Shown here piece after piece: positions 1-60,173 of a stretch of 60,173 bases of DNA. Each line of letters opens with the position of its first letter. Within the stretch, counting starts at the first letter, position 1. The translations under genes and the position numbers were made by a program. The notes beneath the pieces were generated by a model that saw nothing but the letters and a program-made list of their open reading frames with translations, was not told the DNA's origin and did not search any database. Origin of the DNA: Parvibaculum indicum (GTDB lineage Bacteria; Pseudomonadota; Alphaproteobacteria; Parvibaculales; Parvibaculaceae); NCBI RefSeq assembly GCF_011762095.1, contig NZ_JAASQO010000019.1, positions 1 through 60,173 on the forward strand. Reading direction: 5' to 3'.

Positions 1-75
1 CATATCTGCCTCCCGATCTGCCTCGGGATACAGAATCATGTGTCGTCCCCCGTGGGAATCCCCTGACGATTCCTT

Positions 76-1233
76 TTATGATGAAACCGCTCTAGTGCCC
101 AAGCCGGTCGGCTGGGTGTCGACTGCGGTAATTTCAAGAGCGAGGATGATCTGGGCTGTTTTGACCTGTGTTCCTACAGGACCGATTTTGGACTGCGCTT
201 CGGGTTGGCCGATGGCGATGCGGGTGCTGATGCTGGTACCCGTTACAGGCAAGCTTAAAGTCGTTCCCAGATCGATCGTTTCTCCATTCGCCTGGCCCAT
301 CACGGCAGCGATGAGCAGGTCGTAGGCATTCACCTTGAGGTCGTTTGTCCCTGTCCTGACGATGTTGCCGATCTGACGGTCCTGCAATTCCGAGGCGTCG
401 ATAACGGCATTGACCGAAAGATCCAGTGCGTTCAGCGCGCTCTCCGGCAGCGCGTTGAGCGCCTGTTGCGCGGCCACCGGATCGCCGGAAGAGTGGCTGG
501 TATCTCCCGACGCCAGAACATCGAGAGCGGCATTCACTATGTCGCCGACAGAAGCATTGGCGCTCAGCAGGTCGCCATATGTGCCGCTGACACCGACCCG
601 GGTTGCCAGCGCATCGAGAAAGGCGAGGGCATCGATTTTCGTGTCGACCAGACCCTGGTAGTTGGCGGCCGAGAGGTTGACGGCCGTCCCGAGCAGCGCG
701 GTCAGGAGATTGTTCGCAATGCCGTCATTGAGAGACGCAAGCCCCGTTCCCGCCGATATCGATGCCTGGTCCACCATGGCGGCGGTCGACTCCGCATAGA
801 CTTCCGATGTACCGGGAACGCCGAAGAACTGGGCGAAGTAGGTCGGCGAGTTGATGCTTGTCATGACCTTCACGGCATTGCTCGTGCCGGCGGCCGTGTC
901 GAAGCGGCTGGCCGGGGCGATGCTTTCGTCGGCGTCGTAGCCGCCCGACAGGACTTGAAGGCTTTGGGGATCGTCGAAGCCATTGGCGGCAAGCGCTTCC
1001 TCGGCGCGCGCCGTCGGGTCTCCGCCGGCTTTGCCGATGTCGCGCACCGCGGACATGGCGGCGGCGTCCGCGGCGGCCTGAAGCTGGCGTTTTGCATAAA
1101 GCAGGGAGCCCGCATCGACCACGATCACCGAAACACCGATGGCAGCCACGATCGCACCGACCGCGAGAATGGAGATGGCCCCACTATCGTCGTCGGCAAA
1201 CCGGTGCCATAGCGAAATGAGCGACCGCTTCAT
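76..1233 (-). CDS. tadG: TadG-like Flp pilus assembly protein
   Basis: 385-residue protein with the TadE/TadG-type N-terminus (PF13400 style): a short charged leader with the motif DDSGAIS, a hydrophobic helix at about residues 20-42, then YAKRQLQAAADAAAMSA, the typical amphipathic continuation. The remainder is a periplasmic domain rich in Ala/Asp/Ser with no recognised fold. TadG is an anchored pseudopilin-like protein needed for Tad (type IVc) pilus assembly. A strong GGAGGA site lies 7 nt before the ATG. The gene is divergent from the repeat lipoprotein at 1497 and stands about 4 kb from the main Tad operon on the opposite strand. It is shorter than many TadG proteins (often above 500 residues) and no von Willebrand domain is evident, so the C-terminal part may be reduced. 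Confidence 0.85.
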   Translation of the reverse strand: MKRSLISLWHRFADDDSGAISILAVGAIVAAIGVSVIVVDAGSLLYAKRQLQAAADAAAMSAVRDIGKAGGDPTARAEEALAANGFDDPQSLQVLSGGYDADESIAPASRFDTAAGTSNAVKVMTSINSPTYFAQFFGVPGTSEVYAESTAAMVDQASISAGTGLASLNDGIANNLLTALLGTAVNLSAANYQGLVDTKIDALAFLDALATRVGVSGTYGDLLSANASVGDIVNAALDVLASGDTSHSSGDPVAAQQALNALPESALNALDLSVNAVIDASELQDRQIGNIVRTGTNDLKVNAYDLLIAAVMGQANGETIDLGTTLSLPVTGTSISTRIAIGQPEAQSKIGPVGTQVKTAQIILALEITAVDTQPTGLGTRAVSS

Positions 1234-1322
1234 GCTGAACTCCTCCTGAAGCCAGTGTCATAAACCATGATTGACATAAGATGAATGGCCCGGGCGCAAG
1301 ATTAGGCCATTCCGCCCGGCCA

Positions 1323-1345
1323 CGGGCCGTGTGTTTTGTCTTTAA
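1323..1345 (-). promoter_or_regulatory. CA-rich element upstream of tadG
   Basis: On the minus strand this reads TTAAAGACAAAACACACGG, about 95-110 nt before the tadG ATG. It resembles, imperfectly, the TAAGTAAACACACGC element found at similar distances upstream of flp, the lipoprotein at 21103 and tpsB. It lies in the intergenic space shared with the divergent lipoprotein gene at 1497. This is pattern matching only; no regulator is known. Confidence 0.3.
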
Positions 1346-1496
1346 AGGTGATCCTCTGTGGCCGGAGCATGGGCGGATAGTCACTCCGCTCACACAAAGC
1401 CACAGATCGCAACACGCAATTGCGCTTTCCCGTCCTACAAGGAAGTCAGGAAACAGCAGGCAGAAGAATTTCGCCGACGGGCTTAGGGAGGGCGTG

Positions 1497-2651
1497 ATGT
1501 CGACACCGAAATTTACCAGAACAATGGCTCTGACGCTGCTTTGCGCGGGGCTGGCAGGCTGCGGTACGGACAGCATTTCAATGTCCTCGGAGGTCGGCGG
1601 CGGCGGTGCGCGAAGCGGCTATGCAACCAACCGGAGCGGAGCGGCGGTAACGCCGGCTTCCGGCGGGTCTCTTTCCGACGGCAGCGTTCCTGTGGACGGC
1701 CTCGGCGTGACGGGCGATGGCGGCGTCCTTGACGGCCTGACGGGATCGGACCCCATTGGCGGCGTGATCGAGGACACACTTCCCCAGCTCGCGGACCTTC
1801 TGGGAACGGCCCCCGACGCGACGACGGGCGGTATCGTGCCTGAAGTGGCGGGCGCGCTGGCCGGGACGGGCGATGGCGTGATCCTGCCGGGCGGCCTCGG
1901 GCTTACCGGCGAAGGCGGTGTCATCGCCGATCTTCTCGGGAGCGATGTCGGGGGCGACCTTCTGGGCGGCCAGGGGCTGATCGCGTCGAATATCGCAGGC
2001 GGCAATGACGGTCTGCTCAGCAGCGTTCTCGGCGACAATCCAGCCAAGGGGCTGCTGGCTCCGGCGACGGATAACCTGCCGCTCGGACAGCTTACGACGG
2101 CCCTTGCCGGGCAGGCATCGCTGGGTATCACGGGGCAGTCCGGTCTGGTTGCCGATCTTCTGGGGACCGATCTGACGGCGGGCGTTCTGCCTTCGGGCGG
2201 CGCCGTCGGCGGCCTTCTGAGCGGTGGCGATGCCGGCGTTCTGGGCAATGCGGTGCCTGACGGCCAGGCCCCGCTCGGTGCCGTCGGGAACACCGTTTCG
2301 GGCGTTCTGGGCGCCGTGGCCGGGAATACCTCCAGCCCCGTCGGCGATGGCCTGGGTACCGTTTTGGCGCCGGTTTCCGATGCGTTGGGCAATGTGCCTG
2401 TGGTCGGCGACGTACTTGGCGGTATTACGGGGCAGGGTAGTGCAGGCTTGCCTGTATCGGGCGATCCGGTATCCGCGCTCAACGATGTGCTTTCGCCGGT
2501 AACCGGCGGTTCCGGCGCGGCCCCTGCAACCGGCGCGCTGGCACCGGTTACGGGAGCGCTCTCTCCGGTCACTGACGCGGTATCCTCGCTTCCGGTGGTT
2601 GGCGAACCGGTGGGCGGGCTGCTGAACGGCGTATTGGGCATTGGCGGCTAA
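1497..2651 (+). CDS. Glycine-rich repeat lipoprotein 1
   Basis: 384-residue predicted lipoprotein. The ATG at 1497 is chosen over an upstream in-frame start because AGGGAGG lies 5 nt before it and it gives a short signal peptide ending in the lipobox LAGC (Cys22). The mature protein has no Cys or obvious catalytic residues. It is built from degenerate units of about 45 residues with the signature LGVTGDGG followed by DLLGSD and GDLLGG; three clear copies begin with GLGVTGDGG, GLGLTGEGG and SLGITGQSG. The C-terminal third is rich in APVTG/SPVTG. Two paralogues lie at 21103 and 22656. Automated pipelines may call such proteins collagen-like, but strict Gly-X-Y periodicity is absent. Function unknown; an outer-membrane-anchored surface or matrix protein is an inference. 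Confidence 0.8.
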   Translation: MSTPKFTRTMALTLLCAGLAGCGTDSISMSSEVGGGGARSGYATNRSGAAVTPASGGSLSDGSVPVDGLGVTGDGGVLDGLTGSDPIGGVIEDTLPQLADLLGTAPDATTGGIVPEVAGALAGTGDGVILPGGLGLTGEGGVIADLLGSDVGGDLLGGQGLIASNIAGGNDGLLSSVLGDNPAKGLLAPATDNLPLGQLTTALAGQASLGITGQSGLVADLLGTDLTAGVLPSGGAVGGLLSGGDAGVLGNAVPDGQAPLGAVGNTVSGVLGAVAGNTSSPVGDGLGTVLAPVSDALGNVPVVGDVLGGITGQGSAGLPVSGDPVSALNDVLSPVTGGSGAAPATGALAPVTGALSPVTDAVSSLPVVGEPVGGLLNGVLGIGG

Positions 2652-2709
2652 GCCCGGTCCATAAAGCCTCGTCCGGAACCGGGCGGCAACGAAAACCGGT
2701 AAAGATAAA

Positions 2710-2738
2710 GAGGCCCCGTATGGCGGGGCCTCTTTTTT
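2710..2738. terminator. Rho-independent terminator between convergent genes
   Basis: Perfect 9-bp stem GAGGCCCCG / CGGGGCCTC with a 5-nt loop, followed on the plus strand by a run of six T. It ends the lipoprotein gene at 1497-2651 and, read from the other strand, can also serve the convergent tpsB gene. Confidence 0.9.
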
Positions 2739-2778
2739 CATGTGTCGATAGCGATGAATGCGGCGGTTCGCGTCCCGA

Positions 2779-4455
2779 TCAGAACCTGACTTCGGCCGAC
2801 ACGAAGAGGCGCGGATCCTTGTTGCCCTTGGAGGTGACATTCCGGTTGATGGGCTTGTCCATTTCAACGCCGAGAGACAGCCATTTCCGGTTGGATGCGT
2901 TCAGCCCCACGCCAGTGGAAAGCAGCTTCGCATCGCCTTGCAGGTCGATCTTCTGATTGAAGACACGGGAATGATCGATGAAGGTGTAGGGCGTTAGTGC
3001 CCATCCGCCCAGCACGTCGACATCGAAGCGGTATCCGGCCTGCGCGGAGAGGCCGTAACCGCTATCGCCGCTGACCTCGGATGTGTCGTAGCCGCGGCCG
3101 AACCGGGCACCGCCAAAACTTATTTCCTCAGAACTGTAGAGCGAGTCCGGGCTGTATTGTCCGGCCGCCTTCAGCGTAAGGAGAAGTTTCTCGGTCGCAG
3201 CATAGACAAGCGTCGCATTGCCGTAGACCTTGGTGAAGTTCGGCACGGCGCCCAGGCGCGAATGCAGGGTGTTGTCGGGGCCTGCGCCGAATATCGACAG
3301 GCCTTGCGTCATGCGGAACGAGCCTCCGACCGTGACGGTCTCTCCCATGCGTCCCGTGTACTGAGCGCCGGCATAGACGGCACGAATAGCATCCTCACTG
3401 AATGCCACGCCGTTCAGGATGTTTTTCGAGGTCGTGTAATAACCGCCGCCCTCCAGTTTGAGCGTATGATTGACCGCGCGGATCAGCGGGTAACTCAACT
3501 GGAAATCGAACTGGTTGCTTTTGCTGATGAGTTCGTTGGGCTCGGGTATGTCGGGCGAAAGGGAGCGCGCATAGGACGCACCGACCGAGGCGCGCAGCCC
3601 GTCGGACCCGATAAAGGAGGAGAAGGCTGCGCGGTAATATTGCTGCTTCTCGAACTCGGGCGAGACCAGCGTCGTCACCGACAGCTGGTCGCCATAGCCG
3701 AACGCGTTGTTGACCATGCCGGTGACATAGGTGGCGAAAGGCAGGTCCTCGAGATTGGAGCGATTGTCGAGCGCGGTGGAAGCCGAAACGAGTTCGTATT
3801 CGGTGGTCAGCGTCAGCGTCGCTGAACCGGTATAGACATTCATGGCCGTCAGGCGACCGCCGATTGTCAGGCCCGGTATTTCGCTGATGAGAAGCAGATA
3901 GCGCTGCAGCGTGTCGACCGTGAGGGGCCGTTCCGCAGTGATCCGGTTACTGAAATTCTCGATGGTGCGGCGCAGTCGGTCATTGTCGGTGTCGATTGAA
4001 ACATTGCCGATATAGCCTTCGACAACGCGCACGATGAGCGTTCCGCCCCGCACGACCTGAACGGGGATATAGGCGCGGCCGAGCGCATAGCCATTATCCG
4101 AATAGAGCTTGTTGACGGCATCGAGCGAGGCCCGCAGGTCGGCGGAGGTAATCTGCTTGTCGAGCAGGCCATCGAATTTCGCGGCAATCTCCTTCGCATC
4201 GATCACTTGGTTGCCCGCAATGCGAACGGCGGAAAAGCGGAAATTGAGCACTCGCGAAGAGCCGTCGGGAAGGTTGAGTTGCTCCTGCAGCTTGGGCACT
4301 TCGCGCTTCGGAAGGTCGGGCGAAGGCTCAGGCGGAGTCAGCACGGTTCCCGGAGAGGGGGCGGTCTGGACGTTCGGCCCCGCAGCCAGAACAGGATGTG
4401 AAATCAGTGCGACCGTCGATGTCGCGATGAGTAAAGTCCGGCTGCGATTTATCAT
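2779..4455 (-). CDS. TpsB/FhaC/ShlB-type two-partner secretion translocator
   Basis: 558-residue Omp85-superfamily translocator. The ATG at 4455 (GGAGGG just upstream) gives a clean signal peptide ending ISHPVLAA; a longer form from an upstream TTG is less likely. A proline-rich linker is followed by a POTRA domain (about residues 70-165, FSAVRIAGNQVI through RVVEGYIGNVSI) and a C-terminal beta-barrel that carries the conserved loop-L6 R-G-Y in FGRGYDTSE and ends in a terminal Phe (VSAEVRF). TpsB proteins export large beta-helical TpsA exoproteins across the outer membrane. No TpsA gene is in this window, so it is an orphan, or its partner lies elsewhere. It is convergent with a repeat lipoprotein and divergent from the Tad operon. 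Confidence 0.88.
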   Translation of the reverse strand: MINRSRTLLIATSTVALISHPVLAAGPNVQTAPSPGTVLTPPEPSPDLPKREVPKLQEQLNLPDGSSRVLNFRFSAVRIAGNQVIDAKEIAAKFDGLLDKQITSADLRASLDAVNKLYSDNGYALGRAYIPVQVVRGGTLIVRVVEGYIGNVSIDTDNDRLRRTIENFSNRITAERPLTVDTLQRYLLLISEIPGLTIGGRLTAMNVYTGSATLTLTTEYELVSASTALDNRSNLEDLPFATYVTGMVNNAFGYGDQLSVTTLVSPEFEKQQYYRAAFSSFIGSDGLRASVGASYARSLSPDIPEPNELISKSNQFDFQLSYPLIRAVNHTLKLEGGGYYTTSKNILNGVAFSEDAIRAVYAGAQYTGRMGETVTVGGSFRMTQGLSIFGAGPDNTLHSRLGAVPNFTKVYGNATLVYAATEKLLLTLKAAGQYSPDSLYSSEEISFGGARFGRGYDTSEVSGDSGYGLSAQAGYRFDVDVLGGWALTPYTFIDHSRVFNQKIDLQGDAKLLSTGVGLNASNRKWLSLGVEMDKPINRNVTSKGNKDPRLFVSAEVRF

Positions 4456-4580
4456 GTCCCTCCGCCCCTCGGGCCGTCTCGCGACGGCGTGCAACTTGTC
4501 CTGTCGACAAGTGCACCAAGCCTAGTCGAACCCGATCTTCGTTTAAGAAGAGTAATGTGCACGATCGATTCCTTACGCGA

Positions 4581-4598
4581 GCGTGTGTACGTACTTAG
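4581..4598 (-). promoter_or_regulatory. CA-rich TAAGTA element upstream of tpsB
   Basis: The minus strand reads CTAAGTACGTACACACGC, 126-143 nt before the tpsB ATG. It matches the CTAAGTAAACACACGC element upstream of the lipoprotein at 21103 except for a 3-base difference in the middle. It is a candidate binding site of an unknown regulator. Confidence 0.4.
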
Positions 4599-4885
4599 TA
4601 GAAATACGCCACGTGCTGTCGAAAAATGTCGATGAAGTGATACGCTTTGTCCAATGACTGGAGAACTTCTCCATGTCGGCGTAAGGGTTATGCCGGGCCG
4701 ACAAAAAGTCAGAGAATCGGAGTGCTTCCGGAACTGCTCCCTGTGCAGAGCAAAACGACCTTGTTTTCGGGGAGATACAGAGAATAACCATGAAGCTGGA
4801 AGGGTCTGTGTAGTTGTACTTCTATCGCCGAAAATACCCGTAATACTTGTGTGGGGAAAAATTTGTTGATGAATGCAAGTCCGAA

Positions 4886-4905
4886 TTAACCAATGATGTT
4901 GTTAA
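4886..4905 (+). promoter_or_regulatory. Imperfect TTAA dyad upstream of the tad operon
   Basis: TTAACCAA and TTGTTAA form an inverted repeat around TGATG, about 185 nt before cpaB. TTAA half-sites recall alphaproteobacterial CtrA sites, and CtrA controls pilus genes in Caulobacter, but the spacing is 12 rather than the usual 7, so CtrA binding is only a possibility. Confidence 0.25.
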
Positions 4906-5089
4906 ATTGATTCACCGTGGACTGTGTTGCCTGGATCGTCCGCGGAGTTTCGGAAAAAAGTCGGCCGTTTGAGTGGTGGGAAGTTGTTGGCCGTCTGACC
5001 AGGCGGGTTCGGAATGCGAAGGGTGGAGCATCGCGTTTTCCGGATGTTGTTACGGGAGCTGCAATCGAGGTTTGCAGAAGGGGAGTTAG

Positions 5090-5977
5090 ATGGCGCTGGA
5101 TCAGCGGGTGTTACGTAATCCGGTTGTATTGCTCGGTGTCGGTGCGGCGCTTCTTGTCGCTGCGCTGGTGCTTATCTGGATCAGCTTGACCGGCCGTGAG
5201 GCGGAACAGGCGGCTCGCACGCCCCAACCCGCGCAACAATCCGAACAGATCGAGACGGTCGAAATTCAGACGGCGGCCCGCGATATTCAGCGCGGCTACG
5301 CACTGACCGCCGAAGACGTTCGGACGACCCGCGTCGAGGCGCCCGCGCCGGAAGGGGCGATAGCGGCGGATGTCGATGTTATCGGCCATGTGGCGGAAGA
5401 AGATATTGCCGCCGGACAGATTTTGATGTCGAAAGCGCTCGGGAAGGATCTCGCCGCCGCGGGGCTGGCCGCACTGGTTCCGGATGGTTATCGCGCCTAT
5501 TCGGTTAATGTGACCGAGGACGATATTCTCGGCGGTTTCCTGAAGGTGGGAGATCGGGCGGATATCTACGTAACCTTGCCCGGCAATATCTTCGCGCAGC
5601 AGCAGCTCGCGGGCGAAAAGTCGGCGGACCGGAGCCGCGCGGCTCTCCTTCTTCAGAACATCCAGGTCTTGGCCGTCGGACAAAGGCTTAGTACGCCCGG
5701 GGCGACCGCCGAACTTGGCGCGCGGACCATCGCACTGGCGGCAAGCCCGGACCAGGTGGCACGGCTGGCTCTTGCACAGCGTCTGGGCGAGCTGTCTCTG
5801 GCTATCCGCAAGCCCGGCGACGACAAGGTCGCGGACGCACGGCTCGTCGATTTGAGCGATATGCAGCCGTCCGCAGGCGAAAATATGGCGGGGAACGATT
5901 CTACGAAGCGCCAGGGCGGTCACAGGGTGGAAATCCTGTCCGGCTCGGCGAAGACCACGGTCTATACAGAGAAGTGA
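5090..5977 (+). CDS. cpaB: Flp pilus assembly protein CpaB
   Basis: 295 residues: an N-terminal membrane helix (about residues 13-32), a variable linker, and an SAF/RcpC-type domain beginning at VEIQTAARDIQRGYALTAEDV, typical of CpaB/RcpC. CpaB is a periplasmic, inner-membrane-anchored protein that works with the CpaC secretin in Tad pilus export. The ATG follows a G-rich site (AGGGGAG). It is the first gene of a tightly packed operon through tadD, 7 nt before cpaC. Length and order match other alphaproteobacterial cpa loci. Confidence 0.93.
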   Translation: MALDQRVLRNPVVLLGVGAALLVAALVLIWISLTGREAEQAARTPQPAQQSEQIETVEIQTAARDIQRGYALTAEDVRTTRVEAPAPEGAIAADVDVIGHVAEEDIAAGQILMSKALGKDLAAAGLAALVPDGYRAYSVNVTEDDILGGFLKVGDRADIYVTLPGNIFAQQQLAGEKSADRSRAALLLQNIQVLAVGQRLSTPGATAELGARTIALAASPDQVARLALAQRLGELSLAIRKPGDDKVADARLVDLSDMQPSAGENMAGNDSTKRQGGHRVEILSGSAKTTVYTEK

Positions 5978-5984
5978 GGCGGGA

Positions 5985-7370
5985 GTGCTGGCCATTATGC
6001 GGCATGGGCTGATAGCGGAAATGAAAGGTGTCGGAGCGCTGCGCGTTCTGGCGATCCTTGTCGCCTTCGCCTTGACCGGCGCGGGGAACGTCGACGCGGC
6101 GACCCCGGTGAATGTGCCGTTGGGCGGACAGAAGATCCTCAATCTTGCGCAAAGCGTCGATCGTGTCGCTCTCGGCAACCCGACGGTGGCGCAGGTTCAG
6201 GTCATCTCCTCCAAACAGTTGCGTGTGCTCGGCAAGGCGCCGGGCAAAACCGATCTGACCGTCTGGTATTCGGGGTCCGACAAGAGCGGCGCTTACAGCA
6301 TTCGCGTGGGGGCCGATACCGGCGACCTGCAGGGCGCTCTGAAAAAGGACAAGGGCCTGTCGGGCGTGCGTGTTGTGCAGACCGGCGAAGGGGTCGCGTT
6401 GAAGGGGCAGGTCTACAGCCTCGACGACCGTCAGCGCGCCGCGAGCCTCGCAAAGACGTATCTGGGCAAGGCCGCCGACAATCAGATCGAAGTGGCCGAT
6501 CGCCGAATGGTCGCTGTGCAGATCCGCTTCGCCGCCGTATCCGTCAATACGCTGAAAGCGCTGGGGATCAATTTCCAGGCATTGGGCAGTGATTTCCAGT
6601 TTGCGTCCACAGCTCCCAATACCGTCAACTCATATTCCGTAGGGCCGGGGGGCGTTTCGGTAACGGCCGGTCTTCCTCTGTCGGAGGCCTTCAACCTGTT
6701 TCTGTCTGGAAACAGTGGCGACCTGTTCGGGGTCATCAGTGCGCTGGACAGCGCCAACCTTGCGCAGATGCTCGCTGAGCCGACCCTTCTTGTGCGCAGC
6801 GGCGAAGAAGCCGATTTCCTCGCCGGCGGCGAGATTCCGATACCCGTTCCCCAGTCCGGGTCCGGCGGCAACAACACCGTTACCATCGAGTACAAGCGCT
6901 TCGGCGTGCAGCTCGGCGTGAATGCCACTGTTCTCGATAATGACCGCATCGTCCTCAAAGTCGCTCCGGAAGTGAGCGAGTTGGATTATTCCAATGGCGT
7001 GGACGTTCAGGGGTTCCGGATCCCGGCGCTGCGCTCGCGCTCCACGCGGACCACGATCGAGCTGGGCGACGGGCAGAGCTTCGTGCTGGCCGGGCTGATG
7101 TACAGCTCCTCCACCAATGTGGAGGACAAGGTGCCCGGGCTAGGCGATCTGCCGATTATCGGCCAGTTCTTCCGCACGACGCAGAATTCGCGCGAACGCC
7201 AGGAACTGATCATCGTTGCCACGCCGCGACTGGTTTCGCCCATGGAGGCCGGACGTGTGCCGAAACTGCCCGGCGAGGGCGTGCCGCCTTACGATCCATC
7301 GCTTGAACAGCGGTTGCTGAATACGACGACACTTGACGACCATATTGTGAAGCACGGGCTGATGAGGTGA
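5985..7370 (+). CDS. cpaC: Flp pilus secretin CpaC (RcpA)
   Basis: 461-residue outer-membrane secretin of the type II/III secretion family. After a signal peptide (best fit from the internal MKGVGALRV through NVDA) come a pilus-secretin N-domain (NVPLGGQKILNLAQSVDRVALGNP), a BON-like segment (about 120-155) and the C-terminal secretin ring domain with VPGLGDLPIIGQFFR and ELIIVATPRLV, both diagnostic. The GTG at 5985 is used because it sits 7 nt after cpaB, but the ATG at 6021 would give a more normal signal peptide; the start is uncertain by 12 codons. It forms the channel for the Flp pilus. Confidence 0.93.
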   Translation: MLAIMRHGLIAEMKGVGALRVLAILVAFALTGAGNVDAATPVNVPLGGQKILNLAQSVDRVALGNPTVAQVQVISSKQLRVLGKAPGKTDLTVWYSGSDKSGAYSIRVGADTGDLQGALKKDKGLSGVRVVQTGEGVALKGQVYSLDDRQRAASLAKTYLGKAADNQIEVADRRMVAVQIRFAAVSVNTLKALGINFQALGSDFQFASTAPNTVNSYSVGPGGVSVTAGLPLSEAFNLFLSGNSGDLFGVISALDSANLAQMLAEPTLLVRSGEEADFLAGGEIPIPVPQSGSGGNNTVTIEYKRFGVQLGVNATVLDNDRIVLKVAPEVSELDYSNGVDVQGFRIPALRSRSTRTTIELGDGQSFVLAGLMYSSSTNVEDKVPGLGDLPIIGQFFRTTQNSRERQELIIVATPRLVSPMEAGRVPKLPGEGVPPYDPSLEQRLLNTTTLDDHIVKHGLMR

Positions 7371-7374
7371 GTGG

Positions 7375-8568
7375 GTGACGTACCGTGTATTGTTGATTTC
7401 GGGCGAAGGCGAACTCGGCGAACAGTTGCGGCGGGCACTGGCGTCGATTGCAACCGTCATGCGCACCGATCCGGCCACCGACGCGGTTCAGGATGTGGCG
7501 GCTCAGTTCGCGCCCGATTGCGTAATCGCCGACAGTGATTTCCGCATGGGCGCAAGCACGGCCTTTGAGCGGCTCTCTTCCGTGCGCCAGTGGTTCCCCG
7601 AACTCCCTTATCTGGTGATCGGGAATGAGGCCGGCGCCCAGCTCATTCTTACGGCCATGCGGGCCGGAGCAAGCGACTTCATCGACCGCGATGCGCCCGA
7701 CGACGAGGTGCTGAGTGTCGTCCAACGTCACATCGCAGCTAATGCGCGCGCGCGCCGGGACGCCAGTGCCCGCTTCGTGGCTGTGATGTCGGGCGGCTCC
7801 GGCGACGAGGACCGGGATCTGGCTGTCAATCTGGCCTCCCTGATTGCCGAAAGGCATCCGCAGGATGGCGTCCTGCTGGTCGACCTCTCGCTTCCGGCAA
7901 GCGACGCCGGCATCGCGCTCAACATGGATTTGCCGTTCCTCATCAAGGATGCGGTAAGGGAAATGTCGCGCCTCGACCGTACGCTTCTCGACTCTGCATT
8001 GGCGCAGTGTCCCAGGACTGGGCTCTACGTGCTGCCGCTTGCCATTCACGGCGATGCCGAAGAATGGTTTCTCGATGCGCAGGATCTCGGTGCGGTGCTG
8101 GAAGTTCTGCGGTCGCTCTATCAGGTCGTCGTGATCGCTTACGGCCCCTTTTCGCGGCGGGAGGACATCTTGCGTCTCCCCGGCGAGGATGCGGAAATGA
8201 TCGTCCCCTGCAATCAGCGGTTTTCTTCGGTGAAAGCGGCGGCCGAGATCATTGCGCTGGTGAAATCCACCCGGCCGTCCGGCGTCGCGCCCATGCTCGC
8301 CGTGCATGAGTATTCGGGAACGATGGTGCCGCAATTCGAAGCGATCCGTCAGGCGGCCAATGCACAGCGCGCAATCCGGCTGCGCACGAGTTGGGAGAGC
8401 ATGACGGAAGCGCTGAATAGCGGCGTCCCGCTTTCCATTTCCGGCCGCTCGAGCTACGCGGAGGAACTTGAAGACTATCTTGTATCCCTGTCCCTGATTT
8501 CGGGACAGGAAGAAGCCAGAACCGCCAACCAGCCCTTGCTGGCCTGGGCCTCGAAGTTGTTGGGGTAG
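7375..8568 (+). CDS. cpaE: CpaE/TadZ-like localisation ATPase homologue with degenerate P-loop
   Basis: 397 residues starting at GTG 7375, 4 nt after cpaC. The N-terminal 120 residues form a response-regulator-like domain without a convincing phospho-acceptor environment. A MinD/ParA-like domain follows: RFVAVMSGGSGDEDRD-LAVNLASLI aligns with the usual FVSPKGGVGKTTVAVNLA, but the Walker A lysines and the GKT are lost (residues 139-148). D170 in VLLVDLSL is retained at the A-prime position. TadZ/CpaE proteins place the Tad machinery at a cell pole and are known as atypical ATPases; this copy looks unable to bind ATP in the normal way. Gene order leaves no doubt about its identity. Confidence 0.88.
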   Translation: MTYRVLLISGEGELGEQLRRALASIATVMRTDPATDAVQDVAAQFAPDCVIADSDFRMGASTAFERLSSVRQWFPELPYLVIGNEAGAQLILTAMRAGASDFIDRDAPDDEVLSVVQRHIAANARARRDASARFVAVMSGGSGDEDRDLAVNLASLIAERHPQDGVLLVDLSLPASDAGIALNMDLPFLIKDAVREMSRLDRTLLDSALAQCPRTGLYVLPLAIHGDAEEWFLDAQDLGAVLEVLRSLYQVVVIAYGPFSRREDILRLPGEDAEMIVPCNQRFSSVKAAAEIIALVKSTRPSGVAPMLAVHEYSGTMVPQFEAIRQAANAQRAIRLRTSWESMTEALNSGVPLSISGRSSYAEELEDYLVSLSLISGQEEARTANQPLLAWASKLLG

Positions 8569-8571
8569 AGT

Positions 8572-9804
8572 ATGAAGTACGGAATGCAGCCATATCTGAG
8601 AGGGCCTGAAGCTTCATCGAACGATATCGGTGTTTCCGACCGCTACCAGGAAATCAAGTTCCGGGTGTTCGATCTGACGCTCGAATATCTAGAGCAACAG
8701 GGCGTGGAAGGTGATGCGCTGCCCTCCGCTGTCCTTCAGGACGAGATTGCCCGCGCCATCTCGGTGGTTCTGATGTCGCGCGGTATCGCCCTCAATACGC
8801 GCGAACGCGCCCAGCTTATCGAGGATGTACAGAACGAAATCACGGGTTTCGGTCCGCTGCAGCCTTTGCTGAACGATCCGGAAGTCGACGATGTCATCGT
8901 GAACGGGCCCAATCGCATCTATGTGGAACGCAAGGGCGAGCTGGAACCGGTGCACACGCGCTTTCGCGATACCACGCATTTGATGAACGTCATCCAGCGC
9001 ATCGTGAGCCCGATCGGCCGGCGCGTGGACGAGGGATCTCCCTACGTCGATGGCCGTCTGCCGGATGGCTCGCGAGTCAATGTCATCATTCCTCCTGTCG
9101 CGCTCGATGGGCCGGTAGTATCGATCCGCAAATTCAAGCGCGTTCCGCTGACCGGCGACGATCTGGTTCGCGGGGGAAGCATGACGCGCGAAATGCTCGA
9201 CTTCCTCACCAGTGCCGTCCGGGAAAAGCAGAACATCCTCATTTGCGGCGGCACCGGTTCGGGCAAGACGACGTTGCTCAATGTCCTGAGTTCCTATATC
9301 GGGTTGAAGGAACGTCTGGTGACCATCGAGGATGCCGCGGAGCTTCAGCTACAGCAGGCGCATGTGGTGCGGCTCGAAACGCGTCCCTCCACGCCCGATG
9401 GCGGGTCCGAAGTCAGCTCCCGGGATCTCCTGCGCAACGCGCTGCGTATGCGCCCCGACCGCATTATCCTCGGCGAGGTGAGATCCAGCGAAGCCATCGA
9501 AATGCTGCAGGCCATGGGCACCGGGCATGACGGATCCATGGCCACGCTCCATGCCAATGCGCCGCGCGACGCGCTGGAACGGCTTGAGATGCTGATGGGC
9601 CTTTACGGTTTTTCGGCGGATCTGCAGGCCGTTCGCCGGTTCATCTCCGGCGCTATCGATATCGTTGTCCATATTGCCCGCCGTACCGACGGCGTTCGCG
9701 AAATCGCATCGGTTTGCGAGGTCGTAGGCATGGAGGGGCCGACCTATTCGCTCAGGGAGGTGTTCACAAGCGGCACCGACCGGGGCAGGAAAAGAGTGGT
9801 CTGA
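8572..9804 (+). CDS. cpaF: Tad pilus assembly ATPase CpaF (TadA)
   Basis: 410-residue type II/IV secretion ATPase of the VirB11/CpaF branch. The Walker A GGTGSGKT is at residues 226-233, the Asp box/Walker B region at [13 protein letters not shown], and the His box at [14 protein letters not shown]. It hydrolyses ATP at the inner membrane to drive Flp pilus extension (and, in some species, retraction), working with TadB/TadC. It starts 3 nt after cpaE and ends 3 nt before tadB, so it is translated as part of the operon. Full length, all motifs intact. Confidence 0.96.
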
Positions 9805-9807
9805 CGC

Positions 9808-10734
9808 ATGGCATTTGTCGGCTTCGTCCTCGCTTTGATCTGTGTCGCGGCTGCGGCGTTGCTGGCGCTTGCGGTATACCGGCAGCGCGACGATGTGGCC
9901 GTAGAGAAGAAGCTGGACGGTCTCCTCAGGCCGGAGCGGGCAGCCGCTATGGCCGCATCGCGCGAAGAGGAGCAGGACGACAAGATAGAGCGATGGTTGC
10001 CGGTGTGGCTGAGGCGGCGTCTTTTTCAGGCCGGAATAGAAATCGAACCCGTAAATACCGGCGTACTCGCTTTCTTCGGCCTGACCATTCTGCTTGGTCT
10101 CGTGAGCTGGTTTGGCCTGGCGATAACGGTGCTGATCGCTCTCACGGCCGTACTGACTGCCCTTGCCGTCATCGACTACCTGGCCCGTAAACGAATGAAT
10201 GCCGTCAGCAGTGCCATGCTCGGTTATTTCGACAGGGTCCGGCAGTTGCTCATCGTTGGCAACAGTCTGTCGGTTGCGCTTAACCGCGCGACGGCATCTT
10301 CGTCACCGGTCCTGGCTGAAGTGTTTACGCCTACGATGCGGCGCATTGCCAATGGTGCCGGCGTCGGGGAAAGCATGTCGCACCTTGCAGAAGAGTTGGA
10401 AGTTTACGAGATACGCCTCTTTGCGACGGCTATCGAAACCAATCTTCGCTTCGGCGGTTCCATCACGCAGATCATTGCCAATCTGATCGAGAATATCCGG
10501 CGCCGTTCGGCGGTGGAACGGGAAGTGCGCGTAAATACCGCCCAGATACGGTCCAGCGCATGGGTGCTGGCACTGTTGCCGATGGCGGTCGCGTCATTGG
10601 TGATGATCGACAACGAAGATTATGTCGGATGGTTCCTCAACGATCCAACCGGCCGGTTGCTTCTGATTTATTGCATATCGTCGCAGATCATCGGTGGTGT
10701 CCTGATGCGCACCGTTGTGAAAACGTCCTACTGA
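9808..10734 (+). CDS. tadB: Tad pilus platform protein TadB
   Basis: 308-residue polytopic inner-membrane protein of the type II secretion F (GspF/TadB) family: an N-terminal helix (about 3-24), a second hydrophobic block at about 84-125, the cytoplasmic T2SSF domain (LRQL-like region through FATAIETNLRFGGSITQII), and C-terminal helices. It pairs with TadC as the platform on which CpaF acts. ATG 9808 lies 3 nt after the cpaF stop; no strong Shine-Dalgarno is seen, which suits translational coupling. Confidence 0.92.
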   Translation: MAFVGFVLALICVAAAALLALAVYRQRDDVAVEKKLDGLLRPERAAAMAASREEEQDDKIERWLPVWLRRRLFQAGIEIEPVNTGVLAFFGLTILLGLVSWFGLAITVLIALTAVLTALAVIDYLARKRMNAVSSAMLGYFDRVRQLLIVGNSLSVALNRATASSSPVLAEVFTPTMRRIANGAGVGESMSHLAEELEVYEIRLFATAIETNLRFGGSITQIIANLIENIRRRSAVEREVRVNTAQIRSSAWVLALLPMAVASLVMIDNEDYVGWFLNDPTGRLLLIYCISSQIIGGVLMRTVVKTSY

Positions 10735-10742
10735 GGAACGCG

Positions 10743-11684
10743 ATGCTGGACGGGCTGACATGGATCATCGCAATAGCCGCCGCCCTGACGGGAGGGCTGG
10801 CGCTTGCTTTGTCGGGCATTATTCTGCTGAGACAGCGCACGGTGTCGATGCGGTTCGGCGAGATGTTCGAGACGGAAGGCTATGCCGGATCGGGGATCGA
10901 CCGTCTTCTGTCATCGCTGGAACAATTGGGGCGCCGCCTCGCGGGCGGGAGTGTAAGCCCTGAAGTGCGCGACTTAGTCGTGCAGGCAGGTTTTTTCACG
11001 GGATCGGCACCTTACATCTTTCTGGCATTGCGTCTTGCCTTCGCAGTGTTTTTCACGATTTTGATGCTTTTCTGGCTTCAGGCTACACAGGGGATTGGGC
11101 CTGTCCAGATAGCCATTGGTATTGTCTTCGGCTATCTCGTTTATCGCTACGCGCTGATCGCTGTGAAACTTCTGGCAGAACGCCGAGCCGCAAAAGTACG
11201 CCGGGAAATGCCGCCGGTACTCGACATCATGCTGATGGTTCTCGATGCGGGCGTGAGCGTCGACCAGGCATTGAGGCATCTGTCGGTTGTCGTGCCCAAA
11301 ACGGCGCCGGTGTCGGGATTTGTTCTGAAACGCCTGATCGCCGATGTGGAATCGGGTGTGCCATACGATGCGGCGCTGGACCGCATGGGGTACCGGCTGG
11401 GTGTCGATGAGGGGCAGGACTTCGCCAATATCATCAAGCAGGCGCTTCTATCCGGCGGCGAACTGGGATCGACCCTGCGCCGCTTCTCCGCCGACCTTTC
11501 CGATATTCGCATGGCGCAGGCCCGCGAAAGTGTCGGCAAGAAGGCCACCCATCTCACCATGGTGATGATCCTGTTCTTCATGCCGGTCCTGCTGATCGTT
11601 TTGGCCGGTCCTGCGGCAGTGCAGTTGACTGAGGGCATCGGTTCCGTCGCGCGACAGATGCACGAAAGTGGAGCAACACAATGA
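10743..11684 (+). CDS. tadC: Tad pilus platform protein TadC
   Basis: 313 residues. The start at ATG 10743 is chosen because GAGGAA overlapping the tadB stop lies 6 nt before it and it gives the expected N-terminal membrane helix; an in-frame extension back to 10560 would overlap tadB. The T2SSF domain is recognisable in PPVLDIMLMVLDAGVSVDQALRHL and GGELGSTLRRFSADL, with membrane helices at both ends. It partners TadB. Its stop overlaps the tadD start by 4 nt (ATGA). Confidence 0.93.
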   Translation: MLDGLTWIIAIAAALTGGLALALSGIILLRQRTVSMRFGEMFETEGYAGSGIDRLLSSLEQLGRRLAGGSVSPEVRDLVVQAGFFTGSAPYIFLALRLAFAVFFTILMLFWLQATQGIGPVQIAIGIVFGYLVYRYALIAVKLLAERRAAKVRREMPPVLDIMLMVLDAGVSVDQALRHLSVVVPKTAPVSGFVLKRLIADVESGVPYDAALDRMGYRLGVDEGQDFANIIKQALLSGGELGSTLRRFSADLSDIRMAQARESVGKKATHLTMVMILFFMPVLLIVLAGPAAVQLTEGIGSVARQMHESGATQ

Positions 11685-12406
11685 GACGGGTTGGGGTTGT
11701 CGCTGCGCTTTTCCTGGTTCCCGTACTCGGCGGGTGCTCTTCCATGGGCCGCGCGTATGACGCGATGATGGAGCCGGAGCATCGAGAGCCTCCGGAAATG
11801 ACGGAAGCCGCCAAACCGATCGATGCCTCGTCCACGCGGAAACTCTATCTGAATGCCGTGCAGGGGCTGATCGATCAGGGACGCTACAAAGCGGCGCTGG
11901 CCTATCTCGATCAATATGCCGTCAGCGAAAAGGGCGATGCGCAATATCTTTCCCTGCGGGGAGAGGCGCTGCTAGGCACGAGGCAATACGATGCCGCAGT
12001 CGATACCTTTACCGAGCTTGCCGGTACGGGCCGCGCGGCGGAAGGTTACGCCGGGCTGGGTCGGGTCGCGGCCGCCCGGGGCAAATGGGACGAAGCTGCG
12101 GAACATTTCGGCAATGCTGTCGGCGCACGTCCGGCCAGTGCCGAATATCTGAACAATCTGGGCTATGCGCGTCTTCATCTCGGGCCTGAAGCATTAGGCC
12201 AGGCCGAATTCAATCTGAGGCAGGCATACGAATTGAGCCCGGCTTCGACTTCGATCCGGAACAATCTGGTCCTTGTCCTGATGATGCGTGGCGAAAAAGC
12301 AGAAGCCCAGCGGCTGATCGACAGCATTGCGACGCGCAAGGAACGTCTGGCCGTTCGGGATTTTGCCCGGAGCTGGGTGAAGGATCGCGGAAAGGCCGTG
12401 AACTGA
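11681..12406 (+). CDS. tadD: Tad secretion lipoprotein TadD (TPR)
   Basis: 241-residue lipoprotein: signal peptide with lipobox LGGC (Cys19), then a TPR-rich body (LYLNAVQGLIDQGRYKAALAYLD, YLSLRGEALLGTRQYDAAVDTF, EGYAGLGRVAAARGKWDEAAEHF, AEYLNNLGYARLHLG). TadD is a pilotin-like periplasmic lipoprotein needed for secretin assembly or stability. It overlaps tadC by 4 nt and is followed closely by a small secreted protein. Confidence 0.92.
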   Translation: MRRVGVVAALFLVPVLGGCSSMGRAYDAMMEPEHREPPEMTEAAKPIDASSTRKLYLNAVQGLIDQGRYKAALAYLDQYAVSEKGDAQYLSLRGEALLGTRQYDAAVDTFTELAGTGRAAEGYAGLGRVAAARGKWDEAAEHFGNAVGARPASAEYLNNLGYARLHLGPEALGQAEFNLRQAYELSPASTSIRNNLVLVLMMRGEKAEAQRLIDSIATRKERLAVRDFARSWVKDRGKAVN

Positions 12407-12434
12407 CATGATGTCGGTAAAGGAGGGACGCGTG

Positions 12435-12674
12435 ATGAGGTATATGCCAATAGCGTTGGTAGGGGCTTTGCTCCTTCTGGGGACGTGTGCCGCCACCGCA
12501 CAGCAAAAACCGTCCGCTGCCGAGGATGTGATGGCTGCGCAGTATGCCGCCAAATCCCGGCCGACCGCGATGCAGGCGGATGAAGCTGAACGCATACGCG
12601 AGGAATATCTGAAGAATATCGGCAAGAAGCTGGAAAAGCCGGCTTCGACGTCGGGGAGCGGCAGCGGAAAGTAA
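12435..12674 (+). CDS. Small secreted protein at the end of the tad operon
   Basis: 79 residues from ATG 12435, which has a strong AGGAGGG 7 nt upstream; two ATGs at 12408/12411 next to the tadD stop have no such site. A signal peptide (MRYMPIALVGALLLLGTCAATAQ) precedes a short helical, charged tail ending in Ser/Gly. No family is recognised with confidence; small secreted ORFs of this kind occur at this place in several Tad loci. Position suggests an accessory role in pilus assembly. Confidence 0.7.
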   Translation: MRYMPIALVGALLLLGTCAATAQQKPSAAEDVMAAQYAAKSRPTAMQADEAERIREEYLKNIGKKLEKPASTSGSGSGK

Positions 12675-12714
12675 CGGAAATATTTACGCTGTCTCACACA
12701 TCTCCACTTAAATT

Positions 12715-12766
12715 GACACACACTGTGTGTCTAGGATGGCAAGATACTCAGGTTAAGTAAACGCAC
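12715..12766 (+). promoter_or_regulatory. flp upstream control region: TG/CA dyad and TAAGTA element
   Basis: Two elements lie between the tad operon and flp. At 12715-12731 is the inverted repeat GACACACA-C-TGTGTGTC, overlapping a TTGACA-like hexamer at 12713. At 12751-12766 is GGTTAAGTAAACGCAC, 107 nt before the flp ATG. The second matches 14 of 16 bases of an element 108 nt before the lipoprotein gene at 21103. This region must hold the flp promoter; which strand positions are -35/-10 is unclear. Confidence 0.45.
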
Positions 12767-12872
12767 TGTCAACGGATAGCGCAATAAAGTTTAGCAATCG
12801 GGGAAAGGGGTGCCTGAGTAGTTCAGGTGCTTGGTGAGGAAGGCCGCAAGGCCAAAAATGGAGGAACTTGCT

Positions 12873-13070
12873 ATGACCATGATTGGCAAGATCAAAGCGT
12901 TCGGTGAGAGGTTCGCGGAGGACGAAAGCGGTATCTCCGCGGTCGAGTATGGATTGCTCGCTGCGGGCATTGCCATGGGACTTTGGGTTCTGATCAATCC
13001 CATTGGTACAGATCTTCAGACGATCTACACGAATGTCGGTTCCGATCTTTCGACAGCCGCAGGAGGTTAA
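12873..13070 (+). CDS. flp: Flp major pilin
   Basis: 65-residue prepilin. ATG 12873 follows GAGGA by 8 nt. The leader MTMIGKIKAFGERFAEDESG is cut after Gly20, before ISAVEYGLLAAGIA, with the invariant Glu at +5 and adjacent Tyr of Flp pilins, followed by the hydrophobic assembly helix. The mature pilin is about 45 residues. It is monocistronic-looking or paired with tadE, separated from the tad operon by about 200 nt with its own control region, in line with the high expression a structural subunit needs. No prepilin peptidase (CpaA/TadV) gene is in the window. Confidence 0.95.
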   Translation: MTMIGKIKAFGERFAEDESGISAVEYGLLAAGIAMGLWVLINPIGTDLQTIYTNVGSDLSTAAGG

Positions 13071-13091
13071 GCCGATTGCTGGATAGTTCTC

Positions 13092-13577
13092 ATGAACGGC
13101 AATTGGCTTAGTAAAGCCGTTAGATTCGGGGGTCGTATCCGCTTCAAGCGGGTACGCCCCCGTGAGACTTTCCGGCGGAACGAGAGCGGTTCCGTCGCGA
13201 TCGAGTTTGCGTTCGTTTCTGTCGTATTTTTCGCCATTCTCTTCGGCATCATCACTTTCGGTTTCATGTTCGGTACGCGCATCGCGCTTTCCTATGCGGT
13301 GGCCGAAGGAGGCCGCGCCGCCATGGCGGGACTGAACACAAGCGAGCGCCAGACGCTTGCCACAACGGCGATAAACGATGCGCTCAATGCTTATTCGCCA
13401 CTGGTGGATCCGGGCAAGGCCACGATCACCTTCGATACGAGCGGAACGAACGACTCCATCATGAAAATCGCAATCGCCTACAGCGACGACCGTTTCTCTT
13501 CCATGCCCTTCGTGCCGTCGCTTGGTGATCTTCCGCCCGTCGAAACGACATTCGTCGTCGCCGACCCATCGGGTTGA
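13092..13577 (+). CDS. tadE: TadE-like pseudopilin
   Basis: 161 residues: a basic N-terminus, then NESGSVAIEFAFVSVVFFAILFGIITFGF, the TadE motif (Glu in a hydrophobic helix after a G-S cleavage-like site), and a periplasmic C-terminal domain. TadE is a prepilin-like minor component processed by the same peptidase as Flp. It lies 21 nt after flp and is followed 8 nt later by a histidine kinase gene, so the three may be cotranscribed. Confidence 0.9.
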   Translation: MNGNWLSKAVRFGGRIRFKRVRPRETFRRNESGSVAIEFAFVSVVFFAILFGIITFGFMFGTRIALSYAVAEGGRAAMAGLNTSERQTLATTAINDALNAYSPLVDPGKATITFDTSGTNDSIMKIAIAYSDDRFSSMPFVPSLGDLPPVETTFVVADPSG

Positions 13578-13585
13578 GGCGGACC

Positions 13586-15682
13586 ATGACCGCCTCCGAC
13601 CGTCCCTGGACGAATGATCGCCTTCAGGAAAACGGGGCGGACTCAAGCCATTTCAAATCCTCAGACGTTGCGCTCGAACTGGCGCCCGTACGAAATGAAG
13701 GCGAGCTTCGAGTGAAACTTGCCGAGTTGGCGGGTCTGATCTCAGACGGTCTGTCGCTGGAAGGCTTGGTATTTGCGGAGATTGCACCGGCGGCCGCCGG
13801 CGGGTGGCGGCTGAATTGGCAGACGCCCTCCGACGGGTTGTCTTTGCGTGACATGCCGCGCCTTTCCGAATGGGCCATGCGCGCGGAGCGTCGCCCGAAT
13901 ATGGAAATACAGGGGCCGGACGGGAAGTCACAGGCCCTTGTCACACTGGCCGCGACATCGCTCCTTGCGGTCATCGTTTACCCCGCAGAGGCGGGCGAAC
14001 CGGCGCACACCGCCTTATTGGCCGATATGGCAAGACTGGTCGCGGCCACGCTTGAGCGCCTCCGGGACCAGGCTGTCGAAGAAGCCGGTCGTCGCGCCGG
14101 CGAAGTTCAGCTCAATTATGTGAACAATGCTCTTGCGCTGGACGCGGATATCCTCTGGGAAGCATCTGCGAACGGCGTCCTGCATTGCCGGCGCATTCTG
14201 AACCGGAACACGGATCTGGCCGCACTGGTGGAAGGGCTGTCTCTTTCCAGGCTCATGCCCCGCGACGGCGAGGGGAATGTGAAAGACCGCCTCGCGGCTG
14301 GCGAGACCCTCCGGCAGCTCGCTGTGCGCGTTCCGGAAGGCGATGGCGGGGCGGGCCGGGCTGTGCGGTTCAGCGGAATGCGCAATGCGCAGGGCGGGTT
14401 CTTCGGCACGCTGATGGCGGAAGATGCTTCGGATGAGCGACAGTCGCTCAGCGAGGCGGCTTCCCTGATGAATGATGTAAGCCGCGCCCGCAAGCGGGAG
14501 GAGCGTCATCGTCGGGAAGCGGAGATCATGCTGGAGGGGCTTCGGCTGCTTTTGGGCAATGCGACCTCGCGCGAACGGCTGGAAAAGCTTGTCGCGCTGC
14601 TGAAGGATGCGCTGCGCGCCGAAAAGGCCGTCCTGGTGGAAAGGGCGGTGGACGATTCGATCCGCTTGTTGGTGCCCCGCGACGGGGAGTTTCCCGCGCG
14701 GGCGGAACGTCTGGTAAGGCAGTTCGACGATTGGCTAGCCGGCAAGGGTGTGCATGTTCTCGACGAGAAGATCGACGAGGCGTCGGACATGCACTCGGCT
14801 TTCGATCTGCCGGGGCGTGACGTCGCGATCATCGCTTTGCCGCTTCGGTCGGAGACGGCTTATCTGGTCTGCGCCCCGCGCGGCCATGGCGGGTTCGACA
14901 GTGCCGATCTGGATTTTGCCGCGCGGTTCAACCTTCTCCTCCAGCAGGCATTTCAGTTGCGCGAGGAGCAGTCTCAACTGGCACAGACTGCAAAGATGGC
15001 CGCGCTGGGCCAGATGTCGGCAAGTATCGCGCATGAGCTGCGCCAGCCTCTCAACACGATTTCCATGTCGGCGCAAAACCTCGAAGCCATGCTCGAATCG
15101 CCGGACGTACCGCCGGATTCCATTCTGAAAAAAGCGCAGCGCATTCTTGCGCAGGTTGAGCGGGCCAACGAAGTCGTCACCCGCCTTCGCCGTTTCGGCC
15201 GCAAGGGGACGGGATCGGAAGAAGACGTCGCGCTCGCCACGCTGGCCGAAAATGTAAGCGCGATCATGGGGCACGTATTGATGCGGAAAGGCGTGCGCAT
15301 CGAAATCGATGTTCCCGAGGGACTGGCAGTCTCCGTCGATCCGCTGCAGATCGAACAGGTACTTACAAATCTCCTCCAGAATGCGACGGATGCCATGTCG
15401 GGTGTCGGCGCGGAAGCGCGAGAGGGAGAGAAGAGAATTACGATCTTGTCGCGTCGCCAGACCGGTGAGATATGTCTCGACGTCCTCGATACCGGGCCGG
15501 GTTTTCCCGACAAAATTCTCGACCGGGCCGCGGAACCCTTCTTCACGACCAAGCCGTCGAATGAAGGAACCGGTCTGGGCCTTGCCATTTGCGACGCAAT
15601 TCTGCGCGAGCATGGCGGCCGCCTCGATATCGGAAATCGAGATGAAGGGGGCGGTCGCGTAACCCTTGTCTTTCCCGCGTAA
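13586..15682 (+). CDS. Cytoplasmic sensor histidine kinase linked to tad genes
   Basis: 698 residues from ATG 13586 (GAGGCGGA just upstream). No membrane helix is evident. The N-terminal half contains GAF-like and possibly PAS-like sensor regions (about 30-200, 330-450), then a HisKA dimerisation domain with phospho-acceptor His483 in IAHELRQPLN, and an HATPase_c domain with N box (NLLQNATDAM), G1 box (DTGPGFP), F box (EPFFTTK) and G2 (GTGLGLAI). All catalytic boxes are intact. It follows tadE closely and ends 30 nt from a convergent OmpR-type regulator, a probable partner, which suggests control of pilus or surface genes. Confidence 0.88.
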   Translation: MTASDRPWTNDRLQENGADSSHFKSSDVALELAPVRNEGELRVKLAELAGLISDGLSLEGLVFAEIAPAAAGGWRLNWQTPSDGLSLRDMPRLSEWAMRAERRPNMEIQGPDGKSQALVTLAATSLLAVIVYPAEAGEPAHTALLADMARLVAATLERLRDQAVEEAGRRAGEVQLNYVNNALALDADILWEASANGVLHCRRILNRNTDLAALVEGLSLSRLMPRDGEGNVKDRLAAGETLRQLAVRVPEGDGGAGRAVRFSGMRNAQGGFFGTLMAEDASDERQSLSEAASLMNDVSRARKREERHRREAEIMLEGLRLLLGNATSRERLEKLVALLKDALRAEKAVLVERAVDDSIRLLVPRDGEFPARAERLVRQFDDWLAGKGVHVLDEKIDEASDMHSAFDLPGRDVAIIALPLRSETAYLVCAPRGHGGFDSADLDFAARFNLLLQQAFQLREEQSQLAQTAKMAALGQMSASIAHELRQPLNTISMSAQNLEAMLESPDVPPDSILKKAQRILAQVERANEVVTRLRRFGRKGTGSEEDVALATLAENVSAIMGHVLMRKGVRIEIDVPEGLAVSVDPLQIEQVLTNLLQNATDAMSGVGAEAREGEKRITILSRRQTGEICLDVLDTGPGFPDKILDRAAEPFFTTKPSNEGTGLGLAICDAILREHGGRLDIGNRDEGGGRVTLVFPA

Positions 15683-15712
15683 GGCTAATTCGCGAAGCTG
15701 GAAATGACCCGC

Positions 15713-16486
15713 TCAGCTTTCGGTCGGAAAGCCTGTGAACAGATATCCTTTTCCGCGAATGGTCTTGATCACCATAGGATGGTCGGGATTGGGTTCCAGC
15801 TTGCGGCGAAGTTTCACCACGATACTGTCCAGGCTGCGGTCATAGGGCTGCCACTGGCGGTTGAAGACGCGCCTGCACAGCTCCTCGCGTGTCTGCGGCC
15901 GGCCCTCATGGGCTACGAGCTCGATCAGCAGGTCGCATTCAGCCGTGGTCAGCGGTACGAGATTGCCGTCCGGCGAGGAAAGCTTTCTGCGCATCGGATC
16001 GAAAATCCAGCGGCTGCCGGCTTCGTCCATCAATACGCTCTGTTCCTCCTGGACGTCACCGCCGCCGCCCCCGGTCTGGGACCGCCGGAGCAGCGCGCGA
16101 ATACGTGCCAGAAGTTCGCGCAAATTGACAGGCTTCACCACATAATCGTCGGCCCCGAGCTCCAGCCCGACCACCTTGTCGGTCGCTTCGTCCTGGGCGG
16201 TGCACATGATGCACGGGGTCATATGGGTCTGACGAATTTCCCGGAGAAGATCGAAACCGTTCTCATTGCCGAGCCAGAGATCGAGAACGATCAGATCAAA
16301 GCGATTGTCTCGGAACATCTGCAATGCGGCGCGGGCATCGGATGCCTGGGAAACCATCATTCCGTTGGCGGACAGGTAGCTCCCAAGTTCTTCGAGAATA
16401 TCAGGGTCGTCGTCGACAAGAAGCAGGGACGGCTTCGACATGGCAGTCCCTTGCGATTCGTCATCGCGTGTTGACGCATTGGTCAT
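15713..16486 (-). CDS. OmpR/PhoB-family response regulator
   Basis: 257 residues from ATG 16486 (GGGAGG 8 nt upstream). The receiver domain has the acidic pair in LLLVDDDPD, phospho-acceptor Asp69 in IVLDLWLG, Thr in CTAQDE and Lys in DDYVVKPVN. A winged-helix trans_reg_C domain follows (LLIELVAHEGRPQTREELCRRVF ... SLDSIVVKLRRKLE, IKTIRGKGYLF). It is convergent with the histidine kinase, an arrangement that fits a cognate pair, although they are not cotranscribed. A second possible start (MSKPSLLL) lies 15 codons in. Confidence 0.9.
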   Translation of the reverse strand: MTNASTRDDESQGTAMSKPSLLLVDDDPDILEELGSYLSANGMMVSQASDARAALQMFRDNRFDLIVLDLWLGNENGFDLLREIRQTHMTPCIMCTAQDEATDKVVGLELGADDYVVKPVNLRELLARIRALLRRSQTGGGGGDVQEEQSVLMDEAGSRWIFDPMRRKLSSPDGNLVPLTTAECDLLIELVAHEGRPQTREELCRRVFNRQWQPYDRSLDSIVVKLRRKLEPNPDHPMVIKTIRGKGYLFTGFPTES

Positions 16487-16786
16487 TTCGCAGTCCTCCC
16501 ACCGGTACGGATACCTTCTGGAAGCGTCCCCCAAGGATGGCTTCCACAGGTAAGCATAGCGCCCTAAAAGTTTACGAAACACTGTGGCCGCTTGAAACCC
16601 GTTGGTGCTGATTCACGCAATGGAAAGCGTCTAATTTTTACCAGTTGGGTCATACGGAAAGGGGATCGTCCGGATTAGTAAGCCAGATTCACCTTTCGCC
16701 ACAGATTTCTACACCTGAAGCCTTCAAATCATTTCAAGCTGGCCCCAATTCGAAACTGTCAGGGTGACGAGAGCAGGGTGCTAAAA

Positions 16787-16966
16787 ATGGAACATGAACG
16801 CAGAAGTCGGGTAAGTGAGCCGCCATTGCATCCCATGGACGATGGTCTGGCAGACCTCTCAAGTGCCGTCAGTAGTCTGAGCGACCAGGAACTGCGCGAG
16901 CTCCTCGATGCATTGCTTCGGGAATGGCGCGCCCGATGCGAAGAGTCGGCGCCCCGGTATAGCTAG
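16787..16966 (+). CDS. Small acidic hypothetical protein
   Basis: 59-residue ORF from ATG 16787 with CAGGG about 9 nt upstream. The central part (LADLSSAVSSLSDQELRELLDALLREWRARC) is predicted as a helical, amphipathic segment. No family is recognised. It is isolated between the divergent promoter of the response regulator and a convergent gene. Coding is plausible from length, start site and amino-acid make-up but not proven. Confidence 0.45.
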   Translation: MEHERRSRVSEPPLHPMDDGLADLSSAVSSLSDQELRELLDALLREWRARCEESAPRYS

Positions 16967-16988
16967 GCGCCAACCGGGGCGCGATGCG

Positions 16989-17405
16989 TCACTGCTTTTC
17001 AGAGGACTTTCCCTTGCACGGATAGGCCCAGGCGAGGCTCGTCGCCATGTCTAGGCTCGCGGGCATATCGCGAAGTTCCGGCTTCTGCTTCAGCAGGGCC
17101 AGGTAGACACGCCGGACCCGTTCGCCGTTCACGCCGCCCTCGGGCAGGCAGAAGGACGGCTTTTCGACCTGCCGGCGCACGAAACTGTAATGTGCGAGAA
17201 AGCCGTTGATATAGGCGCCGCAGACCTGGAGGCGCTGGCGCTCTTCATCGGTAATGGCGTCGACATTGGCGGGGTTGGCACAGGCCGCTGCCACGTCGCT
17301 TCCGGTCTGAAGCGAATTCAGGTCCGCCGCCGCATGGGCACCGGGGGCCAGACCCACCATGAGCCCGGCGAAAAGACCCGCCGAAATAATCAGTTTGATA
17401 CGCAT
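16989..17405 (-). CDS. Secreted Rap1a/Tai-like protein
   Basis: 138 residues from ATG 17405 (GGAGGA upstream). Signal peptide MRIKLIISAGLFAGLMVGLAPGAHA, then a small domain with conserved Cys positions: ACANPANV, CGAYINGFLAHYSFVRRQ, FCLPEGGVNGERVRRVYLALL and a final YPCKG. This matches the layout of Rap1a/Tai-type proteins (four Cys, YI-G in the first helix, C-terminal PC), which include immunity proteins to T6SS amidases but also many unlinked housekeeping periplasmic proteins. No T6SS effector is adjacent, so an immunity role is not supported. Upstream on its strand is a CA-rich run (see 17495-17515). Confidence 0.6.
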   Translation of the reverse strand: MRIKLIISAGLFAGLMVGLAPGAHAAADLNSLQTGSDVAAACANPANVDAITDEERQRLQVCGAYINGFLAHYSFVRRQVEKPSFCLPEGGVNGERVRRVYLALLKQKPELRDMPASLDMATSLAWAYPCKGKSSEKQ

Positions 17406-17494
17406 TCCATTCCTCCCGGTCTGTCGTTTGGGGTACGCGTCGCTGCGCAATCTCGATCCGGATGCTATCAAGCTGACTCAACCAGTCTGTCTGA

Positions 17495-17515
17495 TTTGTG
17501 TGTGTATGTGTCGAG
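17495..17515 (-). promoter_or_regulatory. CA-rich run upstream of the Rap1a-like gene
   Basis: The minus strand carries ACACATACACACAC about 92-105 nt before the ATG. The CA content and distance recall the elements before flp, tpsB and the lipoprotein at 21103, but the TAAGTA core is missing, so it may be unrelated. Confidence 0.2.
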
Positions 17516-17543
17516 CTGAGTGATCTTTGTATAGAGGGCTGAA

Positions 17544-18962
17544 TCACGCATTCGAGGGTATACGGGGTGTCGTGATGGCCTTCAGCTTGACGGACGGCCG
17601 CATGACGATGCGTGCCTGCGGCATCACCTCGCCGGTATTGACCACCTGAACCCCCATTTTCTGCGCATAGGTCCCGAGAATCAGCACGGCTTCCATCAAA
17701 GAGAAGCTGGAGCCGATACAGATGCGGGGGCCGCCGCCGAAAGGCAGGTAGGCATGGCGCGGCCGATTTTTGCCTGCCTCGCCAAGAAAGCGTTCGGGCC
17801 GAAACTCATTGGGTTCGCTCCAGTAGCTCTCATGGCGGTGCAGCAGCCAGGGCGAAATGAGCACTCTTTCCCCGGCCTTTATCGTGATACCGGGCGCGAC
17901 TTCCGCCGTCTCATTGGCCTTTCGCAGGAGATTGGCAACCGGCGGATAGAGCCGCAATGTTTCGTCGAGAACGGCCCGGGTGTAGGGCAGCGCCGGGAAA
18001 TCATCCGCGGTCAGAGGGCGTCCGCCCGCGACTTGATCGACCTCATCCTGAATGCGTGCCATCGCTTCGGGGTAGAGGGAGAGCAGGTACCAGACCCAGC
18101 TCAGCGTGGTTGCCGTGGTTTCGTGCCCTGCCAACAGGAAGGTGGCGATTTCGTCGCGGACATCGTCGAGCGTCATGTCCTCGCCGCTGTCGGCCTTGGC
18201 CGCGTCCATCAGTTTGCCGATCAGAGACGAGCGGATTTGATTGTCGCGCGCATGCTTGATGATCTTGCGGGCGAACCTGGTCAGGCTCTTCCGCCCCGGT
18301 GCGACCAGCGCTTCGATCACGCGATCCCGGCCATAGGGAGGAAGGAGAACGCCAGCGAGAAACATGCCCGGAAATTTGTCGAGCGTGCTGCCCACCGTAT
18401 GCGAAATATTTTCGACGTCGGACTCCAGATCGCAGCCCAGTATGGCTTCCCCGATAATGTCGAGGGTCACGCGGGTCATTTCCGCGTCGATGGAAAAGGC
18501 GCTCTTGTGGGCAAGGGCCCGATGGGCCGAGCGCTCCGCCGCGCGAACGAAGAGCGGCGCGAATTCCTTGAGCGCGGCATGCTGAAAAATGGGGGCGGCA
18601 AGCCGCCTTTTACGCCGCCAGCTTTCGCCCTCATCCGTCAGCAGGCCGCGTCCCAGAAGCGGGCGCAAGACCGCGAGTTGGTTGTCTTCCTTGGGAAAGT
18701 TGTCCGGGTTCGTCACAAGAATATGCCGAACGGCGTCGGTGTCGTTGACCACGACACCTCGGCCGGAAGGAGAAACGCCGATGCGAAACGAGCTGAAGCG
18801 TTCCCTGTACCAGGCCTCCGGAAAGGAGGCGATGAGGTTGGTGAGAATGGTCGGCTGGATCAGAGCCCTGGCAAGGCCGACCTGGTGGCGGGGCGGGTTA
18901 GGCCTCGCCGGAACGAAGTTCCGAGCCGTTTTCTCGCCTTCGATTGTTTCGACCGCGGCCAT
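17544..18962 (-). CDS. Cytochrome P450
   Basis: 472-residue class I bacterial P450 without a membrane anchor. The I-helix oxygen-binding motif is AGHETTATTL, the K-helix ETLR is in VLDETLRLYPP, and the haem ligand loop FGGGPRICIG has Cys415. ATG 18962 follows GGGAGGTGAG. It hydroxylates a hydrophobic compound with electrons from a redox partner not encoded here; the substrate cannot be told from sequence. It is downstream of, and probably cotranscribed with, a PF10118 hydrolase (38 nt gap), and both face an AraC-type regulator, a set often linked to alkane, fatty-acid or steroid use. Confidence 0.95.
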   Translation of the reverse strand: MAAVETIEGEKTARNFVPARPNPPRHQVGLARALIQPTILTNLIASFPEAWYRERFSSFRIGVSPSGRGVVVNDTDAVRHILVTNPDNFPKEDNQLAVLRPLLGRGLLTDEGESWRRKRRLAAPIFQHAALKEFAPLFVRAAERSAHRALAHKSAFSIDAEMTRVTLDIIGEAILGCDLESDVENISHTVGSTLDKFPGMFLAGVLLPPYGRDRVIEALVAPGRKSLTRFARKIIKHARDNQIRSSLIGKLMDAAKADSGEDMTLDDVRDEIATFLLAGHETTATTLSWVWYLLSLYPEAMARIQDEVDQVAGGRPLTADDFPALPYTRAVLDETLRLYPPVANLLRKANETAEVAPGITIKAGERVLISPWLLHRHESYWSEPNEFRPERFLGEAGKNRPRHAYLPFGGGPRICIGSSFSLMEAVLILGTYAQKMGVQVVNTGEVMPQARIVMRPSVKLKAITTPRIPSNA

Positions 18963-19000
18963 TCTCACCTCCCTCTATTTTCTGGACTTTCGCGCGCGGG

Positions 19001-19849
19001 TCAGATCGGCTGAACCGTGCCGCCGCCGAATTCCTTCATCACGGAGCTGACAAGCTCGCGATTGTCGTGATCCCAGGGGTGGAAATCCTTGCGGTAGAAG
19101 TCGAGATAGGGACGCATCAAGCCCTTGAAGGCGCCATTCTTGCCGAACAGGAACTTCATGCCGCCATACCACAGCTTGATACGCGAGCCCTTATAGTCGC
19201 GCAGCAGAAGCCGCATGTTGCGGATCACATGATGCGTGAATTCGACCGTCGTAACGAACATGGCAAAGCGGCGCATACGCGCATTGCCGCCAACGGCTTC
19301 GAACACATCGAACGCAACCGCTTTGTGCTCTGTTTCTTCCAGAGCGTGCCAGTGCCAGAGTTCTTTCATCTTCGGATGCGCACCCTCGAGGCCCGCCGGG
19401 TTGCGGAAAGTCGCATCCGCCATGATCGCGGTGAGATGTTCAAGCGCAACGGTGCCAGCCAGCTGGCGAAGCGCCGGAAGATGCTTCTGCGCAAAGGCCT
19501 TGCGTTTGGCAACCAGCGCTTCGAGCTCTTCCAGGTCGAGCCCGTGCGCTTCGCAGAGCGCTTCATTGTATTTCTGGTGTTCGCGGCGATGAACCGATTC
19601 CTGGCCCATGAAGCCTTTGACGCGTTCCTGAAGGACGGGGTCGTCGATTCGATCGCGATAGGCTTTGACGCTGTCGATGAAGAACTGTTCGCCCAGCGGG
19701 AACAGGATCGACAGGGCGTTGAAGAACGCGGTCTTGAACGCGTCGTCACTGTGCCAATTTGTGGCGAGGACTTCCTCGATATCGAATTGACGGTTACGAG
19801 TGACGATATCGACGTTCTCGGGTGTGCGCGACAGGCTGGAACTCGTCAT
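19001..19849 (-). CDS. Metal-dependent hydrolase, PF10118 family
   Basis: 282 residues from ATG 19849 (GGAGAG upstream). The sequence has the ferritin-like metal-binding pattern of the predicted metal-dependent hydrolases of PF10118: FPLGEQFFIDSV, GQESVHRREHQKYN, ALEHLTAIMAD, and HWHALEETEHKAVAFDVF, which supply several Glu/His pairs spaced as in di-iron helical bundles. The name hydrolase is historical; a di-iron oxidase chemistry is also possible. It heads the P450 operon and is divergent from the AraC regulator. Confidence 0.85.
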   Translation of the reverse strand: MTSSSLSRTPENVDIVTRNRQFDIEEVLATNWHSDDAFKTAFFNALSILFPLGEQFFIDSVKAYRDRIDDPVLQERVKGFMGQESVHRREHQKYNEALCEAHGLDLEELEALVAKRKAFAQKHLPALRQLAGTVALEHLTAIMADATFRNPAGLEGAHPKMKELWHWHALEETEHKAVAFDVFEAVGGNARMRRFAMFVTTVEFTHHVIRNMRLLLRDYKGSRIKLWYGGMKFLFGKNGAFKGLMRPYLDFYRKDFHPWDHDNRELVSSVMKEFGGGTVQPI

Positions 19850-19883
19850 GAAATACTCTCCTCGAAATGCCGTCGTAATGAAT

Positions 19884-19896
19884 GTGGCAAGGCCAC
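19884..19896. promoter_or_regulatory. Inverted repeat in hydrolase/araC divergent promoter
   Basis: Perfect 5-3-5 dyad GTGGC-AAG-GCCAC midway in the 128-bp gap between the PF10118 hydrolase and the AraC-type regulator. It is a candidate operator, though AraC proteins usually bind direct repeats. Confidence 0.3.
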
Positions 19897-19977
19897 CGTG
19901 TTGCGACATAGATAGGAAATGGAGAGCCAACCGGGAGGTCGTTTTCGGCCAACATGGGGGTCTAAAAAGGACAGGTC

Positions 19978-20952
19978 ATGCGCATTGAACCCGGTTATCT
20001 CGAAATCGTCTCCGAGGTGCTGCGGGAACTGGGGCACGATCCCGACGCATTCGGTCTGGAGACACGTCAGAGATTGTCCGAACCGGAATTTCTGTCGATG
20101 ACGGAGTTTCTGGTAGCCGAAGCGCAGGAACCGACACTTGCCCTGCGCATCGGCACGAAGATGCATATCGGTACGCATGGGTTGCTCGGCCATGCGATTT
20201 TGAGCAGCCGGAATCTGCGCCAGGCTGCGGAATTGCTCGCTCAGTACAATCCGATTGCCGGCGCGCGCGGCAATATCCGGCTGTCTTTCGGGGGAGGCAA
20301 GGCGATCCTGACCTTCGTTCCGCCTTTCGAGGTCAAGGGAGCGCCCTATTTCATGACCGATCTGTTCTTTGGCGGTCTGACGACGGGGTTGCGGCAAGTC
20401 GTCGGCGGTACGCTGTTTGAGTGTTCCATCGAAATCGCCGGTCGTCCGCCCATGCCGGAAATGACTTATGAGACCTATCTCGGGGTTCCCGTCTCTTTCG
20501 GTCATGACACGAACCGCTTCATAGGCCCTCTGCGGGAGGTGGATGAACCTTTGCCGGCAGCGTCGATCCCGCTTTCGAACCTTTACCGACGACAATGCGA
20601 GGCGTTGCTTCGCGATATGGCGCATGCTGAGGGCCTTGCCGCCGAAATACGCAGGGAATTGCTCTCCGCGCGCGGCCGTTTCCCCGATATGGAAGAACTG
20701 GCGGAAACGCGCCACATGAGCGAAAGGACCCTGCGAAGGCGCCTCGCGGAGGAGAAAACCAGCTACAGGGATCTGCTGGACGAGGTGAGAAGTCACCTGG
20801 CGCGGGAATATCTACGTGATACGCCGTTGACCGTTGTCGACATTGCATCGCTTCTCGGATTCGAGGATGTGGCCAATTTTCGCCGCGCTTTCCGGCGCTG
20901 GACGGGGCTTGCGCCGCAGAAATACCGAGAGATGGCGCCTCCCGCCGTGTGA
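19978..20952 (+). CDS. AraC-family transcriptional regulator
   Basis: 324 residues. The N-terminal ~200 residues match the arabinose-binding-like domain of OruR/ArgR-type AraC proteins (PF12625 style; GTHGLLGHAILSSRNLRQAAELLAQYN), and the C-terminus is a double HTH (MEELAETRHMSERTLRRRLAEEKTSYRDLLDEVR; VDIASLLGFEDVANFRRAFRRWTGLAPQKYR). Divergent from the hydrolase-P450 pair, it is probably their ligand-responsive activator. A start at 19978 is likely; GGACAG precedes it. Confidence 0.92.
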   Translation: MRIEPGYLEIVSEVLRELGHDPDAFGLETRQRLSEPEFLSMTEFLVAEAQEPTLALRIGTKMHIGTHGLLGHAILSSRNLRQAAELLAQYNPIAGARGNIRLSFGGGKAILTFVPPFEVKGAPYFMTDLFFGGLTTGLRQVVGGTLFECSIEIAGRPPMPEMTYETYLGVPVSFGHDTNRFIGPLREVDEPLPAASIPLSNLYRRQCEALLRDMAHAEGLAAEIRRELLSARGRFPDMEELAETRHMSERTLRRRLAEEKTSYRDLLDEVRSHLAREYLRDTPLTVVDIASLLGFEDVANFRRAFRRWTGLAPQKYREMAPPAV

Positions 20953-20969
20953 TTCCGGTACAGATGTGA

Positions 20970-20995
20970 CTGTGTGAGCGGCTAAGTAAACACAC
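20970..20995 (+). promoter_or_regulatory. TG/CA and TAAGTA element upstream of lipoprotein 2
   Basis: CTGTGTG is followed by GGCTAAGTAAACACAC (20980-20995), ending 108 nt before the lipoprotein ATG. Fourteen of 16 bases match the element 107 nt before flp. More CA repeats follow (CGCACACGC). Confidence 0.45.
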
Positions 20996-21102
20996 GCACA
21001 CGCAATCGCACATGCTTCAACACTCCAAACCATAATCACCGCCTAGTCTGTCCTCCAATTTCCGGGTTCTGAAAACTCTCTGACTTTGAGGAGGAGGACG
21101 AA

Positions 21103-22197
21103 ATGAAGAAGGCAATGAGACTCGCCGCGGTTGCAGGGGCTGTATCCCTGCTCGCGGCCTGCGTCGATACGAGCACCCCGATCCTTGGCAGCGGCGGTGG
21201 CGGTGGCGGCGGCGGTGGTGGCGGCACCACGACGTCGCCCGTTTCGCTGGGCGTCACCGGTGAAGGCGGCACGACGGATAATCTGGGACTCGCTACCCTG
21301 ACCGACCCGCTTCTGGGCACGACCGGTCTTCTGGGCGGCGGCGGTGACGGTCAGCTTGGCGGTGTTCTGCCCGCCGAACTTACGCAGCCGCTTGCCGAAG
21401 GGCTCTCCCCGGTAGTCGATACGCTGGCTTCCTCGTTGCCCCTCGACATGGTGACCGACCAGATCCCCGGCCTCGGCGTGACGCAGGACGGCGGTTTGTT
21501 GAGCGACGTGCTGGGACAGGATCCTGTCGGCCCGCTTCTCGGCAATGACGGCACGGTCGTCGCGCTCCTTGGCGGCGGCAATGACGGCGCACTGGGCGAT
21601 CTGACCGGTGGCGGCCTTCCCGGCGTCCCGGGTGGCGGTGGCGACAATCCGCTCGCCCCTGTGACCGATCTCCTCGGTGGCGGTCTGCCGGGTGGCGGCG
21701 ATAACCCGCTGGCTCCGGTGACGGACCTGCTTGGTGGCGGCCTTCCCGGTGGCGGTGACAACCCGCTGGCCCCTGTGACCGATCTTCTCGGCGGCGGCCT
21801 GCCGGGCGGTGGCGACAATCCGCTCGCGCCGGTAACCGACCTTCTCGGCGGTGGAGACCTGGGCGGCACGCCTGCCCTCGGTGTAACCGGGGACAATGGC
21901 TTGGTGGCCGATCTTGTCGGCTCGGATCCGATCGGATCCAGTCTGGCGCCGCTTGGTCCCGTAGCCGACCTTCTCGGCGGCGGCAATAACGGTGTCCTCG
22001 GTGACGTCATTCCGGCCGGTACGCTTCCGGGTGGCGGTGGCTCCGATCCGCTTGCGCCGGTTACCGATCTTCTCGGTGGCGGTCTGCCGGGCGGTGGCGA
22101 CAGCCCGCTCGCACCGGTAACGGGTGCACTGGATGGCACGCCGCTGGCTCCGGTCACGGATGCGCTCGCCCCTGTTACAGGCACGCTCGGCCTCTAA
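21103..22197 (+). CDS. Glycine-rich repeat lipoprotein 2
   Basis: 364 residues, start at ATG 21103 after a long GAGGAGGAGG site. Signal peptide with lipobox LAAC (Cys20), then a poly-Gly stretch (residues 31-41). Degenerate ~45-residue units start with SLGVTGEGG, GLGVTQDGG and ALGVTGDNG and contain LLGGGNDGALGDL-type segments. Residues 169-248 are four near-identical 19-residue units GGGLPGGGDNPLAPVTDLL, with two more degenerate copies near the C-terminus. It is paralogous to the proteins at 1497 and 22656. The protein is acidic, has a single Cys and is predicted to be extended. Function unknown; a surface-exposed or matrix role is inferred only from the signal and composition. Confidence 0.82.
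   Translation: MKKAMRLAAVAGAVSLLAACVDTSTPILGSGGGGGGGGGGGTTTSPVSLGVTGEGGTTDNLGLATLTDPLLGTTGLLGGGGDGQLGGVLPAELTQPLAEGLSPVVDTLASSLPLDMVTDQIPGLGVTQDGGLLSDVLGQDPVGPLLGNDGTVVALLGGGNDGALGDLTGGGLPGVPGGGGDNPLAPVTDLLGGGLPGGGDNPLAPVTDLLGGGLPGGGDNPLAPVTDLLGGGLPGGGDNPLAPVTDLLGGGDLGGTPALGVTGDNGLVADLVGSDPIGSSLAPLGPVADLLGGGNNGVLGDVIPAGTLPGGGGSDPLAPVTDLLGGGLPGGGDSPLAPVTGALDGTPLAPVTDALAPVTGTLGL
21607..21846 (+). repeat. Four tandem 57-nt coding repeats
   Basis: Four consecutive copies of a unit of about 57 nt (19 codons, the first copy with a 4-codon insert) inside the lipoprotein gene at 21103. Codon choice differs between copies, so the protein repeat is kept while the DNA has drifted. The count may vary between strains. 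Confidence 0.85.
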
Positions 22198-22221
22198 GCC
22201 GGCAACCAAACGCGAATATGA

Positions 22222-22249
22222 GGGGCGGTCTTCGAGGCCGCCCCTTTTC
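22222..22249 (+). terminator. Rho-independent terminator after lipoprotein 2
   Basis: GGGGCGG / CCGCCCC stem with a 9-nt loop followed by TTTTC, 24 nt after the stop codon. Confidence 0.85.
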
Positions 22250-22277
22250 GTTGCAGGGATGGGCGCTCGAAAAGAAT

Positions 22278-22312
22278 GAGGCGCCCGCATGCTTCCATAA
22301 TGCGGACGCCTC
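22278..22312. other. Strong hairpin in the gap before lipoprotein 3
   Basis: GAGGCGCCCGCAT and ATGCGGACGCCTC form a 13-bp stem with one C-A mismatch and a 9-nt loop; no T-run follows. It lies in the 406-base stretch 22250-22655, which otherwise shows no convincing gene: an in-frame extension of the next gene through it has no start site or protein resemblance. It could be a leader hairpin, a second terminator or an RNA element. Confidence 0.4.
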
Positions 22313-22655
22313 TCATTGGGAAAGGAAGCCGGTGCACAGTCCGTCTGATGAGGGATGCTGCATCGTGGCCGAGGAGGTCGGTCTATCGAATTCGCATGAC
22401 GGCGCCGCGCGGTCTCTTGCCCAAGCGGCGGCATTCTCCCGGCGCGGGGCAGGGCGTCCATGGTTTTTACAAACAATTACAGTGCGCGGGATGCATGCCC
22501 TGGCTGCAGGAGAAGAAATTCCGTGCAAGGAGAGCACCCTGTGCGTTGCGCCAAAAGCGTCCCGAACATCCGGGCGTTCCGAACACATCGGTACATTTCT
22601 CTACACCATCCATCCGTTTGATTTGGTAGCTGAAGTCACACGGGAGGACGTCATC

Positions 22656-23540
22656 ATGTTGAAACATCTGTCTACCATCACTCTTTTTGCCGCGCTCGGC
22701 CTGGCCGGGTGTTCGTCTACCGGATTGCCGTCGGCAACGTCGCCGTCATCCGGTTCTTCATCCGCATCTTCGCAAAGCCTGGCCGGTGGCACGCAGCTGG
22801 GCGTAACCGGTGAGGGCGGCGTGTTGAGCGCCGCGGGTGCCGATGTGGTCTCGCCGCTTCTGGGCGAGGGTGGTTTGCTGGGGGCGACGCTCGCCGGCGG
22901 CTCCGATGGCCTTGTGGGCAGTGCCGTTGCCGGAGCGGGAGGAGGCAGCTCGCCTCTGCCGTCCGATGGATTGTCGGCTCTCGATGGTGCTCTGACGCAG
23001 GTCTCCGAATCCGTTCCGCCGCTCGGCGTGTCGGGTGATGGTGGTCTGGGACAGGATTTGCTGGGCTATGATCTGGTTGGAGATCTGATCGGTACCGATG
23101 GCGGCGTCGTGCCTGCGCTTCTGGGGGGCGGTGAAAGCGCACCTCTGGGCAGTGCTCTACCGGGGGGCAATGCGCCTCTGCAACCGGTGGGCGATCTGCT
23201 GGCCGGCGTTGTGGACGGGTTGCAGACGAATACGACTGCGGGCAATCTCAGCGATACCGCGCCGCTGCTTCAACCGCTTCTTCTTACCGCGCTTGGTGCG
23301 GGCGGCGATAGCGATAGCCCGCTCTCTGCGCTGCCCCTGTCCTCGCTGCCGCTGGATCAGGTTCAGCCGGTTCTTGTCCCCGCGGTCTCGCTTGTAAATC
23401 AGCTGACAAATACGCCTCTTCCGGGGGGCCAGACAGCAGGTGATGTCGTGTTCCCCGTCGTGCTGGGCTCTGTGCTGGGCGTCGTCGGCAACACGGTGCC
23501 GCTCGACACCATCAGTGAATCCCTTGCGATCGTGCCGTGA
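22656..23540 (+). CDS. Glycine-rich repeat lipoprotein 3
   Basis: 294 residues from ATG 22656 (GGGAGG 8 nt upstream). Signal peptide with lipobox LAGC (Cys19), a Ser-rich linker, then units QLGVTGEGGVL...PLLGEGGLLGATLAGGSDGLVG and PLGVSGDGGLGQDLLGYDLVGDLIG, the same pattern as the lipoproteins at 1497 and 21103. The C-terminal half is less repetitive and hydrophobic-rich (LLQPLLLTALGAGG, VVLGSVLGVVGNTVPLD). It lies 47 nt before the DUF1302 outer-membrane protein and may be cotranscribed with it. Function unknown. Confidence 0.78.
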   Translation: MLKHLSTITLFAALGLAGCSSTGLPSATSPSSGSSSASSQSLAGGTQLGVTGEGGVLSAAGADVVSPLLGEGGLLGATLAGGSDGLVGSAVAGAGGGSSPLPSDGLSALDGALTQVSESVPPLGVSGDGGLGQDLLGYDLVGDLIGTDGGVVPALLGGGESAPLGSALPGGNAPLQPVGDLLAGVVDGLQTNTTAGNLSDTAPLLQPLLLTALGAGGDSDSPLSALPLSSLPLDQVQPVLVPAVSLVNQLTNTPLPGGQTAGDVVFPVVLGSVLGVVGNTVPLDTISESLAIVP

Positions 23541-23587
23541 GCGGCATGGTCCCTGAGCGCATCACCAGAGTTACAGGGTTTTTGACA

Positions 23588-25573
23588 ATGAAGAATATAT
23601 GGAAAATCAGCCTGTTGCCGATGTTGCTGGCAATGGTCGTGCCGAACGCGGCCCAGGCGCTTCAGTACAAGTTTGGGGAATTCAATGTGAATCTCTCCAC
23701 GACTTTTTCGGTTAGTGCCAGCATGCGCACGAGCAAACAGAACTGTGCCTACATCTCCGTTTTCAACGGTGGCTGCTATGGCGTGGGCAACACCGATTAT
23801 GATGTGAACTCCGACGACGGTAACGTGAATGTCGAGCAATGGGATTTCATTTCCGCGCCGGTCAAGGGCATCTCGGAGATGGACGTAACCTGGCGGAACT
23901 TCGGCGCCTTCGTTCGCGGTAAGGCCGCTTACGACTATGTCGGCGACAATGTTCTCGGAAACGGTGACGGCAAATACGGTCCTGTCCTTTCGCCGAACCA
24001 GCGGCGCCCGCTCAATGACCAGTTCCGGGGCGACGATGCTCGCGATCTTCAAGCCACGGACTTCAAGCTGCTCGACGCATTCGTTTACTCGAATTTCGAC
24101 TTCTTCGACATGCCCGCGACGGTTCGCATTGGTCGGCAGGCGACCAACTGGGGCGAAAGCCTGCTGATCCCGGGTGGCGTGTCGTCCTATCTGCCGCTGG
24201 ACGTCTCGGCGCTTGTGAAGCCTGGCGTGGAGCTGAAGGAAATTTTTCTGCCTCAGGCGACGGCGTTCACCAGCATCGGGTTGCCGGCCGGATTTACCTT
24301 TGAGGGCTGGTACGCCTTCCAGTGGAACAAGAGCAAACTTCCAGCTTGCGGCAGCTTCTTTTCGCCGAGCGATGCTTTGGCGGACGGCTGTGCCTACGCA
24401 TTGAGCGGTGGCGAAGTCTACAATAACGGCGACGGAACATCCTATTCGCCGACGGCGACCATCGAGCGGATTGCCTCGCAGGAAGCCCGTCAGCAAGGCC
24501 AGTACGGTCTCGCGTTGCGCTATTACGCCGATTGGCTGAACTACGGCACGGAACTCGCCGGCTACTTCGTCAATTTCCACTCGAAGCTGCCGATCGGCAC
24601 CTTCACCGCATCGACCCCGACCACCGCGACGACGGTTTTTCAGGTGGCGTGTCCGCCTGGCGCCGGCACACTGGACGGACCGGGCTGCACGGCCAACGGG
24701 CCCGTTCAGGATGACGCGGGACGTCCGGTGTCTGTGTCGCAGGCCATGTTTGCCGAGGCCGCCGGCGCAAACAAGAACCTCCTTGCGCAGTACCCGGAAG
24801 ATATCAAGATGTTCGGGGCGAGCTTCAACACGACCATGAATATTCTGAACGGTACGGCGCTTTCGGGAGACATTGCCTTTTATCCCAATATGCCCTTCCA
24901 GGTGGACACATCGGAACTGCAGGGCGCGGACGCCGAGAATTTCGGCTATACGGCCGGGCCGGGCGAGCCAGACTATTACACCGGGCCCCCCGTGGCGCCG
25001 GGTGACGTGATCCAGGGGTATCGCCGGACCAAGGCGCTGCATGCCCAGCTCTATACGCTCAGTACGTTGACGCCGTCCAATCCGGTTGTGCAGTTCACCA
25101 ATGCGGATCTTCTCATTCTCGTTGCGAATGCCGGCTTCCAGTGGTTGCCGGATGGGGGGGAGAACCGCTTCGCCATTCCTCGCTCCGGTGAATCCCACCC
25201 TGCGGCAGGCATGGCTAAAACATTCGGCGATGATTGCAACCGCCAGGGCACCTGCTCCATTTCGCCGCAATATGCGAGCCAGTTCTCCTGGGGCTACCGT
25301 CTGCTGGCGAGGCTGGACTACAACTCCGCCTTTGGGAGTGCCTGGACGCTTTCTCCCCAGATTGTCTGGAGCCATGACGTGCAGGGCTACTCCGCGGGGC
25401 CTATCGGCCCGGGCTTCGTGCAGGGCAAAAAGGCGATTACCGCGGGTGTCACGGCCAACTACCAGGACACCTACAAGGTCGGCATGGACTACACAGCCAA
25501 TTTCGGTGCCGACTATCGCAATCCCTCCTATGACAAGGATTTTGTGAGCATGTCGGCGTCCTACACCTTCTGA
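23588..25573 (+). CDS. DUF1302 outer-membrane protein
   Basis: 661 residues from ATG 23588, chosen for its signal peptide (MKNIWKISLLPMLLAMVVPNAAQA) over an upstream GTG overlapping the previous stop. DUF1302 features are clear: QYKFGEFNVNLSTTFSVSASMR, IRIGRQATNWGESLLIPGG-like (RIGRQATNWGESLLIPGG), FEGWYAFQWNKSKLPACGSFF, a central insertion with Cys pairs, and a C-terminal Phe (MSASYTF). DUF1302 proteins are predicted beta-barrels that often accompany genes for use of hydrophobic compounds, commonly with a DUF1329 lipoprotein; no DUF1329 gene is seen here. A substrate-uptake or envelope role is inferred. Confidence 0.88.
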   Translation: MKNIWKISLLPMLLAMVVPNAAQALQYKFGEFNVNLSTTFSVSASMRTSKQNCAYISVFNGGCYGVGNTDYDVNSDDGNVNVEQWDFISAPVKGISEMDVTWRNFGAFVRGKAAYDYVGDNVLGNGDGKYGPVLSPNQRRPLNDQFRGDDARDLQATDFKLLDAFVYSNFDFFDMPATVRIGRQATNWGESLLIPGGVSSYLPLDVSALVKPGVELKEIFLPQATAFTSIGLPAGFTFEGWYAFQWNKSKLPACGSFFSPSDALADGCAYALSGGEVYNNGDGTSYSPTATIERIASQEARQQGQYGLALRYYADWLNYGTELAGYFVNFHSKLPIGTFTASTPTTATTVFQVACPPGAGTLDGPGCTANGPVQDDAGRPVSVSQAMFAEAAGANKNLLAQYPEDIKMFGASFNTTMNILNGTALSGDIAFYPNMPFQVDTSELQGADAENFGYTAGPGEPDYYTGPPVAPGDVIQGYRRTKALHAQLYTLSTLTPSNPVVQFTNADLLILVANAGFQWLPDGGENRFAIPRSGESHPAAGMAKTFGDDCNRQGTCSISPQYASQFSWGYRLLARLDYNSAFGSAWTLSPQIVWSHDVQGYSAGPIGPGFVQGKKAITAGVTANYQDTYKVGMDYTANFGADYRNPSYDKDFVSMSASYTF

Positions 25574-25605
25574 CGATCAGGCAAACCTTCGGGTTTTCAC
25601 AATCG

Positions 25606-25636
25606 AAGCCCCGGCCGGAAGCGGCCGGGGCTTTTC
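25606..25636 (+). terminator. Rho-independent terminator after DUF1302 gene
   Basis: Perfect 12-bp stem AAGCCCCGGCCG / CGGCCGGGGCTT with a GAAG tetraloop and a short T run, 32 nt after the stop codon. Confidence 0.9.
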
Positions 25637-25659
25637 TGTTGCCGCATGCGGCCTACCAT

Positions 25660-25678
25660 ATTAATGTAGTTCATTAAT
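25660..25678. promoter_or_regulatory. Perfect 7-5-7 dyad before the sulfatase operon
   Basis: ATTAATGTAGTTCATTAAT is a perfect 7-bp inverted repeat with 5-nt spacer, AT-rich in a GC-rich setting, 38 nt before the sulfatase ATG. It has the form of a TetR/MarR-type operator and probably overlaps the promoter. No such regulator gene is adjacent. Confidence 0.6.
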
Positions 25679-25716
25679 TATCGCAAAGAAGGCACCGGCA
25701 GGCGGAGGAACAAGGG

Positions 25717-27381
25717 ATGAGCAAGCGCGTCGTTATCTGGGCCGGCGCGGCGGTCGCTATACTGATCGTCGGCTGGTTTGTGGTCTCGAAATACTGGATC
25801 TACGTGCCGGGCATGCTTGCCGAATGGCGCGACCCCATTGGGCCGGCGCAAGCTGTGGCCTGGGGCGAGGGACCGGAGACCGCAAGCATACCGGCTCGAA
25901 AGCGTGACCCGAACATCGTCGTCATTCTGGCGGACGATCTCGGCTACAACGACATCACCTTCAATGGCGGGGGCGTCGCAGATGGAGCCGTGCCGACGCC
26001 GAATATCGACTCCATTGGCCGTGACGGCGTGAATTTCACGCAAGGCTATGCGGGAAACGCCACATGTGCCCCTTCCCGTGCCGCCATCATGACCGGACGC
26101 TATGCGACCCGCTTCGGATTCGAGTTCACGCCCGCGCCGGTCGCATTCGAGCGCCTTGTCGGCACTTTCTCCAACGAGCAGCAGATTAGGAAGCCGGTGT
26201 TTCACGAGGACCGCGTGGCGGAATGGCCCGACGATCCCAACAAGCTCGGCGTCCCGGCCCGGGAGATCACGATCGCGGAACTGCTGAAGGCGGAAGGCTA
26301 CCGCACGCTGCTGCTGGGCAAATGGCATCTGGGCGGAACGCCGACATCGCGGCCGCAGTCTCAGGGCTTCGACGAGTTTCTGGGGTTCCTGCCCGGCGCC
26401 TCAATGTTTCTGGATCCGGACGATCCCCGCGTCGTCAATTCGCGCCAGGATTTCGATCCCATCGATCGCTTCCTCTGGGCCAATCTGCCTTTCGCCGTCC
26501 GCAAGGATACGGGCCCCCGCTACGCGCCGAAGGAGTACATGACCGACTATCTGGCCGACGAGGCCGTGAAGGCGATCCATGCAAACCGAAACCGGCCTTT
26601 CTTCATGTATCTCTCGTTCAATGCGCCCCATACGCCGCTCCAGGCGCTGAAGTCGGACTATGACGCCCTGTCGGGAATCGAGAACCATCGCCTGCGCGTC
26701 TATGCGGCAATGATCCGTGCGCTCGACCGTGGCGTCGGCAAGGTACTCGATCAGTTGAAGAAAGAGGGGTTGGACGAGAACACGTTGGTGATTTTCACCA
26801 GCGACAATGGCGGTGCCCACTACATCGGCCTCGACGATATCAACAAGCCCTATCGTGGCTGGAAGGCGACTTTCTTTCAGGGCGGCATTCGCGTTCCCTT
26901 CTTCATGCGCTGGCCGGTGCGTCTTCCTTCCGGGGCAAGCTATGGTGAGCCCGTCGCGCATGTGGATATCTTTGGAACCGCGGCGGCCGCCGCCGGTGCG
27001 GTCTCACCGGCGGACCGTGTCATGGACGGGCGAAACCTGTTGCCATATGTCGATGGGAAACGAGTGGAAAATCCGCACAAGTCGCTTTTCTGGCGTTCCG
27101 GCGATTACAAGGTTCTGCTGTCCGGAGACTGGAAACTGCAGGTTTCGGAGAAACCGAAAAAGGAATGGCTTTTCAATCTCCGGAAAGATCCGACGGAACA
27201 GGTCAACATGGCTGACAGCAAGCCGGACAAGCTCGCCGAGATGAAGACAAAGCTTGCCGAGGTGGATGGCGATCAGGCAAAGCCGCTCTGGCCGTCGCTG
27301 CTTGAAGGGCCGATACCGATCGATCATCCTCTGGGCGAGCCGGACAAACCGACCGACGAGTATATCTACTGGTCGAACTAA
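25717..27381 (+). CDS. Arylsulfatase-type sulfatase (type I, formylglycine)
   Basis: 554 residues, ATG 25717 after GGAGGAACAAGGG. An N-terminal membrane helix (about 5-24) anchors it facing the periplasm. The alkaline-phosphatase-superfamily sulfatase fold shows NIVVILADDLGYND (metal-binding Asp pair), the type I signature C117-A-P-S-R with IMTGRY, LLGKWHLGG, and VIFTSDNGG. Cys117 is to be oxidised to formylglycine by the enzyme encoded 15 nt downstream. It hydrolyses a sulfate ester; the substrate (aryl, alkyl or sterol sulfate) is not evident. A long linker (residues 30-62) precedes the catalytic domain. Confidence 0.94.
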   Translation: MSKRVVIWAGAAVAILIVGWFVVSKYWIYVPGMLAEWRDPIGPAQAVAWGEGPETASIPARKRDPNIVVILADDLGYNDITFNGGGVADGAVPTPNIDSIGRDGVNFTQGYAGNATCAPSRAAIMTGRYATRFGFEFTPAPVAFERLVGTFSNEQQIRKPVFHEDRVAEWPDDPNKLGVPAREITIAELLKAEGYRTLLLGKWHLGGTPTSRPQSQGFDEFLGFLPGASMFLDPDDPRVVNSRQDFDPIDRFLWANLPFAVRKDTGPRYAPKEYMTDYLADEAVKAIHANRNRPFFMYLSFNAPHTPLQALKSDYDALSGIENHRLRVYAAMIRALDRGVGKVLDQLKKEGLDENTLVIFTSDNGGAHYIGLDDINKPYRGWKATFFQGGIRVPFFMRWPVRLPSGASYGEPVAHVDIFGTAAAAAGAVSPADRVMDGRNLLPYVDGKRVENPHKSLFWRSGDYKVLLSGDWKLQVSEKPKKEWLFNLRKDPTEQVNMADSKPDKLAEMKTKLAEVDGDQAKPLWPSLLEGPIPIDHPLGEPDKPTDEYIYWSN

Positions 27382-27396
27382 GGGTGTCGGATCGCA

Positions 27397-28455
27397 ATGA
27401 CGAGGACCGCTTTGTTTGCGTGGCTGACGGGAGGAGCAGCTTTGGCGGCGCTTCTCCTGGCGGCTCTCTGGTTCGGCGGCGCCTGGAGCACGGCGGGGAT
27501 GATCTCAAGCGCGACGCTCTCTTGTCCGCATGAAACCGGTGACCGAGCCCCGCATCCCGGCATGGTCTTCGTGCCGGCCGGCGAATACCGCATGGGTGGA
27601 ATGGTCTACCCCGAAGAAGGACCGAGTATTTCCGTCGCCGTTCCCGGTTTCTGGATGGACCGCACCGAAGTAACCAATGACGAGTTTGCGGAATTCGTCG
27701 CCGCGACCGGATATGTCACAAGGGCGGAGCGGGGCGCGGACCCGCGCATGCATCCCGACCTGCCGCTGGACATGCGTGCGCCCGGTGCCGTTGTCTTCAT
27801 CATGCCGAACGATGTGAACGGTCTGGGAAACCTGTCTCAATGGTGGCAATTCGTCCCCGGTGCGAACTGGCGCCATCCAGGCGGGCCCGATACCGATAAA
27901 GAGGGGCGGGGCGCCTTTCCTGTCATGAATCTCGCCTATGAGGATGCACTGGCCTATGCCGAATGGAAGGGGAGGGAATTGCCAACCGAAGCGCAATGGG
28001 AATGGGCCGCCCGCGCCGCCGATCCGGAAACCCATCCCGACGAGCACCCCTCCCGTCAGCCTGTGGAGGCAAATACCTGGCAGGGCATCTTTCCGGTCAT
28101 CAACAAGGCCGATGACGGCTTTGTCGGGCTGGCACCCGTGGGCTGCTACAAGCCCAATGCGCTGGGCCTTTACGATATGATCGGCAATGCCTGGGAGTGG
28201 ACGTCGAGCCCCTATGCCTCACGCCATGACCATACACCTGCCGACGATTTCGATGGTGGCGGAGCGCGGGGCGATACCGCGCCGGTTGCCCGCTATGTCA
28301 TCAAGGGCGGTTCCTACCTCTGCGCGCCGAACTACTGCATGCGCTACCGCGCCGCGGCGCGTCAGCCGCAGGAAATCGATCTGCCGACAAGCCATCTCGG
28401 CTTTCGCACAGTGCTGAACGCGCCGGGGCCGGCCGGAAGTGCCCCTCAGAAATAG
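27397..28455 (+). CDS. Formylglycine-generating enzyme (SUMF1/FGE family)
   Basis: 352 residues with an N-terminal membrane helix (about 6-28), then an FGE-sulfatase domain: PGMVFVPAGEYRMGG, FWMDRTEVTNDEFAEFV, ELPTEAQWEWAARA, GNAWEWT, and the active-site segment GGSYLCAPNYCMRYRAAAR with both copper/redox cysteines (Cys309, Cys314). Retention of both Cys predicts an active enzyme rather than one of the many non-catalytic family members. It matures the neighbouring sulfatase by turning Cys117 into formylglycine. The genes are 15 nt apart. Its 3' end overlaps the convergent porin gene by 10 nt. Confidence 0.94.
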   Translation: MTRTALFAWLTGGAALAALLLAALWFGGAWSTAGMISSATLSCPHETGDRAPHPGMVFVPAGEYRMGGMVYPEEGPSISVAVPGFWMDRTEVTNDEFAEFVAATGYVTRAERGADPRMHPDLPLDMRAPGAVVFIMPNDVNGLGNLSQWWQFVPGANWRHPGGPDTDKEGRGAFPVMNLAYEDALAYAEWKGRELPTEAQWEWAARAADPETHPDEHPSRQPVEANTWQGIFPVINKADDGFVGLAPVGCYKPNALGLYDMIGNAWEWTSSPYASRHDHTPADDFDGGGARGDTAPVARYVIKGGSYLCAPNYCMRYRAAARQPQEIDLPTSHLGFRTVLNAPGPAGSAPQK

Positions 28456-29699
28456 AGCGCAACATTGAGATTGAGACGGCTCGACCAGCCGCTGTCCCGA
28501 TTGCCGGCGGCAAACGCATTGGTGAAGTCGGGACCGATATAGGCGTTGTTCTGCCCGAGCGCGATGTCGGTTGTGACATAGAGAGGGCCTTCGAAGTCGA
28601 ACCCGGCGCCGATGACCTGTTGCTGACTGTCCGAATAGCCGCTTTCGGTTTTCAGGAAGTAGCTGTAGTCGCTATAGACGGTGATGCTGTTGAGTAGACG
28701 TCCCGGGATGTCCCAGCCATGGCTGAGGCTGGCGACATAGATCTGACCGCTTGCGGCAACACGATAAGGAAAGTCGAACGCACCCATGATGACATACCGG
28801 TCGTCCTGTGTGGGCGGGTTTTCTACATCGTAGCGATAGCGGATAGCCTCCGTCTTCAGGTTCCAGTTTCCATAGTGCAGATCGGCGTGAATAGCTTGTG
28901 CGTCCTGATGGCCGTTTCGCCCGGTTATGCCATTTGGCAATAGACCGTATTGCAGCGACAGACCGGCTTCGCCATAAATGCCATTGTCGAATGCGAACGA
29001 CCGGGCAAACCGCAGATTGACCTGATGGCGTTCGCTGTTTTCGCGGACTCCATCGGAGACGATATCGTAGGAGTAGCGCGCGCTGTCATTGCTGTTGCCG
29101 CCCCAGTTCCCTTCGTCGGCAGGAAAATAGGACGCATCGAGCGTCGACCCGCCTTGTTGCCGCCGGTAGTTGATGCCCGCGTCATAGTCGTCTTCAAGGC
29201 CTGCGTAAAAGGCGAGGGAGAAAAAGAAATTGTTGGACGCGAATGGCAGCAGGCCGAAGGGCACCTTCTGGATACCCGCCTGAATTTTCTGCCGGTCGTC
29301 CAGCCGGTATCCTACCCATGCATGGTGCGGGAAATGGGTCGCCCTGTCGGTGTCGCTATAATAGTAGACACGATACTGGGCCGAACCGTCCCACCGCCCG
29401 GACTGGAAGCCGAGGTCGAGCATAACGGTGTCCAATCGCACATTTTTGGAGAGCTTCCGACGCTTCTGAGCATTCTCCCAGCTCTTGCGATAGGCATTCA
29501 CCCTGATCGCACCGCCAAGGTGAAATGAGGGGCCGGGGGCGGCGTTGTCAGGCCGGGCAATCGCGGGCGCATGCGCTTCCGAGGGAATGTCCGGATCGTC
29601 GCCTTCGCCGGATGGCTGGATAGAACTGGCATGGGCGACCCCGGCTATGGCGCATGTCGCGATGCCGGCCGCGGCGCCCAGGACGGTCTTGCAAGTCAA
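28446..29699 (-). CDS. Outer-membrane beta-barrel porin
   Basis: 417 residues starting at TTG 29699, which has GAGGAG 7 nt upstream and gives a signal peptide (LTCKTVLGAAAGIATCAIAGVAHA). A longer frame starting at 29768 would begin inside the intrinsic terminator of the neighbouring pump gene and is rejected. The mature protein alternates hydrophobic and polar residues and has many aromatic strand ends (AQYRVYYYSDTD, YVASLSHGWD, YSDYSYFLKTESGY), ending ...LNVALYF with terminal Phe, as in porins. No specific family is recognised with certainty. Convergent with the sulfatase maturation gene, it could import the substrate. Confidence 0.75.
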   Translation of the reverse strand: MTCKTVLGAAAGIATCAIAGVAHASSIQPSGEGDDPDIPSEAHAPAIARPDNAAPGPSFHLGGAIRVNAYRKSWENAQKRRKLSKNVRLDTVMLDLGFQSGRWDGSAQYRVYYYSDTDRATHFPHHAWVGYRLDDRQKIQAGIQKVPFGLLPFASNNFFFSLAFYAGLEDDYDAGINYRRQQGGSTLDASYFPADEGNWGGNSNDSARYSYDIVSDGVRENSERHQVNLRFARSFAFDNGIYGEAGLSLQYGLLPNGITGRNGHQDAQAIHADLHYGNWNLKTEAIRYRYDVENPPTQDDRYVIMGAFDFPYRVAASGQIYVASLSHGWDIPGRLLNSITVYSDYSYFLKTESGYSDSQQQVIGAGFDFEGPLYVTTDIALGQNNAYIGPDFTNAFAAGNRDSGWSSRLNLNVALYF

Positions 29700-29754
29700 A
29701 AGGGCTCCTCTGTCTTTCTGGGGCCCACCCACCTCACATGATCCTAGAAGCGAG

Positions 29755-29780
29755 AAAAGGCGGGTCAAGACCCGCCTTTT
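29755..29780. terminator. Bidirectional Rho-independent terminator after the RND pump gene
   Basis: Perfect 12-bp stem AAAAGGCGGGTC / GACCCGCCTTTT with a minimal loop, 23 nt beyond the pump stop codon. On the minus strand it ends in TTTT, terminating the padR-adaptor-pump operon before the porin gene. Confidence 0.9.
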
Positions 29781-29802
29781 CGTGTGTCTCGGCGCGACCC
29801 GC

Positions 29803-32800
29803 CTATTCCGCGGGTTGGTGCGTGTTCTTGCCGCGGCGAAGCTTGCGTTTGCCCCAGTCGGCGGCCCGCCGCATGGGCGAACCGGCGGATTGACGCCACT
29901 GGTCGGGCGCCACGAGCAGGATCGGGATCAGCACAAGCGTGAGCAGCGTGGAGAAGCCCAGACCGAAAATCACGGCGGTCGAGAGCTGCACCCACCAGGC
30001 GGCCACCGGACCGCCGATTTCGATGCTTGGGAGACCGCTCGCACTGAAGAAATCGATGTTGATCTGAAGCGCCATGGGCAGCAGGCCGAACATCGTCGTG
30101 ATCGTGGTCAGCATGATCGGCCTCAGTCGCTGTCCCGCCGTGCGCAATGTTGCTTCCACAGGTTCCATCCCGTCATGCAACAGGCGCTGATAGGTGTCGA
30201 TCAGCACGATGGAGTTGTTCACCACGATACCGGCCAGCGCCAGAATGCCCGTGCCCGTCATGATGACGGAAAAGGCCTGACCGGTAACGAGCATGCCGAG
30301 CAGCACGCCCACCGTCGAGAGGACAACCGTCGAGAGCGTCAGGAACGAGTGGTAGAAACTGTTGAACTGCGTCAGCAGGATGATGAACATCAGGAACAGC
30401 GCGCCGATCATCGCTTTGCCGAGGAAGTCGGCGGACTCAGCCTGTTCCTCGTTGGCGCCGCGATATGTCACCGTCACCGCCGGGTCGAGGTTCAGCGTCG
30501 CCATCTTCTCCTGAATCTCTCCCACCTTCTCGTTGACGTTCACCTTTACGCCCGTTTCCGGATCGACCGCCGTATTGGCCTTGACCATGATCCGGCGAAA
30601 CCCGTCGATCCGCTGGATGGTGGTCACCTGCGGTTCGGCCTCGCGTTCGACGAAATTCGAGAGCGGAACCTGCCCTTCGGGGGTCTGAACGCGGAGCTGA
30701 TCGAGCTGGTCGATCACCCGGTATTGCTCGGGAAAACGCGCACGAATATCGACTTCGTCCTGCGCGTCGTCCGGCCGGTACTTGCCGACGAGAATACCGT
30801 TGGTGACGAGCTGAATGACGGAGCCGACGGAGGTTACATCGGTGCCGAAACGGCCTGCCATTTCCCGGTCTACCGACATCACCCACTCAATGCCGGGCAG
30901 GGGACGGTCGTCCTCGATATCGATCAGTCCGGAGACGTCGTTTTCGAGGAGCTGACGCACTTGTCCGGCAGCAGTTTTCAGCTTGTCGTAGTCGATCCCC
31001 GTCAGCTGAACCTGAATGTCCTTGCCGGTGGGGGGCCCGTTCTCCTGCTTGCGGACCTCGACCTTGACGCCGGCGAGATCCGCTGTCTTGTCGCGGATTT
31101 CCTGAAGAATGATCGCGCCCTTGCGACGTTCTTCATAGGGCTTGAGCTCGATCATCAGCTGGGCGATCAGGTCTTTGGGCGTTTCGCCTCCACCGCCGCC
31201 GCCCGGCCTGTTGCCGCCTGCGCCGAGACCGGGACCCGTGGTTGTGAAGACGGTATCCACGCCGTCCGTGTTGCGGACGATCTTTTCCACCTCTTCCGAA
31301 AGCCGGAGCGTATCTTTCGCGGCGAGGTTGCCGCGGGCGCTGACCATGACGATGGCCTGTTCCGGCTCGGTATCGACGAAGAACTCGACGCCGTGATTGA
31401 ACACGCTGAATAGCGCGATCGTACTCACCAGCACCCCGAGCGTGACGAGGATAACCTTGCCGGGATGCGGCACCAGCCGGTCCAGCAAGCGGACGTATCT
31501 GCCGGTAAGCCCGGGCAGGCCGCGAATATCCCCGGTCTCCGCGCCGGCCAGCAGCTTCAGCGTGTCGCTGTCCGCGTCGTCGGCCTTGCCGAAGATGGAG
31601 CCGACGACCGGCAGGAAAATAAGGGCGGTCAGGAGTGATGCCGAGAGCACGACGATCAGCGTGATCGGCAGATAGGACATGAACTTGCCGCTGACGCCCG
31701 GCCAGAGCAGAAGCGGCAGGAAGGCTGCCAGCGTCGTCGCCGTGGACGAGGCGATCGGCCAGAACATGCGTTTGGCCGCCAGCCCATAGGCTTCCTTGCG
31801 GTGCATGCCTTCGGCCATCTTCCGGTCGGCATACTCGACCACCACGATGGCGCCGTCGACCAGCATGCCCACAGCGAGGAGCAGGCCGAACATCACCATC
31901 ATGTTGACCGTGTAGCCCGCCGTCTGCAGGAAGAAGAAGCCGATCATGAAGGAGGTCGGAATGGCGAAGCCGACCAGCAGGCCCGATCTGAGCCCGAGTG
32001 CCGCCACCACCACGATCATGACGAGCACGATGGCAAGCATGATGGAGGCCTGCAGCGAGCCGATGGAGCGGTAGATCCAGTCCGAGGCATCGAGCGAATA
32101 GTTGATCCTGATCGCCTGGGGCCAGTCCTTCGTGAAGCCTTCGACGACCTGCCGCACCTGCTGATTGTTGTCGATGATGTTGGTGCCGATGCGCTTTGTG
32201 ATCTGCAGCGCAATGGCGGGCTGTCCGTTGAACCGGGCATAACCGTCCGGGTCCTTGAAGGTGCGGCGGATATCGGCGACATCCGATAGCGTGACCACGC
32301 CTTCGCCGGACACCTTGATCGGCAGGTTCAGCACGTCTTCGCGCGTTTCGAAAAGGCCCGGCACCTTCACCGAGAAGCGGCCCTGCCCGGTATCGATATT
32401 GCCGGCGGCCACAAGCCGGTTATTGAGGCTGACCGTATTGATCAGCTCCTGCTGGGAGATGCGGTAGGATTCGAGTTTGGCCGGGTCGATTACGACTTCC
32501 AGCAGCTCGTCGCGATTGCCGACAAGGTCCGCCGAGAGAACGGTCGGAACGGCCTCGATCTCGTCCTGCAGGCTGCGCGCCGCATTGTAGAGCGTGCGTT
32601 CGGGCACATCGCCGGACAGGGTTACGACCAGGACGGGGAAAAGGGCGGTGTTGAATTCGGTAACGACAGGCTCCTCGGACTCGTCGGGAAGCTCGGCGCG
32701 CGCCTGATCGACTTTTTCGCGAACGTCCTGAAGCGCGGCTTCCTTGTCGAAGTCGACGTCGAATTCGAGCAGAATGCCGCCATACCCCTGAGCGGCGGTC

Positions 32801-33048
32801 GAGACCATCTCGTCCAGTCCCTCGAGCGACCGCAGCTCGGTCTCCATGGGACGGATCAGCAGCCGTTCCGCATCTTCCGGCGAAATGCCGTGATGGATAA
32901 TCGAGACGAAGAAGACGGGGATCGGGATATCCGGATCCGCTTCCTTGGGGATCGTCGCATAGGCCAGCGTGCCCGCCAGGATCAGCAGGATGAGCGTCGT
33001 AACGACGGTGCGCGACCGATTGAGTGCGGCGTCGATGAAATGGTTCAC
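29803..33048 (-). CDS. RND efflux pump permease (AcrB/TriC-like)
   Basis: 1081 residues, full-length RND permease: helix 1 (TVVTTLILLILAGTLAYATIP), porter domains (PIPVFFVSIIHHGISPEDAERLLIRPME), helices 2-6 and 7-12, with a Gly-rich insertion (GAGGNRPGGGGGG) in the second periplasmic loop. In helix 4 GMLVDGAIVVVEY keeps the first Asp, but the second Asp of AcrB (D408) is Gly, and in helix 10 GIVVNNSIVLIDT has Asn for the AcrB Lys, so proton relay follows a different set of residues, as in several TriC-like pumps. It overlaps the adaptor gene by 4 nt. Substrate unknown. Confidence 0.94.
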   Translation of the reverse strand: MNHFIDAALNRSRTVVTTLILLILAGTLAYATIPKEADPDIPIPVFFVSIIHHGISPEDAERLLIRPMETELRSLEGLDEMVSTAAQGYGGILLEFDVDFDKEAALQDVREKVDQARAELPDESEEPVVTEFNTALFPVLVVTLSGDVPERTLYNAARSLQDEIEAVPTVLSADLVGNRDELLEVVIDPAKLESYRISQQELINTVSLNNRLVAAGNIDTGQGRFSVKVPGLFETREDVLNLPIKVSGEGVVTLSDVADIRRTFKDPDGYARFNGQPAIALQITKRIGTNIIDNNQQVRQVVEGFTKDWPQAIRINYSLDASDWIYRSIGSLQASIMLAIVLVMIVVVAALGLRSGLLVGFAIPTSFMIGFFFLQTAGYTVNMMVMFGLLLAVGMLVDGAIVVVEYADRKMAEGMHRKEAYGLAAKRMFWPIASSTATTLAAFLPLLLWPGVSGKFMSYLPITLIVVLSASLLTALIFLPVVGSIFGKADDADSDTLKLLAGAETGDIRGLPGLTGRYVRLLDRLVPHPGKVILVTLGVLVSTIALFSVFNHGVEFFVDTEPEQAIVMVSARGNLAAKDTLRLSEEVEKIVRNTDGVDTVFTTTGPGLGAGGNRPGGGGGGETPKDLIAQLMIELKPYEERRKGAIILQEIRDKTADLAGVKVEVRKQENGPPTGKDIQVQLTGIDYDKLKTAAGQVRQLLENDVSGLIDIEDDRPLPGIEWVMSVDREMAGRFGTDVTSVGSVIQLVTNGILVGKYRPDDAQDEVDIRARFPEQYRVIDQLDQLRVQTPEGQVPLSNFVEREAEPQVTTIQRIDGFRRIMVKANTAVDPETGVKVNVNEKVGEIQEKMATLNLDPAVTVTYRGANEEQAESADFLGKAMIGALFLMFIILLTQFNSFYHSFLTLSTVVLSTVGVLLGMLVTGQAFSVIMTGTGILALAGIVVNNSIVLIDTYQRLLHDGMEPVEATLRTAGQRLRPIMLTTITTMFGLLPMALQINIDFFSASGLPSIEIGGPVAAWWVQLSTAVIFGLGFSTLLTLVLIPILLVAPDQWRQSAGSPMRRAADWGKRKLRRGKNTHQPAE

Positions 33049-34142
33049 GATGAAGCCCCGCTCTTGCTGTCGAGTTTCGCCCGAACCTTCTGCCCTTCGG
33101 TCACGTAATCCTGTCCCACGGTGATAAGGCGCACCGTTTCCGGCAGGCCGGCGACCCAGAGCCCCTCCGGCGTATCGTCCACCGGTTTCACCTCATGGAA
33201 CTGCACGCGGTCATTGTCGTCCACCGTGCGCACGCCGATGACCCCCTGGTCGTTCAGCGAGATCACCGAACTCGGCACAAGGTGCGCCATGACCGGCTGC
33301 CCGGGGACAACGATTTCCGCCGTCACGCCGGAGCGCATCTTGTGGTCCGGGTTGGGCACTTCCATCTCGACGCGAAAAGTGCGGGTCGCTTCTTCCGCCG
33401 TCTTGGCAACGAAGATGATCTTGCCTTCTTTCACCTCGCCGGTGACGAGGCGGGCAAGGCCCGTCGTGCCCGCGCGCAGGTCGCTCACCTTGTCTTCCGC
33501 CACCTGGCCGGTCACTTTCAGCGGGTCGAGCTGGACGACGAGGCCGCAGGTCTGACCGATGGCAAGGAAATCGCCGACCTCGACGTCGCGGTCGTCGAAA
33601 ATGCCGTCGAACGGCGCGACGATATCGGTATTGCCGAGTTCGACTTCCATCTGTTTGAGCTGCGCCTTGGCCGCGTCATACGCGGCCCTGGAGCCCGCAG
33701 CCTGGGTTTCGGAACGATGGCCTTTGGCGGCGAGCTTGCGCGCGGCGTCATATTCCAGCCAGCGTTGCTGCACCAGCGCCTTGGCTTCGTCGAGCCTTGC
33801 CTGACGCGCATTCACGCTGATCTTGCAGAGCGTATCGCCCTTCTTGACGCGCTGGCCCTTTTCCACGGGCAGATCGGCAACGACGCCGGCCGTTTCCGCG
33901 CGTACCTGTACGGCGCGTTTCGCCTCCGTCCGCCCGCGGATCACGATGGAGGTACGTTTCTCCGTCGCGTTCGACTTGACGATCCGGACGGCGACCAGTT
34001 CTTCCTGCTCAGCGCCGTTCTGGCCGTTCTGGCCGTTCTGCGCGGTCTGCGAGCCGCCATTGCCGGAAAAGATCAGGCCGAGACCGATCCAGACCAGAAA
34101 GACGGCGCCGATGATGAGGGCAATAAGGTATGAGCGTTTCAT
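33045..34142 (-). CDS. RND pump periplasmic adaptor (membrane fusion protein)
   Basis: 365 residues: N-terminal membrane helix (YLIALIIGAVFLVWIGLGLIF), a Gln/Asn/Gly linker with short repeats (NGQNGQNG), lipoyl halves (EKGQRVKKGDTLCKI and NTDIVAPFDGIFDDRDVEVGDFLAIGQ), an alpha-hairpin between them, a beta-barrel and a membrane-proximal domain. Only one short alpha-hairpin is present. It links the pump to an outer-membrane channel that is not encoded here. The gene lies between padR and the permease gene, in the order of transcription padR-adaptor-pump. Confidence 0.93.
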   Translation of the reverse strand: MKRSYLIALIIGAVFLVWIGLGLIFSGNGGSQTAQNGQNGQNGAEQEELVAVRIVKSNATEKRTSIVIRGRTEAKRAVQVRAETAGVVADLPVEKGQRVKKGDTLCKISVNARQARLDEAKALVQQRWLEYDAARKLAAKGHRSETQAAGSRAAYDAAKAQLKQMEVELGNTDIVAPFDGIFDDRDVEVGDFLAIGQTCGLVVQLDPLKVTGQVAEDKVSDLRAGTTGLARLVTGEVKEGKIIFVAKTAEEATRTFRVEMEVPNPDHKMRSGVTAEIVVPGQPVMAHLVPSSVISLNDQGVIGVRTVDDNDRVQFHEVKPVDDTPEGLWVAGLPETVRLITVGQDYVTEGQKVRAKLDSKSGASS

Positions 34143-34175
34143 TTAACTAACCGATTTCTGAATGTCGTATCCGGT

Positions 34176-34733
34176 TCAGGCCGGAATGCCCGCACCGTCA
34201 GGCGCTGCTTCGGGGGAGGCGGCCGCCTCGATGTCTTGTCGATGTTTTTCGAGATATTCGATGGAAGCCTTCATGACGACTTGTCCGTAGCCGAGCACGA
34301 AGCGCTTGGATGCCTGGTCAGTACCGGAGGCGAGAGCTTCCTCGATGCGGGCGAGATCTTCACGGCAACGTGCAAGATGGTCATCCACCATGTCCTTTAC
34401 GCGCTGGCCGGGCAGCATGGAGGCGAAAAGGGAAGCGAAGACGAATTCGGAGCGGTACTTGTCAGGCGACAGCGGGGACATCAGCGCATCGCGAAGTGCT
34501 TGCCGCCCTTGTTCGGTGAGCGAATAGACCTTTTTGTCCGGGCGGCCGTCTTGTGCTTCGGCGGTGCAGGTGAGCATGCCTTGCTCGGTCAGGCGTGTCA
34601 GGGCCGGGTAGATGGAGCCATAGCTTGCATCCATGAAATGGCTGAACAGGCCGTCCTCGAACAGCTTGTTGATCTCATAGCCGGTGGAGTCGCCCAGCAT
34701 GAGCGCTCCGAGGCAAAGCGTGGATACCTGCAT
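34176..34733 (-). CDS. PadR-family transcriptional repressor
   Basis: 185 residues. The winged-helix PadR domain (LGALMLGDSTGYEINKLFEDGLFSHFMDASYGSIYPALTRLTEQGMLTC ... GRPDKKVYSLTEQGRQAL) is followed by a C-terminal dimerisation helix region (Vir_act_alpha_C type; MVDDHLARCREDLARIEEAL). First gene of the operon with the RND pump, so probably an autoregulating repressor that is released by a pump substrate. The upstream dyads at 34790-34837 are likely operators. Confidence 0.9.
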   Translation of the reverse strand: MQVSTLCLGALMLGDSTGYEINKLFEDGLFSHFMDASYGSIYPALTRLTEQGMLTCTAEAQDGRPDKKVYSLTEQGRQALRDALMSPLSPDKYRSEFVFASLFASMLPGQRVKDMVDDHLARCREDLARIEEALASGTDQASKRFVLGYGQVVMKASIEYLEKHRQDIEAAASPEAAPDGAGIPA

Positions 34734-34784
34734 TGGGAGAGAAATCGCCTTGTTCCCGTGCGGAACCGATCATGAAACCGGCCG

Positions 34785-34837
34785 GTCGCCTATATTGTTC
34801 CGATATAAGCGACCTATTTAGGTCCGATATAGGTCGC
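34785..34837. promoter_or_regulatory. Overlapping dyads before padR (candidate PadR operator)
   Basis: Two overlapping inverted repeats share the central GCGACC: GGTCGCCTATAT...ATATAAGCGACC (34785-34814, one mismatch) and GCGACCTAT...ATAGGTCGC (34809-34837, perfect 9-bp arms). TCCGATATA occurs twice. They lie 50-105 nt before the padR ATG, where a repressor would cover the promoter. They differ from the ATGT-N8-ACAT form reported for some PadR proteins. Confidence 0.6.
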
Positions 34838-35002
34838 ATAAAAGGGTAACAGCGTTATTACCCGTAGAACCTGGTCGAGTGTGTTTTTTCGGTATCACCG
34901 CAGGAATGGGCCTGAAAGCTGGCCGAACGGGTACCTTCGCTCTTGTTACTAAGAATGATCCGCAATAAAAAAGGGTGGAAATAAACAGCCTCCGAGGACG
35001 AC

Positions 35003-36076
35003 ATGACCGCCGACATGAAAAGCCATCGCCGCAAACGCCGTCTCGCCGTTCTGCTGATCGGAACCGCCGCGATGGCGGCGGGTTTTCTTCTCGGTGAAAT
35101 TCGTTCGGTCTCCGCGGAAGAGGCGGGGCAGGTCGATGTCTATTCCTACCGCCAGCCCTATCTGATGGAGCCGCTCTTCGAGGCCTTTACCGAGGAAACC
35201 GGTATCAAGGTCAACATGGTCTACGCCAAGGCCGGGCTTCTCGAGCGGCTGAAGGCGGAAGGCGAGGCGGGGCCTGCGGACATGTTCCTCACCGCGGACC
35301 TGCCGCGGCTCGTGGAAGTGCAGGAAGCGGGCTTTGCCGCCCCCGTCATGACGGACACGCTGTCGGCCAATATTCCGGCTCAGTATCATGAGGAAGAGGG
35401 CAGATGGTGGGGTCTTACCCAGCGCGCCCGCGTCGTCTATGCCTCCGCGGATCGTGTGCCCAAAGGCGAGTTGACCAGCTATCTGGGGCTCGCCGATGAG
35501 AAGTGGAAGGGGCGAATCTGCATCCGTCCTGGCGACCATCCCTACAATCTGGGGCTGACCGCCGCCATGATCGCACGGCATGGCGAGGAACGGACGAAAG
35601 AGTGGCTGCGGGGCGTGAAGGCCAATCTCGCGCGCAAGCCCCAGGGCAACGACCGCGCCCAGGTGAAGGCCATCTATGAAGGCCAGTGCGATCTGGCGAT
35701 CGGCAACACCTATTACATGGGCAAGATGCTGGCCGATCCCGAGCAGCGCAAATGGGCCGAGGCCGCCTACATCATCTTTCCCGATCAGGATGGCGCCGGC
35801 GCGCATGTGAACATTTCCGGGGCGACGGTGCTGGAAGGCGCAGACAATCGCGAGGAAGCGGTGGCGCTGCTGGAATTCCTGTCTGGCGACAAGGCGCAGG
35901 AAATCTATGCCCAGTCCAATTACGAGTATCCGGTGAAGCCTGGCGTGCCGTGGTCCGACACGGTAAAAAGCTGGGGCGAATTCAAGGCGGATACGGTCGA
36001 TCTCGCCGTGATCGCCGATCTGCATGACGAGGCGCTGAAGCTCGTCAACGAAGTGGATTTCAACGCTGGATCCTGA
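35003..36076 (+). CDS. Fe(3+)-type ABC transporter substrate-binding protein
   Basis: 357-residue periplasmic binding protein of the FbpA/FutA class: signal peptide (AVLLIGTAAMAAGFLLGEIRSVSA), then VDVYSYRQPYLMEPLFEAFTEETGIKVNMVYAKAG and the adjacent tyrosines in IGNTYYMGKM, which ligand iron in this family. ATG 35003 follows GAGGAC. It is the first gene of a three-gene importer operon. No clear Fur or Irr box was identified upstream, so iron control is not shown. Confidence 0.92.
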   Translation: MTADMKSHRRKRRLAVLLIGTAAMAAGFLLGEIRSVSAEEAGQVDVYSYRQPYLMEPLFEAFTEETGIKVNMVYAKAGLLERLKAEGEAGPADMFLTADLPRLVEVQEAGFAAPVMTDTLSANIPAQYHEEEGRWWGLTQRARVVYASADRVPKGELTSYLGLADEKWKGRICIRPGDHPYNLGLTAAMIARHGEERTKEWLRGVKANLARKPQGNDRAQVKAIYEGQCDLAIGNTYYMGKMLADPEQRKWAEAAYIIFPDQDGAGAHVNISGATVLEGADNREEAVALLEFLSGDKAQEIYAQSNYEYPVKPGVPWSDTVKSWGEFKADTVDLAVIADLHDEALKLVNEVDFNAGS

Positions 36077-36088
36077 TGTTTGGCTGAC

Positions 36089-37822
36089 ATGGTGAAACTG
36101 ACGCCGGGGCGGTTTGGCGCCGGGCGGAAAACGGGCCGGTTGGATGCCGGCCCGTCTCTTTTTTCTGAGCGCGCCCGCTCCGGACTCACATTGCTTGTGG
36201 CGCTTCTGGTGGCGTTTCCGGTCGCGGCGGTGGCCTGGATCGCGCTCACCGGCGGTATCGGCGCCAATTGGCAGCACCTCTGGGAGACGGTGTTGCCCGG
36301 CTATGTCCTGAACTCGATCAAACTGGCGGTACTGGTCGGTATCGGCGTTTTCCTCGCCGGCACGGCCTGCGCATGGCTTGTCACCATGCATGACTTTCCC
36401 GGCGCCCGGTTTTTCGAATGGGCATTGCTCTTGCCGCTCGCCATGCCCGCCTATGTGGTGGCCTTCGTCTATACCGACCTTCTGGAATATGCCGGGCCCG
36501 TTCAGGGCGGGTTGCGCGACCTGTTCGGCTGGCAGACGCCTCGCGACTACTGGTTCCCGGAAATCCGGTCCCTCGGCGGCGCGGCCTTCGTGATGACGAT
36601 GAGCTTCTTCCCTTACGTCTATCTGCTGGCACGCACCGCGTTTCTGGAACAATCGCTTTGCGCGCTGGAAGTGTCGCGCACGCTGGGTTGTACGAAATGG
36701 GATGCGTTTCGGCGCGTGGCGCTGCCGCTGGCATGGCCGTCCATTATGGTGGGGATAATGCTCTGCCTGATGGAAACGCTGAGCGATTTCGGTGTGGTCG
36801 ATCTTTTTTCGGTTCAGACGCTCACAACCGGCCTCTTCAATGTCTGGCTGGTGATGGGCGATGCGGCGGGCGGCGCGCAGATCGCGCTGGTGCTGCTTGT
36901 CTTCATCGCAGGTCTGGTCTGGCTGGAGCGCCGGGGCCGTATCCGCCGGGCCTATTATGTTCAGACATCGCGGATGAGGGCGCCGCCGCGACGAAAACTG
37001 TCCGGATGGCTGGGAACGGGTGCGTCGTTATTATGTTTTCTGCCGTTTTTTTGCGGTTTCCTGCTCCCGGCGGCGATCCTCGTAAGACTGTCCGGCGCCA
37101 GGCTTTCCGACGCCCTGTCGCTGGATTTTGCGGCCCTGGTGGTGCGCTCGGTGACGCTGGGCGGCGTGGCGGCGCTTCTCTGCGTCGCGGTTGCGGTGGG
37201 GTTGACCTATTCGACTCGGCTCGGCGTCTCACGCCCGGCTGCGCTGGCCGCGCGCGCGGCGAGTTTCGGCTATGCGGTCCCCGGCGCGGTACTGGCAATC
37301 GGCGTTCTGGTGCCTTTCGGTTTTTTCGACCGCACGGTCAACGGTTTCATGGAAGGCGTTTTCGGCGTTTCGGTCGGGCTTATCCTGTCCGGTACGGTGG
37401 CGGCACTCCTCTTTGCCTATCTGGTGCGCTTCCTGACGCTGGCGCATGGCACCGTGGAAAGCGGTCTGAAGCGTGTGCGGCCGTCGCTCGATATGGCGGC
37501 GCGCACGCTGGGGCGGGGCGCAACGGGAACGCTGCGCGATGTTCACCTCCCGCTCATTCGCGGAAGCCTTTTGACGGCGATTCTGCTCGTCTTCGTCGAC
37601 GTGATGAAAGAGCTGCCCGCAACGCTTGTGCTCAGGCCTTTCAATTTCGACACGCTGGCCACGACAGCCTATTCTCTGGCGGCTGACGAACGTTTTGCCG
37701 AGGCCGCTCTTCCTTCGCTCGCCATTGCAATGGCGGGTCTCCTGCCTGTCCTCTTCATCAGCCGGGCCATTACGAAAGCGCGGGACTTCGGAGCGAGCCC
37801 GGAAACAGAGGTGCTGATGTGA
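36089..37822 (+). CDS. Fe(3+)-type ABC transporter permease (fused two-domain)
   Basis: 577 residues with two binding-protein-dependent transport domains in tandem (FbpB layout): about twelve hydrophobic segments, with EAA-like loops at SRTLGCTKWDAFRRVALPLAWPSI and ARTLGRGATGTLRDVHLPLIRGSL. The start is uncertain: ATG 36089 is used, a TTG at 36080 is in the same frame, and neither has a strong ribosome site, suggesting coupling to the upstream gene. It overlaps the ATPase gene by 3-4 nt (GTGA). Confidence 0.92.
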   Translation: MVKLTPGRFGAGRKTGRLDAGPSLFSERARSGLTLLVALLVAFPVAAVAWIALTGGIGANWQHLWETVLPGYVLNSIKLAVLVGIGVFLAGTACAWLVTMHDFPGARFFEWALLLPLAMPAYVVAFVYTDLLEYAGPVQGGLRDLFGWQTPRDYWFPEIRSLGGAAFVMTMSFFPYVYLLARTAFLEQSLCALEVSRTLGCTKWDAFRRVALPLAWPSIMVGIMLCLMETLSDFGVVDLFSVQTLTTGLFNVWLVMGDAAGGAQIALVLLVFIAGLVWLERRGRIRRAYYVQTSRMRAPPRRKLSGWLGTGASLLCFLPFFCGFLLPAAILVRLSGARLSDALSLDFAALVVRSVTLGGVAALLCVAVAVGLTYSTRLGVSRPAALAARAASFGYAVPGAVLAIGVLVPFGFFDRTVNGFMEGVFGVSVGLILSGTVAALLFAYLVRFLTLAHGTVESGLKRVRPSLDMAARTLGRGATGTLRDVHLPLIRGSLLTAILLVFVDVMKELPATLVLRPFNFDTLATTAYSLAADERFAEAALPSLAIAMAGLLPVLFISRAITKARDFGASPETEVLM

Positions 37823-38892
37823 GCGCTACGCCCGCGCTAAAGGTCGAGGAGTTGAGTCACGGCTATGAGGGCCGTGCGGTAATCGACGGTGTGTCGCTGT
37901 CGGTTGCGTCCCGGGGGGTAACGTGCCTGCTTGGGCCGTCGGGCTGCGGGAAGACCACGTTGTTGCGCATCGTCTCGGGCCTCGAAACGCCATGGAGCGG
38001 CACCGTCGAGCTGGACGGACATGCGGTCGAGGGGAAGGGACTGCACCTGTCACCGGAAAAGCGCAATGTCGGGTTTGTCTTTCAGGACTATGCGCTTTTC
38101 CCGCATCTGACGGTGATGGAAAACGTGCTGTTCGGCATGCCGCGAGGGGACGCCGATGCGGAAAGGCGGGCGACCGCGCTGATCGAGAGGCTTGGCCTGT
38201 CGGAGAAGGCGCGCGACTATCCGCACGTTCTCTCCGGCGGCCAGCAGCAGCGTGTTGCGCTGGCGCGCGCCCTGGCGCCGGATCCTTCCATTCTGCTGCT
38301 GGACGAGCCGTTCTCGGGGCTCGATACGGTTTTGCGTCGCCGCGTGCATGAAGAGCTGCGCGAGGTTCTGCACGAAACCGGCGTTGCCGCCGTGGTCGTT
38401 ACCCATGATCCGGAAGAGGCGATGATCCTTGGCGACCGCATTGCGCTCATGCGCGAGGGCCGGGTCGAGCAGGAGGGGACGCCCGAAGAGCTCTATCTGC
38501 GCCCGCGCACGCCATTCGCCATGAGGTTTCTGGGCGAGTCCAACGCTCTATCCGTAACCGGCGACGGCACGGCCGCCGATACGCCTTTCGGCGCGGTACC
38601 TTCGGACGGCCTCGCAGGCGAGATCGTGGCGCTGATGCGTCCTGAAGCCGTGAAAGTGACCCGTGAAAAGCCGGCCGATACGGAGGCCGCGAAGGCAAGC
38701 GTCATCTCGCGCGTCTTTGTGGGGCGCGCGACCAGGCTTCACATGAAGCTGAAAAAGGGCGACCAGATTCTGACCGCCCATATTGCGCGTTTGTCCGATA
38801 TAGAGCCCGGCGCGGATGTCTGGTTGAGCGTGGCACCGGAAGACATTCTTCTGTTTCCGCAGGATCAGGACGGCGACACGGTAGCGCGCTGA
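37819..38892 (+). CDS. Fe(3+)-type ABC transporter ATP-binding protein
   Basis: 357 residues from GTG 37819. Walker A LLGPSGCGKTT, Q loop FVFQDYALFPHLT, ABC signature LSGGQQQR, Walker B ILLLDEPFSGLD and switch His in VVTHDPEEA are all present; a C-terminal TOBE-type domain follows (about 250-345). It energises import by the upstream permease and binding protein. Its last 28 nt overlap the convergent nhaA gene. Confidence 0.95.
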   Translation: MSATPALKVEELSHGYEGRAVIDGVSLSVASRGVTCLLGPSGCGKTTLLRIVSGLETPWSGTVELDGHAVEGKGLHLSPEKRNVGFVFQDYALFPHLTVMENVLFGMPRGDADAERRATALIERLGLSEKARDYPHVLSGGQQQRVALARALAPDPSILLLDEPFSGLDTVLRRRVHEELREVLHETGVAAVVVTHDPEEAMILGDRIALMREGRVEQEGTPEELYLRPRTPFAMRFLGESNALSVTGDGTAADTPFGAVPSDGLAGEIVALMRPEAVKVTREKPADTEAAKASVISRVFVGRATRLHMKLKKGDQILTAHIARLSDIEPGADVWLSVAPEDILLFPQDQDGDTVAR

Positions 38893-40115
38893 CCGGCGGA
38901 TGAGACCGAACGGTCTTCGGTCTCGCCGCCCTTGTCCTGCCCGAGGACCGCGCGCAGGAAGAAGTAGCCGGCAAGCGCGGAAACGGTCGATCCCAGCAGC
39001 ACACCGATACGGACCTCGTTGAGAAGGTCGCCGGAATTGAAGGCCAGCGTGCCGATGAAGAGGCTCATGGTGAAACCGATGCCGGCAATCGCCGACAGGC
39101 CCGCCACATGCGCCCAGGTCAGGCCATCGGGAAGTTTTACGAGGCCGGATTTGACCGCGAGAAAGCTGAAGCCGAGCACGCCGAGCGGCTTGCCGATGAC
39201 GAGGCCGAGCGCGATACCCAGCGGCAATACGCCGGTAATGTCGGAAAGCGACATGCCGCTGAAGGAGACGCCCGCATTGGCGAAGGCGAAAGCGGGCAGG
39301 ACCATATAGGCGATCCACGGATGCAGGTCGTGCTCGAGCTTGTGGAGCGGGGACTGATGTTCTCCGGCATCCACGCCATCGCCGGTCCGGAGGGGGATGG
39401 TGAGTGCGATAAGCACGCCAGCCAGCGTGGCATGGATGCCGGATTTCAGGACGCACACCCAGATCACTGTGCCGATAAGCACATAGGGAGAGATGCGGTG
39501 GACGCCTGAAAGGTTGAGGGAGATGAGCGCGGCGAAGCCGATGGCCGCCAGACCCAGCACGCCGAGTGAAAGGTCGCTCGTATAGAACAGAGCGATAATG
39601 AGGATGGCGCCGAGGTCGTCGATAATGGCGACCGCCAGCAGCATCACCTTGAGCGCCAGGGGAACGCGGTTGCCGAGCAGCATCAGAATGCCGAGCGCGA
39701 AGGCGATGTCGGTGGCGGCGGGAATGGCCCAGCCGTTGAGCGTTTCCGGGGATCCCCAGTTGATGCCGGTGAAGATCAGGGCCGGGACGGCCATGCCGCC
39801 GATGGCGGCGATGGCAGGTAGGGCGGCCTTGTCGAAGCTCGACAGCTCGCCCTGAATGAGCTCGCGTTTGATCTCCAGCCCAACCAGAAAGAAGAACACG
39901 GCCATCAGGCCGTCATTGATCCAGAGCAGCAGCGCTTTGGAGATTTCCAGTTCGCCGATCTGGATGGCGACGGTGGTGGAGAGAAGCGTGTCGTACCACG
40001 GGCTCAGCGGCGAATTGTTCGCCAAAAGCGCCAGAAGCGCCGCGCCCATGAGGATAAGCCCCGAGGCCGATTCCAGTTTCAGAAACTCGCCGATACGCTG
40101 GATGATGACACTCAA
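38865..40115 (-). CDS. nhaA: Na+/H+ antiporter NhaA
   Basis: 416 residues starting at TTG 40115, preceded by GGGAGAG at about 9 nt. Contains the NhaA hallmarks: ASGLILMGAALLALLANNSPL, NDGLMAVFFFLVGLEIKREL, IPAATDIAFALGILMLLGNRVP, and the ion-binding Asp pair in AVAIIDDLGAI, plus KPLGVLGFSFLAVK. It exchanges Na+ for H+ at the inner membrane for pH and sodium control. Divergent from the OxyR-like regulator, sharing a 118-bp promoter region with an OxyR-type dyad. Confidence 0.95.
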   Translation of the reverse strand: MSVIIQRIGEFLKLESASGLILMGAALLALLANNSPLSPWYDTLLSTTVAIQIGELEISKALLLWINDGLMAVFFFLVGLEIKRELIQGELSSFDKAALPAIAAIGGMAVPALIFTGINWGSPETLNGWAIPAATDIAFALGILMLLGNRVPLALKVMLLAVAIIDDLGAILIIALFYTSDLSLGVLGLAAIGFAALISLNLSGVHRISPYVLIGTVIWVCVLKSGIHATLAGVLIALTIPLRTGDGVDAGEHQSPLHKLEHDLHPWIAYMVLPAFAFANAGVSFSGMSLSDITGVLPLGIALGLVIGKPLGVLGFSFLAVKSGLVKLPDGLTWAHVAGLSAIAGIGFTMSLFIGTLAFNSGDLLNEVRIGVLLGSTVSALAGYFFLRAVLGQDKGGETEDRSVSSAGQRATVSPS

Positions 40116-40193
40116 CTCTCAAACTCTCCCGCCAGAATGCACATGGCAATGAGATAGGGCGAAGCGGTGTTGAAGAAAATCCAAACTCAGGCA

Positions 40194-40218
40194 ATAGTTT
40201 GATAGAAATTATCTATCA
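40194..40218. promoter_or_regulatory. OxyR-type dyad in nhaA/lysR divergent promoter
   Basis: TGATAGAAATTATCTATCA (40200-40218) is a perfect 7-5-7 dyad containing ATAG-N7-CTAT, the OxyR half-operator form and also a LysR T-N11-A box; a further ATAG lies at 40194. It ends 15 nt before the regulator ATG and is 79-103 nt before the nhaA start, the usual place for an autoregulatory LysR site. Confidence 0.7.
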
Positions 40219-40233
40219 GGAGCCTGCCTCGAG

Positions 40234-41205
40234 ATGGATCCGAGCGAGCCGACACTGAAGCAACTCCGATATCTCGCCGCGCTGGACGAGGTGCCGCATT
40301 TTCGCCGGGCGGCGGAACGTCTGGGGGTGAGCCAGCCGACGCTGAGCGCCCAGATACAGGCGCTGGAAGAGGCGCTGGGTCTGCACCTGGTCGAACGAAG
40401 CCGGTCAGGCGTGGCGTTGACGCCGCTCGGTCGGGCCGTGGTGACGAAGGCCCGTCCCGTGCTGGCCGGGGCGCGGGAGATAATGGACTTCGCGCGCGAA
40501 GGGCGCACGGGACTGGCGGGGACGATCCGCCTGGGCTCTCTTTCCACGCTCGGTCCCTACCTCCTGCCGCATGTGGTGGCGCGCCTGCACAGGCAATATC
40601 CCTCTCTCAGCCTCTATGTGCGCGAATGTCAGCCGGAAGCCCAGAAACGCGAATTGTCAGAAGGACGGCATGACGTGCTGCTGACGCAAATGCCCTTTTC
40701 TGGGCAGGATTTCGTCAATGAGGAACTCTTTCACGAGCCGCTTTATCTCGCCGTGGCGCGGGACCACCCGTTGGCGACGCGTGAACGGGTCACGATGAAG
40801 GACATCGAGGACGAAACCATGCTCTCGCTCGGCATGCGTTTTCCGCTTCACGCGGAGGTGTCGCGTCTGGCCGCCAGCTATGGCGCCCGTATGCAGGCCG
40901 ATTATGAGGGGACAAGTCTCGACGCATTGCGCCTGATGATCGGCATGGGGATGGGGGCGAGCTTTTTGCCCGCGCTTTATGTCTTCTCGGAAATCCGGTC
41001 GGGCAGCGATGTGGTCGCTTTGCCGGTGCACGGGCAGAGGCTGGAAAGGCGCGTGGCGCTGACCTGGCGCAAGGGCGCGGGGCGGGCCACAGCCTATCGC
41101 CGACTTGCGGCGATCATTCGCGAGACCGTGCGCCGCCGTTTCAAAGAACTGACCGTCACGGGCAATGCGGACGCCGATTTGGCAATCATCCGGGGCCGGG
41201 TCTAG
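40234..41205 (+). CDS. OxyR-like LysR-family regulator lacking redox cysteines
   Basis: 323 residues: winged HTH (LRYLAALDEVPHFRRAAERLGVSQPTLSAQIQALEEALG) and an effector domain collinear with OxyR, including TSLDALRLMIGMGMGASFLPALYV (TSLETLRNMVAAGSGITLLPALAV in E. coli OxyR). In OxyR the peroxide-sensing Cys sits in GHCLRDQ; here the matching stretch is LGMRFPLHAEV, without Cys. The whole protein has a single Cys, in VRECQPEA. It therefore cannot form the OxyR disulfide and probably senses something else or is constitutive. It probably regulates itself and nhaA through the dyad at 40200. Confidence 0.88.
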   Translation: MDPSEPTLKQLRYLAALDEVPHFRRAAERLGVSQPTLSAQIQALEEALGLHLVERSRSGVALTPLGRAVVTKARPVLAGAREIMDFAREGRTGLAGTIRLGSLSTLGPYLLPHVVARLHRQYPSLSLYVRECQPEAQKRELSEGRHDVLLTQMPFSGQDFVNEELFHEPLYLAVARDHPLATRERVTMKDIEDETMLSLGMRFPLHAEVSRLAASYGARMQADYEGTSLDALRLMIGMGMGASFLPALYVFSEIRSGSDVVALPVHGQRLERRVALTWRKGAGRATAYRRLAAIIRETVRRRFKELTVTGNADADLAIIRGRV

Positions 41206-41258
41206 ATTGGGGCAAAAGGCCGCTTCGACCTTAGTGTCGGGCAAGGGGAGAAACGTCC

Positions 41259-41987
41259 ATGGCAAAAGTCGGGCTCTTCGTTACCTGCATCGTCAACACG
41301 ATGCGGCCCGAAATCGGGTTTGCGAGCCTGAAGCTGCTGGAACGGGCCGGATTCGAGGCGGAGGTGCCGCGCGACCAGACTTGCTGCGGCCAGCCCAACA
41401 TGAATGGCGGCGACAAGGCGGGCGCGAAGGAATTCGCATGTCGGCTGGCAAAACTTTATGCCTCCTACGACTACGTCGTTGCACCCTCCGGTTCCTGCGC
41501 GGGCACCATCCGGACGCATTATCCTGACCTGTTCGATGAAGACGACCCGGACGGCGTGCCGGTGAAGGAACTGGCAGCCAAGACCTGGGAACTCACATCG
41601 TTTCTCACCGAGGTCGCCGGCCTCGCGGATGTCGAGGCGAGTTTCGATGGCGCGCTCGCCTATCATGACAGTTGCGCCGGGCTTCGCGAACTCAAGGTGA
41701 AGCAACAGCCTCGTGCGCTGCTGAAAACGGTAAGGGGACTGGAACTGAAGGAGCTGCCCGATGCCGAAGTCTGTTGCGGATTCGGCGGGCTCTTTTGCGT
41801 CAAATATCCCGACGTTTCTGGCGAAATGGTGCGCAAGAAGGTCGCCGATATAGAGGCCACGGACGCGAAGGCCGTCGCCATGGGCGATGCGGGCTGCATG
41901 CTCAACATCGAAGGCGCGCTCGCCCGCAAAGGCTCGGATATCAAGGTCTGGCACGTGGCCGAGGTGCTGGCGGGGCTCGCGAAATGA
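41259..41987 (+). CDS. lutA: LutA-type (Fe-S) lactate oxidation subunit
   Basis: 242 residues with two CCG domains: DQTCCGQPNMNGG with SCAGTIR, and HDSCAGLRELK with CCGFGGLF, the cysteine-rich heterodisulfide-reductase-like motifs of LutA/YkgE. LutABC forms an iron-sulfur L-lactate oxidation complex. ATG 41259 follows AAGGGGAGAA. The stop overlaps the lutB start (ATGA). Confidence 0.92.
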   Translation: MAKVGLFVTCIVNTMRPEIGFASLKLLERAGFEAEVPRDQTCCGQPNMNGGDKAGAKEFACRLAKLYASYDYVVAPSGSCAGTIRTHYPDLFDEDDPDGVPVKELAAKTWELTSFLTEVAGLADVEASFDGALAYHDSCAGLRELKVKQQPRALLKTVRGLELKELPDAEVCCGFGGLFCVKYPDVSGEMVRKKVADIEATDAKAVAMGDAGCMLNIEGALARKGSDIKVWHVAEVLAGLAK

Positions 41988-43435
41988 CTTCCCCGAACGA
42001 ATGGCATACCCCCGAAATGCACGTGACGAGCGAGCGCTTCTCGGAGAATGCGCGACACGCGCTGGACGACAAGGTGCTGCAGGGCGGGCTTTTCATCTTC
42101 GCCAAGGGCTTCACCGCGCTGCGCGAGATCGGCATCTCGCAAGTGCCGGAATTCGGCGATATGCGCGACCGGGCGCGCGACGTGAAAGACCATGTGCTGG
42201 CCAATCTCGGCGATTATCTCGAGCAATTCGAGGAGCGCGTGATCGCCAATGGCGGCCGGGTGCATTGGGCGCGCAATGCCACCGAGGCCAATGAAATCAT
42301 CGCCCGCCTTTGCGCGGAGGCGAATGCGAAGACCGTCGTCAAATCGAAGTCGATGGTGACGGAAGAGCTGGAACTTAATCCCCACCTCGAAAAACAGGGG
42401 ATAGAAGTGTTCGAGAGCGATCTCGGCGAATACATCATCCAGCTACGCAAGGAAAAGCCGTTCCACATCGTCGGCCCGGCGCTGCACCTGACCAAGGAAC
42501 AGGTGTCGGACACGTTTTACGAGGCGCATAAGCGCTATGGCCGCACCGAAAAGGTGACGGAGAAGGAAGCGCTGGTGCGCGAAGCGCGGATCGTCCTGCG
42601 CGAACGCTTCAAACAGGCCGATGTGGGGATAACCGGCGCGAACTTCCTCGTCGCGGAGACGGGCAGCATCGCGCTGGTGACGAATGAGGGGAACGCGGAC
42701 CTTTCCGCGACCCTGCCCAGGCACCACATCGCGGTGACGGGGATCGAGAAGATCGTGCCGACACTGGAAGATCTCGGCGTGTTTCTGCGGCTTTTGCCGC
42801 GCTCCGCGCTGGGCCTCGATACGGCGAATTATCTCTCGCTCTACACCGGCCCGAAGCGCGACAGCGACCCGGACGGGCCGGAAACATTCGACATCGTGCT
42901 GGTGGATAACGGTCGTTCCGACATGCTGGGAAACGAGTTTCAGGACATGCTTCGCTGCATCCGCTGCGGGGCTTGCCTGAACGGTTGTCCGGTGTTCACC
43001 AGTGTGGGCGGACAGGCATACGGGTCGGTCTATTCCGGGCCGATGGGGGCGGTGTGGACCCCGGCGCTGGCGGGGATAACCCATGCCGCGAACCTGCCCA
43101 ATGCCTCGACTTTCTGCGGAAAATGCGAGGAAGTCTGCCCGGTGCGCATCCCGCTGCCGAATTTGATGCGGCACTGGCGGGAGCGGGAGTTCGAGCGGCA
43201 TTACACGCCCGCGGGGCAGCGCTGGGGCATGGGCGCCTGGCGGTGGATTGCCGCGCGGCCGGCGGTCTACCGGCTCGTTTCGTCCATGGGCGGGCGCATT
43301 TTGCGCGCGATGGCGGCCAGGGGCTGGGTGAAAAAGCTCCCCGGTTTCGCCGGCGGCTGGACCGAAATGCGCGACCTGAAGGCGCCGGAAGGCGGCAGTT
43401 TCCTTGACCAATATGCGAAGGGAAGGCGGAGCTGA
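41984..43435 (+). CDS. lutB: LutB-type iron-sulfur subunit
   Basis: 483 residues from ATG 41984; the frame is open further upstream but that part overlaps lutA. LUD domain in the first 300 residues (ADVGITGANFLVAETGSIALVTNEGN), then two 4Fe-4S motifs, CIRCGACLNGCPV and CGKCEEVCPVRIPL, and a C-terminal DUF3390-like tail. It should pass electrons from lactate oxidation through the LutABC complex. Overlaps lutA and lutC by 4 and 1 nt. Confidence 0.93.
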   Translation: MTSPNEWHTPEMHVTSERFSENARHALDDKVLQGGLFIFAKGFTALREIGISQVPEFGDMRDRARDVKDHVLANLGDYLEQFEERVIANGGRVHWARNATEANEIIARLCAEANAKTVVKSKSMVTEELELNPHLEKQGIEVFESDLGEYIIQLRKEKPFHIVGPALHLTKEQVSDTFYEAHKRYGRTEKVTEKEALVREARIVLRERFKQADVGITGANFLVAETGSIALVTNEGNADLSATLPRHHIAVTGIEKIVPTLEDLGVFLRLLPRSALGLDTANYLSLYTGPKRDSDPDGPETFDIVLVDNGRSDMLGNEFQDMLRCIRCGACLNGCPVFTSVGGQAYGSVYSGPMGAVWTPALAGITHAANLPNASTFCGKCEEVCPVRIPLPNLMRHWREREFERHYTPAGQRWGMGAWRWIAARPAVYRLVSSMGGRILRAMAARGWVKKLPGFAGGWTEMRDLKAPEGGSFLDQYAKGRRS

Positions 43436-44079
43436 TGGGCGCGCGCGACGAAATCCTCGGCAAGCTCGTCCGCCGGACGAAGGGCTCCGGGGCGACGGGG
43501 ATAACCGGCCATCTGAAGCCCGCCATGGCGATGACAACGGGCGAGGAGATGGTCGCCCAGTTCCGCGACAAGGCGGCGAAGCTCTCTTGCGGTCTCTCCG
43601 AATTGTCGAGATTGAACGAGGTTCCGGGCGAGATTGAGCGTGTGCTGGGCGAGATTGGAGTGGAGCCTCTCCTGCATGTGTCCAACGAGCCGGAACTGGC
43701 CTCGCTGCCATGGGAAGATATCCCCGGTTTGAGAACCAGCCGCGAGATGAATCGCGATGCGCTGGACGGCGTGGCGGCGGTGAGCGCCTGCGCGGCGGCG
43801 AGCGCGGAGACGGGCGCGCTGGTGCTGACCTCCGATGCGGACCATGTGACGGCGATCGCCTTCCTGCCGGATTTCCATTTCGTGGTGCTGCGGAAATCGC
43901 AGATCGTGCCGGGCTTCGAGGGCATCTGGTCGGCGGCGCGGGCGAGGGGCGGCAATCGCGACCTGCCGCGCGCGGTGAACATCATCGGCGGGCCCTCGCG
44001 CACCGGGGATATCGAGGCGACCATGGTGATGGGCGCGCACGGGCCGCGCCACGTCCACATCCTGCTGGTGGACGGCTAG
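43435..44079 (+). CDS. lutC: LutC-type LUD-domain subunit
   Basis: 214 residues with a LUD domain (DGVAAVSACAAASAETGALVLTSDADH, PDFHFVVLRKSQIVP, NIIGGPSRTGDIE, GAHGPRHVHILLVDG). The NIIGGPSRTGDIE and final GP-H segments are typical of LutC. TGATG overlap with lutB indicates translational coupling. Third and last lut gene; eutB follows after 63 nt. Confidence 0.93.
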   Translation: MGARDEILGKLVRRTKGSGATGITGHLKPAMAMTTGEEMVAQFRDKAAKLSCGLSELSRLNEVPGEIERVLGEIGVEPLLHVSNEPELASLPWEDIPGLRTSREMNRDALDGVAAVSACAAASAETGALVLTSDADHVTAIAFLPDFHFVVLRKSQIVPGFEGIWSAARARGGNRDLPRAVNIIGGPSRTGDIEATMVMGAHGPRHVHILLVDG

Positions 44080-44142
44080 GCCCTCGCCAGACGCGCGCCC
44101 ACGGGCTAGGCTTTTCGCAAGCCGACCTTCCATGAGGCGTTC

Positions 44143-45537
44143 ATGGCCTATCGCCATTCATTTGCCGGTCACCGATACGAGTTCGCCGATCTGAAAACGC
44201 TGCTGGCGAAGGCGAGCCCCGCGCGCGCCGGCGACCGGCTGGCGGGCCTCGCGGCGGAAACCGACGAGGAGCGCGTCGCCGCGCGCTTCGCGCTGGCGGA
44301 CCTGCCGCTCGACACCTTTCTCAATGAAGAACTTATCCCCTATGAAACGGATGAGGTGACGCGCCTCATCATGGACGGGCATGACGAAGACGCCTTCGCA
44401 CCCGTTCGCGGGCTGACGGTCGGCGGCTTCCGCGACTGGCTACTTTCCGATGCGGCGGACGAGGCGGCGCTGAAGGCGCTCGCGCCCGGGCTGACGCCGG
44501 AAATGGCCGCCGCCGTCTCCAAGCTCATGCGCAACCAGGATTTGATCGCCGTGGCGAGGAAATGCCGCGTGGTGACGGCGTTCCGCTCCACCATCGGGCT
44601 TGCCGGACGGCTCGCCATCCGCATCCAGCCCAACCACCCGACGGACGATCTGAAGGGCATCGCGGCCTCCACGCTGGACGGGCTCATGTATGGCTGCGGC
44701 GACGCGGTGATCGGCATCAACCCGGCAACGGACAGTCCGGAAGCGATGGCGCGGCTCCTCCATCTCGTCGACGACCTGCGGCAGCGCTACGACATCCCCA
44801 CGCAATCCTGCGTGCTGGCCCATGTGACGACGGCGATGGAGGTGATGAGGCGCGGCGCGCCGGTCGACATCGTCTTCCAGTCCGTCGCGGGCACGCAAAA
44901 GGCGAATGAAAGTTTCGGCATTAACCTCGCCATGCTGGCCGAAGCGCGCGAGATGGCGCTGGCGCTGAAGCGCGGCACGGTCGGCGACAATGTCATGTAT
45001 TTCGAAACGGGGCAGGGCGCGGCGCTCTCGGCGGATGCGCATGAAGGGCTCGACCAGCAGACGGTGGAAGCGCGCGCCTATGCGGTGGCGCGCGCCTTTT
45101 CGCCGCTGCTGACGAATACGGTGGTGGGCTTCATCGGCCCGGAATATCTCTTCGACGGCAAGGAGATCGCGCGGGCGGGGCTCGAGGATCATTTCTGCGG
45201 CAAGCTTCTCGGCGTGCCCATGGGCGTGGATGTCTGTTACACGAACCACGCCGAGGCCGATCAGGACGACATGGACAATCTGCTGACGCTGCTGGGCGTG
45301 GCGGGCTGCAATTTCGTCATGGGCGTGCCGGGCGCGGACGACATCATGCTGAGTTATCAGTCCACGTCGTATCACGACGCGCTTTACGTGCGCTCCGCGC
45401 TGGGCCTGAAGCCCGCGCCGGAATTCGAGGCATGGCTCAGGGCCATGAACATCATGGATGAGCGGGGTCAGGTGAGGCCGGAGCTCGCAGGCGGCGCGGG
45501 CGCGGCGCAGCTTCTCGAATACGGGGCGGCGGAATGA
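44143..45537 (+). CDS. eutB: Ethanolamine ammonia-lyase large subunit EutB
   Basis: 464 residues, full length for EutB. Conserved blocks: RLGRKIQPNHP-like (AIRIQPNHPTDDL), ASTLDGLMYGCGDAVIGINPATDS, THAQSCVLAHVTTAME-like, YFETGQGAALSADAHEG, VVGFIGPEYLFD and LLGVPMGVDVCYTNHAEADQDD. With EutC it cleaves ethanolamine to acetaldehyde and ammonia using adenosylcobalamin. No microcompartment shell, EutA reactivase, EutE or EutH genes are adjacent. The stop overlaps eutC by 4 nt. Confidence 0.96.
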   Translation: MAYRHSFAGHRYEFADLKTLLAKASPARAGDRLAGLAAETDEERVAARFALADLPLDTFLNEELIPYETDEVTRLIMDGHDEDAFAPVRGLTVGGFRDWLLSDAADEAALKALAPGLTPEMAAAVSKLMRNQDLIAVARKCRVVTAFRSTIGLAGRLAIRIQPNHPTDDLKGIAASTLDGLMYGCGDAVIGINPATDSPEAMARLLHLVDDLRQRYDIPTQSCVLAHVTTAMEVMRRGAPVDIVFQSVAGTQKANESFGINLAMLAEAREMALALKRGTVGDNVMYFETGQGAALSADAHEGLDQQTVEARAYAVARAFSPLLTNTVVGFIGPEYLFDGKEIARAGLEDHFCGKLLGVPMGVDVCYTNHAEADQDDMDNLLTLLGVAGCNFVMGVPGADDIMLSYQSTSYHDALYVRSALGLKPAPEFEAWLRAMNIMDERGQVRPELAGGAGAAQLLEYGAAE

Positions 45538-46295
45538 GCGGGCCCGATCGCTGGTCCTTCCTGCGCGAGTTCACCGCTGCGCGCATCGCGCTGGGCCGCA
45601 CCGGCAATGCGCTGCCGACGGCAAACCTGCTCGACTTCCAGATGGCCCATGCAAGGGCGCGCGATGCGGTACATGCCGCGCTCGACATGGATTTGCTGCG
45701 CGGACAGATTGCGGATGCGGGGATCGGGCTGGAAGTCGCGGAAGTGAATTCGGAAGCGCCGACGCGCCATGCCTATCTGCAGGACCCGTCAAAGGGGCGG
45801 CATCTGGCGGCGGATGCGGAACTGCCGGAGGCGGCGGGCGAGCATGACGTGGTCTTCGTCATCGGCGACGGCCTCTCCGCGACGGCGGTGCATGAAAACG
45901 CGGTGGCGACGCTCGCCGCGACGCTGAAACATCTCGAAGGCTGGAAAGTCGCGCCGCTCGTGATCGCACATCAGGCCCGCGTGGCGCTCGCCGACGAGAT
46001 CGGCGCGCATTTCCACGCGGCGCTGAGTGTGATGCTGATCGGGGAGAGGCCGGGCCTTTCGGCGTCCGACAGCCTCGGCGCCTATCTCACTTACGAGCCG
46101 AAGCCGGGGCGGCAGAACGCGGAACGCAACTGCGTCTCTAACATCCGCCCCGCAGGTCTGAAACCGGAGCTTGCCGGCTACAAGATCGCCTGGCTGCTGA
46201 AGGAGGCGCGGCGGCTGAAGCTCACCGGCGTGAAGCTGAAAGACGACGCGCTAGAGGCGCTACCGGGTGGTGGGGCGCCGGTGCTGGGTTCTTGA
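45534..46295 (+). CDS. eutC: Ethanolamine ammonia-lyase small subunit EutC
   Basis: 253 residues with EutC blocks: FTAARIALGRTGNALPTANLLDFQMAHARARDAVH, LQDPSKGRHL, DVVFVIGDGLSATAVHENA, MLIGERPGLSASDSLGAYLTY, and RNCVSNIRPAGL. Forms the cobalamin-binding small subunit of ethanolamine ammonia-lyase with EutB. Overlaps eutB by 4 nt (ATGA). Confidence 0.96.
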   Translation: MSGPDRWSFLREFTAARIALGRTGNALPTANLLDFQMAHARARDAVHAALDMDLLRGQIADAGIGLEVAEVNSEAPTRHAYLQDPSKGRHLAADAELPEAAGEHDVVFVIGDGLSATAVHENAVATLAATLKHLEGWKVAPLVIAHQARVALADEIGAHFHAALSVMLIGERPGLSASDSLGAYLTYEPKPGRQNAERNCVSNIRPAGLKPELAGYKIAWLLKEARRLKLTGVKLKDDALEALPGGGAPVLGS

Positions 46296-46301
46296 ACCTG
46301 C

Positions 46302-46748
46302 TTACTTGTTAGGAGTGGTAGAGCTTCGCTTAGGGGGCTTTGGCCGGATACGGCCCAGCGAGTCTACGATCCTCACTCTATGACCAAAGCGGTGAAATTC
46401 TTCAACGGTACGCTTTCCCATTCGGTCTTCCACGGTGACCGTAAAATAAGCGTTTGTTCCCGATCCGACATAGCGGGCGGTAAGTTCCTTGAAGAACCAA
46501 ATGCTCGTTCCGTGCTTGCGGCACAGCTCGTTCAGAATGGCCGGCGCGGCGCAAATACGTCCATCAGCACCAAGAGAAGGTCTGGCTCCGGAAGATGTTC
46601 CCGTCAGGAAATCGACGATAATGTATCCTTCCGGCTTTCCTTCAATGCCATCATAGATTTCCCCGCCAACACCGAAAAGGAGGCTCGCATCGCTCGTCAA
46701 CGATGTAGCGATATTGTGAGCAATGGATCTGAGTTTTCCGTGTCTCAT
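46302..46748 (-). CDS. Hypothetical protein next to repeat cluster
   Basis: 148 residues from ATG 46748; an ATG at 46766 is also possible and no strong ribosome site distinguishes them. Sequence features: SDASLLFGVGGEIYDGIEGKPEGYIIVDFLTG and a basic C-terminal tail (RIRPKPPKRSSTTPNK). No family recognised. GC content and codon choice are lower than in eutBC, and the gene stands alone between eutC (convergent) and palindromic repeats, which suggests acquisition. Confidence 0.6.
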   Translation of the reverse strand: MRHGKLRSIAHNIATSLTSDASLLFGVGGEIYDGIEGKPEGYIIVDFLTGTSSGARPSLGADGRICAAPAILNELCRKHGTSIWFFKELTARYVGSGTNAYFTVTVEDRMGKRTVEEFHRFGHRVRIVDSLGRIRPKPPKRSSTTPNK

Positions 46749-46825
46749 TTTTGAATTGTAGCACATCAGCTGTGGAACAAGATGGGATGTTCTGACGAGG
46801 CTATCTTGATGCTTTCCCATGCCTC

Positions 46826-46913
46826 ATGTCGTCCCGGCACTCGTTGCCGGGACCCATTCACCTTGATACTTGGCGAAACGCGAGTGGATCCCGGGAACAA
46901 GTCCCGGGATGAC
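46826..46913. repeat. Palindromic repeat unit, copy 1
   Basis: Two GC-rich hairpins about 35 nt apart: GTCCCGGCA...TGCCGGGAC (46831-46853) and ATCCCGGGA...TCCCGGGAT (46888-46910), bounded by TGTCGTCCC on the left and GGGATGACA on the right. The unit as a whole is also an inverted repeat (GTCGTCC...GGATGAC). Such elements are dispersed in many alphaproteobacterial genomes. Confidence 0.75.
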
Positions 46914-46948
46914 AATGTTGGTGGGGGTGAAGGAACCAGCCCCAAACC

Positions 46949-47036
46949 CCGTCATTCCGGGCTCGACCCGGAATCCATGCAGCCTGGAGCGCGCCGCAGC
47001 CTCAGTATGGATGCCGGATCAAGTCCGGCATGACGA
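46949..47036. repeat. Palindromic repeat unit, copy 2
   Basis: Second copy with the same design: ATTCCGGG-ctcga-CCCGGAAT (46954-46974) and ATGCCGGA-tcaag-TCCGGCAT (47011-47031), with CGTCATTCC at the left end and GGCATGACG at the right end. It is diverged from copy 1 in the stem sequences but keeps pairing, so structure is selected or copies come from different sub-families. Confidence 0.75.
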
Positions 47037-47057
47037 TGTTGTTTGGGAGGGGTCGCC

Positions 47058-48434
47058 TCAGCCCTCGCGTTTCACCCCGCGCAATGGCAACACCTCATGG
47101 AACTTGCCGCTCGCGGTGAGTTGGGGCGGGGTTTCGCTTTTCCGTACCGTGATGTCCTCGAGGCCGTTGTCGCGGAAGACGCGCTGGACCGATTGGCTGA
47201 CCTCCTGAAAGACAACTTCCGCTGTCGCCTCGTCAGCGGCGTCTATCCGGATCTCGAACTCTCTCTCGCCGGTTTGGGCAAGCTGGACGCGGCGGGCGCG
47301 CTCGTGTTCCAGCTCGAAGATGAGGGGCGACAGCGTGGCGTCGCCGACGTGAACGAGCGTTGCCTCGCGTCCTTCCACCTCGAAACTGCGGAAGGGCGAG
47401 CCGCAGGGGCAGGGGTCCGTGTGGAAACGGATGCAGTCGCCGATGTCGTAGCGGATGAAGGGCTGCGCGTCGTTCGCCAGCACCGTCAGCAGTGCGGTGT
47501 CCGACAGCGTGCCGTCGGGCACGGGGCGCATCGTGTCGTCGACCGCTTCCAGGATCACCCAGTCTTCATGCACATGCTTCCGCCCGTGGCTGCACACGAA
47601 GGAGAGCACCAGGCACTCGGTGCAGCCATAGGCATCGAGAATGCCGTATTTCAGCGAGGGGAACGCCCGGCGCACGCGTTCGCGAAGTTCGTTCGTGAGG
47701 GTTTCGCCGCCTGTGTTGAGGATCACCGGCTCGATCTTCAGCCGCCCGGCTTCCTTTTCCTTGACGAGGATCGTCAGCACACTCGGGTAAGTCACGATGT
47801 TGGAAACGGGGATCGCATTGAGTTGCTCGACGAGGCGGGCGATGGGCTGCTCGGCCTCGACGAAGGTCACCCCCTGCACGAGCCTCGGATGAAGGCTTCT
47901 TACCAGCTTGTTGTACCCGGTGCCCGCAAAGTGGCCGTTGCCGCCGGTGACCGTCACCCGCATGCCGCGCTCGCGCATCTCCCGGAGGAACTTCCAGTGG
48001 TATCGCTCGAAGCGGGCGAGGGAAATGCCGAAGGAATATTCAAGGAAGCGGGAGGGCAGGACGATGATCGCCGGTTCGCCCGACGTGCCGGAGGTTCGGA
48101 AGACCGCGACACCGCCAATGGGCACGCCGATCTTGCTCATGTCCGCGAGATGCGCGCGGGCCTTTTCGAGGGGGAGGGTGCGGATCGTCAGCCAGTCGTC
48201 GAACGCGCGCATGAGATCGGGCTTGCGGGTCACCGGCAGGTCGCGCAGCTCGACCTCGCTTGAGGGCGGCACGTCCGCATAGAGCCGATGGAACAGGGGG
48301 GAGTCGGCCCGCGCCTTTTCAACCAGACGCCTGAGGTTGCGGCGTTGCTTCGCTTCGATGCGTTTCCGCCCGCCCCATGCGGTCCAGAGCCCGCCGAGGA
48401 AATATCCGAACATCCTGAGAAGACTGAAACGCAT
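47058..48434 (-). CDS. Phenylacetate-CoA ligase-like (PaaK family) AMP-binding enzyme
   Basis: 458 residues from ATG 48434, which has GGGGGAGG upstream. A longer reading frame to 48557 exists only because a dispersed repeat is read as VIARSETTKQS, so it is rejected. AMP-binding motifs: VFRTSGTSGEPAIIV (P-loop), LDAYGCTECLVLSF, and RYDIGDCIRFHTDPCPCG, the Cys-rich hinge of PaaK/coenzyme F390 synthetase relatives. It activates an unknown carboxylate with ATP, probably to a CoA thioester. It lies 119 nt downstream of a crotonase gene on the same strand. Confidence 0.85.
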   Translation of the reverse strand: MRFSLLRMFGYFLGGLWTAWGGRKRIEAKQRRNLRRLVEKARADSPLFHRLYADVPPSSEVELRDLPVTRKPDLMRAFDDWLTIRTLPLEKARAHLADMSKIGVPIGGVAVFRTSGTSGEPAIIVLPSRFLEYSFGISLARFERYHWKFLREMRERGMRVTVTGGNGHFAGTGYNKLVRSLHPRLVQGVTFVEAEQPIARLVEQLNAIPVSNIVTYPSVLTILVKEKEAGRLKIEPVILNTGGETLTNELRERVRRAFPSLKYGILDAYGCTECLVLSFVCSHGRKHVHEDWVILEAVDDTMRPVPDGTLSDTALLTVLANDAQPFIRYDIGDCIRFHTDPCPCGSPFRSFEVEGREATLVHVGDATLSPLIFELEHERARRVQLAQTGEREFEIRIDAADEATAEVVFQEVSQSVQRVFRDNGLEDITVRKSETPPQLTASGKFHEVLPLRGVKREG

Positions 48435-48497
48435 GACTGCCGACCTCCCCCAAAAGTCAGCCGCGCCCCTTCGTTGATCCGGCGCGGCTGGCTCGGC

Positions 48498-48536
48498 ACT
48501 GGATTGCTTCGTCGTTTCACTCCTCGCAATGACGAC
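48498..48536. repeat. Dispersed repeat (GGATTGCTTCGTCG type)
   Basis: The stretch from CACTGGATTGCTTCGTCG to CTCCTCGCAATGACG is the common alphaproteobacterial repeat whose translation gives the spurious peptide ARSETTKQS. It is placed between the crotonase and the PaaK-like gene. Only one copy is in this window. Confidence 0.7.
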
Positions 48537-48553
48537 CCCAGGTGAGAAAATCC

Positions 48554-49366
48554 TCAATCCTGATAGTTCGCTGCGCGCTTTTCGAGGTTGGACATGATCG
48601 CCTCGACCTGGTTCGGGCTGCCGATGAGCTTGTCCTGCTCGACGGATTCCATGGTGAGGCCTTCCTCCTCGCTCACCACCGCCGCGGCGTTGAGGATGCG
48701 CTTGGAGGCGCGGATGGCGCTGGGGCTCTTGCCCGCGATTTCGCGCGCGGTCGCCAGCGCGTCTTCGCGCGGGGTCTCGGTGACGCGGGTGGCGAAGCCG
48801 ATGCGGCCCGCTTCCTCGCCGAGGAAGATGCGACCCGTATAGGTCAGCTCACGGACGATATCCTCGCGCACGAGGTGATACATGATCTGCGTGCCGGCCA
48901 TGTCCGGCACGAGGCCCCATTTGATTTCCATGATGGACATCTTCGTGTCCGGCGCGACATAGCGCATGTCGGCGCCCAGCATGAGCTGGAAGCCGCCGCC
49001 GAAGGCGACGCCGTGGACGGCGGCGATGACCGGCACTTCGAGTTCGCGCCACTGCCAGACGACATATTGCGCGCGGTTGGAGATGCCATGCGTGCGGGGC
49101 GTGAGACGGTTCGGCACGCCGCCCTTGTCTTCTTTCTTGTCGTCACCGGCCATCTTGCCGAAATTGCCCATGTCGAGCCCGGCGCAGAAGGCGCGCCCGT
49201 CGCCCGAGATCACCACGGCGCGCAGGCCCTTTTCGTTGCGCAGGCGCTCGCCCGTATCGAGCAGCGCCTCGAACATGGCGTCGTCCAGCGCGTTCATCTT
49301 GTCGGTGCGCACCAGGCGGACATCAGCCACGCCGTCCTCGATAGTGACGGTAATCCGTTCGCTCAT
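48554..49366 (-). CDS. Enoyl-CoA hydratase/isomerase (crotonase) family protein
   Basis: 270 residues. Crotonase fold: DKMNALDDAMFEALLD, oxyanion-hole segment SGDGRAFCAGLDMGNFG, a longer-than-usual loop (residues 68-92, KMAGDDKKEDKGGVPNRL), and AAVHGVAFGGGFQLMLGADMRYVAPD. The EIKWGLVPDMAGTQ segment carries Asp where some isomerases act, and the Glu pair of classical hydratases is not both present, so an isomerase or other crotonase reaction is likely. Probably acts with the downstream acyl-CoA ligase. Confidence 0.9.
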   Translation of the reverse strand: MSERITVTIEDGVADVRLVRTDKMNALDDAMFEALLDTGERLRNEKGLRAVVISGDGRAFCAGLDMGNFGKMAGDDKKEDKGGVPNRLTPRTHGISNRAQYVVWQWRELEVPVIAAVHGVAFGGGFQLMLGADMRYVAPDTKMSIMEIKWGLVPDMAGTQIMYHLVREDIVRELTYTGRIFLGEEAGRIGFATRVTETPREDALATAREIAGKSPSAIRASKRILNAAAVVSEEEGLTMESVEQDKLIGSPNQVEAIMSNLEKRAANYQD

Positions 49367-49555
49367 CTCTTATCCTCCCGAAATTCCGGATTTTCGATTT
49401 CGTTTTGCGGGAGAGTAACGCATTCGGCGGCGCTGTCCGACAGGAAAGAGGCCGATGACGCCGGGGAGGGCGCCGCGGCCGGCGTTGACAGGCGGCGACC
49501 TTGCGTCAAATCTGCTTGAAAACGAGATGCAAACGAAAACGGGGCGGGACGCGAG

Positions 49556-51379
49556 ATGGCCGAGCAGGGCGACAAGACGGGGATTTGCGGGGCGGCGACA
49601 TGCGATTGCCCCGACCACGACCACCATGCAGATGAGCTTTATGGCTGCCCCTGCTGCGCGCCCGTATTGCAGGACCTCGGCCTGATCTCGCTGCCGCCGC
49701 TGGCCAATGCCGCGCGGCCCGAAGCCTGGAAGAAGCTCGGTGCGCCGAAGGAGGCGCCCGCCGAGACGGTCGTCATGGCCAATGCGACGGTGGTGACGGC
49801 GGATGCGGGGTTTTCCATCGCCGAGGCGCTGGCCTTTCGCGACGGGCGCATCCTGGCGGTGGGCACGCTCGACGAGGTGAAGGAGGCGGCGGGCGAGGAC
49901 GCAGAGGTCGTGGACTGCGCGGGCCGCGCCATCCTGCCGGGCTTCATCGAGCCGCATATGCATTTCTTCCCCATCGCCATCATGAACCGGCTTACCGATG
50001 TGGGCCCGTTCAAATGCGACGATGCGGATGCCGTGATCGCGCGGATGGGCGATCTGGCGGCGGAGACGGAAGACGGCACGTGGATCGTTGCGCGGCAGTT
50101 CGACCCCTCGCTCCAGCCGGGCGCGGACCGCATCACGCGGCATACGCTGGACCAGGTCGCGCCGCGCAATCCGGTCTTCATCTTCAATGCGTCGCTGCAC
50201 ATCGCCTATTGCAACTCGGCGGCGCTGAAGATCGCGGGCGTAACGGCGGAGACGCCGGACCCGGCGGGCGCGGCCTATGGGCGCGATACGGACGGCCATC
50301 CCAATGGCGTGCTGCAGGGGCAGGCGACCATGTTCGGCGTGCTGGCGCATAACCTGTCCGCGCTGGCGCTGGACGATGTGCCCGCCGCCTGCAAGGCGGT
50401 CTGCGAAAAGGCCAATGCGGTCGGCATCACGACATTCTGCGATCAGGCGAGCGGCGGCTTTCAGGGACCGGGCGAGATCGACGCCTTCCATGCCTTCGCG
50501 GCCTCCGGCCATATGACGGCGCGGCTGCGCTATTCGCTCATCAATTCGAGTGCGAAGCGCTGGGACGAAAGCGACATCGCCTTCGGCAAAGGCGACGGGA
50601 TCGCCCGCGCGGTGGGCTGGAAGATCGTGTCGGACGGCTCCAATCAGGGCCGCACCGGTTTGCAGCGCGAGCCCTATTACGGGCGCGAGGACACCGGCAT
50701 CGCCTATGTGGACAAGGACAGCTTGCGCGAGACGGTGGTGCAGCGCGCGCTGGAAGGCTGGCAGGTGGTGGTGCATGCCAATGGCGACAGGGCCATCGAC
50801 CATGCGCTGGACGCCTTTCAGGCGGCCTATGACGCAGGCGCGCCGCGCGAGCGCCGCTTCCGCATCGAGCATTGCTCGATCCTGCATGACGAGCAGATCG
50901 AGCGGATCAAGGCGTTGGGTATTAGCCCGAGCTTCCTCATCGGCCATGTGCATTATTGGGGCAAGGCGTTCCGCGACGACATCTTCGGGCCGGAAAAGGC
51001 GAAGCTGCTGGGCCGGGCGGCGAGCTGCGGCAAGGCGGGCATTCCCTGGACCATGCATTCCGACGAGCCGGTGAGCGAAATGGGGCCGCTGCGTCTCATC
51101 GACAATGCGGTGAACCGGACCTTGTGGAAGGAGCCCGGCAGCGTGCTGAACCTCGAAGAACGGGTGAGCGTGGAAGAGGCCATTCTGGCGCTGACGCGGG
51201 ATGCCGCCTGGCAATGTCATTCCGACCACGAAATCGGCTCGCTGGAGCCCGGCAAATACGCCGATTTCGTGGTGCTGGACCGCAATCCGCTGGCCGTGGC
51301 GCCCGGGGAGGTTGGGGGAATCCAGGTTCTGGAAACATGGATGGACGGACGGCGCGTATTTGCCGCTTTATCTTCATAA
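49556..51379 (+). CDS. YtcJ-type amidohydrolase with Cys/His-rich N-terminus
   Basis: 607 residues. Amidohydrolase_3 core: GFIEPHMHFFP (HxH metal site), WKIVSDGSNQGRTGLQREPYY, VVVHANGDRAIDHALDAF, FRIEHCSILHDEQIERI, and TMHSDEPVSEMGP (metal Asp), with a C-terminal composite beta-sandwich (GSLEPGKYADFVVLDRNPLAV). The first 40 residues hold C11, C16, C18, H21, H23, H24, C31, C33 and C34, a possible extra metal site not usual in this family. The start ATG 49556 has only a weak ribosome site. Substrate unknown. Confidence 0.88.
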   Translation: MAEQGDKTGICGAATCDCPDHDHHADELYGCPCCAPVLQDLGLISLPPLANAARPEAWKKLGAPKEAPAETVVMANATVVTADAGFSIAEALAFRDGRILAVGTLDEVKEAAGEDAEVVDCAGRAILPGFIEPHMHFFPIAIMNRLTDVGPFKCDDADAVIARMGDLAAETEDGTWIVARQFDPSLQPGADRITRHTLDQVAPRNPVFIFNASLHIAYCNSAALKIAGVTAETPDPAGAAYGRDTDGHPNGVLQGQATMFGVLAHNLSALALDDVPAACKAVCEKANAVGITTFCDQASGGFQGPGEIDAFHAFAASGHMTARLRYSLINSSAKRWDESDIAFGKGDGIARAVGWKIVSDGSNQGRTGLQREPYYGREDTGIAYVDKDSLRETVVQRALEGWQVVVHANGDRAIDHALDAFQAAYDAGAPRERRFRIEHCSILHDEQIERIKALGISPSFLIGHVHYWGKAFRDDIFGPEKAKLLGRAASCGKAGIPWTMHSDEPVSEMGPLRLIDNAVNRTLWKEPGSVLNLEERVSVEEAILALTRDAAWQCHSDHEIGSLEPGKYADFVVLDRNPLAVAPGEVGGIQVLETWMDGRRVFAALSS

Positions 51380-51501
51380 GCGGTAAATAATTGCGTGAGT
51401 AAGCTAAAATGGCGGTTGCAAACCGTGACAAAAATGCACAACGCTATCCTTGTACGATTGCTAACGTCGGGTTTGGGGAAGAAACGAAGTCATCACTTCC
51501 A

Positions 51502-52488
51502 ATGTCAGACCACCACGACAAGATCGGCGCCGCATTGCGCGATGCGCGACAGGCCTGCGGACTCTCACTGGATGAGGTCGCGGAGCGCATCCATATTCGC
51601 CCCGTCTATCTTCAGGCGATAGAGGCGGGGCAGTTCGAGCTTCTTCCCGCCGTTCCCCAGCGCCTCGGCTTCACGCGCTGCTATGCCGACTTCCTGCAGA
51701 TCGATCTCGGCGACGATATCGACAAGCTGAGCGAGGAAGTGAACGACCATGTTTCGCAGACGGATTATTCAGCGCCCGCGCTTTTGCTGCCGGAGACGCG
51801 GCGCGGCTGGGGAATGTACGGCGTGGCGGCGGTGCTGATGGCGCTGGTCGCGGGAAGCGTCTTCTATTTCAGCGGAACGCAGTCCGGTGATGTCGCGGCC
51901 ACGAGCGCGCCGCAGACCAGCGTGCCGCCCGCAAAGGCGTCGCTGCCGGTGCTGGAGGACAAGGCCGAAAGCCCGGCGCCGCGCGCCGCCGAGCCCGCGC
52001 CCGCCGAGGAGCGGAACGAGACGCCCGCGGCGACCGACCTTGCCGCCGGGGACGAAGCCTCCGCGACCCCGTCCGAAACGCCGGTGGCGCAGGCCCCCGT
52101 CGCCGCCCCTGTGGTCGTGGCGGATGCCCGTGACGCGGAACCCGCGCTGCGAAACGACACCGCGCCCGCCGCCGACACGGACGAGGCGGCGCCCGCTGTC
52201 GAGATCGAGACGGCGAAGGCAAAACCCGTTGCCGCCGCTTCCCGCGAGACCGGAACCGGCGAGACGGAAAGCGCGGAGCTGACGCCGGCCTATCTGGCGT
52301 CGAGCGACGTATTCATTCGCGCCCGGCCGGATAATGGCGGGGCCGTGCTGGGCGTCGTCAATCGCTGCGAGCCCTTGCAGGTGCTGGGCGGCAACCGCTA
52401 TTGGCGCGAGGTCGAGCGGAAGGACGGCACCAAGGGCTGGGTCTTCACCGACTATGTGGCGCAGCGCGGACAGGCCGGCTGCGTCTGA
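51502..52488 (+). CDS. RodZ-like HTH membrane protein with C-terminal SH3 domain
   Basis: 328 residues from ATG 51502; an in-frame ATG at 51409 would add 31 residues of no resemblance. Order of parts: HTH_25 domain (IGAALRDARQACGLSLDEVAERIHIRPVYLQAIEAGQFELLPA ... FTRCYADFLQID), one membrane helix (about 104-122), a long Ala/Pro/Glu-rich periplasmic linker, and a bacterial SH3 domain (SSDVFIRARPDNGGAVLGVVNRCEPLQVLGGNRYWREVERKDGTKGWVFTDYV). RodZ links MreB to the wall, but RodZ proteins normally end in DUF4115; the SH3 end suggests a related anchor or regulator binding peptidoglycan. Confidence 0.85.
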   Translation: MSDHHDKIGAALRDARQACGLSLDEVAERIHIRPVYLQAIEAGQFELLPAVPQRLGFTRCYADFLQIDLGDDIDKLSEEVNDHVSQTDYSAPALLLPETRRGWGMYGVAAVLMALVAGSVFYFSGTQSGDVAATSAPQTSVPPAKASLPVLEDKAESPAPRAAEPAPAEERNETPAATDLAAGDEASATPSETPVAQAPVAAPVVVADARDAEPALRNDTAPAADTDEAAPAVEIETAKAKPVAAASRETGTGETESAELTPAYLASSDVFIRARPDNGGAVLGVVNRCEPLQVLGGNRYWREVERKDGTKGWVFTDYVAQRGQAGCV

Positions 52489-52659
52489 GCGGCTTGCCGC
52501 CGCCTTTCTCCCCCGCCTTTCCTCTCGATGAAAAGCCCGTAAGTTTCCGCCATGCCATGCGCCTTTCGGCCCGCCGGGACGAAGCGTCGCATTGTGCCGG
52601 GGCGCGGGGAGGCGTAGCGCCGTAACATCCGTGCCGGTCCGACAGGAGGAAATTGCGGA

Positions 52660-53334
52660 ATGGGGCTTTCATCCGCCGTTGCGCGCCATGCGAAGGGGTT
52701 TGCCGCGCGCCTGCTGGGCGTGTGTATCGCGATGCTCGCGGTGTCCGGCTGCGACGACGGGCAGGCTTGGCATGCCACCGATCTGTCGGGTGCGTTTCCG
52801 CCGCTGCATTTCGCCATGACCCGCGCCGATGACGGCAAGCAGGTGACGGAAGCGGATTATCGCGGCAAGGCGGTGCTGCTCTATTTCGGCTACACCTTCT
52901 GCCCCGATGTCTGCCCGACCACGCTCAGCCATATCAGCAATATTCTGGACCGCATGGGCAAGTCGGCGGACGATGTGCGCGTGCTCTTCGTGACCGTGGA
53001 TCCGAACCGCGACACGCTGCCGGACCTCAAGCGATATGCCGACGCCTTCGCGCCGCAGGTGGACGCGCTGCGCGGGACGCCCAACGAGCTTGCGGCGCTC
53101 GCCAAGCGCTATCGCGTTGCCTATACGGTGCGTCCGGCGAAGGATGACAGCGACTACGAAGTGTCGCACGGCTCCGCCGTCTATGTGTTCGACGGCGAGG
53201 GCCGGATCAGGCTGCTCTTTTCGTCGCTGTCGCGCGCGCAGCCGGATATGGACGGCATGACGACCGACCTTGAAAGACTGACGCGGGAAGATTCAGGCGG
53301 CGGCTGGCTGAGCCGCATCGCCGCCTGGTTCTAG
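52660..53334 (+). CDS. SCO1/SenC copper chaperone
   Basis: 224 residues, ATG 52660 after AGGAGG. Signal/lipobox region ends VSGC (Cys31), so likely a lipoprotein. Thioredoxin fold with the copper motif C81-P-D-V-C85 in YFGYTFCPDVCPTTL and the third ligand His170 in YEVSHGSAVYVFD. It delivers copper to the CuA centre of cytochrome oxidase. Convergent with a PCu(A)C gene 4 nt away, an association that supports a role in oxidase copper loading. Confidence 0.95.
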   Translation: MGLSSAVARHAKGFAARLLGVCIAMLAVSGCDDGQAWHATDLSGAFPPLHFAMTRADDGKQVTEADYRGKAVLLYFGYTFCPDVCPTTLSHISNILDRMGKSADDVRVLFVTVDPNRDTLPDLKRYADAFAPQVDALRGTPNELAALAKRYRVAYTVRPAKDDSDYEVSHGSAVYVFDGEGRIRLLFSSLSRAQPDMDGMTTDLERLTREDSGGGWLSRIAAWF

Positions 53335-53338
53335 GGTC

Positions 53339-53815
53339 TTATTTGCCGGTCGCGGTCGCGCCCTTGACGTCGAAGCTGCCGGTCAGCGTCGAGCCGTCCT
53401 TGAACTTCAGCGTGACCTCGGCAGTCGTGCCCGGCTTCAGCCCGGCGGCGGGCTTCATGCACATCAGGTGCTTGCCGCGGGGCGCGAAGCTGACGCTCTC
53501 GCCCGGCGCGACGGCGACTTCGGGGAGCATGACCATTTTGTCGCCCTTGCTCTCATGCAGCATGATGCTGCCGCAGGCGGGCGAGGATGCGCCGACAAGC
53601 GTGCGGGCTTCGCCGCTCTCATTGGTCAGCGTGAAATAACCGGCGGCGGGCCGGCTCGGCACGATGACCCGCATCCATGTGTCGGACAGGTTGAGGCCCG
53701 CCGCCTCGCCGGCAAACGCGGGCGCCGGTGCGAGCGCGCCCGTGCCGAGGGCCAGGGCGAGGCTACATGCCAGTCCAGCTTGCCGCATTGATGGCAGGAG
53801 ATGTTTCATCCTCAT
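53339..53815 (-). CDS. PCu(A)C-type periplasmic copper chaperone
   Basis: 158 residues: signal peptide ending APAFAGEA, then the DUF461/PCuAC cupredoxin-like fold with copper ligands H87 (MLHESKGD), M94/M96 and H116-x-M118 in GKHLMCMKP. The spacing resembles the H-M/H-x-M copper motif of the family. It works with SCO1 to insert Cu(I) into oxidase CuA or CuB. Its 5' end overlaps the upstream ctaG-like gene by 53 nt, indicating cotranscription. Confidence 0.93.
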   Translation of the reverse strand: MRMKHLLPSMRQAGLACSLALALGTGALAPAPAFAGEAAGLNLSDTWMRVIVPSRPAAGYFTLTNESGEARTLVGASSPACGSIMLHESKGDKMVMLPEVAVAPGESVSFAPRGKHLMCMKPAAGLKPGTTAEVTLKFKDGSTLTGSFDVKGATATGK

Positions 53816-54749
53816 TCTCGCTTTCTGCCTCTTCTTCGGCGAGGCGCATGAAATTCAGCACAAGCAATAACCCGACGGCGCTCATCATGGCACCCGGAAT
53901 CCACACGATGAGCCCGCCATAGGCCTGATCCGCCATGGCGTCGATCGAGGGATAGATGCGGCCGCACCAGTGATAGAACTCGTAGAGATCGCGGCTGGAA
54001 AAGGTGATGAAGGCCCCGATCAGGATTTGCGGGAACATCACCCCCATCAGAATGCCGCTTCGCGCCAGGAACCCCAGACGGGCGGGCGGCGAGGGGCGCG
54101 GATCGAAGATCAGGCTCCAGAACAGGATCCCGTCCACCACCATGGACCAGTTCATGAGGGAGTAGAGCCGGGGGTCGACCATGACCCGGAAATGAATGTC
54201 CGGGATCAGCCAGAGATAGATGAGCCCGACGAAGAGGAAGGCGGCGAGCGCCGGCTGCTGGACGACATGCATGACGCGCCTGAGCCAGTGCGCGCGGCAA
54301 AGCCGTGCGAGCGGCCCCGGCATGCCGCGCAGGATCGTCGCGCCCGGCCAGCCGAGCACGATCAGCATCGGCCCCAGATGGTGCATGACGATGTGCTGGA
54401 AGCGATTGAGGAAAAACATGTGCTGCGCGAGATAATCGTAGCGCGTCATCAGCACGGCGTAGGTAAGGGCAAGGCCCGCCACGAAACAGGCGATGCGCCA
54501 TTTCGCCGGGCGTTCCCCGGGCGAAGAGAGTTGCAGCCCCCGGACGAACCACCAGAGCGCAAGCCAGAAGGACACGAATTCGAGCGGGTAGAAATCCCAC
54601 GGCGCCCAGACGGGCAGCAGCGTGGGCACATTGCGGCAGAGCCACCATAAAGCGGCGCTCGCCGCGGCCAGCAGCAGATAGACCGCGCCGTCCATGAACG
54701 GAAGGGAGGCCCGGCGCGGCAGCGCCTTCTGGAGAGCGGTGGTCACCAT
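53763..54749 (-). CDS. CtaG_caa3-type cytochrome oxidase assembly protein
   Basis: 328 residues from ATG 54749 (AAGGA 5 nt upstream); longer frames back to 54896 cross the terminator and lack ribosome sites. Polytopic membrane protein of the caa3-type CtaG family with about seven helices and conserved His/Asp/Arg residues: FLNRFQHIVMHHLGPMLIVLGWP, LWLIPDIHFRVMVDPRLYSLMNWSMVVDGILFW, and YHWCGRIYPSIDAMADQAYGGLIVWIPG. It takes part in copper insertion into haem-copper oxidases, consistent with adjacent PCuAC and SCO1. Confidence 0.92.
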   Translation of the reverse strand: MVTTALQKALPRRASLPFMDGAVYLLLAAASAALWWLCRNVPTLLPVWAPWDFYPLEFVSFWLALWWFVRGLQLSSPGERPAKWRIACFVAGLALTYAVLMTRYDYLAQHMFFLNRFQHIVMHHLGPMLIVLGWPGATILRGMPGPLARLCRAHWLRRVMHVVQQPALAAFLFVGLIYLWLIPDIHFRVMVDPRLYSLMNWSMVVDGILFWSLIFDPRPSPPARLGFLARSGILMGVMFPQILIGAFITFSSRDLYEFYHWCGRIYPSIDAMADQAYGGLIVWIPGAMMSAVGLLLVLNFMRLAEEEAESENEDETSPAINAASWTGM

Positions 54750-54855
54750 TCGCATCCTTGAAGCATACCCCAAGGGTGCTAGTCCCTGCCGCCCGAAATG
54801 CCAAGTGGGCGCGCCCGCGTCCGGTCGTCGCAATGGCCGCGAAAGGCATTCGGAC

Positions 54856-54985
54856 AAAAGAAGAGGGAGCCCTTTCGGGCTCCCTTGAGATGCCACTGGC
54901 TGCGAGAGGGAGGTGAGGGGGGGACACCGGGATCGCGCAGTGGAGCAACTGAAGCGGTTTGCCTACGTGGTACCGCCGTCGTTGT
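54856..54985 (-). ncRNA. Candidate FNR-controlled small RNA with anti-Shine-Dalgarno loop
   Basis: Reading the minus strand from about 54985: hairpin 1 has stem GCGGT/ACCGC (54976-54954); hairpin 2 has stem CCACTG/CAGTGG (54943-54893), whose loop holds a C/U-rich run complementary to ribosome sites (CCTCACCTCCCTCTC, 54918-54904); then an intrinsic terminator at 54884-54865 with a T-rich tail. Upstream are a CATTAT -10 (54998-54993) and an FNR-type box centred near 55026.5, 41.5 nt before the inferred start. No ORF fits. Predicted length is 120-130 nt. Expression is not shown; all parts are inferred from sequence. Confidence 0.55.
54858..54884 (-). terminator. Rho-independent terminator of the candidate small RNA
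   Basis: Perfect 8-bp stem GGGAGCCC-GAAA-GGGCTCCC on the minus strand (54884-54865) followed by TCTTCTTTT. It lies upstream of, not downstream of, the ctaG-like gene, and no protein gene to its right is read in this direction, so it must end another transcript. Confidence 0.75.
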
Positions 54986-54992
54986 GAAGATC

Positions 54993-55033
54993 ATAATGAC
55001 AGGTATACGTGCCGGGGCCTTGATCTGGATCAT
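54993..55033 (-). promoter_or_regulatory. FNR/Anr-type box with -10 element
   Basis: TTGATCTGGATCAT at 55020-55033 matches TTGAT-N4-ATCAA in 9 of 10 positions. On the minus strand a CATTAT -10 lies at 54998-54993, placing the box centre at about -41.5, the class II activator position. On the plus strand no -10 is found at the right distance, so the promoter points to the small RNA and, beyond its terminator, to ctaG. Confidence 0.6.
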
Positions 55034-55233
55034 TTATGGTGATTTAGCCCGCCAGGGCCGGATTTCCGCCCGGTTCGCGGTCAGGGGGGAGTTGACGAAA
55101 GCGGACCCTTGCGCATAAGTTCCGGGCCTCGCGACGCGGGATTCCCGCGCTTTGCGCACCAAGTGCCGATCACGGCGCCATTTGCGGTATTTTTACTGTA
55201 TCCGGGCATAAAAGCCCGGCCGGCTCAGGCTCT
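55034..55233. other. Non-coding gap before tRNA-Gln
   Basis: About 200 bases without a gene. A GCCCGG...CCGGGC-type hairpin (GCCCGGCCGG near 55214) lies just upstream of the tRNA; the tRNA promoter should be here (TTTTTACTGTATCC near 55190), but no clear -35/-10 pair is assigned. Confidence 0.4.
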
Positions 55234-55307
55234 TGGGGGATCGTCTAATGGTAGGACAGCGGACTCTGACTCCGCCAGTCTAGGTTCGAATCCTAGTCCC
55301 CCAGCCA
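55234..55307 (+). tRNA. trnQ: tRNA-Gln (anticodon CTG)
   Basis: Full cloverleaf: acceptor TGGGGGA/TCCCCCA, D arm with GGTAGGACA, anticodon stem GCGGA/TCCGC with loop CTCTGAC giving anticodon CTG (reads CAG), T arm with GGTTCGAATCC, discriminator G and encoded CCA at 55305-55307. The tyrosine integrase gene begins 57 nt after it, so the 3' end is the likely attachment site. Confidence 0.97.
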
Positions 55308-55364
55308 ACTTCTCATAAGACATTGAAATCGTGGGAGTTTTCGCCCAGCAGAAGGTCATCTTCT

Positions 55365-57083
55365 ATGGGGTCACCCACAACTCGCCCACATGCCACCCAC
55401 ATCAGCCGCAAGAAGGGCATGTACTACTACCGGCGGCGAATCCCTTGCTCCACTAGGGAGGTCAGCCTATCCCTGCGGACCGATGATTTTTGGGTTGCCG
55501 GTCGGCGGGCTCGCGCTCTCGGCAGCCTCTTCGATTTTGTATTGAGTTCACGCCCCCTCATGATCCCCGAGCTACAAGACATTCTCAGGCGGTACCTTCA
55601 GCGCCTCGTGGACGAAGACCTCCAGCGCCACCTCGCCACTCCACCTGGAGAACCCCTCTACGCTGGCTTTGTGCCCGCGAGCGAAGAGGATGCCGTCGAT
55701 GCGGACATGGAAGTTCTTTCTCACATTCGCTCCGACCTCAGAGAGGCGCTCGCACACAGGAAATATGAGAGGTTTGGGGACGAGATCGATGCCCTGATGA
55801 AGGAGAATGATCTCCCTGCTTCTTCCCGCCCTGCGTTGGGCATGGGGGTCCTTCAAGCCCAGCTGCAGCTCGTGAAACTTCAAGAAGAGCGGCGGATGCA
55901 GCCGGTGCCCGAGATCGTCCTTGAGCCTTCACTAGTGGTCGAGAGCGTTTCTCAGAAGGCTCCAGAGCCCGAAGGACCATTGCTGCAGGAGGTGCTGCCC
56001 AAGTTCTTCAAGCAGATGCGGCAGTCAGAGGAGTGGACAGAGCACACGCTGGGTCAGAACAGGCAGACATACGAGATGTTCGTGCAACTCAACGGCAACC
56101 TGCCCGTCACGGCCTACACCAAGAAGGATCACTTCACCCCCTTCTACGACATGCTGACAGCGTTGCCGTCCCTGTGGTCGAAGGCCCGAGAATGGCGCGA
56201 CATGACGCCGATGGAGATCGTCGAGCACACGGCTGAAGATGATGCAGTGCCACGGCTGGCAATGAAGACCGTAAAGCGTCACTTCAGCGCCTTGGGGCGC
56301 CTGTTCACCTATCTGATCAAGCGTGGCCTGTATGAGGGAGAGAACCCCGCTCACGGCTTTGAGTTTCCCTCCAAGGGACGCGCAAAGTCGCGGAGGCATA
56401 TGTGGGAGGGCGATACGCTGACAGCTCTGTTTCGGTCGCCGGTCTGGACTGGGATGATGTCCGAAAGTCGGCGTACAGAACCTGGAGAAGTCATCGTGCG
56501 CGATGAGAAGTTCTGGTTGCCGATCTTGGCCCTGTACCATGGCAACCGCCTTGAGGAGTTCGCTCAGCTCGTGGCGGGCGATGTTCGGGAGGAAGATGGC
56601 ATTCCGTTTTTCGACGTGAACGATGACGGCGACAAGCAGCTCAAGAACGAGCAGTCCAGGCGGCGCATCCCGATTCATCCTGAAGTGGTGCGCATCGGCT
56701 TCCTTGAGTACGTGAAAGCGAATGCACCCAACTCAGAAGACCGCGTGTTCCCGAACCTCAAGCCCGGCGGCCCCGACAAGCGTCTGGGGTACACATTCAC
56801 GAAATGGTGGTCGCGGTATCGACGGCAGATCGGTCTCTATGAGGTGGGGTTGGACTACCACTCGTTTCGGCACGGGGTGACCACGAAGCTGTTTGACGCA
56901 GGCGCTAGCGCGGCCATCGTCGATGAGATCACGGGGCATGAAGGGCAGGGGACGAGCAGCAAAGTGTACCACAAGGGCAGCGGCCTAAATGCTCTTAGGG
57001 ATGCCATTCAGAAGATCGAATGGCCGGAGGTCGACTTCTCGCACCTATACGTCAGCACCGACGGTGTGGTTGCAATTCGCTAA
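55365..57083 (+). CDS. Tyrosine site-specific integrase (DUF6538 N-terminus)
   Basis: 572 residues from ATG 55365 (GAAGG upstream). N-terminal DUF6538-like segment (MYYYRRRIPCSTREVSLSLRTDDFWVAGRRARAL), a long central linker, SAM-like core-binding domain (about 220-330) and catalytic domain with Arg395 (HGNRLEEFAQL), a Lys in KNEQSRRRIPIHP, His499-x-x-Arg502 (HSFRHG), His525 (TGHEGQG) and Tyr535 (SSKVYHKG). All five-to-six catalytic residues are present. Placement beside tRNA-Gln indicates that it inserts the island there. Confidence 0.93.
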   Translation: MGSPTTRPHATHISRKKGMYYYRRRIPCSTREVSLSLRTDDFWVAGRRARALGSLFDFVLSSRPLMIPELQDILRRYLQRLVDEDLQRHLATPPGEPLYAGFVPASEEDAVDADMEVLSHIRSDLREALAHRKYERFGDEIDALMKENDLPASSRPALGMGVLQAQLQLVKLQEERRMQPVPEIVLEPSLVVESVSQKAPEPEGPLLQEVLPKFFKQMRQSEEWTEHTLGQNRQTYEMFVQLNGNLPVTAYTKKDHFTPFYDMLTALPSLWSKAREWRDMTPMEIVEHTAEDDAVPRLAMKTVKRHFSALGRLFTYLIKRGLYEGENPAHGFEFPSKGRAKSRRHMWEGDTLTALFRSPVWTGMMSESRRTEPGEVIVRDEKFWLPILALYHGNRLEEFAQLVAGDVREEDGIPFFDVNDDGDKQLKNEQSRRRIPIHPEVVRIGFLEYVKANAPNSEDRVFPNLKPGGPDKRLGYTFTKWWSRYRRQIGLYEVGLDYHSFRHGVTTKLFDAGASAAIVDEITGHEGQGTSSKVYHKGSGLNALRDAIQKIEWPEVDFSHLYVSTDGVVAIR

Positions 57084-57168
57084 CGATTTGCCCCTAGAGA
57101 CTGCCCCGCAGCAGCTCTCGCTCGCTGCACCCACCTCATAACCAAGAAACTCGAATCTCGGAGAACTC

Positions 57169-57582
57169 ATGAAGCACATTTGCGCCTTCTTGTCCCTTTT
57201 CGTTGCCGTCTCGGTAACTGGCTGCGTGAGCCACGAAAACTCGACATCCGGTCGCGCCAAGACCTCGATGATCGGCATGTCCAGAGAACAAGTTCTTCAG
57301 TGCGCTGGTGTCCCTCAAGGCACGATGAAAGTCGGCGACACAGAAGTCTGGAAGTATGCGGGAGAGGGTGGCGTGTCGGCTCATCTCGGATCAAACGGTA
57401 ACATTGATGGCGAGACCGCCCTGTGCCAAGTCGCAGTTCTGTTCCAAGGGGACGAAGCAAAGGATGTCCGCTTTTCGAGCAATAACACAGGCTTGCTCAA
57501 GGGGCGCAGCATGTTAAATGCGATCATGGGTGAACAATACCCTGTATGCGCACGTATAATAGCTCCGTGTACCGCTCAATAA
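57169..57582 (+). CDS. SmpA/OmlA-like lipoprotein in island
   Basis: 137 residues. Signal peptide with lipobox VTGC (Cys19), then MIGMSREQVLQCAGVPQGTMKVGDTEVWKYAGEG, which has the start of the BamE/SmpA-OmlA fold (MSREQV...GVP...VWKY). Three further Cys. ATG 57169 follows CGGAGAAC. Small lipoproteins of this pattern are common in islands; function not known. Confidence 0.75.
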   Translation: MKHICAFLSLFVAVSVTGCVSHENSTSGRAKTSMIGMSREQVLQCAGVPQGTMKVGDTEVWKYAGEGGVSAHLGSNGNIDGETALCQVAVLFQGDEAKDVRFSSNNTGLLKGRSMLNAIMGEQYPVCARIIAPCTAQ

Positions 57583-57622
57583 ATCGTCGTGATAGCATGA
57601 GGAAGAGGAGGCGCTAGATCGT

Positions 57623-57958
57623 GTGAGGCGGTTCAGCTTTAATGTGACCGGCGCTTTCTCTACTGCAATGAAAAAGGATTACAAGAAGGGCAAGGTCAGT
57701 GCTGAGAAGGCCCGTGAACGCATTCACGACGCCGCTGGCGGCATTAACCTCGCAACATGGGTGCTGGTGATGGGTGAGAAAGACCCGGTCGTAGAGGCCC
57801 TGGAGCGGTACAAGGTGCCCGTGACCCGGAGCAACTGGATCAAGTTCAGTTACCCGGATGGCCCTCCGAAACCGTGGACGGCGGAGCATGAGGCGGAGCT
57901 TCCAGAGGAACTCCAGCTCAAATCCAAGGAAGATGGCAGCATCTTCAACGAGATGTGA
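57623..57958 (+). CDS. Hypothetical protein in island
   Basis: 111 residues from GTG 57623; an in-frame ATG (MKKDYKKGKV) at 57668 is an alternative. The protein is basic in its first half (MKKDYKKGKVSAEKARERIHDAAGG) and acidic at the end (EHEAELPEELQLKSKEDGS). No family recognised. It sits between the lipoprotein and the serine recombinase, on the same strand. Confidence 0.5.
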   Translation: MRRFSFNVTGAFSTAMKKDYKKGKVSAEKARERIHDAAGGINLATWVLVMGEKDPVVEALERYKVPVTRSNWIKFSYPDGPPKPWTAEHEAELPEELQLKSKEDGSIFNEM

Positions 57959-58069
57959 CCAAAAGGGGGGCTTCGGCCCGGCGAGGTCCCTATCTTTTTC
58001 AAAGAACATATTCTGGGTGTGCAATAAAACTTGCGAGCCTGCCTCTTTCGGGCATGGAGGAGGGCTCGG

Positions 58070-58798
58070 ATGGGTGTTACATTTCAGACAACGACCGTCG
58101 TCAGTAATGAGATAAACACCGTGAAGAAGCCGTACCTGGGCTATGCCCGCGTCTCCACCGACAAGCAGGGCCGCAGTGGCCTCAGCCTCGAAGCCCAAGA
58201 GGGCGCGATCCAGGACTATGTGAGCCGCCAGGGAGGGAAGCTCCTTCAGCCCATCTACGTCGAGGTGGAGAGCGGCAAAAACACGGCACGACCGGAACTC
58301 ACCTCGGCCCTTGAACGTGCCCACCTCCTGGGGGCTACCATCGTCGTCGCCAAGCTGGATCGCCTGAGCCGCGATGCCTCCTTCCTGATGGAATTGGTGA
58401 AGTCGGGTGTGGATGTCGTCTTCTGCGACATGCCCGAGTTGCCCGAAGGCCCCATGGGCAGCTTCATGCTCCGCCTCATGGGCTCTATCGCAGAACTGGA
58501 GGTCGGCCTCATCAGCCAGAGGACCAAGGTTGCCCTGGAGGCCGCGAGAGCCCGTGGCGTGACTCTGGGGGGCTACCGTGGTGGACCAAAGGTTGATCCG
58601 AAGCTCGGGCTCAAGGCGCGTCAGGAGAAGGCACAGGCGTTCAGGGAGCGTGTGCTAACGGTCATCGACGACCTCGATCCCGATGGCACCATGTCGGCCA
58701 ATCAGATTGCCAAGGAGCTATCCGCGCTGGGCGTTAGGACGCCGAGGGGAAAGACACAGTGGACGGCGGCACAGGTGATCCGGCTGGGTAAGGACTAA
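58070..58798 (+). CDS. Serine recombinase/resolvase
   Basis: 242 residues from ATG 58070, preceded by GGAGGAGGG at 5 nt. Resolvase catalytic domain with nucleophile Ser29 in YLGYARVSTDKQG, the arginine cluster in AKLDRLSRD, and GSFMLRLMGSIAELEVGLISQRT (E-helix region). A C-terminal HTH-like segment (MSANQIAKELSALGVRTPRGKTQWTAAQVIRLG) binds DNA. Too short for a large integrase, it is of the DNA-invertase/resolvase size class. It may resolve or invert DNA in the island. Confidence 0.93.
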   Translation: MGVTFQTTTVVSNEINTVKKPYLGYARVSTDKQGRSGLSLEAQEGAIQDYVSRQGGKLLQPIYVEVESGKNTARPELTSALERAHLLGATIVVAKLDRLSRDASFLMELVKSGVDVVFCDMPELPEGPMGSFMLRLMGSIAELEVGLISQRTKVALEAARARGVTLGGYRGGPKVDPKLGLKARQEKAQAFRERVLTVIDDLDPDGTMSANQIAKELSALGVRTPRGKTQWTAAQVIRLGKD

Positions 58799-58943
58799 AT
58801 CCAATCGATGATTGCGTCGACGACCGTATCAACTTCTCCCAGGGTTCGAGGCGCAACGAAGACTCGGGCTCCTACGCGCATTTGCCATCCTCATGCCGGG
58901 GGCATAGGGTTTCGTTCCATAACCGACGTTGATGGAGTTGCTC

Positions 58944-59204
58944 GTGAGACAGTTTCTCGTGATCGCCCTAGCACTGGCTGCGCCGCTTGCCCTGGGCGGG
59001 TGTGCCGTGACCGCCTCGCCAGTCACCGGCCCGGAGGGCAAGACCGCCTACTCCATGAAATGCTCCGGCTATATGCGGACGCTGGATGATTGCTACAAAA
59101 AGGCGGGAGAACTCTGCCCTACGGGCTACACGATTGATGCCATGCCAACCAGCGCAATCGGGCCGGGCTCCTACATGATGATCTCCTGCAAAGACAAATC
59201 CTGA
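58944..59204 (+). CDS. Small Cys-rich lipoprotein
   Basis: 86 residues from GTG 58944, with GGAG 6 nt upstream; ATG 58932 would add a few residues. Signal peptide RQFLVIALALAAPLALGGC (lipobox LGGC), then MKCSGYMRTLDDCYKKAGELCPTGYTIDAMP with four Cys likely in disulfides, ending MMISCKDKS. Resembles small YbfA/DUF-type secreted proteins but is not assigned to a family. Confidence 0.7.
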   Translation: MRQFLVIALALAAPLALGGCAVTASPVTGPEGKTAYSMKCSGYMRTLDDCYKKAGELCPTGYTIDAMPTSAIGPGSYMMISCKDKS

Positions 59205-59757
59205 CACCCGACAACTTTCACGCCTTCGCCCTGTTAGACAATGGCCTACTACACGCTGGTGCCAATGATTGTGCTGAGATGGTTTGGTGGTCGCAGCCGA
59301 AACCCGGCGGATGACACTGGCCTTGCCGCGCTCCCCATGGACCTGAAACCCATACTGAATGCTTAGTGGCTCAGGCGCGTGGGACTCCTAGACATTTTGA
59401 CCCCCGGGGATCTGAATGTCGTCGGTTCAAAAAAGGGGCTAAAGGGTCGAAGTTGTTGTTGATGGTGGTCGGACCTTTGAAGGAACACCTCCCATGATCA
59501 TCACCCTCTTCCACAACATCAATGTACGAACTCTGTGGCAACACAGGTGTGCACGGGTGACACCGAGCGTCATCGGATTCCTTTGAGACTGTAGTGGGAG
59601 ATGGTTGTGGATGATATCGGCGGAACAAAAGCCCACCACCACAACTCCTCTAGTCTCCTAAGAGACAGAAGAACAATGATGATGGGCTGATGGTGTTGGG
59701 ACGAAGGTCCGTCGCCGATAGCTACCCTTTCCCTATAATACTATAGAGCCTGGGTCG
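59205..59757. other. Poorly coding island DNA
   Basis: About 550 bases without a convincing gene: reading frames are short, lack ribosome sites and show no family resemblance. The GC content is lower than upstream. GTTGTGG near 59605 and CCACAAC near 59638 could pair. May be remnants or RNA of unknown function. Confidence 0.4.
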
Positions 59758-60063
59758 TTATCCTGAGAGCTGAGGCTCCATGACGAGTGACCGCCCCTGA
59801 AGTGACCAGGGTGTCCCCTCGATAGCCATGTTCCTGGCTTTGTTGAACGTGGTGTTGGCGATCTCTTCTCCGACCTTAGTCGCGATAAGTGACTTCAGTT
59901 TCTTTGAAGAGACCCTGGTCACTTCGGCTCCCATGATCCCCAAGGTCTCACGGATCACAGATGCCACGTGCTGTGTCCAGCCACGGGATGATTGTGAGAG
60001 GTACTTGGGTTCCCACGGAATCCACTGAGCCCCGGGGAGATAGGGCTCAAGTAGCCTTCTCAC
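59758..60063 (-). CDS. Possible hypothetical protein fragment at right end
   Basis: 101-residue frame from GTG 60063 with natural-looking composition (LLEPYLPGAQWIPWEPKYLSQ ... RVSSKKLKSLIATKVGEEIANTTFNKARNMA). The frame stays open 11 codons further upstream to a stop, without an ATG. A second minus-strand frame ending at 60060 (AGCDRNTAYHDMVLR) also looks protein-like and overlaps the first. Together they could be parts of one gene broken by a frameshift. No family recognised. Confidence 0.3.
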   Translation of the reverse strand: MRRLLEPYLPGAQWIPWEPKYLSQSSRGWTQHVASVIRETLGIMGAEVTRVSSKKLKSLIATKVGEEIANTTFNKARNMAIEGTPWSLQGRSLVMEPQLSG

Positions 60064-60173
60064 CTCAACACCATGTCGTGGTAAGCGGTGTTCCGGTCAC
60101 ACCCCGCCCATTTCACCGGCTTGTTTTCGGCTTCCAGCGTTTCGCGAGCTTGAGGACTTCGAGACGGAGTTCA

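Follow-up and report, generated by a model that had tools for sequence, protein, structure and literature searches.

What does the DNA between tRNA-Gln and the oxidase-assembly gene ctaG of Parvibaculum indicum encode: a small RNA gene of its own, a regulatory leader of ctaG, or no gene at all? The window, that is, the whole stretch of 60,173 nucleotides analysed here, lies on one contig (C19) of a 4.02 Mb genome. Read on the minus strand, the elements follow in the order tRNA-Gln, FNR/FixK-type box, -10, RNA, terminator, ctaG and PCuAC (Table 1). The best explanation, which we hold to be probable, is a stand-alone small RNA gene of about 130 nt under an activator of the FNR/FixK type. Its independence is supported by a two-genome conservation footprint together with the absence of a strong competing antiterminator.

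Table 1. Features of the predicted small RNA locus, its neighbours and a candidate target, in window positions
Feature	Position	Strand	Remarks
tRNA-Gln	55234-55307	+	
FNR/FixK-type box	55020-55033	-	9/10 consensus positions
-10-like hexamer CATTAT	54998-54993	-	21 nt after box; conserved
Predicted small RNA, ~130 nt	54856-54985	-	Start inferred from promoter geometry; fold; conservation
Hairpin 1	54946-54984	-	Predicted fold
Hairpin 2	54893-54943	-	Carries the C-rich anti-SD segment; predicted fold; 15/15 pairs unchanged in CPC32
Anti-SD segment CUCACCUCCCUCU	54905-54917	-	Within hairpin 2
Intrinsic terminator	54864-54885	-	9-pair stem, tail CTTCTTTTGT; equivalent in CPC32
CtaG gene, caa3-type	53763-54749	-	PF09678, E 1.8e-48; downstream of RNA
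PCuAC gene	53339-53815	-	Pfam-confirmed
SCO1 gene	52660-53334	+	Pfam-confirmed; beyond PCuAC
Candidate target site AGAGGGAGGTGAG	18964-18976	-	Just before cytochrome P450 ATG; 13-nt perfect complement of 54905-54917
Cytochrome P450 gene	17544-18962	-	PF00067, E 2.1e-75

The surroundings are as a preliminary description of the sequence had them. Pfam confirms the oxidase-assembly neighbours ctaG, PCuAC and SCO1. From 55233 to the end of the window the codon model finds three genes, all on the plus strand, as is the tRNA, so the terminator has no upstream minus-strand gene to serve.

The RNA from 54985 to 54856 has a minimum free energy of -51.3 kcal/mol (z -4.24, none of 200 shuffles as low). 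The only other bearer that we found is the metagenome-assembled genome of Parvibaculum sp. CPC32 (G015), whose RNA reaches -51.1 kcal/mol (z -4.33). The predicted fold contains the two hairpins and the terminator originally described. Both genomes share it, with 72 of 72 paired cells kept. Three one-sided changes fall in helices 1 and 2 and keep the pairing in each case; two-sided covariation is absent (0 pairs), since only two genomes can be compared. With Rfam, no convincing family appears at the gathering threshold or at E up to 10, which bears out the earlier remark that the sequence falls outside recognised families. At E≤10 the matches are ctRNA_p42d (16.0 bits) and STnc320 (14.5 bits), both well under the gathering score of 50, and the CPC32 RNA has four comparably weak matches, FnrS not among them.

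A small protein was considered and rejected, because 1-nt indels between the two genomes break the frames and the long minus-strand frame begins within the box. The CPC32 indels inside the RNA body (1, 3 and 1 nt) argue against the conservation of any reading frame.

In an alignment, the 8-kb locus of CPC32 is about 90% identical to window positions 49014-51981 and 52234-55307, and the match ends beyond tRNA-Gln. As a yardstick we used the fourfold sites of ctaG, a single gene, where 28 of 173 differ. The RNA body (54864-54977) is identical at 111 of 114 positions, the CPC32 insertions excluded, and three or fewer changes in 114 have a binomial P of 3.6e-6 by this yardstick. The box (14/14) and its 5' flank at 55034-55049 (16/16) show no change in 30 positions (P 0.005), and CATTATG is kept at 7/7 within diverged DNA. 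The spacer from box to -10 is identical at just 12 of 21 positions; its nine changes (P 0.003) are faster than the yardstick. Identity is 10/14 between the -10 and the RNA body, and 11/14 in a short alignable piece just past the terminator, amid large insertions. The flanks, too, change more slowly than the yardstick, with 173/184 identical from the tRNA to the box (P 2.4e-5) and 86/92 in the ctaG leader (P 0.005). Taken by itself, the conserved RNA body is thus indecisive, as it stands out only moderately from slow intergenic DNA. The pattern as a whole, conserved islands split by diverged spacers, is the footprint that a promoter and an RNA gene would be expected to leave.

The box reads TTGATCTGGATCAT on the plus strand and ATGATCCAGATCAA on the minus strand, with one mismatch to the consensus TTGAT-N4-ATCAA. 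It is present where the first description had placed it. That description also had a -10 at the class II distance; the spacing of 21 nt stands, but the conserved hexamer is CATTAT rather than TATGAT, because the latter (54995-54990) reads TATGGA in CPC32. By this promoter geometry the box centre lies about 40.5-41.5 nt ahead of the predicted start at 54985-54986.

By itself the box tells little, since 68 sites match with at most one mismatch in the 4.02 Mb genome (about 1 per 59 kb, 2 perfect) and 37 of the 50 inspected lie inside codon-model genes. Those 37 are probably chance matches. The other 13 fall outside genes according to that codon model, whose training set was the window, and 2 of the 13 sit in loci where it found few or no genes. 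The reversed pattern, at the same stringency, has 8 sites genome-wide. We then scanned for the full arrangement: a box, a -10-like hexamer 20-24 nt on (at least 4/6, including A2 and T6) and an 8-pair terminator-like stem within about 260 nt. A single instance is present in the window, at 55020 on the minus strand, against none in 150 dinucleotide shuffles; box and -10 without the terminator occur 0.08 times per shuffled window. The window holds two one-mismatch boxes, and the second (44707-44720, GTGATCGGCATCAA) is not followed at class II distance by any -10-like hexamer.

The distribution of the RNA is narrow. It is present in 2 of 27 genomes of the genus and in 2 of 40 of the order, a sample in which 27 reach 90% completeness with no more than 5% contamination. 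Conservation in relatives, proposed at the outset as a check, thus holds for one other genome, CPC32, among the 40 of the order. BLAST over 61 genomes, the source included, returns its own copy, CPC32 and one terminator-only match (G030). A third genome of the order (G004, E <0.001) was rejected as a bearer, as it matches through the terminator only.

A covariance model run over the 27 genus genomes reported 23 places at E≤1, and two of these are the true copies. Nineteen of the remaining 21 were inspected and proved to be either terminators or coding DNA matched by chance; one of them lies 149 nt downstream of a two-mismatch box. The last two cover model positions 108-131 alone, which is the terminator. 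A 25-position core pattern finds one contig, that of CPC32, in a collection of 84,980 species from which records near the source genome are possibly omitted. Plasmid and phage searches for the RNA returned nothing, nor did one pattern run over viral contigs.

The tRNA-Gln region is matched in 24 of the 27 genus genomes. A regular expression for the box, run over 30 tRNA-Gln loci with the anti-SD scanned on one strand, hits the source genome and CPC32 only. This ctaG is also found in 2 of the 27. Among 385 genomes of the class, 12 have a ctaG match, the source included; of the other 11, five show 45-55% identity, one of these being a partial match, and six match more weakly. No box was found near other ctaG genes in the 12 loci of the class that were scanned.

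These data bear on whether the element belongs to ctaG. It could be an oxygen-responsive 5' leader in which the box drives ctaG-PCuAC and the hairpins and terminator form a leaky attenuator. The two lie on the same strand, the ctaG ATG coming 114 nt after the terminator stem, and among the 27 genus genomes RNA and ctaG are confined to the same two. That co-presence in related genomes may reflect one event, and we do not count it as evidence for a link. We also looked for an antiterminator. With the 3' arm of the terminator blocked, the best fold loses about 19 kcal/mol in the window and about 17 in CPC32, with no strong competitor; the 5' arm is touched by a short local hairpin (window) or by three pairs (CPC32). 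Antitermination may yet depend on a protein. Large between-species indels part the terminator from the conserved ctaG leader, as they would between two separate units. On this evidence we consider a ctaG leader unlikely.

A real small RNA gene with a box present by chance, the RNA being constitutive or otherwise controlled, seems to us somewhat more doubtful still. The genomic frequency of such boxes, their presence in genes and a ccoN without one speak for it. Against it stand the full conservation of this box beside a diverged spacer, its class II spacing, and a sigma-70 scan of 53500-56500 that finds no promoter-like site. Most improbable is that chance hairpins lie in conserved intergenic DNA between tRNA-Gln and ctaG and that there is no gene. 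The entire intergenic region is indeed conserved between the two genomes, yet fold z values of -4.2 and -4.3, the patchy footprint and the full arrangement in 0/150 shuffles are hard to reconcile with this.

If the small RNA gene is real, which protein would switch it on? Six Crp-family proteins of this genome pass the Pfam cut-off. For one of them, L071 (contig C6, about 40.7 kb), the nearest match is the Caulobacter FixK (163.7 bits, for a cut-off of 300), followed by FnrL (135.6 bits); it has no N-terminal cysteine cluster. Another, L074 (contig C9, about 35 kb), scores best with FnrL (83.9 bits, below cut-off) and carries a CxxC close to its N terminus. The original proposal of an FNR-activated small RNA keeps its FNR/FixK-type promoter, seen in the two-genome footprint, but the best-scoring activator candidate is FixK/FnrL-like. 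Control by FixK/FnrL is plausible, control by FNR itself a hypothesis. An excerpt on Caulobacter lists ccoN among the FixK-activated genes (PMC3751524). The ccoN present here has no box with up to two mismatches in 1.5 kb upstream, so box-driven low-oxygen control cannot simply be assumed; the CPC32 ccoN fragment has one two-mismatch box about 0.9 kb upstream.

As for function, what we infer of transcription, oxygen control, activator identity, anti-SD action and targets can be set out as a model. Under falling oxygen, an activator of the Crp/FNR family, either FixK/FnrL-like or FNR itself, would bind 55020-55033 and, from about position -41, bring RNA polymerase to CATTAT, the conserved -10. 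The polymerase would transcribe leftward as far as 54864-54856. In the resulting RNA, the C-rich part of hairpin 2 would pair with ribosome-binding sites and repress translation of selected mRNAs, the P450 mRNA being the best target candidate found in the window.

The segment was initially described as an exposed anti-Shine-Dalgarno loop, which is true of part of it. UCCCUC (54906-54911, internal loop) and UCCCCCCCU (54916-54924, terminal loop) are free, while CACC (54912-54915) is paired, with a probability of 0.01 of being unpaired, so the segment is half sequestered. The CPC32 RNA has the same paired and free pattern and a longer loop. The RNA shares eight letters, UCACCUCC, with the 16S tail; when this C-rich sequence is shuffled, 273 of 5000 versions (5.5%) attain an identity of that length.

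Among 44 gene starts of the window, picked by the codon model and an SD rule, the top partner is the P450 gene, with a 13-nt run. The neighbours rank lower: SCO1 9, PCuAC 28 and ctaG 38. Across these window starts, target prediction with the segment yields a P450 partner, and the adjacent ctaG and PCuAC are poor ones. The P450 duplex has -25.2 kcal/mol, to be set against opening costs of 6.5 and 3.0. A 13-nt run is reached by 11 of 2000 shuffles of the full RNA and by 9 of 2000 that keep CCUCC, and these counts make such a run likely to occur by chance somewhere in a whole genome. As a lead found post hoc, the P450 target is suggestive. Cytochrome P450s are oxygen-dependent enzymes.

The pattern GGGAGGTG-N2-9-ATG occurs at 21 places in the source genome and 14 in CPC32, and 30 of the 35 were inspected. 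By eye, murF-like, ftsW-like and small membrane protein genes have it in both genomes; these shared starts may be just strong ribosome sites. Of the 14 in CPC32, none looks like a P450 by its first 80 residues, and 3 open no 50-codon frame.

Comparison with known regulators relies on excerpts of the papers cited. The E. coli fnrS promoter has an FNR site centred at -41.5 (PMC3032703). The 21 nt from box to -10 fit that geometry, with the start here a predicted one. FnrS and the anaerobic FnrS-like RNA of Neisseria gonorrhoeae share with our locus an FNR-type box, here at a predicted class II position, a short intergenic RNA and an intrinsic terminator (PMC3032703, same excerpt). Unlike FnrS, our RNA has no Rfam match, its activator candidate is FixK/FnrL-like and its oxygen response is predicted. 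In the excerpts on Rhodobacter sphaeroides, RSs0019 and RSs2461 are FnrL-bound small RNAs and PcrZ is a low-oxygen small RNA, probably under direct PrrA control and perhaps only indirect FnrL control (PMC4263372, PMC8139620). These too are small RNAs of Alphaproteobacteria with a link to FnrL or to low oxygen, a likeness of description.

The alphaR8 family, as excerpted, includes SisA-D of Caulobacter and MmgR of Sinorhizobium, and SisA represses targets through an anti-SD core (PMC12559287). That core, UUUCCUCCCU, agrees by eye at 8 of 10 letters with UCACCUCCCU here, and an intrinsic terminator is common to both. The alphaR8 core is single-stranded after a weak hairpin, whereas here it lies inside the strong hairpin 2 with CACC paired, and the usual alphaR8 neighbour is an N-formylglutamate amidohydrolase gene in place of tRNA-Gln and ctaG. 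Cuckoo/CcsR-type RNAs also bear an anti-SD motif on a hairpin (excerpts of PMC3927594, PMC10253847). Their hairpins number three or four, all with loops resembling CCUCCUCCC, whereas we see one C-rich hairpin with the loop UCCCCCCCU; CcsR-like RNAs are often paired with a DUF1127 gene, unlike ours, whose scanned neighbours include none. Among the titles and beginnings of abstracts listed, with few subscription journals, none deals with a Parvibaculum small RNA or with an alphaproteobacterial FNR/FixK-driven anti-SD RNA of this kind.

A credible reading from sequence is that the RNA would add a member to a known type of regulator, one with FnrS-like logic. If it is expressed as predicted, that logic (oxygen regulator, small RNA, ribosome-site block) can re-arise within one genus, and oxygen status would have a specific link to a P450 monooxygenase in Parvibaculum. 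The range of known regulator kinds would stay unchanged. The full scenario is speculative and, in our estimate, improbable: an FNR/FixK-switched anti-SD RNA, arisen in one Parvibaculum lineage, would shut off oxygen-dependent enzymes when oxygen is scarce. It would be an independently evolved counterpart of FnrS, acting through a 16S-tail-like segment and, on P450, by a 13-nt block of the ribosome site.

Two further observations concern other DNA. One of the two perfect TTGAT-N4-ATCAA boxes of the genome (L084, 1450-1620) lies between a large membrane-protein gene and a Crp-family gene, and by eye the membrane protein is a probable quinol-dependent NO reductase. Past tRNA-Gln, a phage-integrase-family gene (55323-57083, its frame also with DUF6538) and a resolvase-domain gene (58031-58798) make 55234-58798 on the plus strand look like the end of an integrated island. 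The frame that CPC32 has at this tRNA is a different one, whose DUF6538 match falls just under the cut-off (24.7 vs 27 bits).
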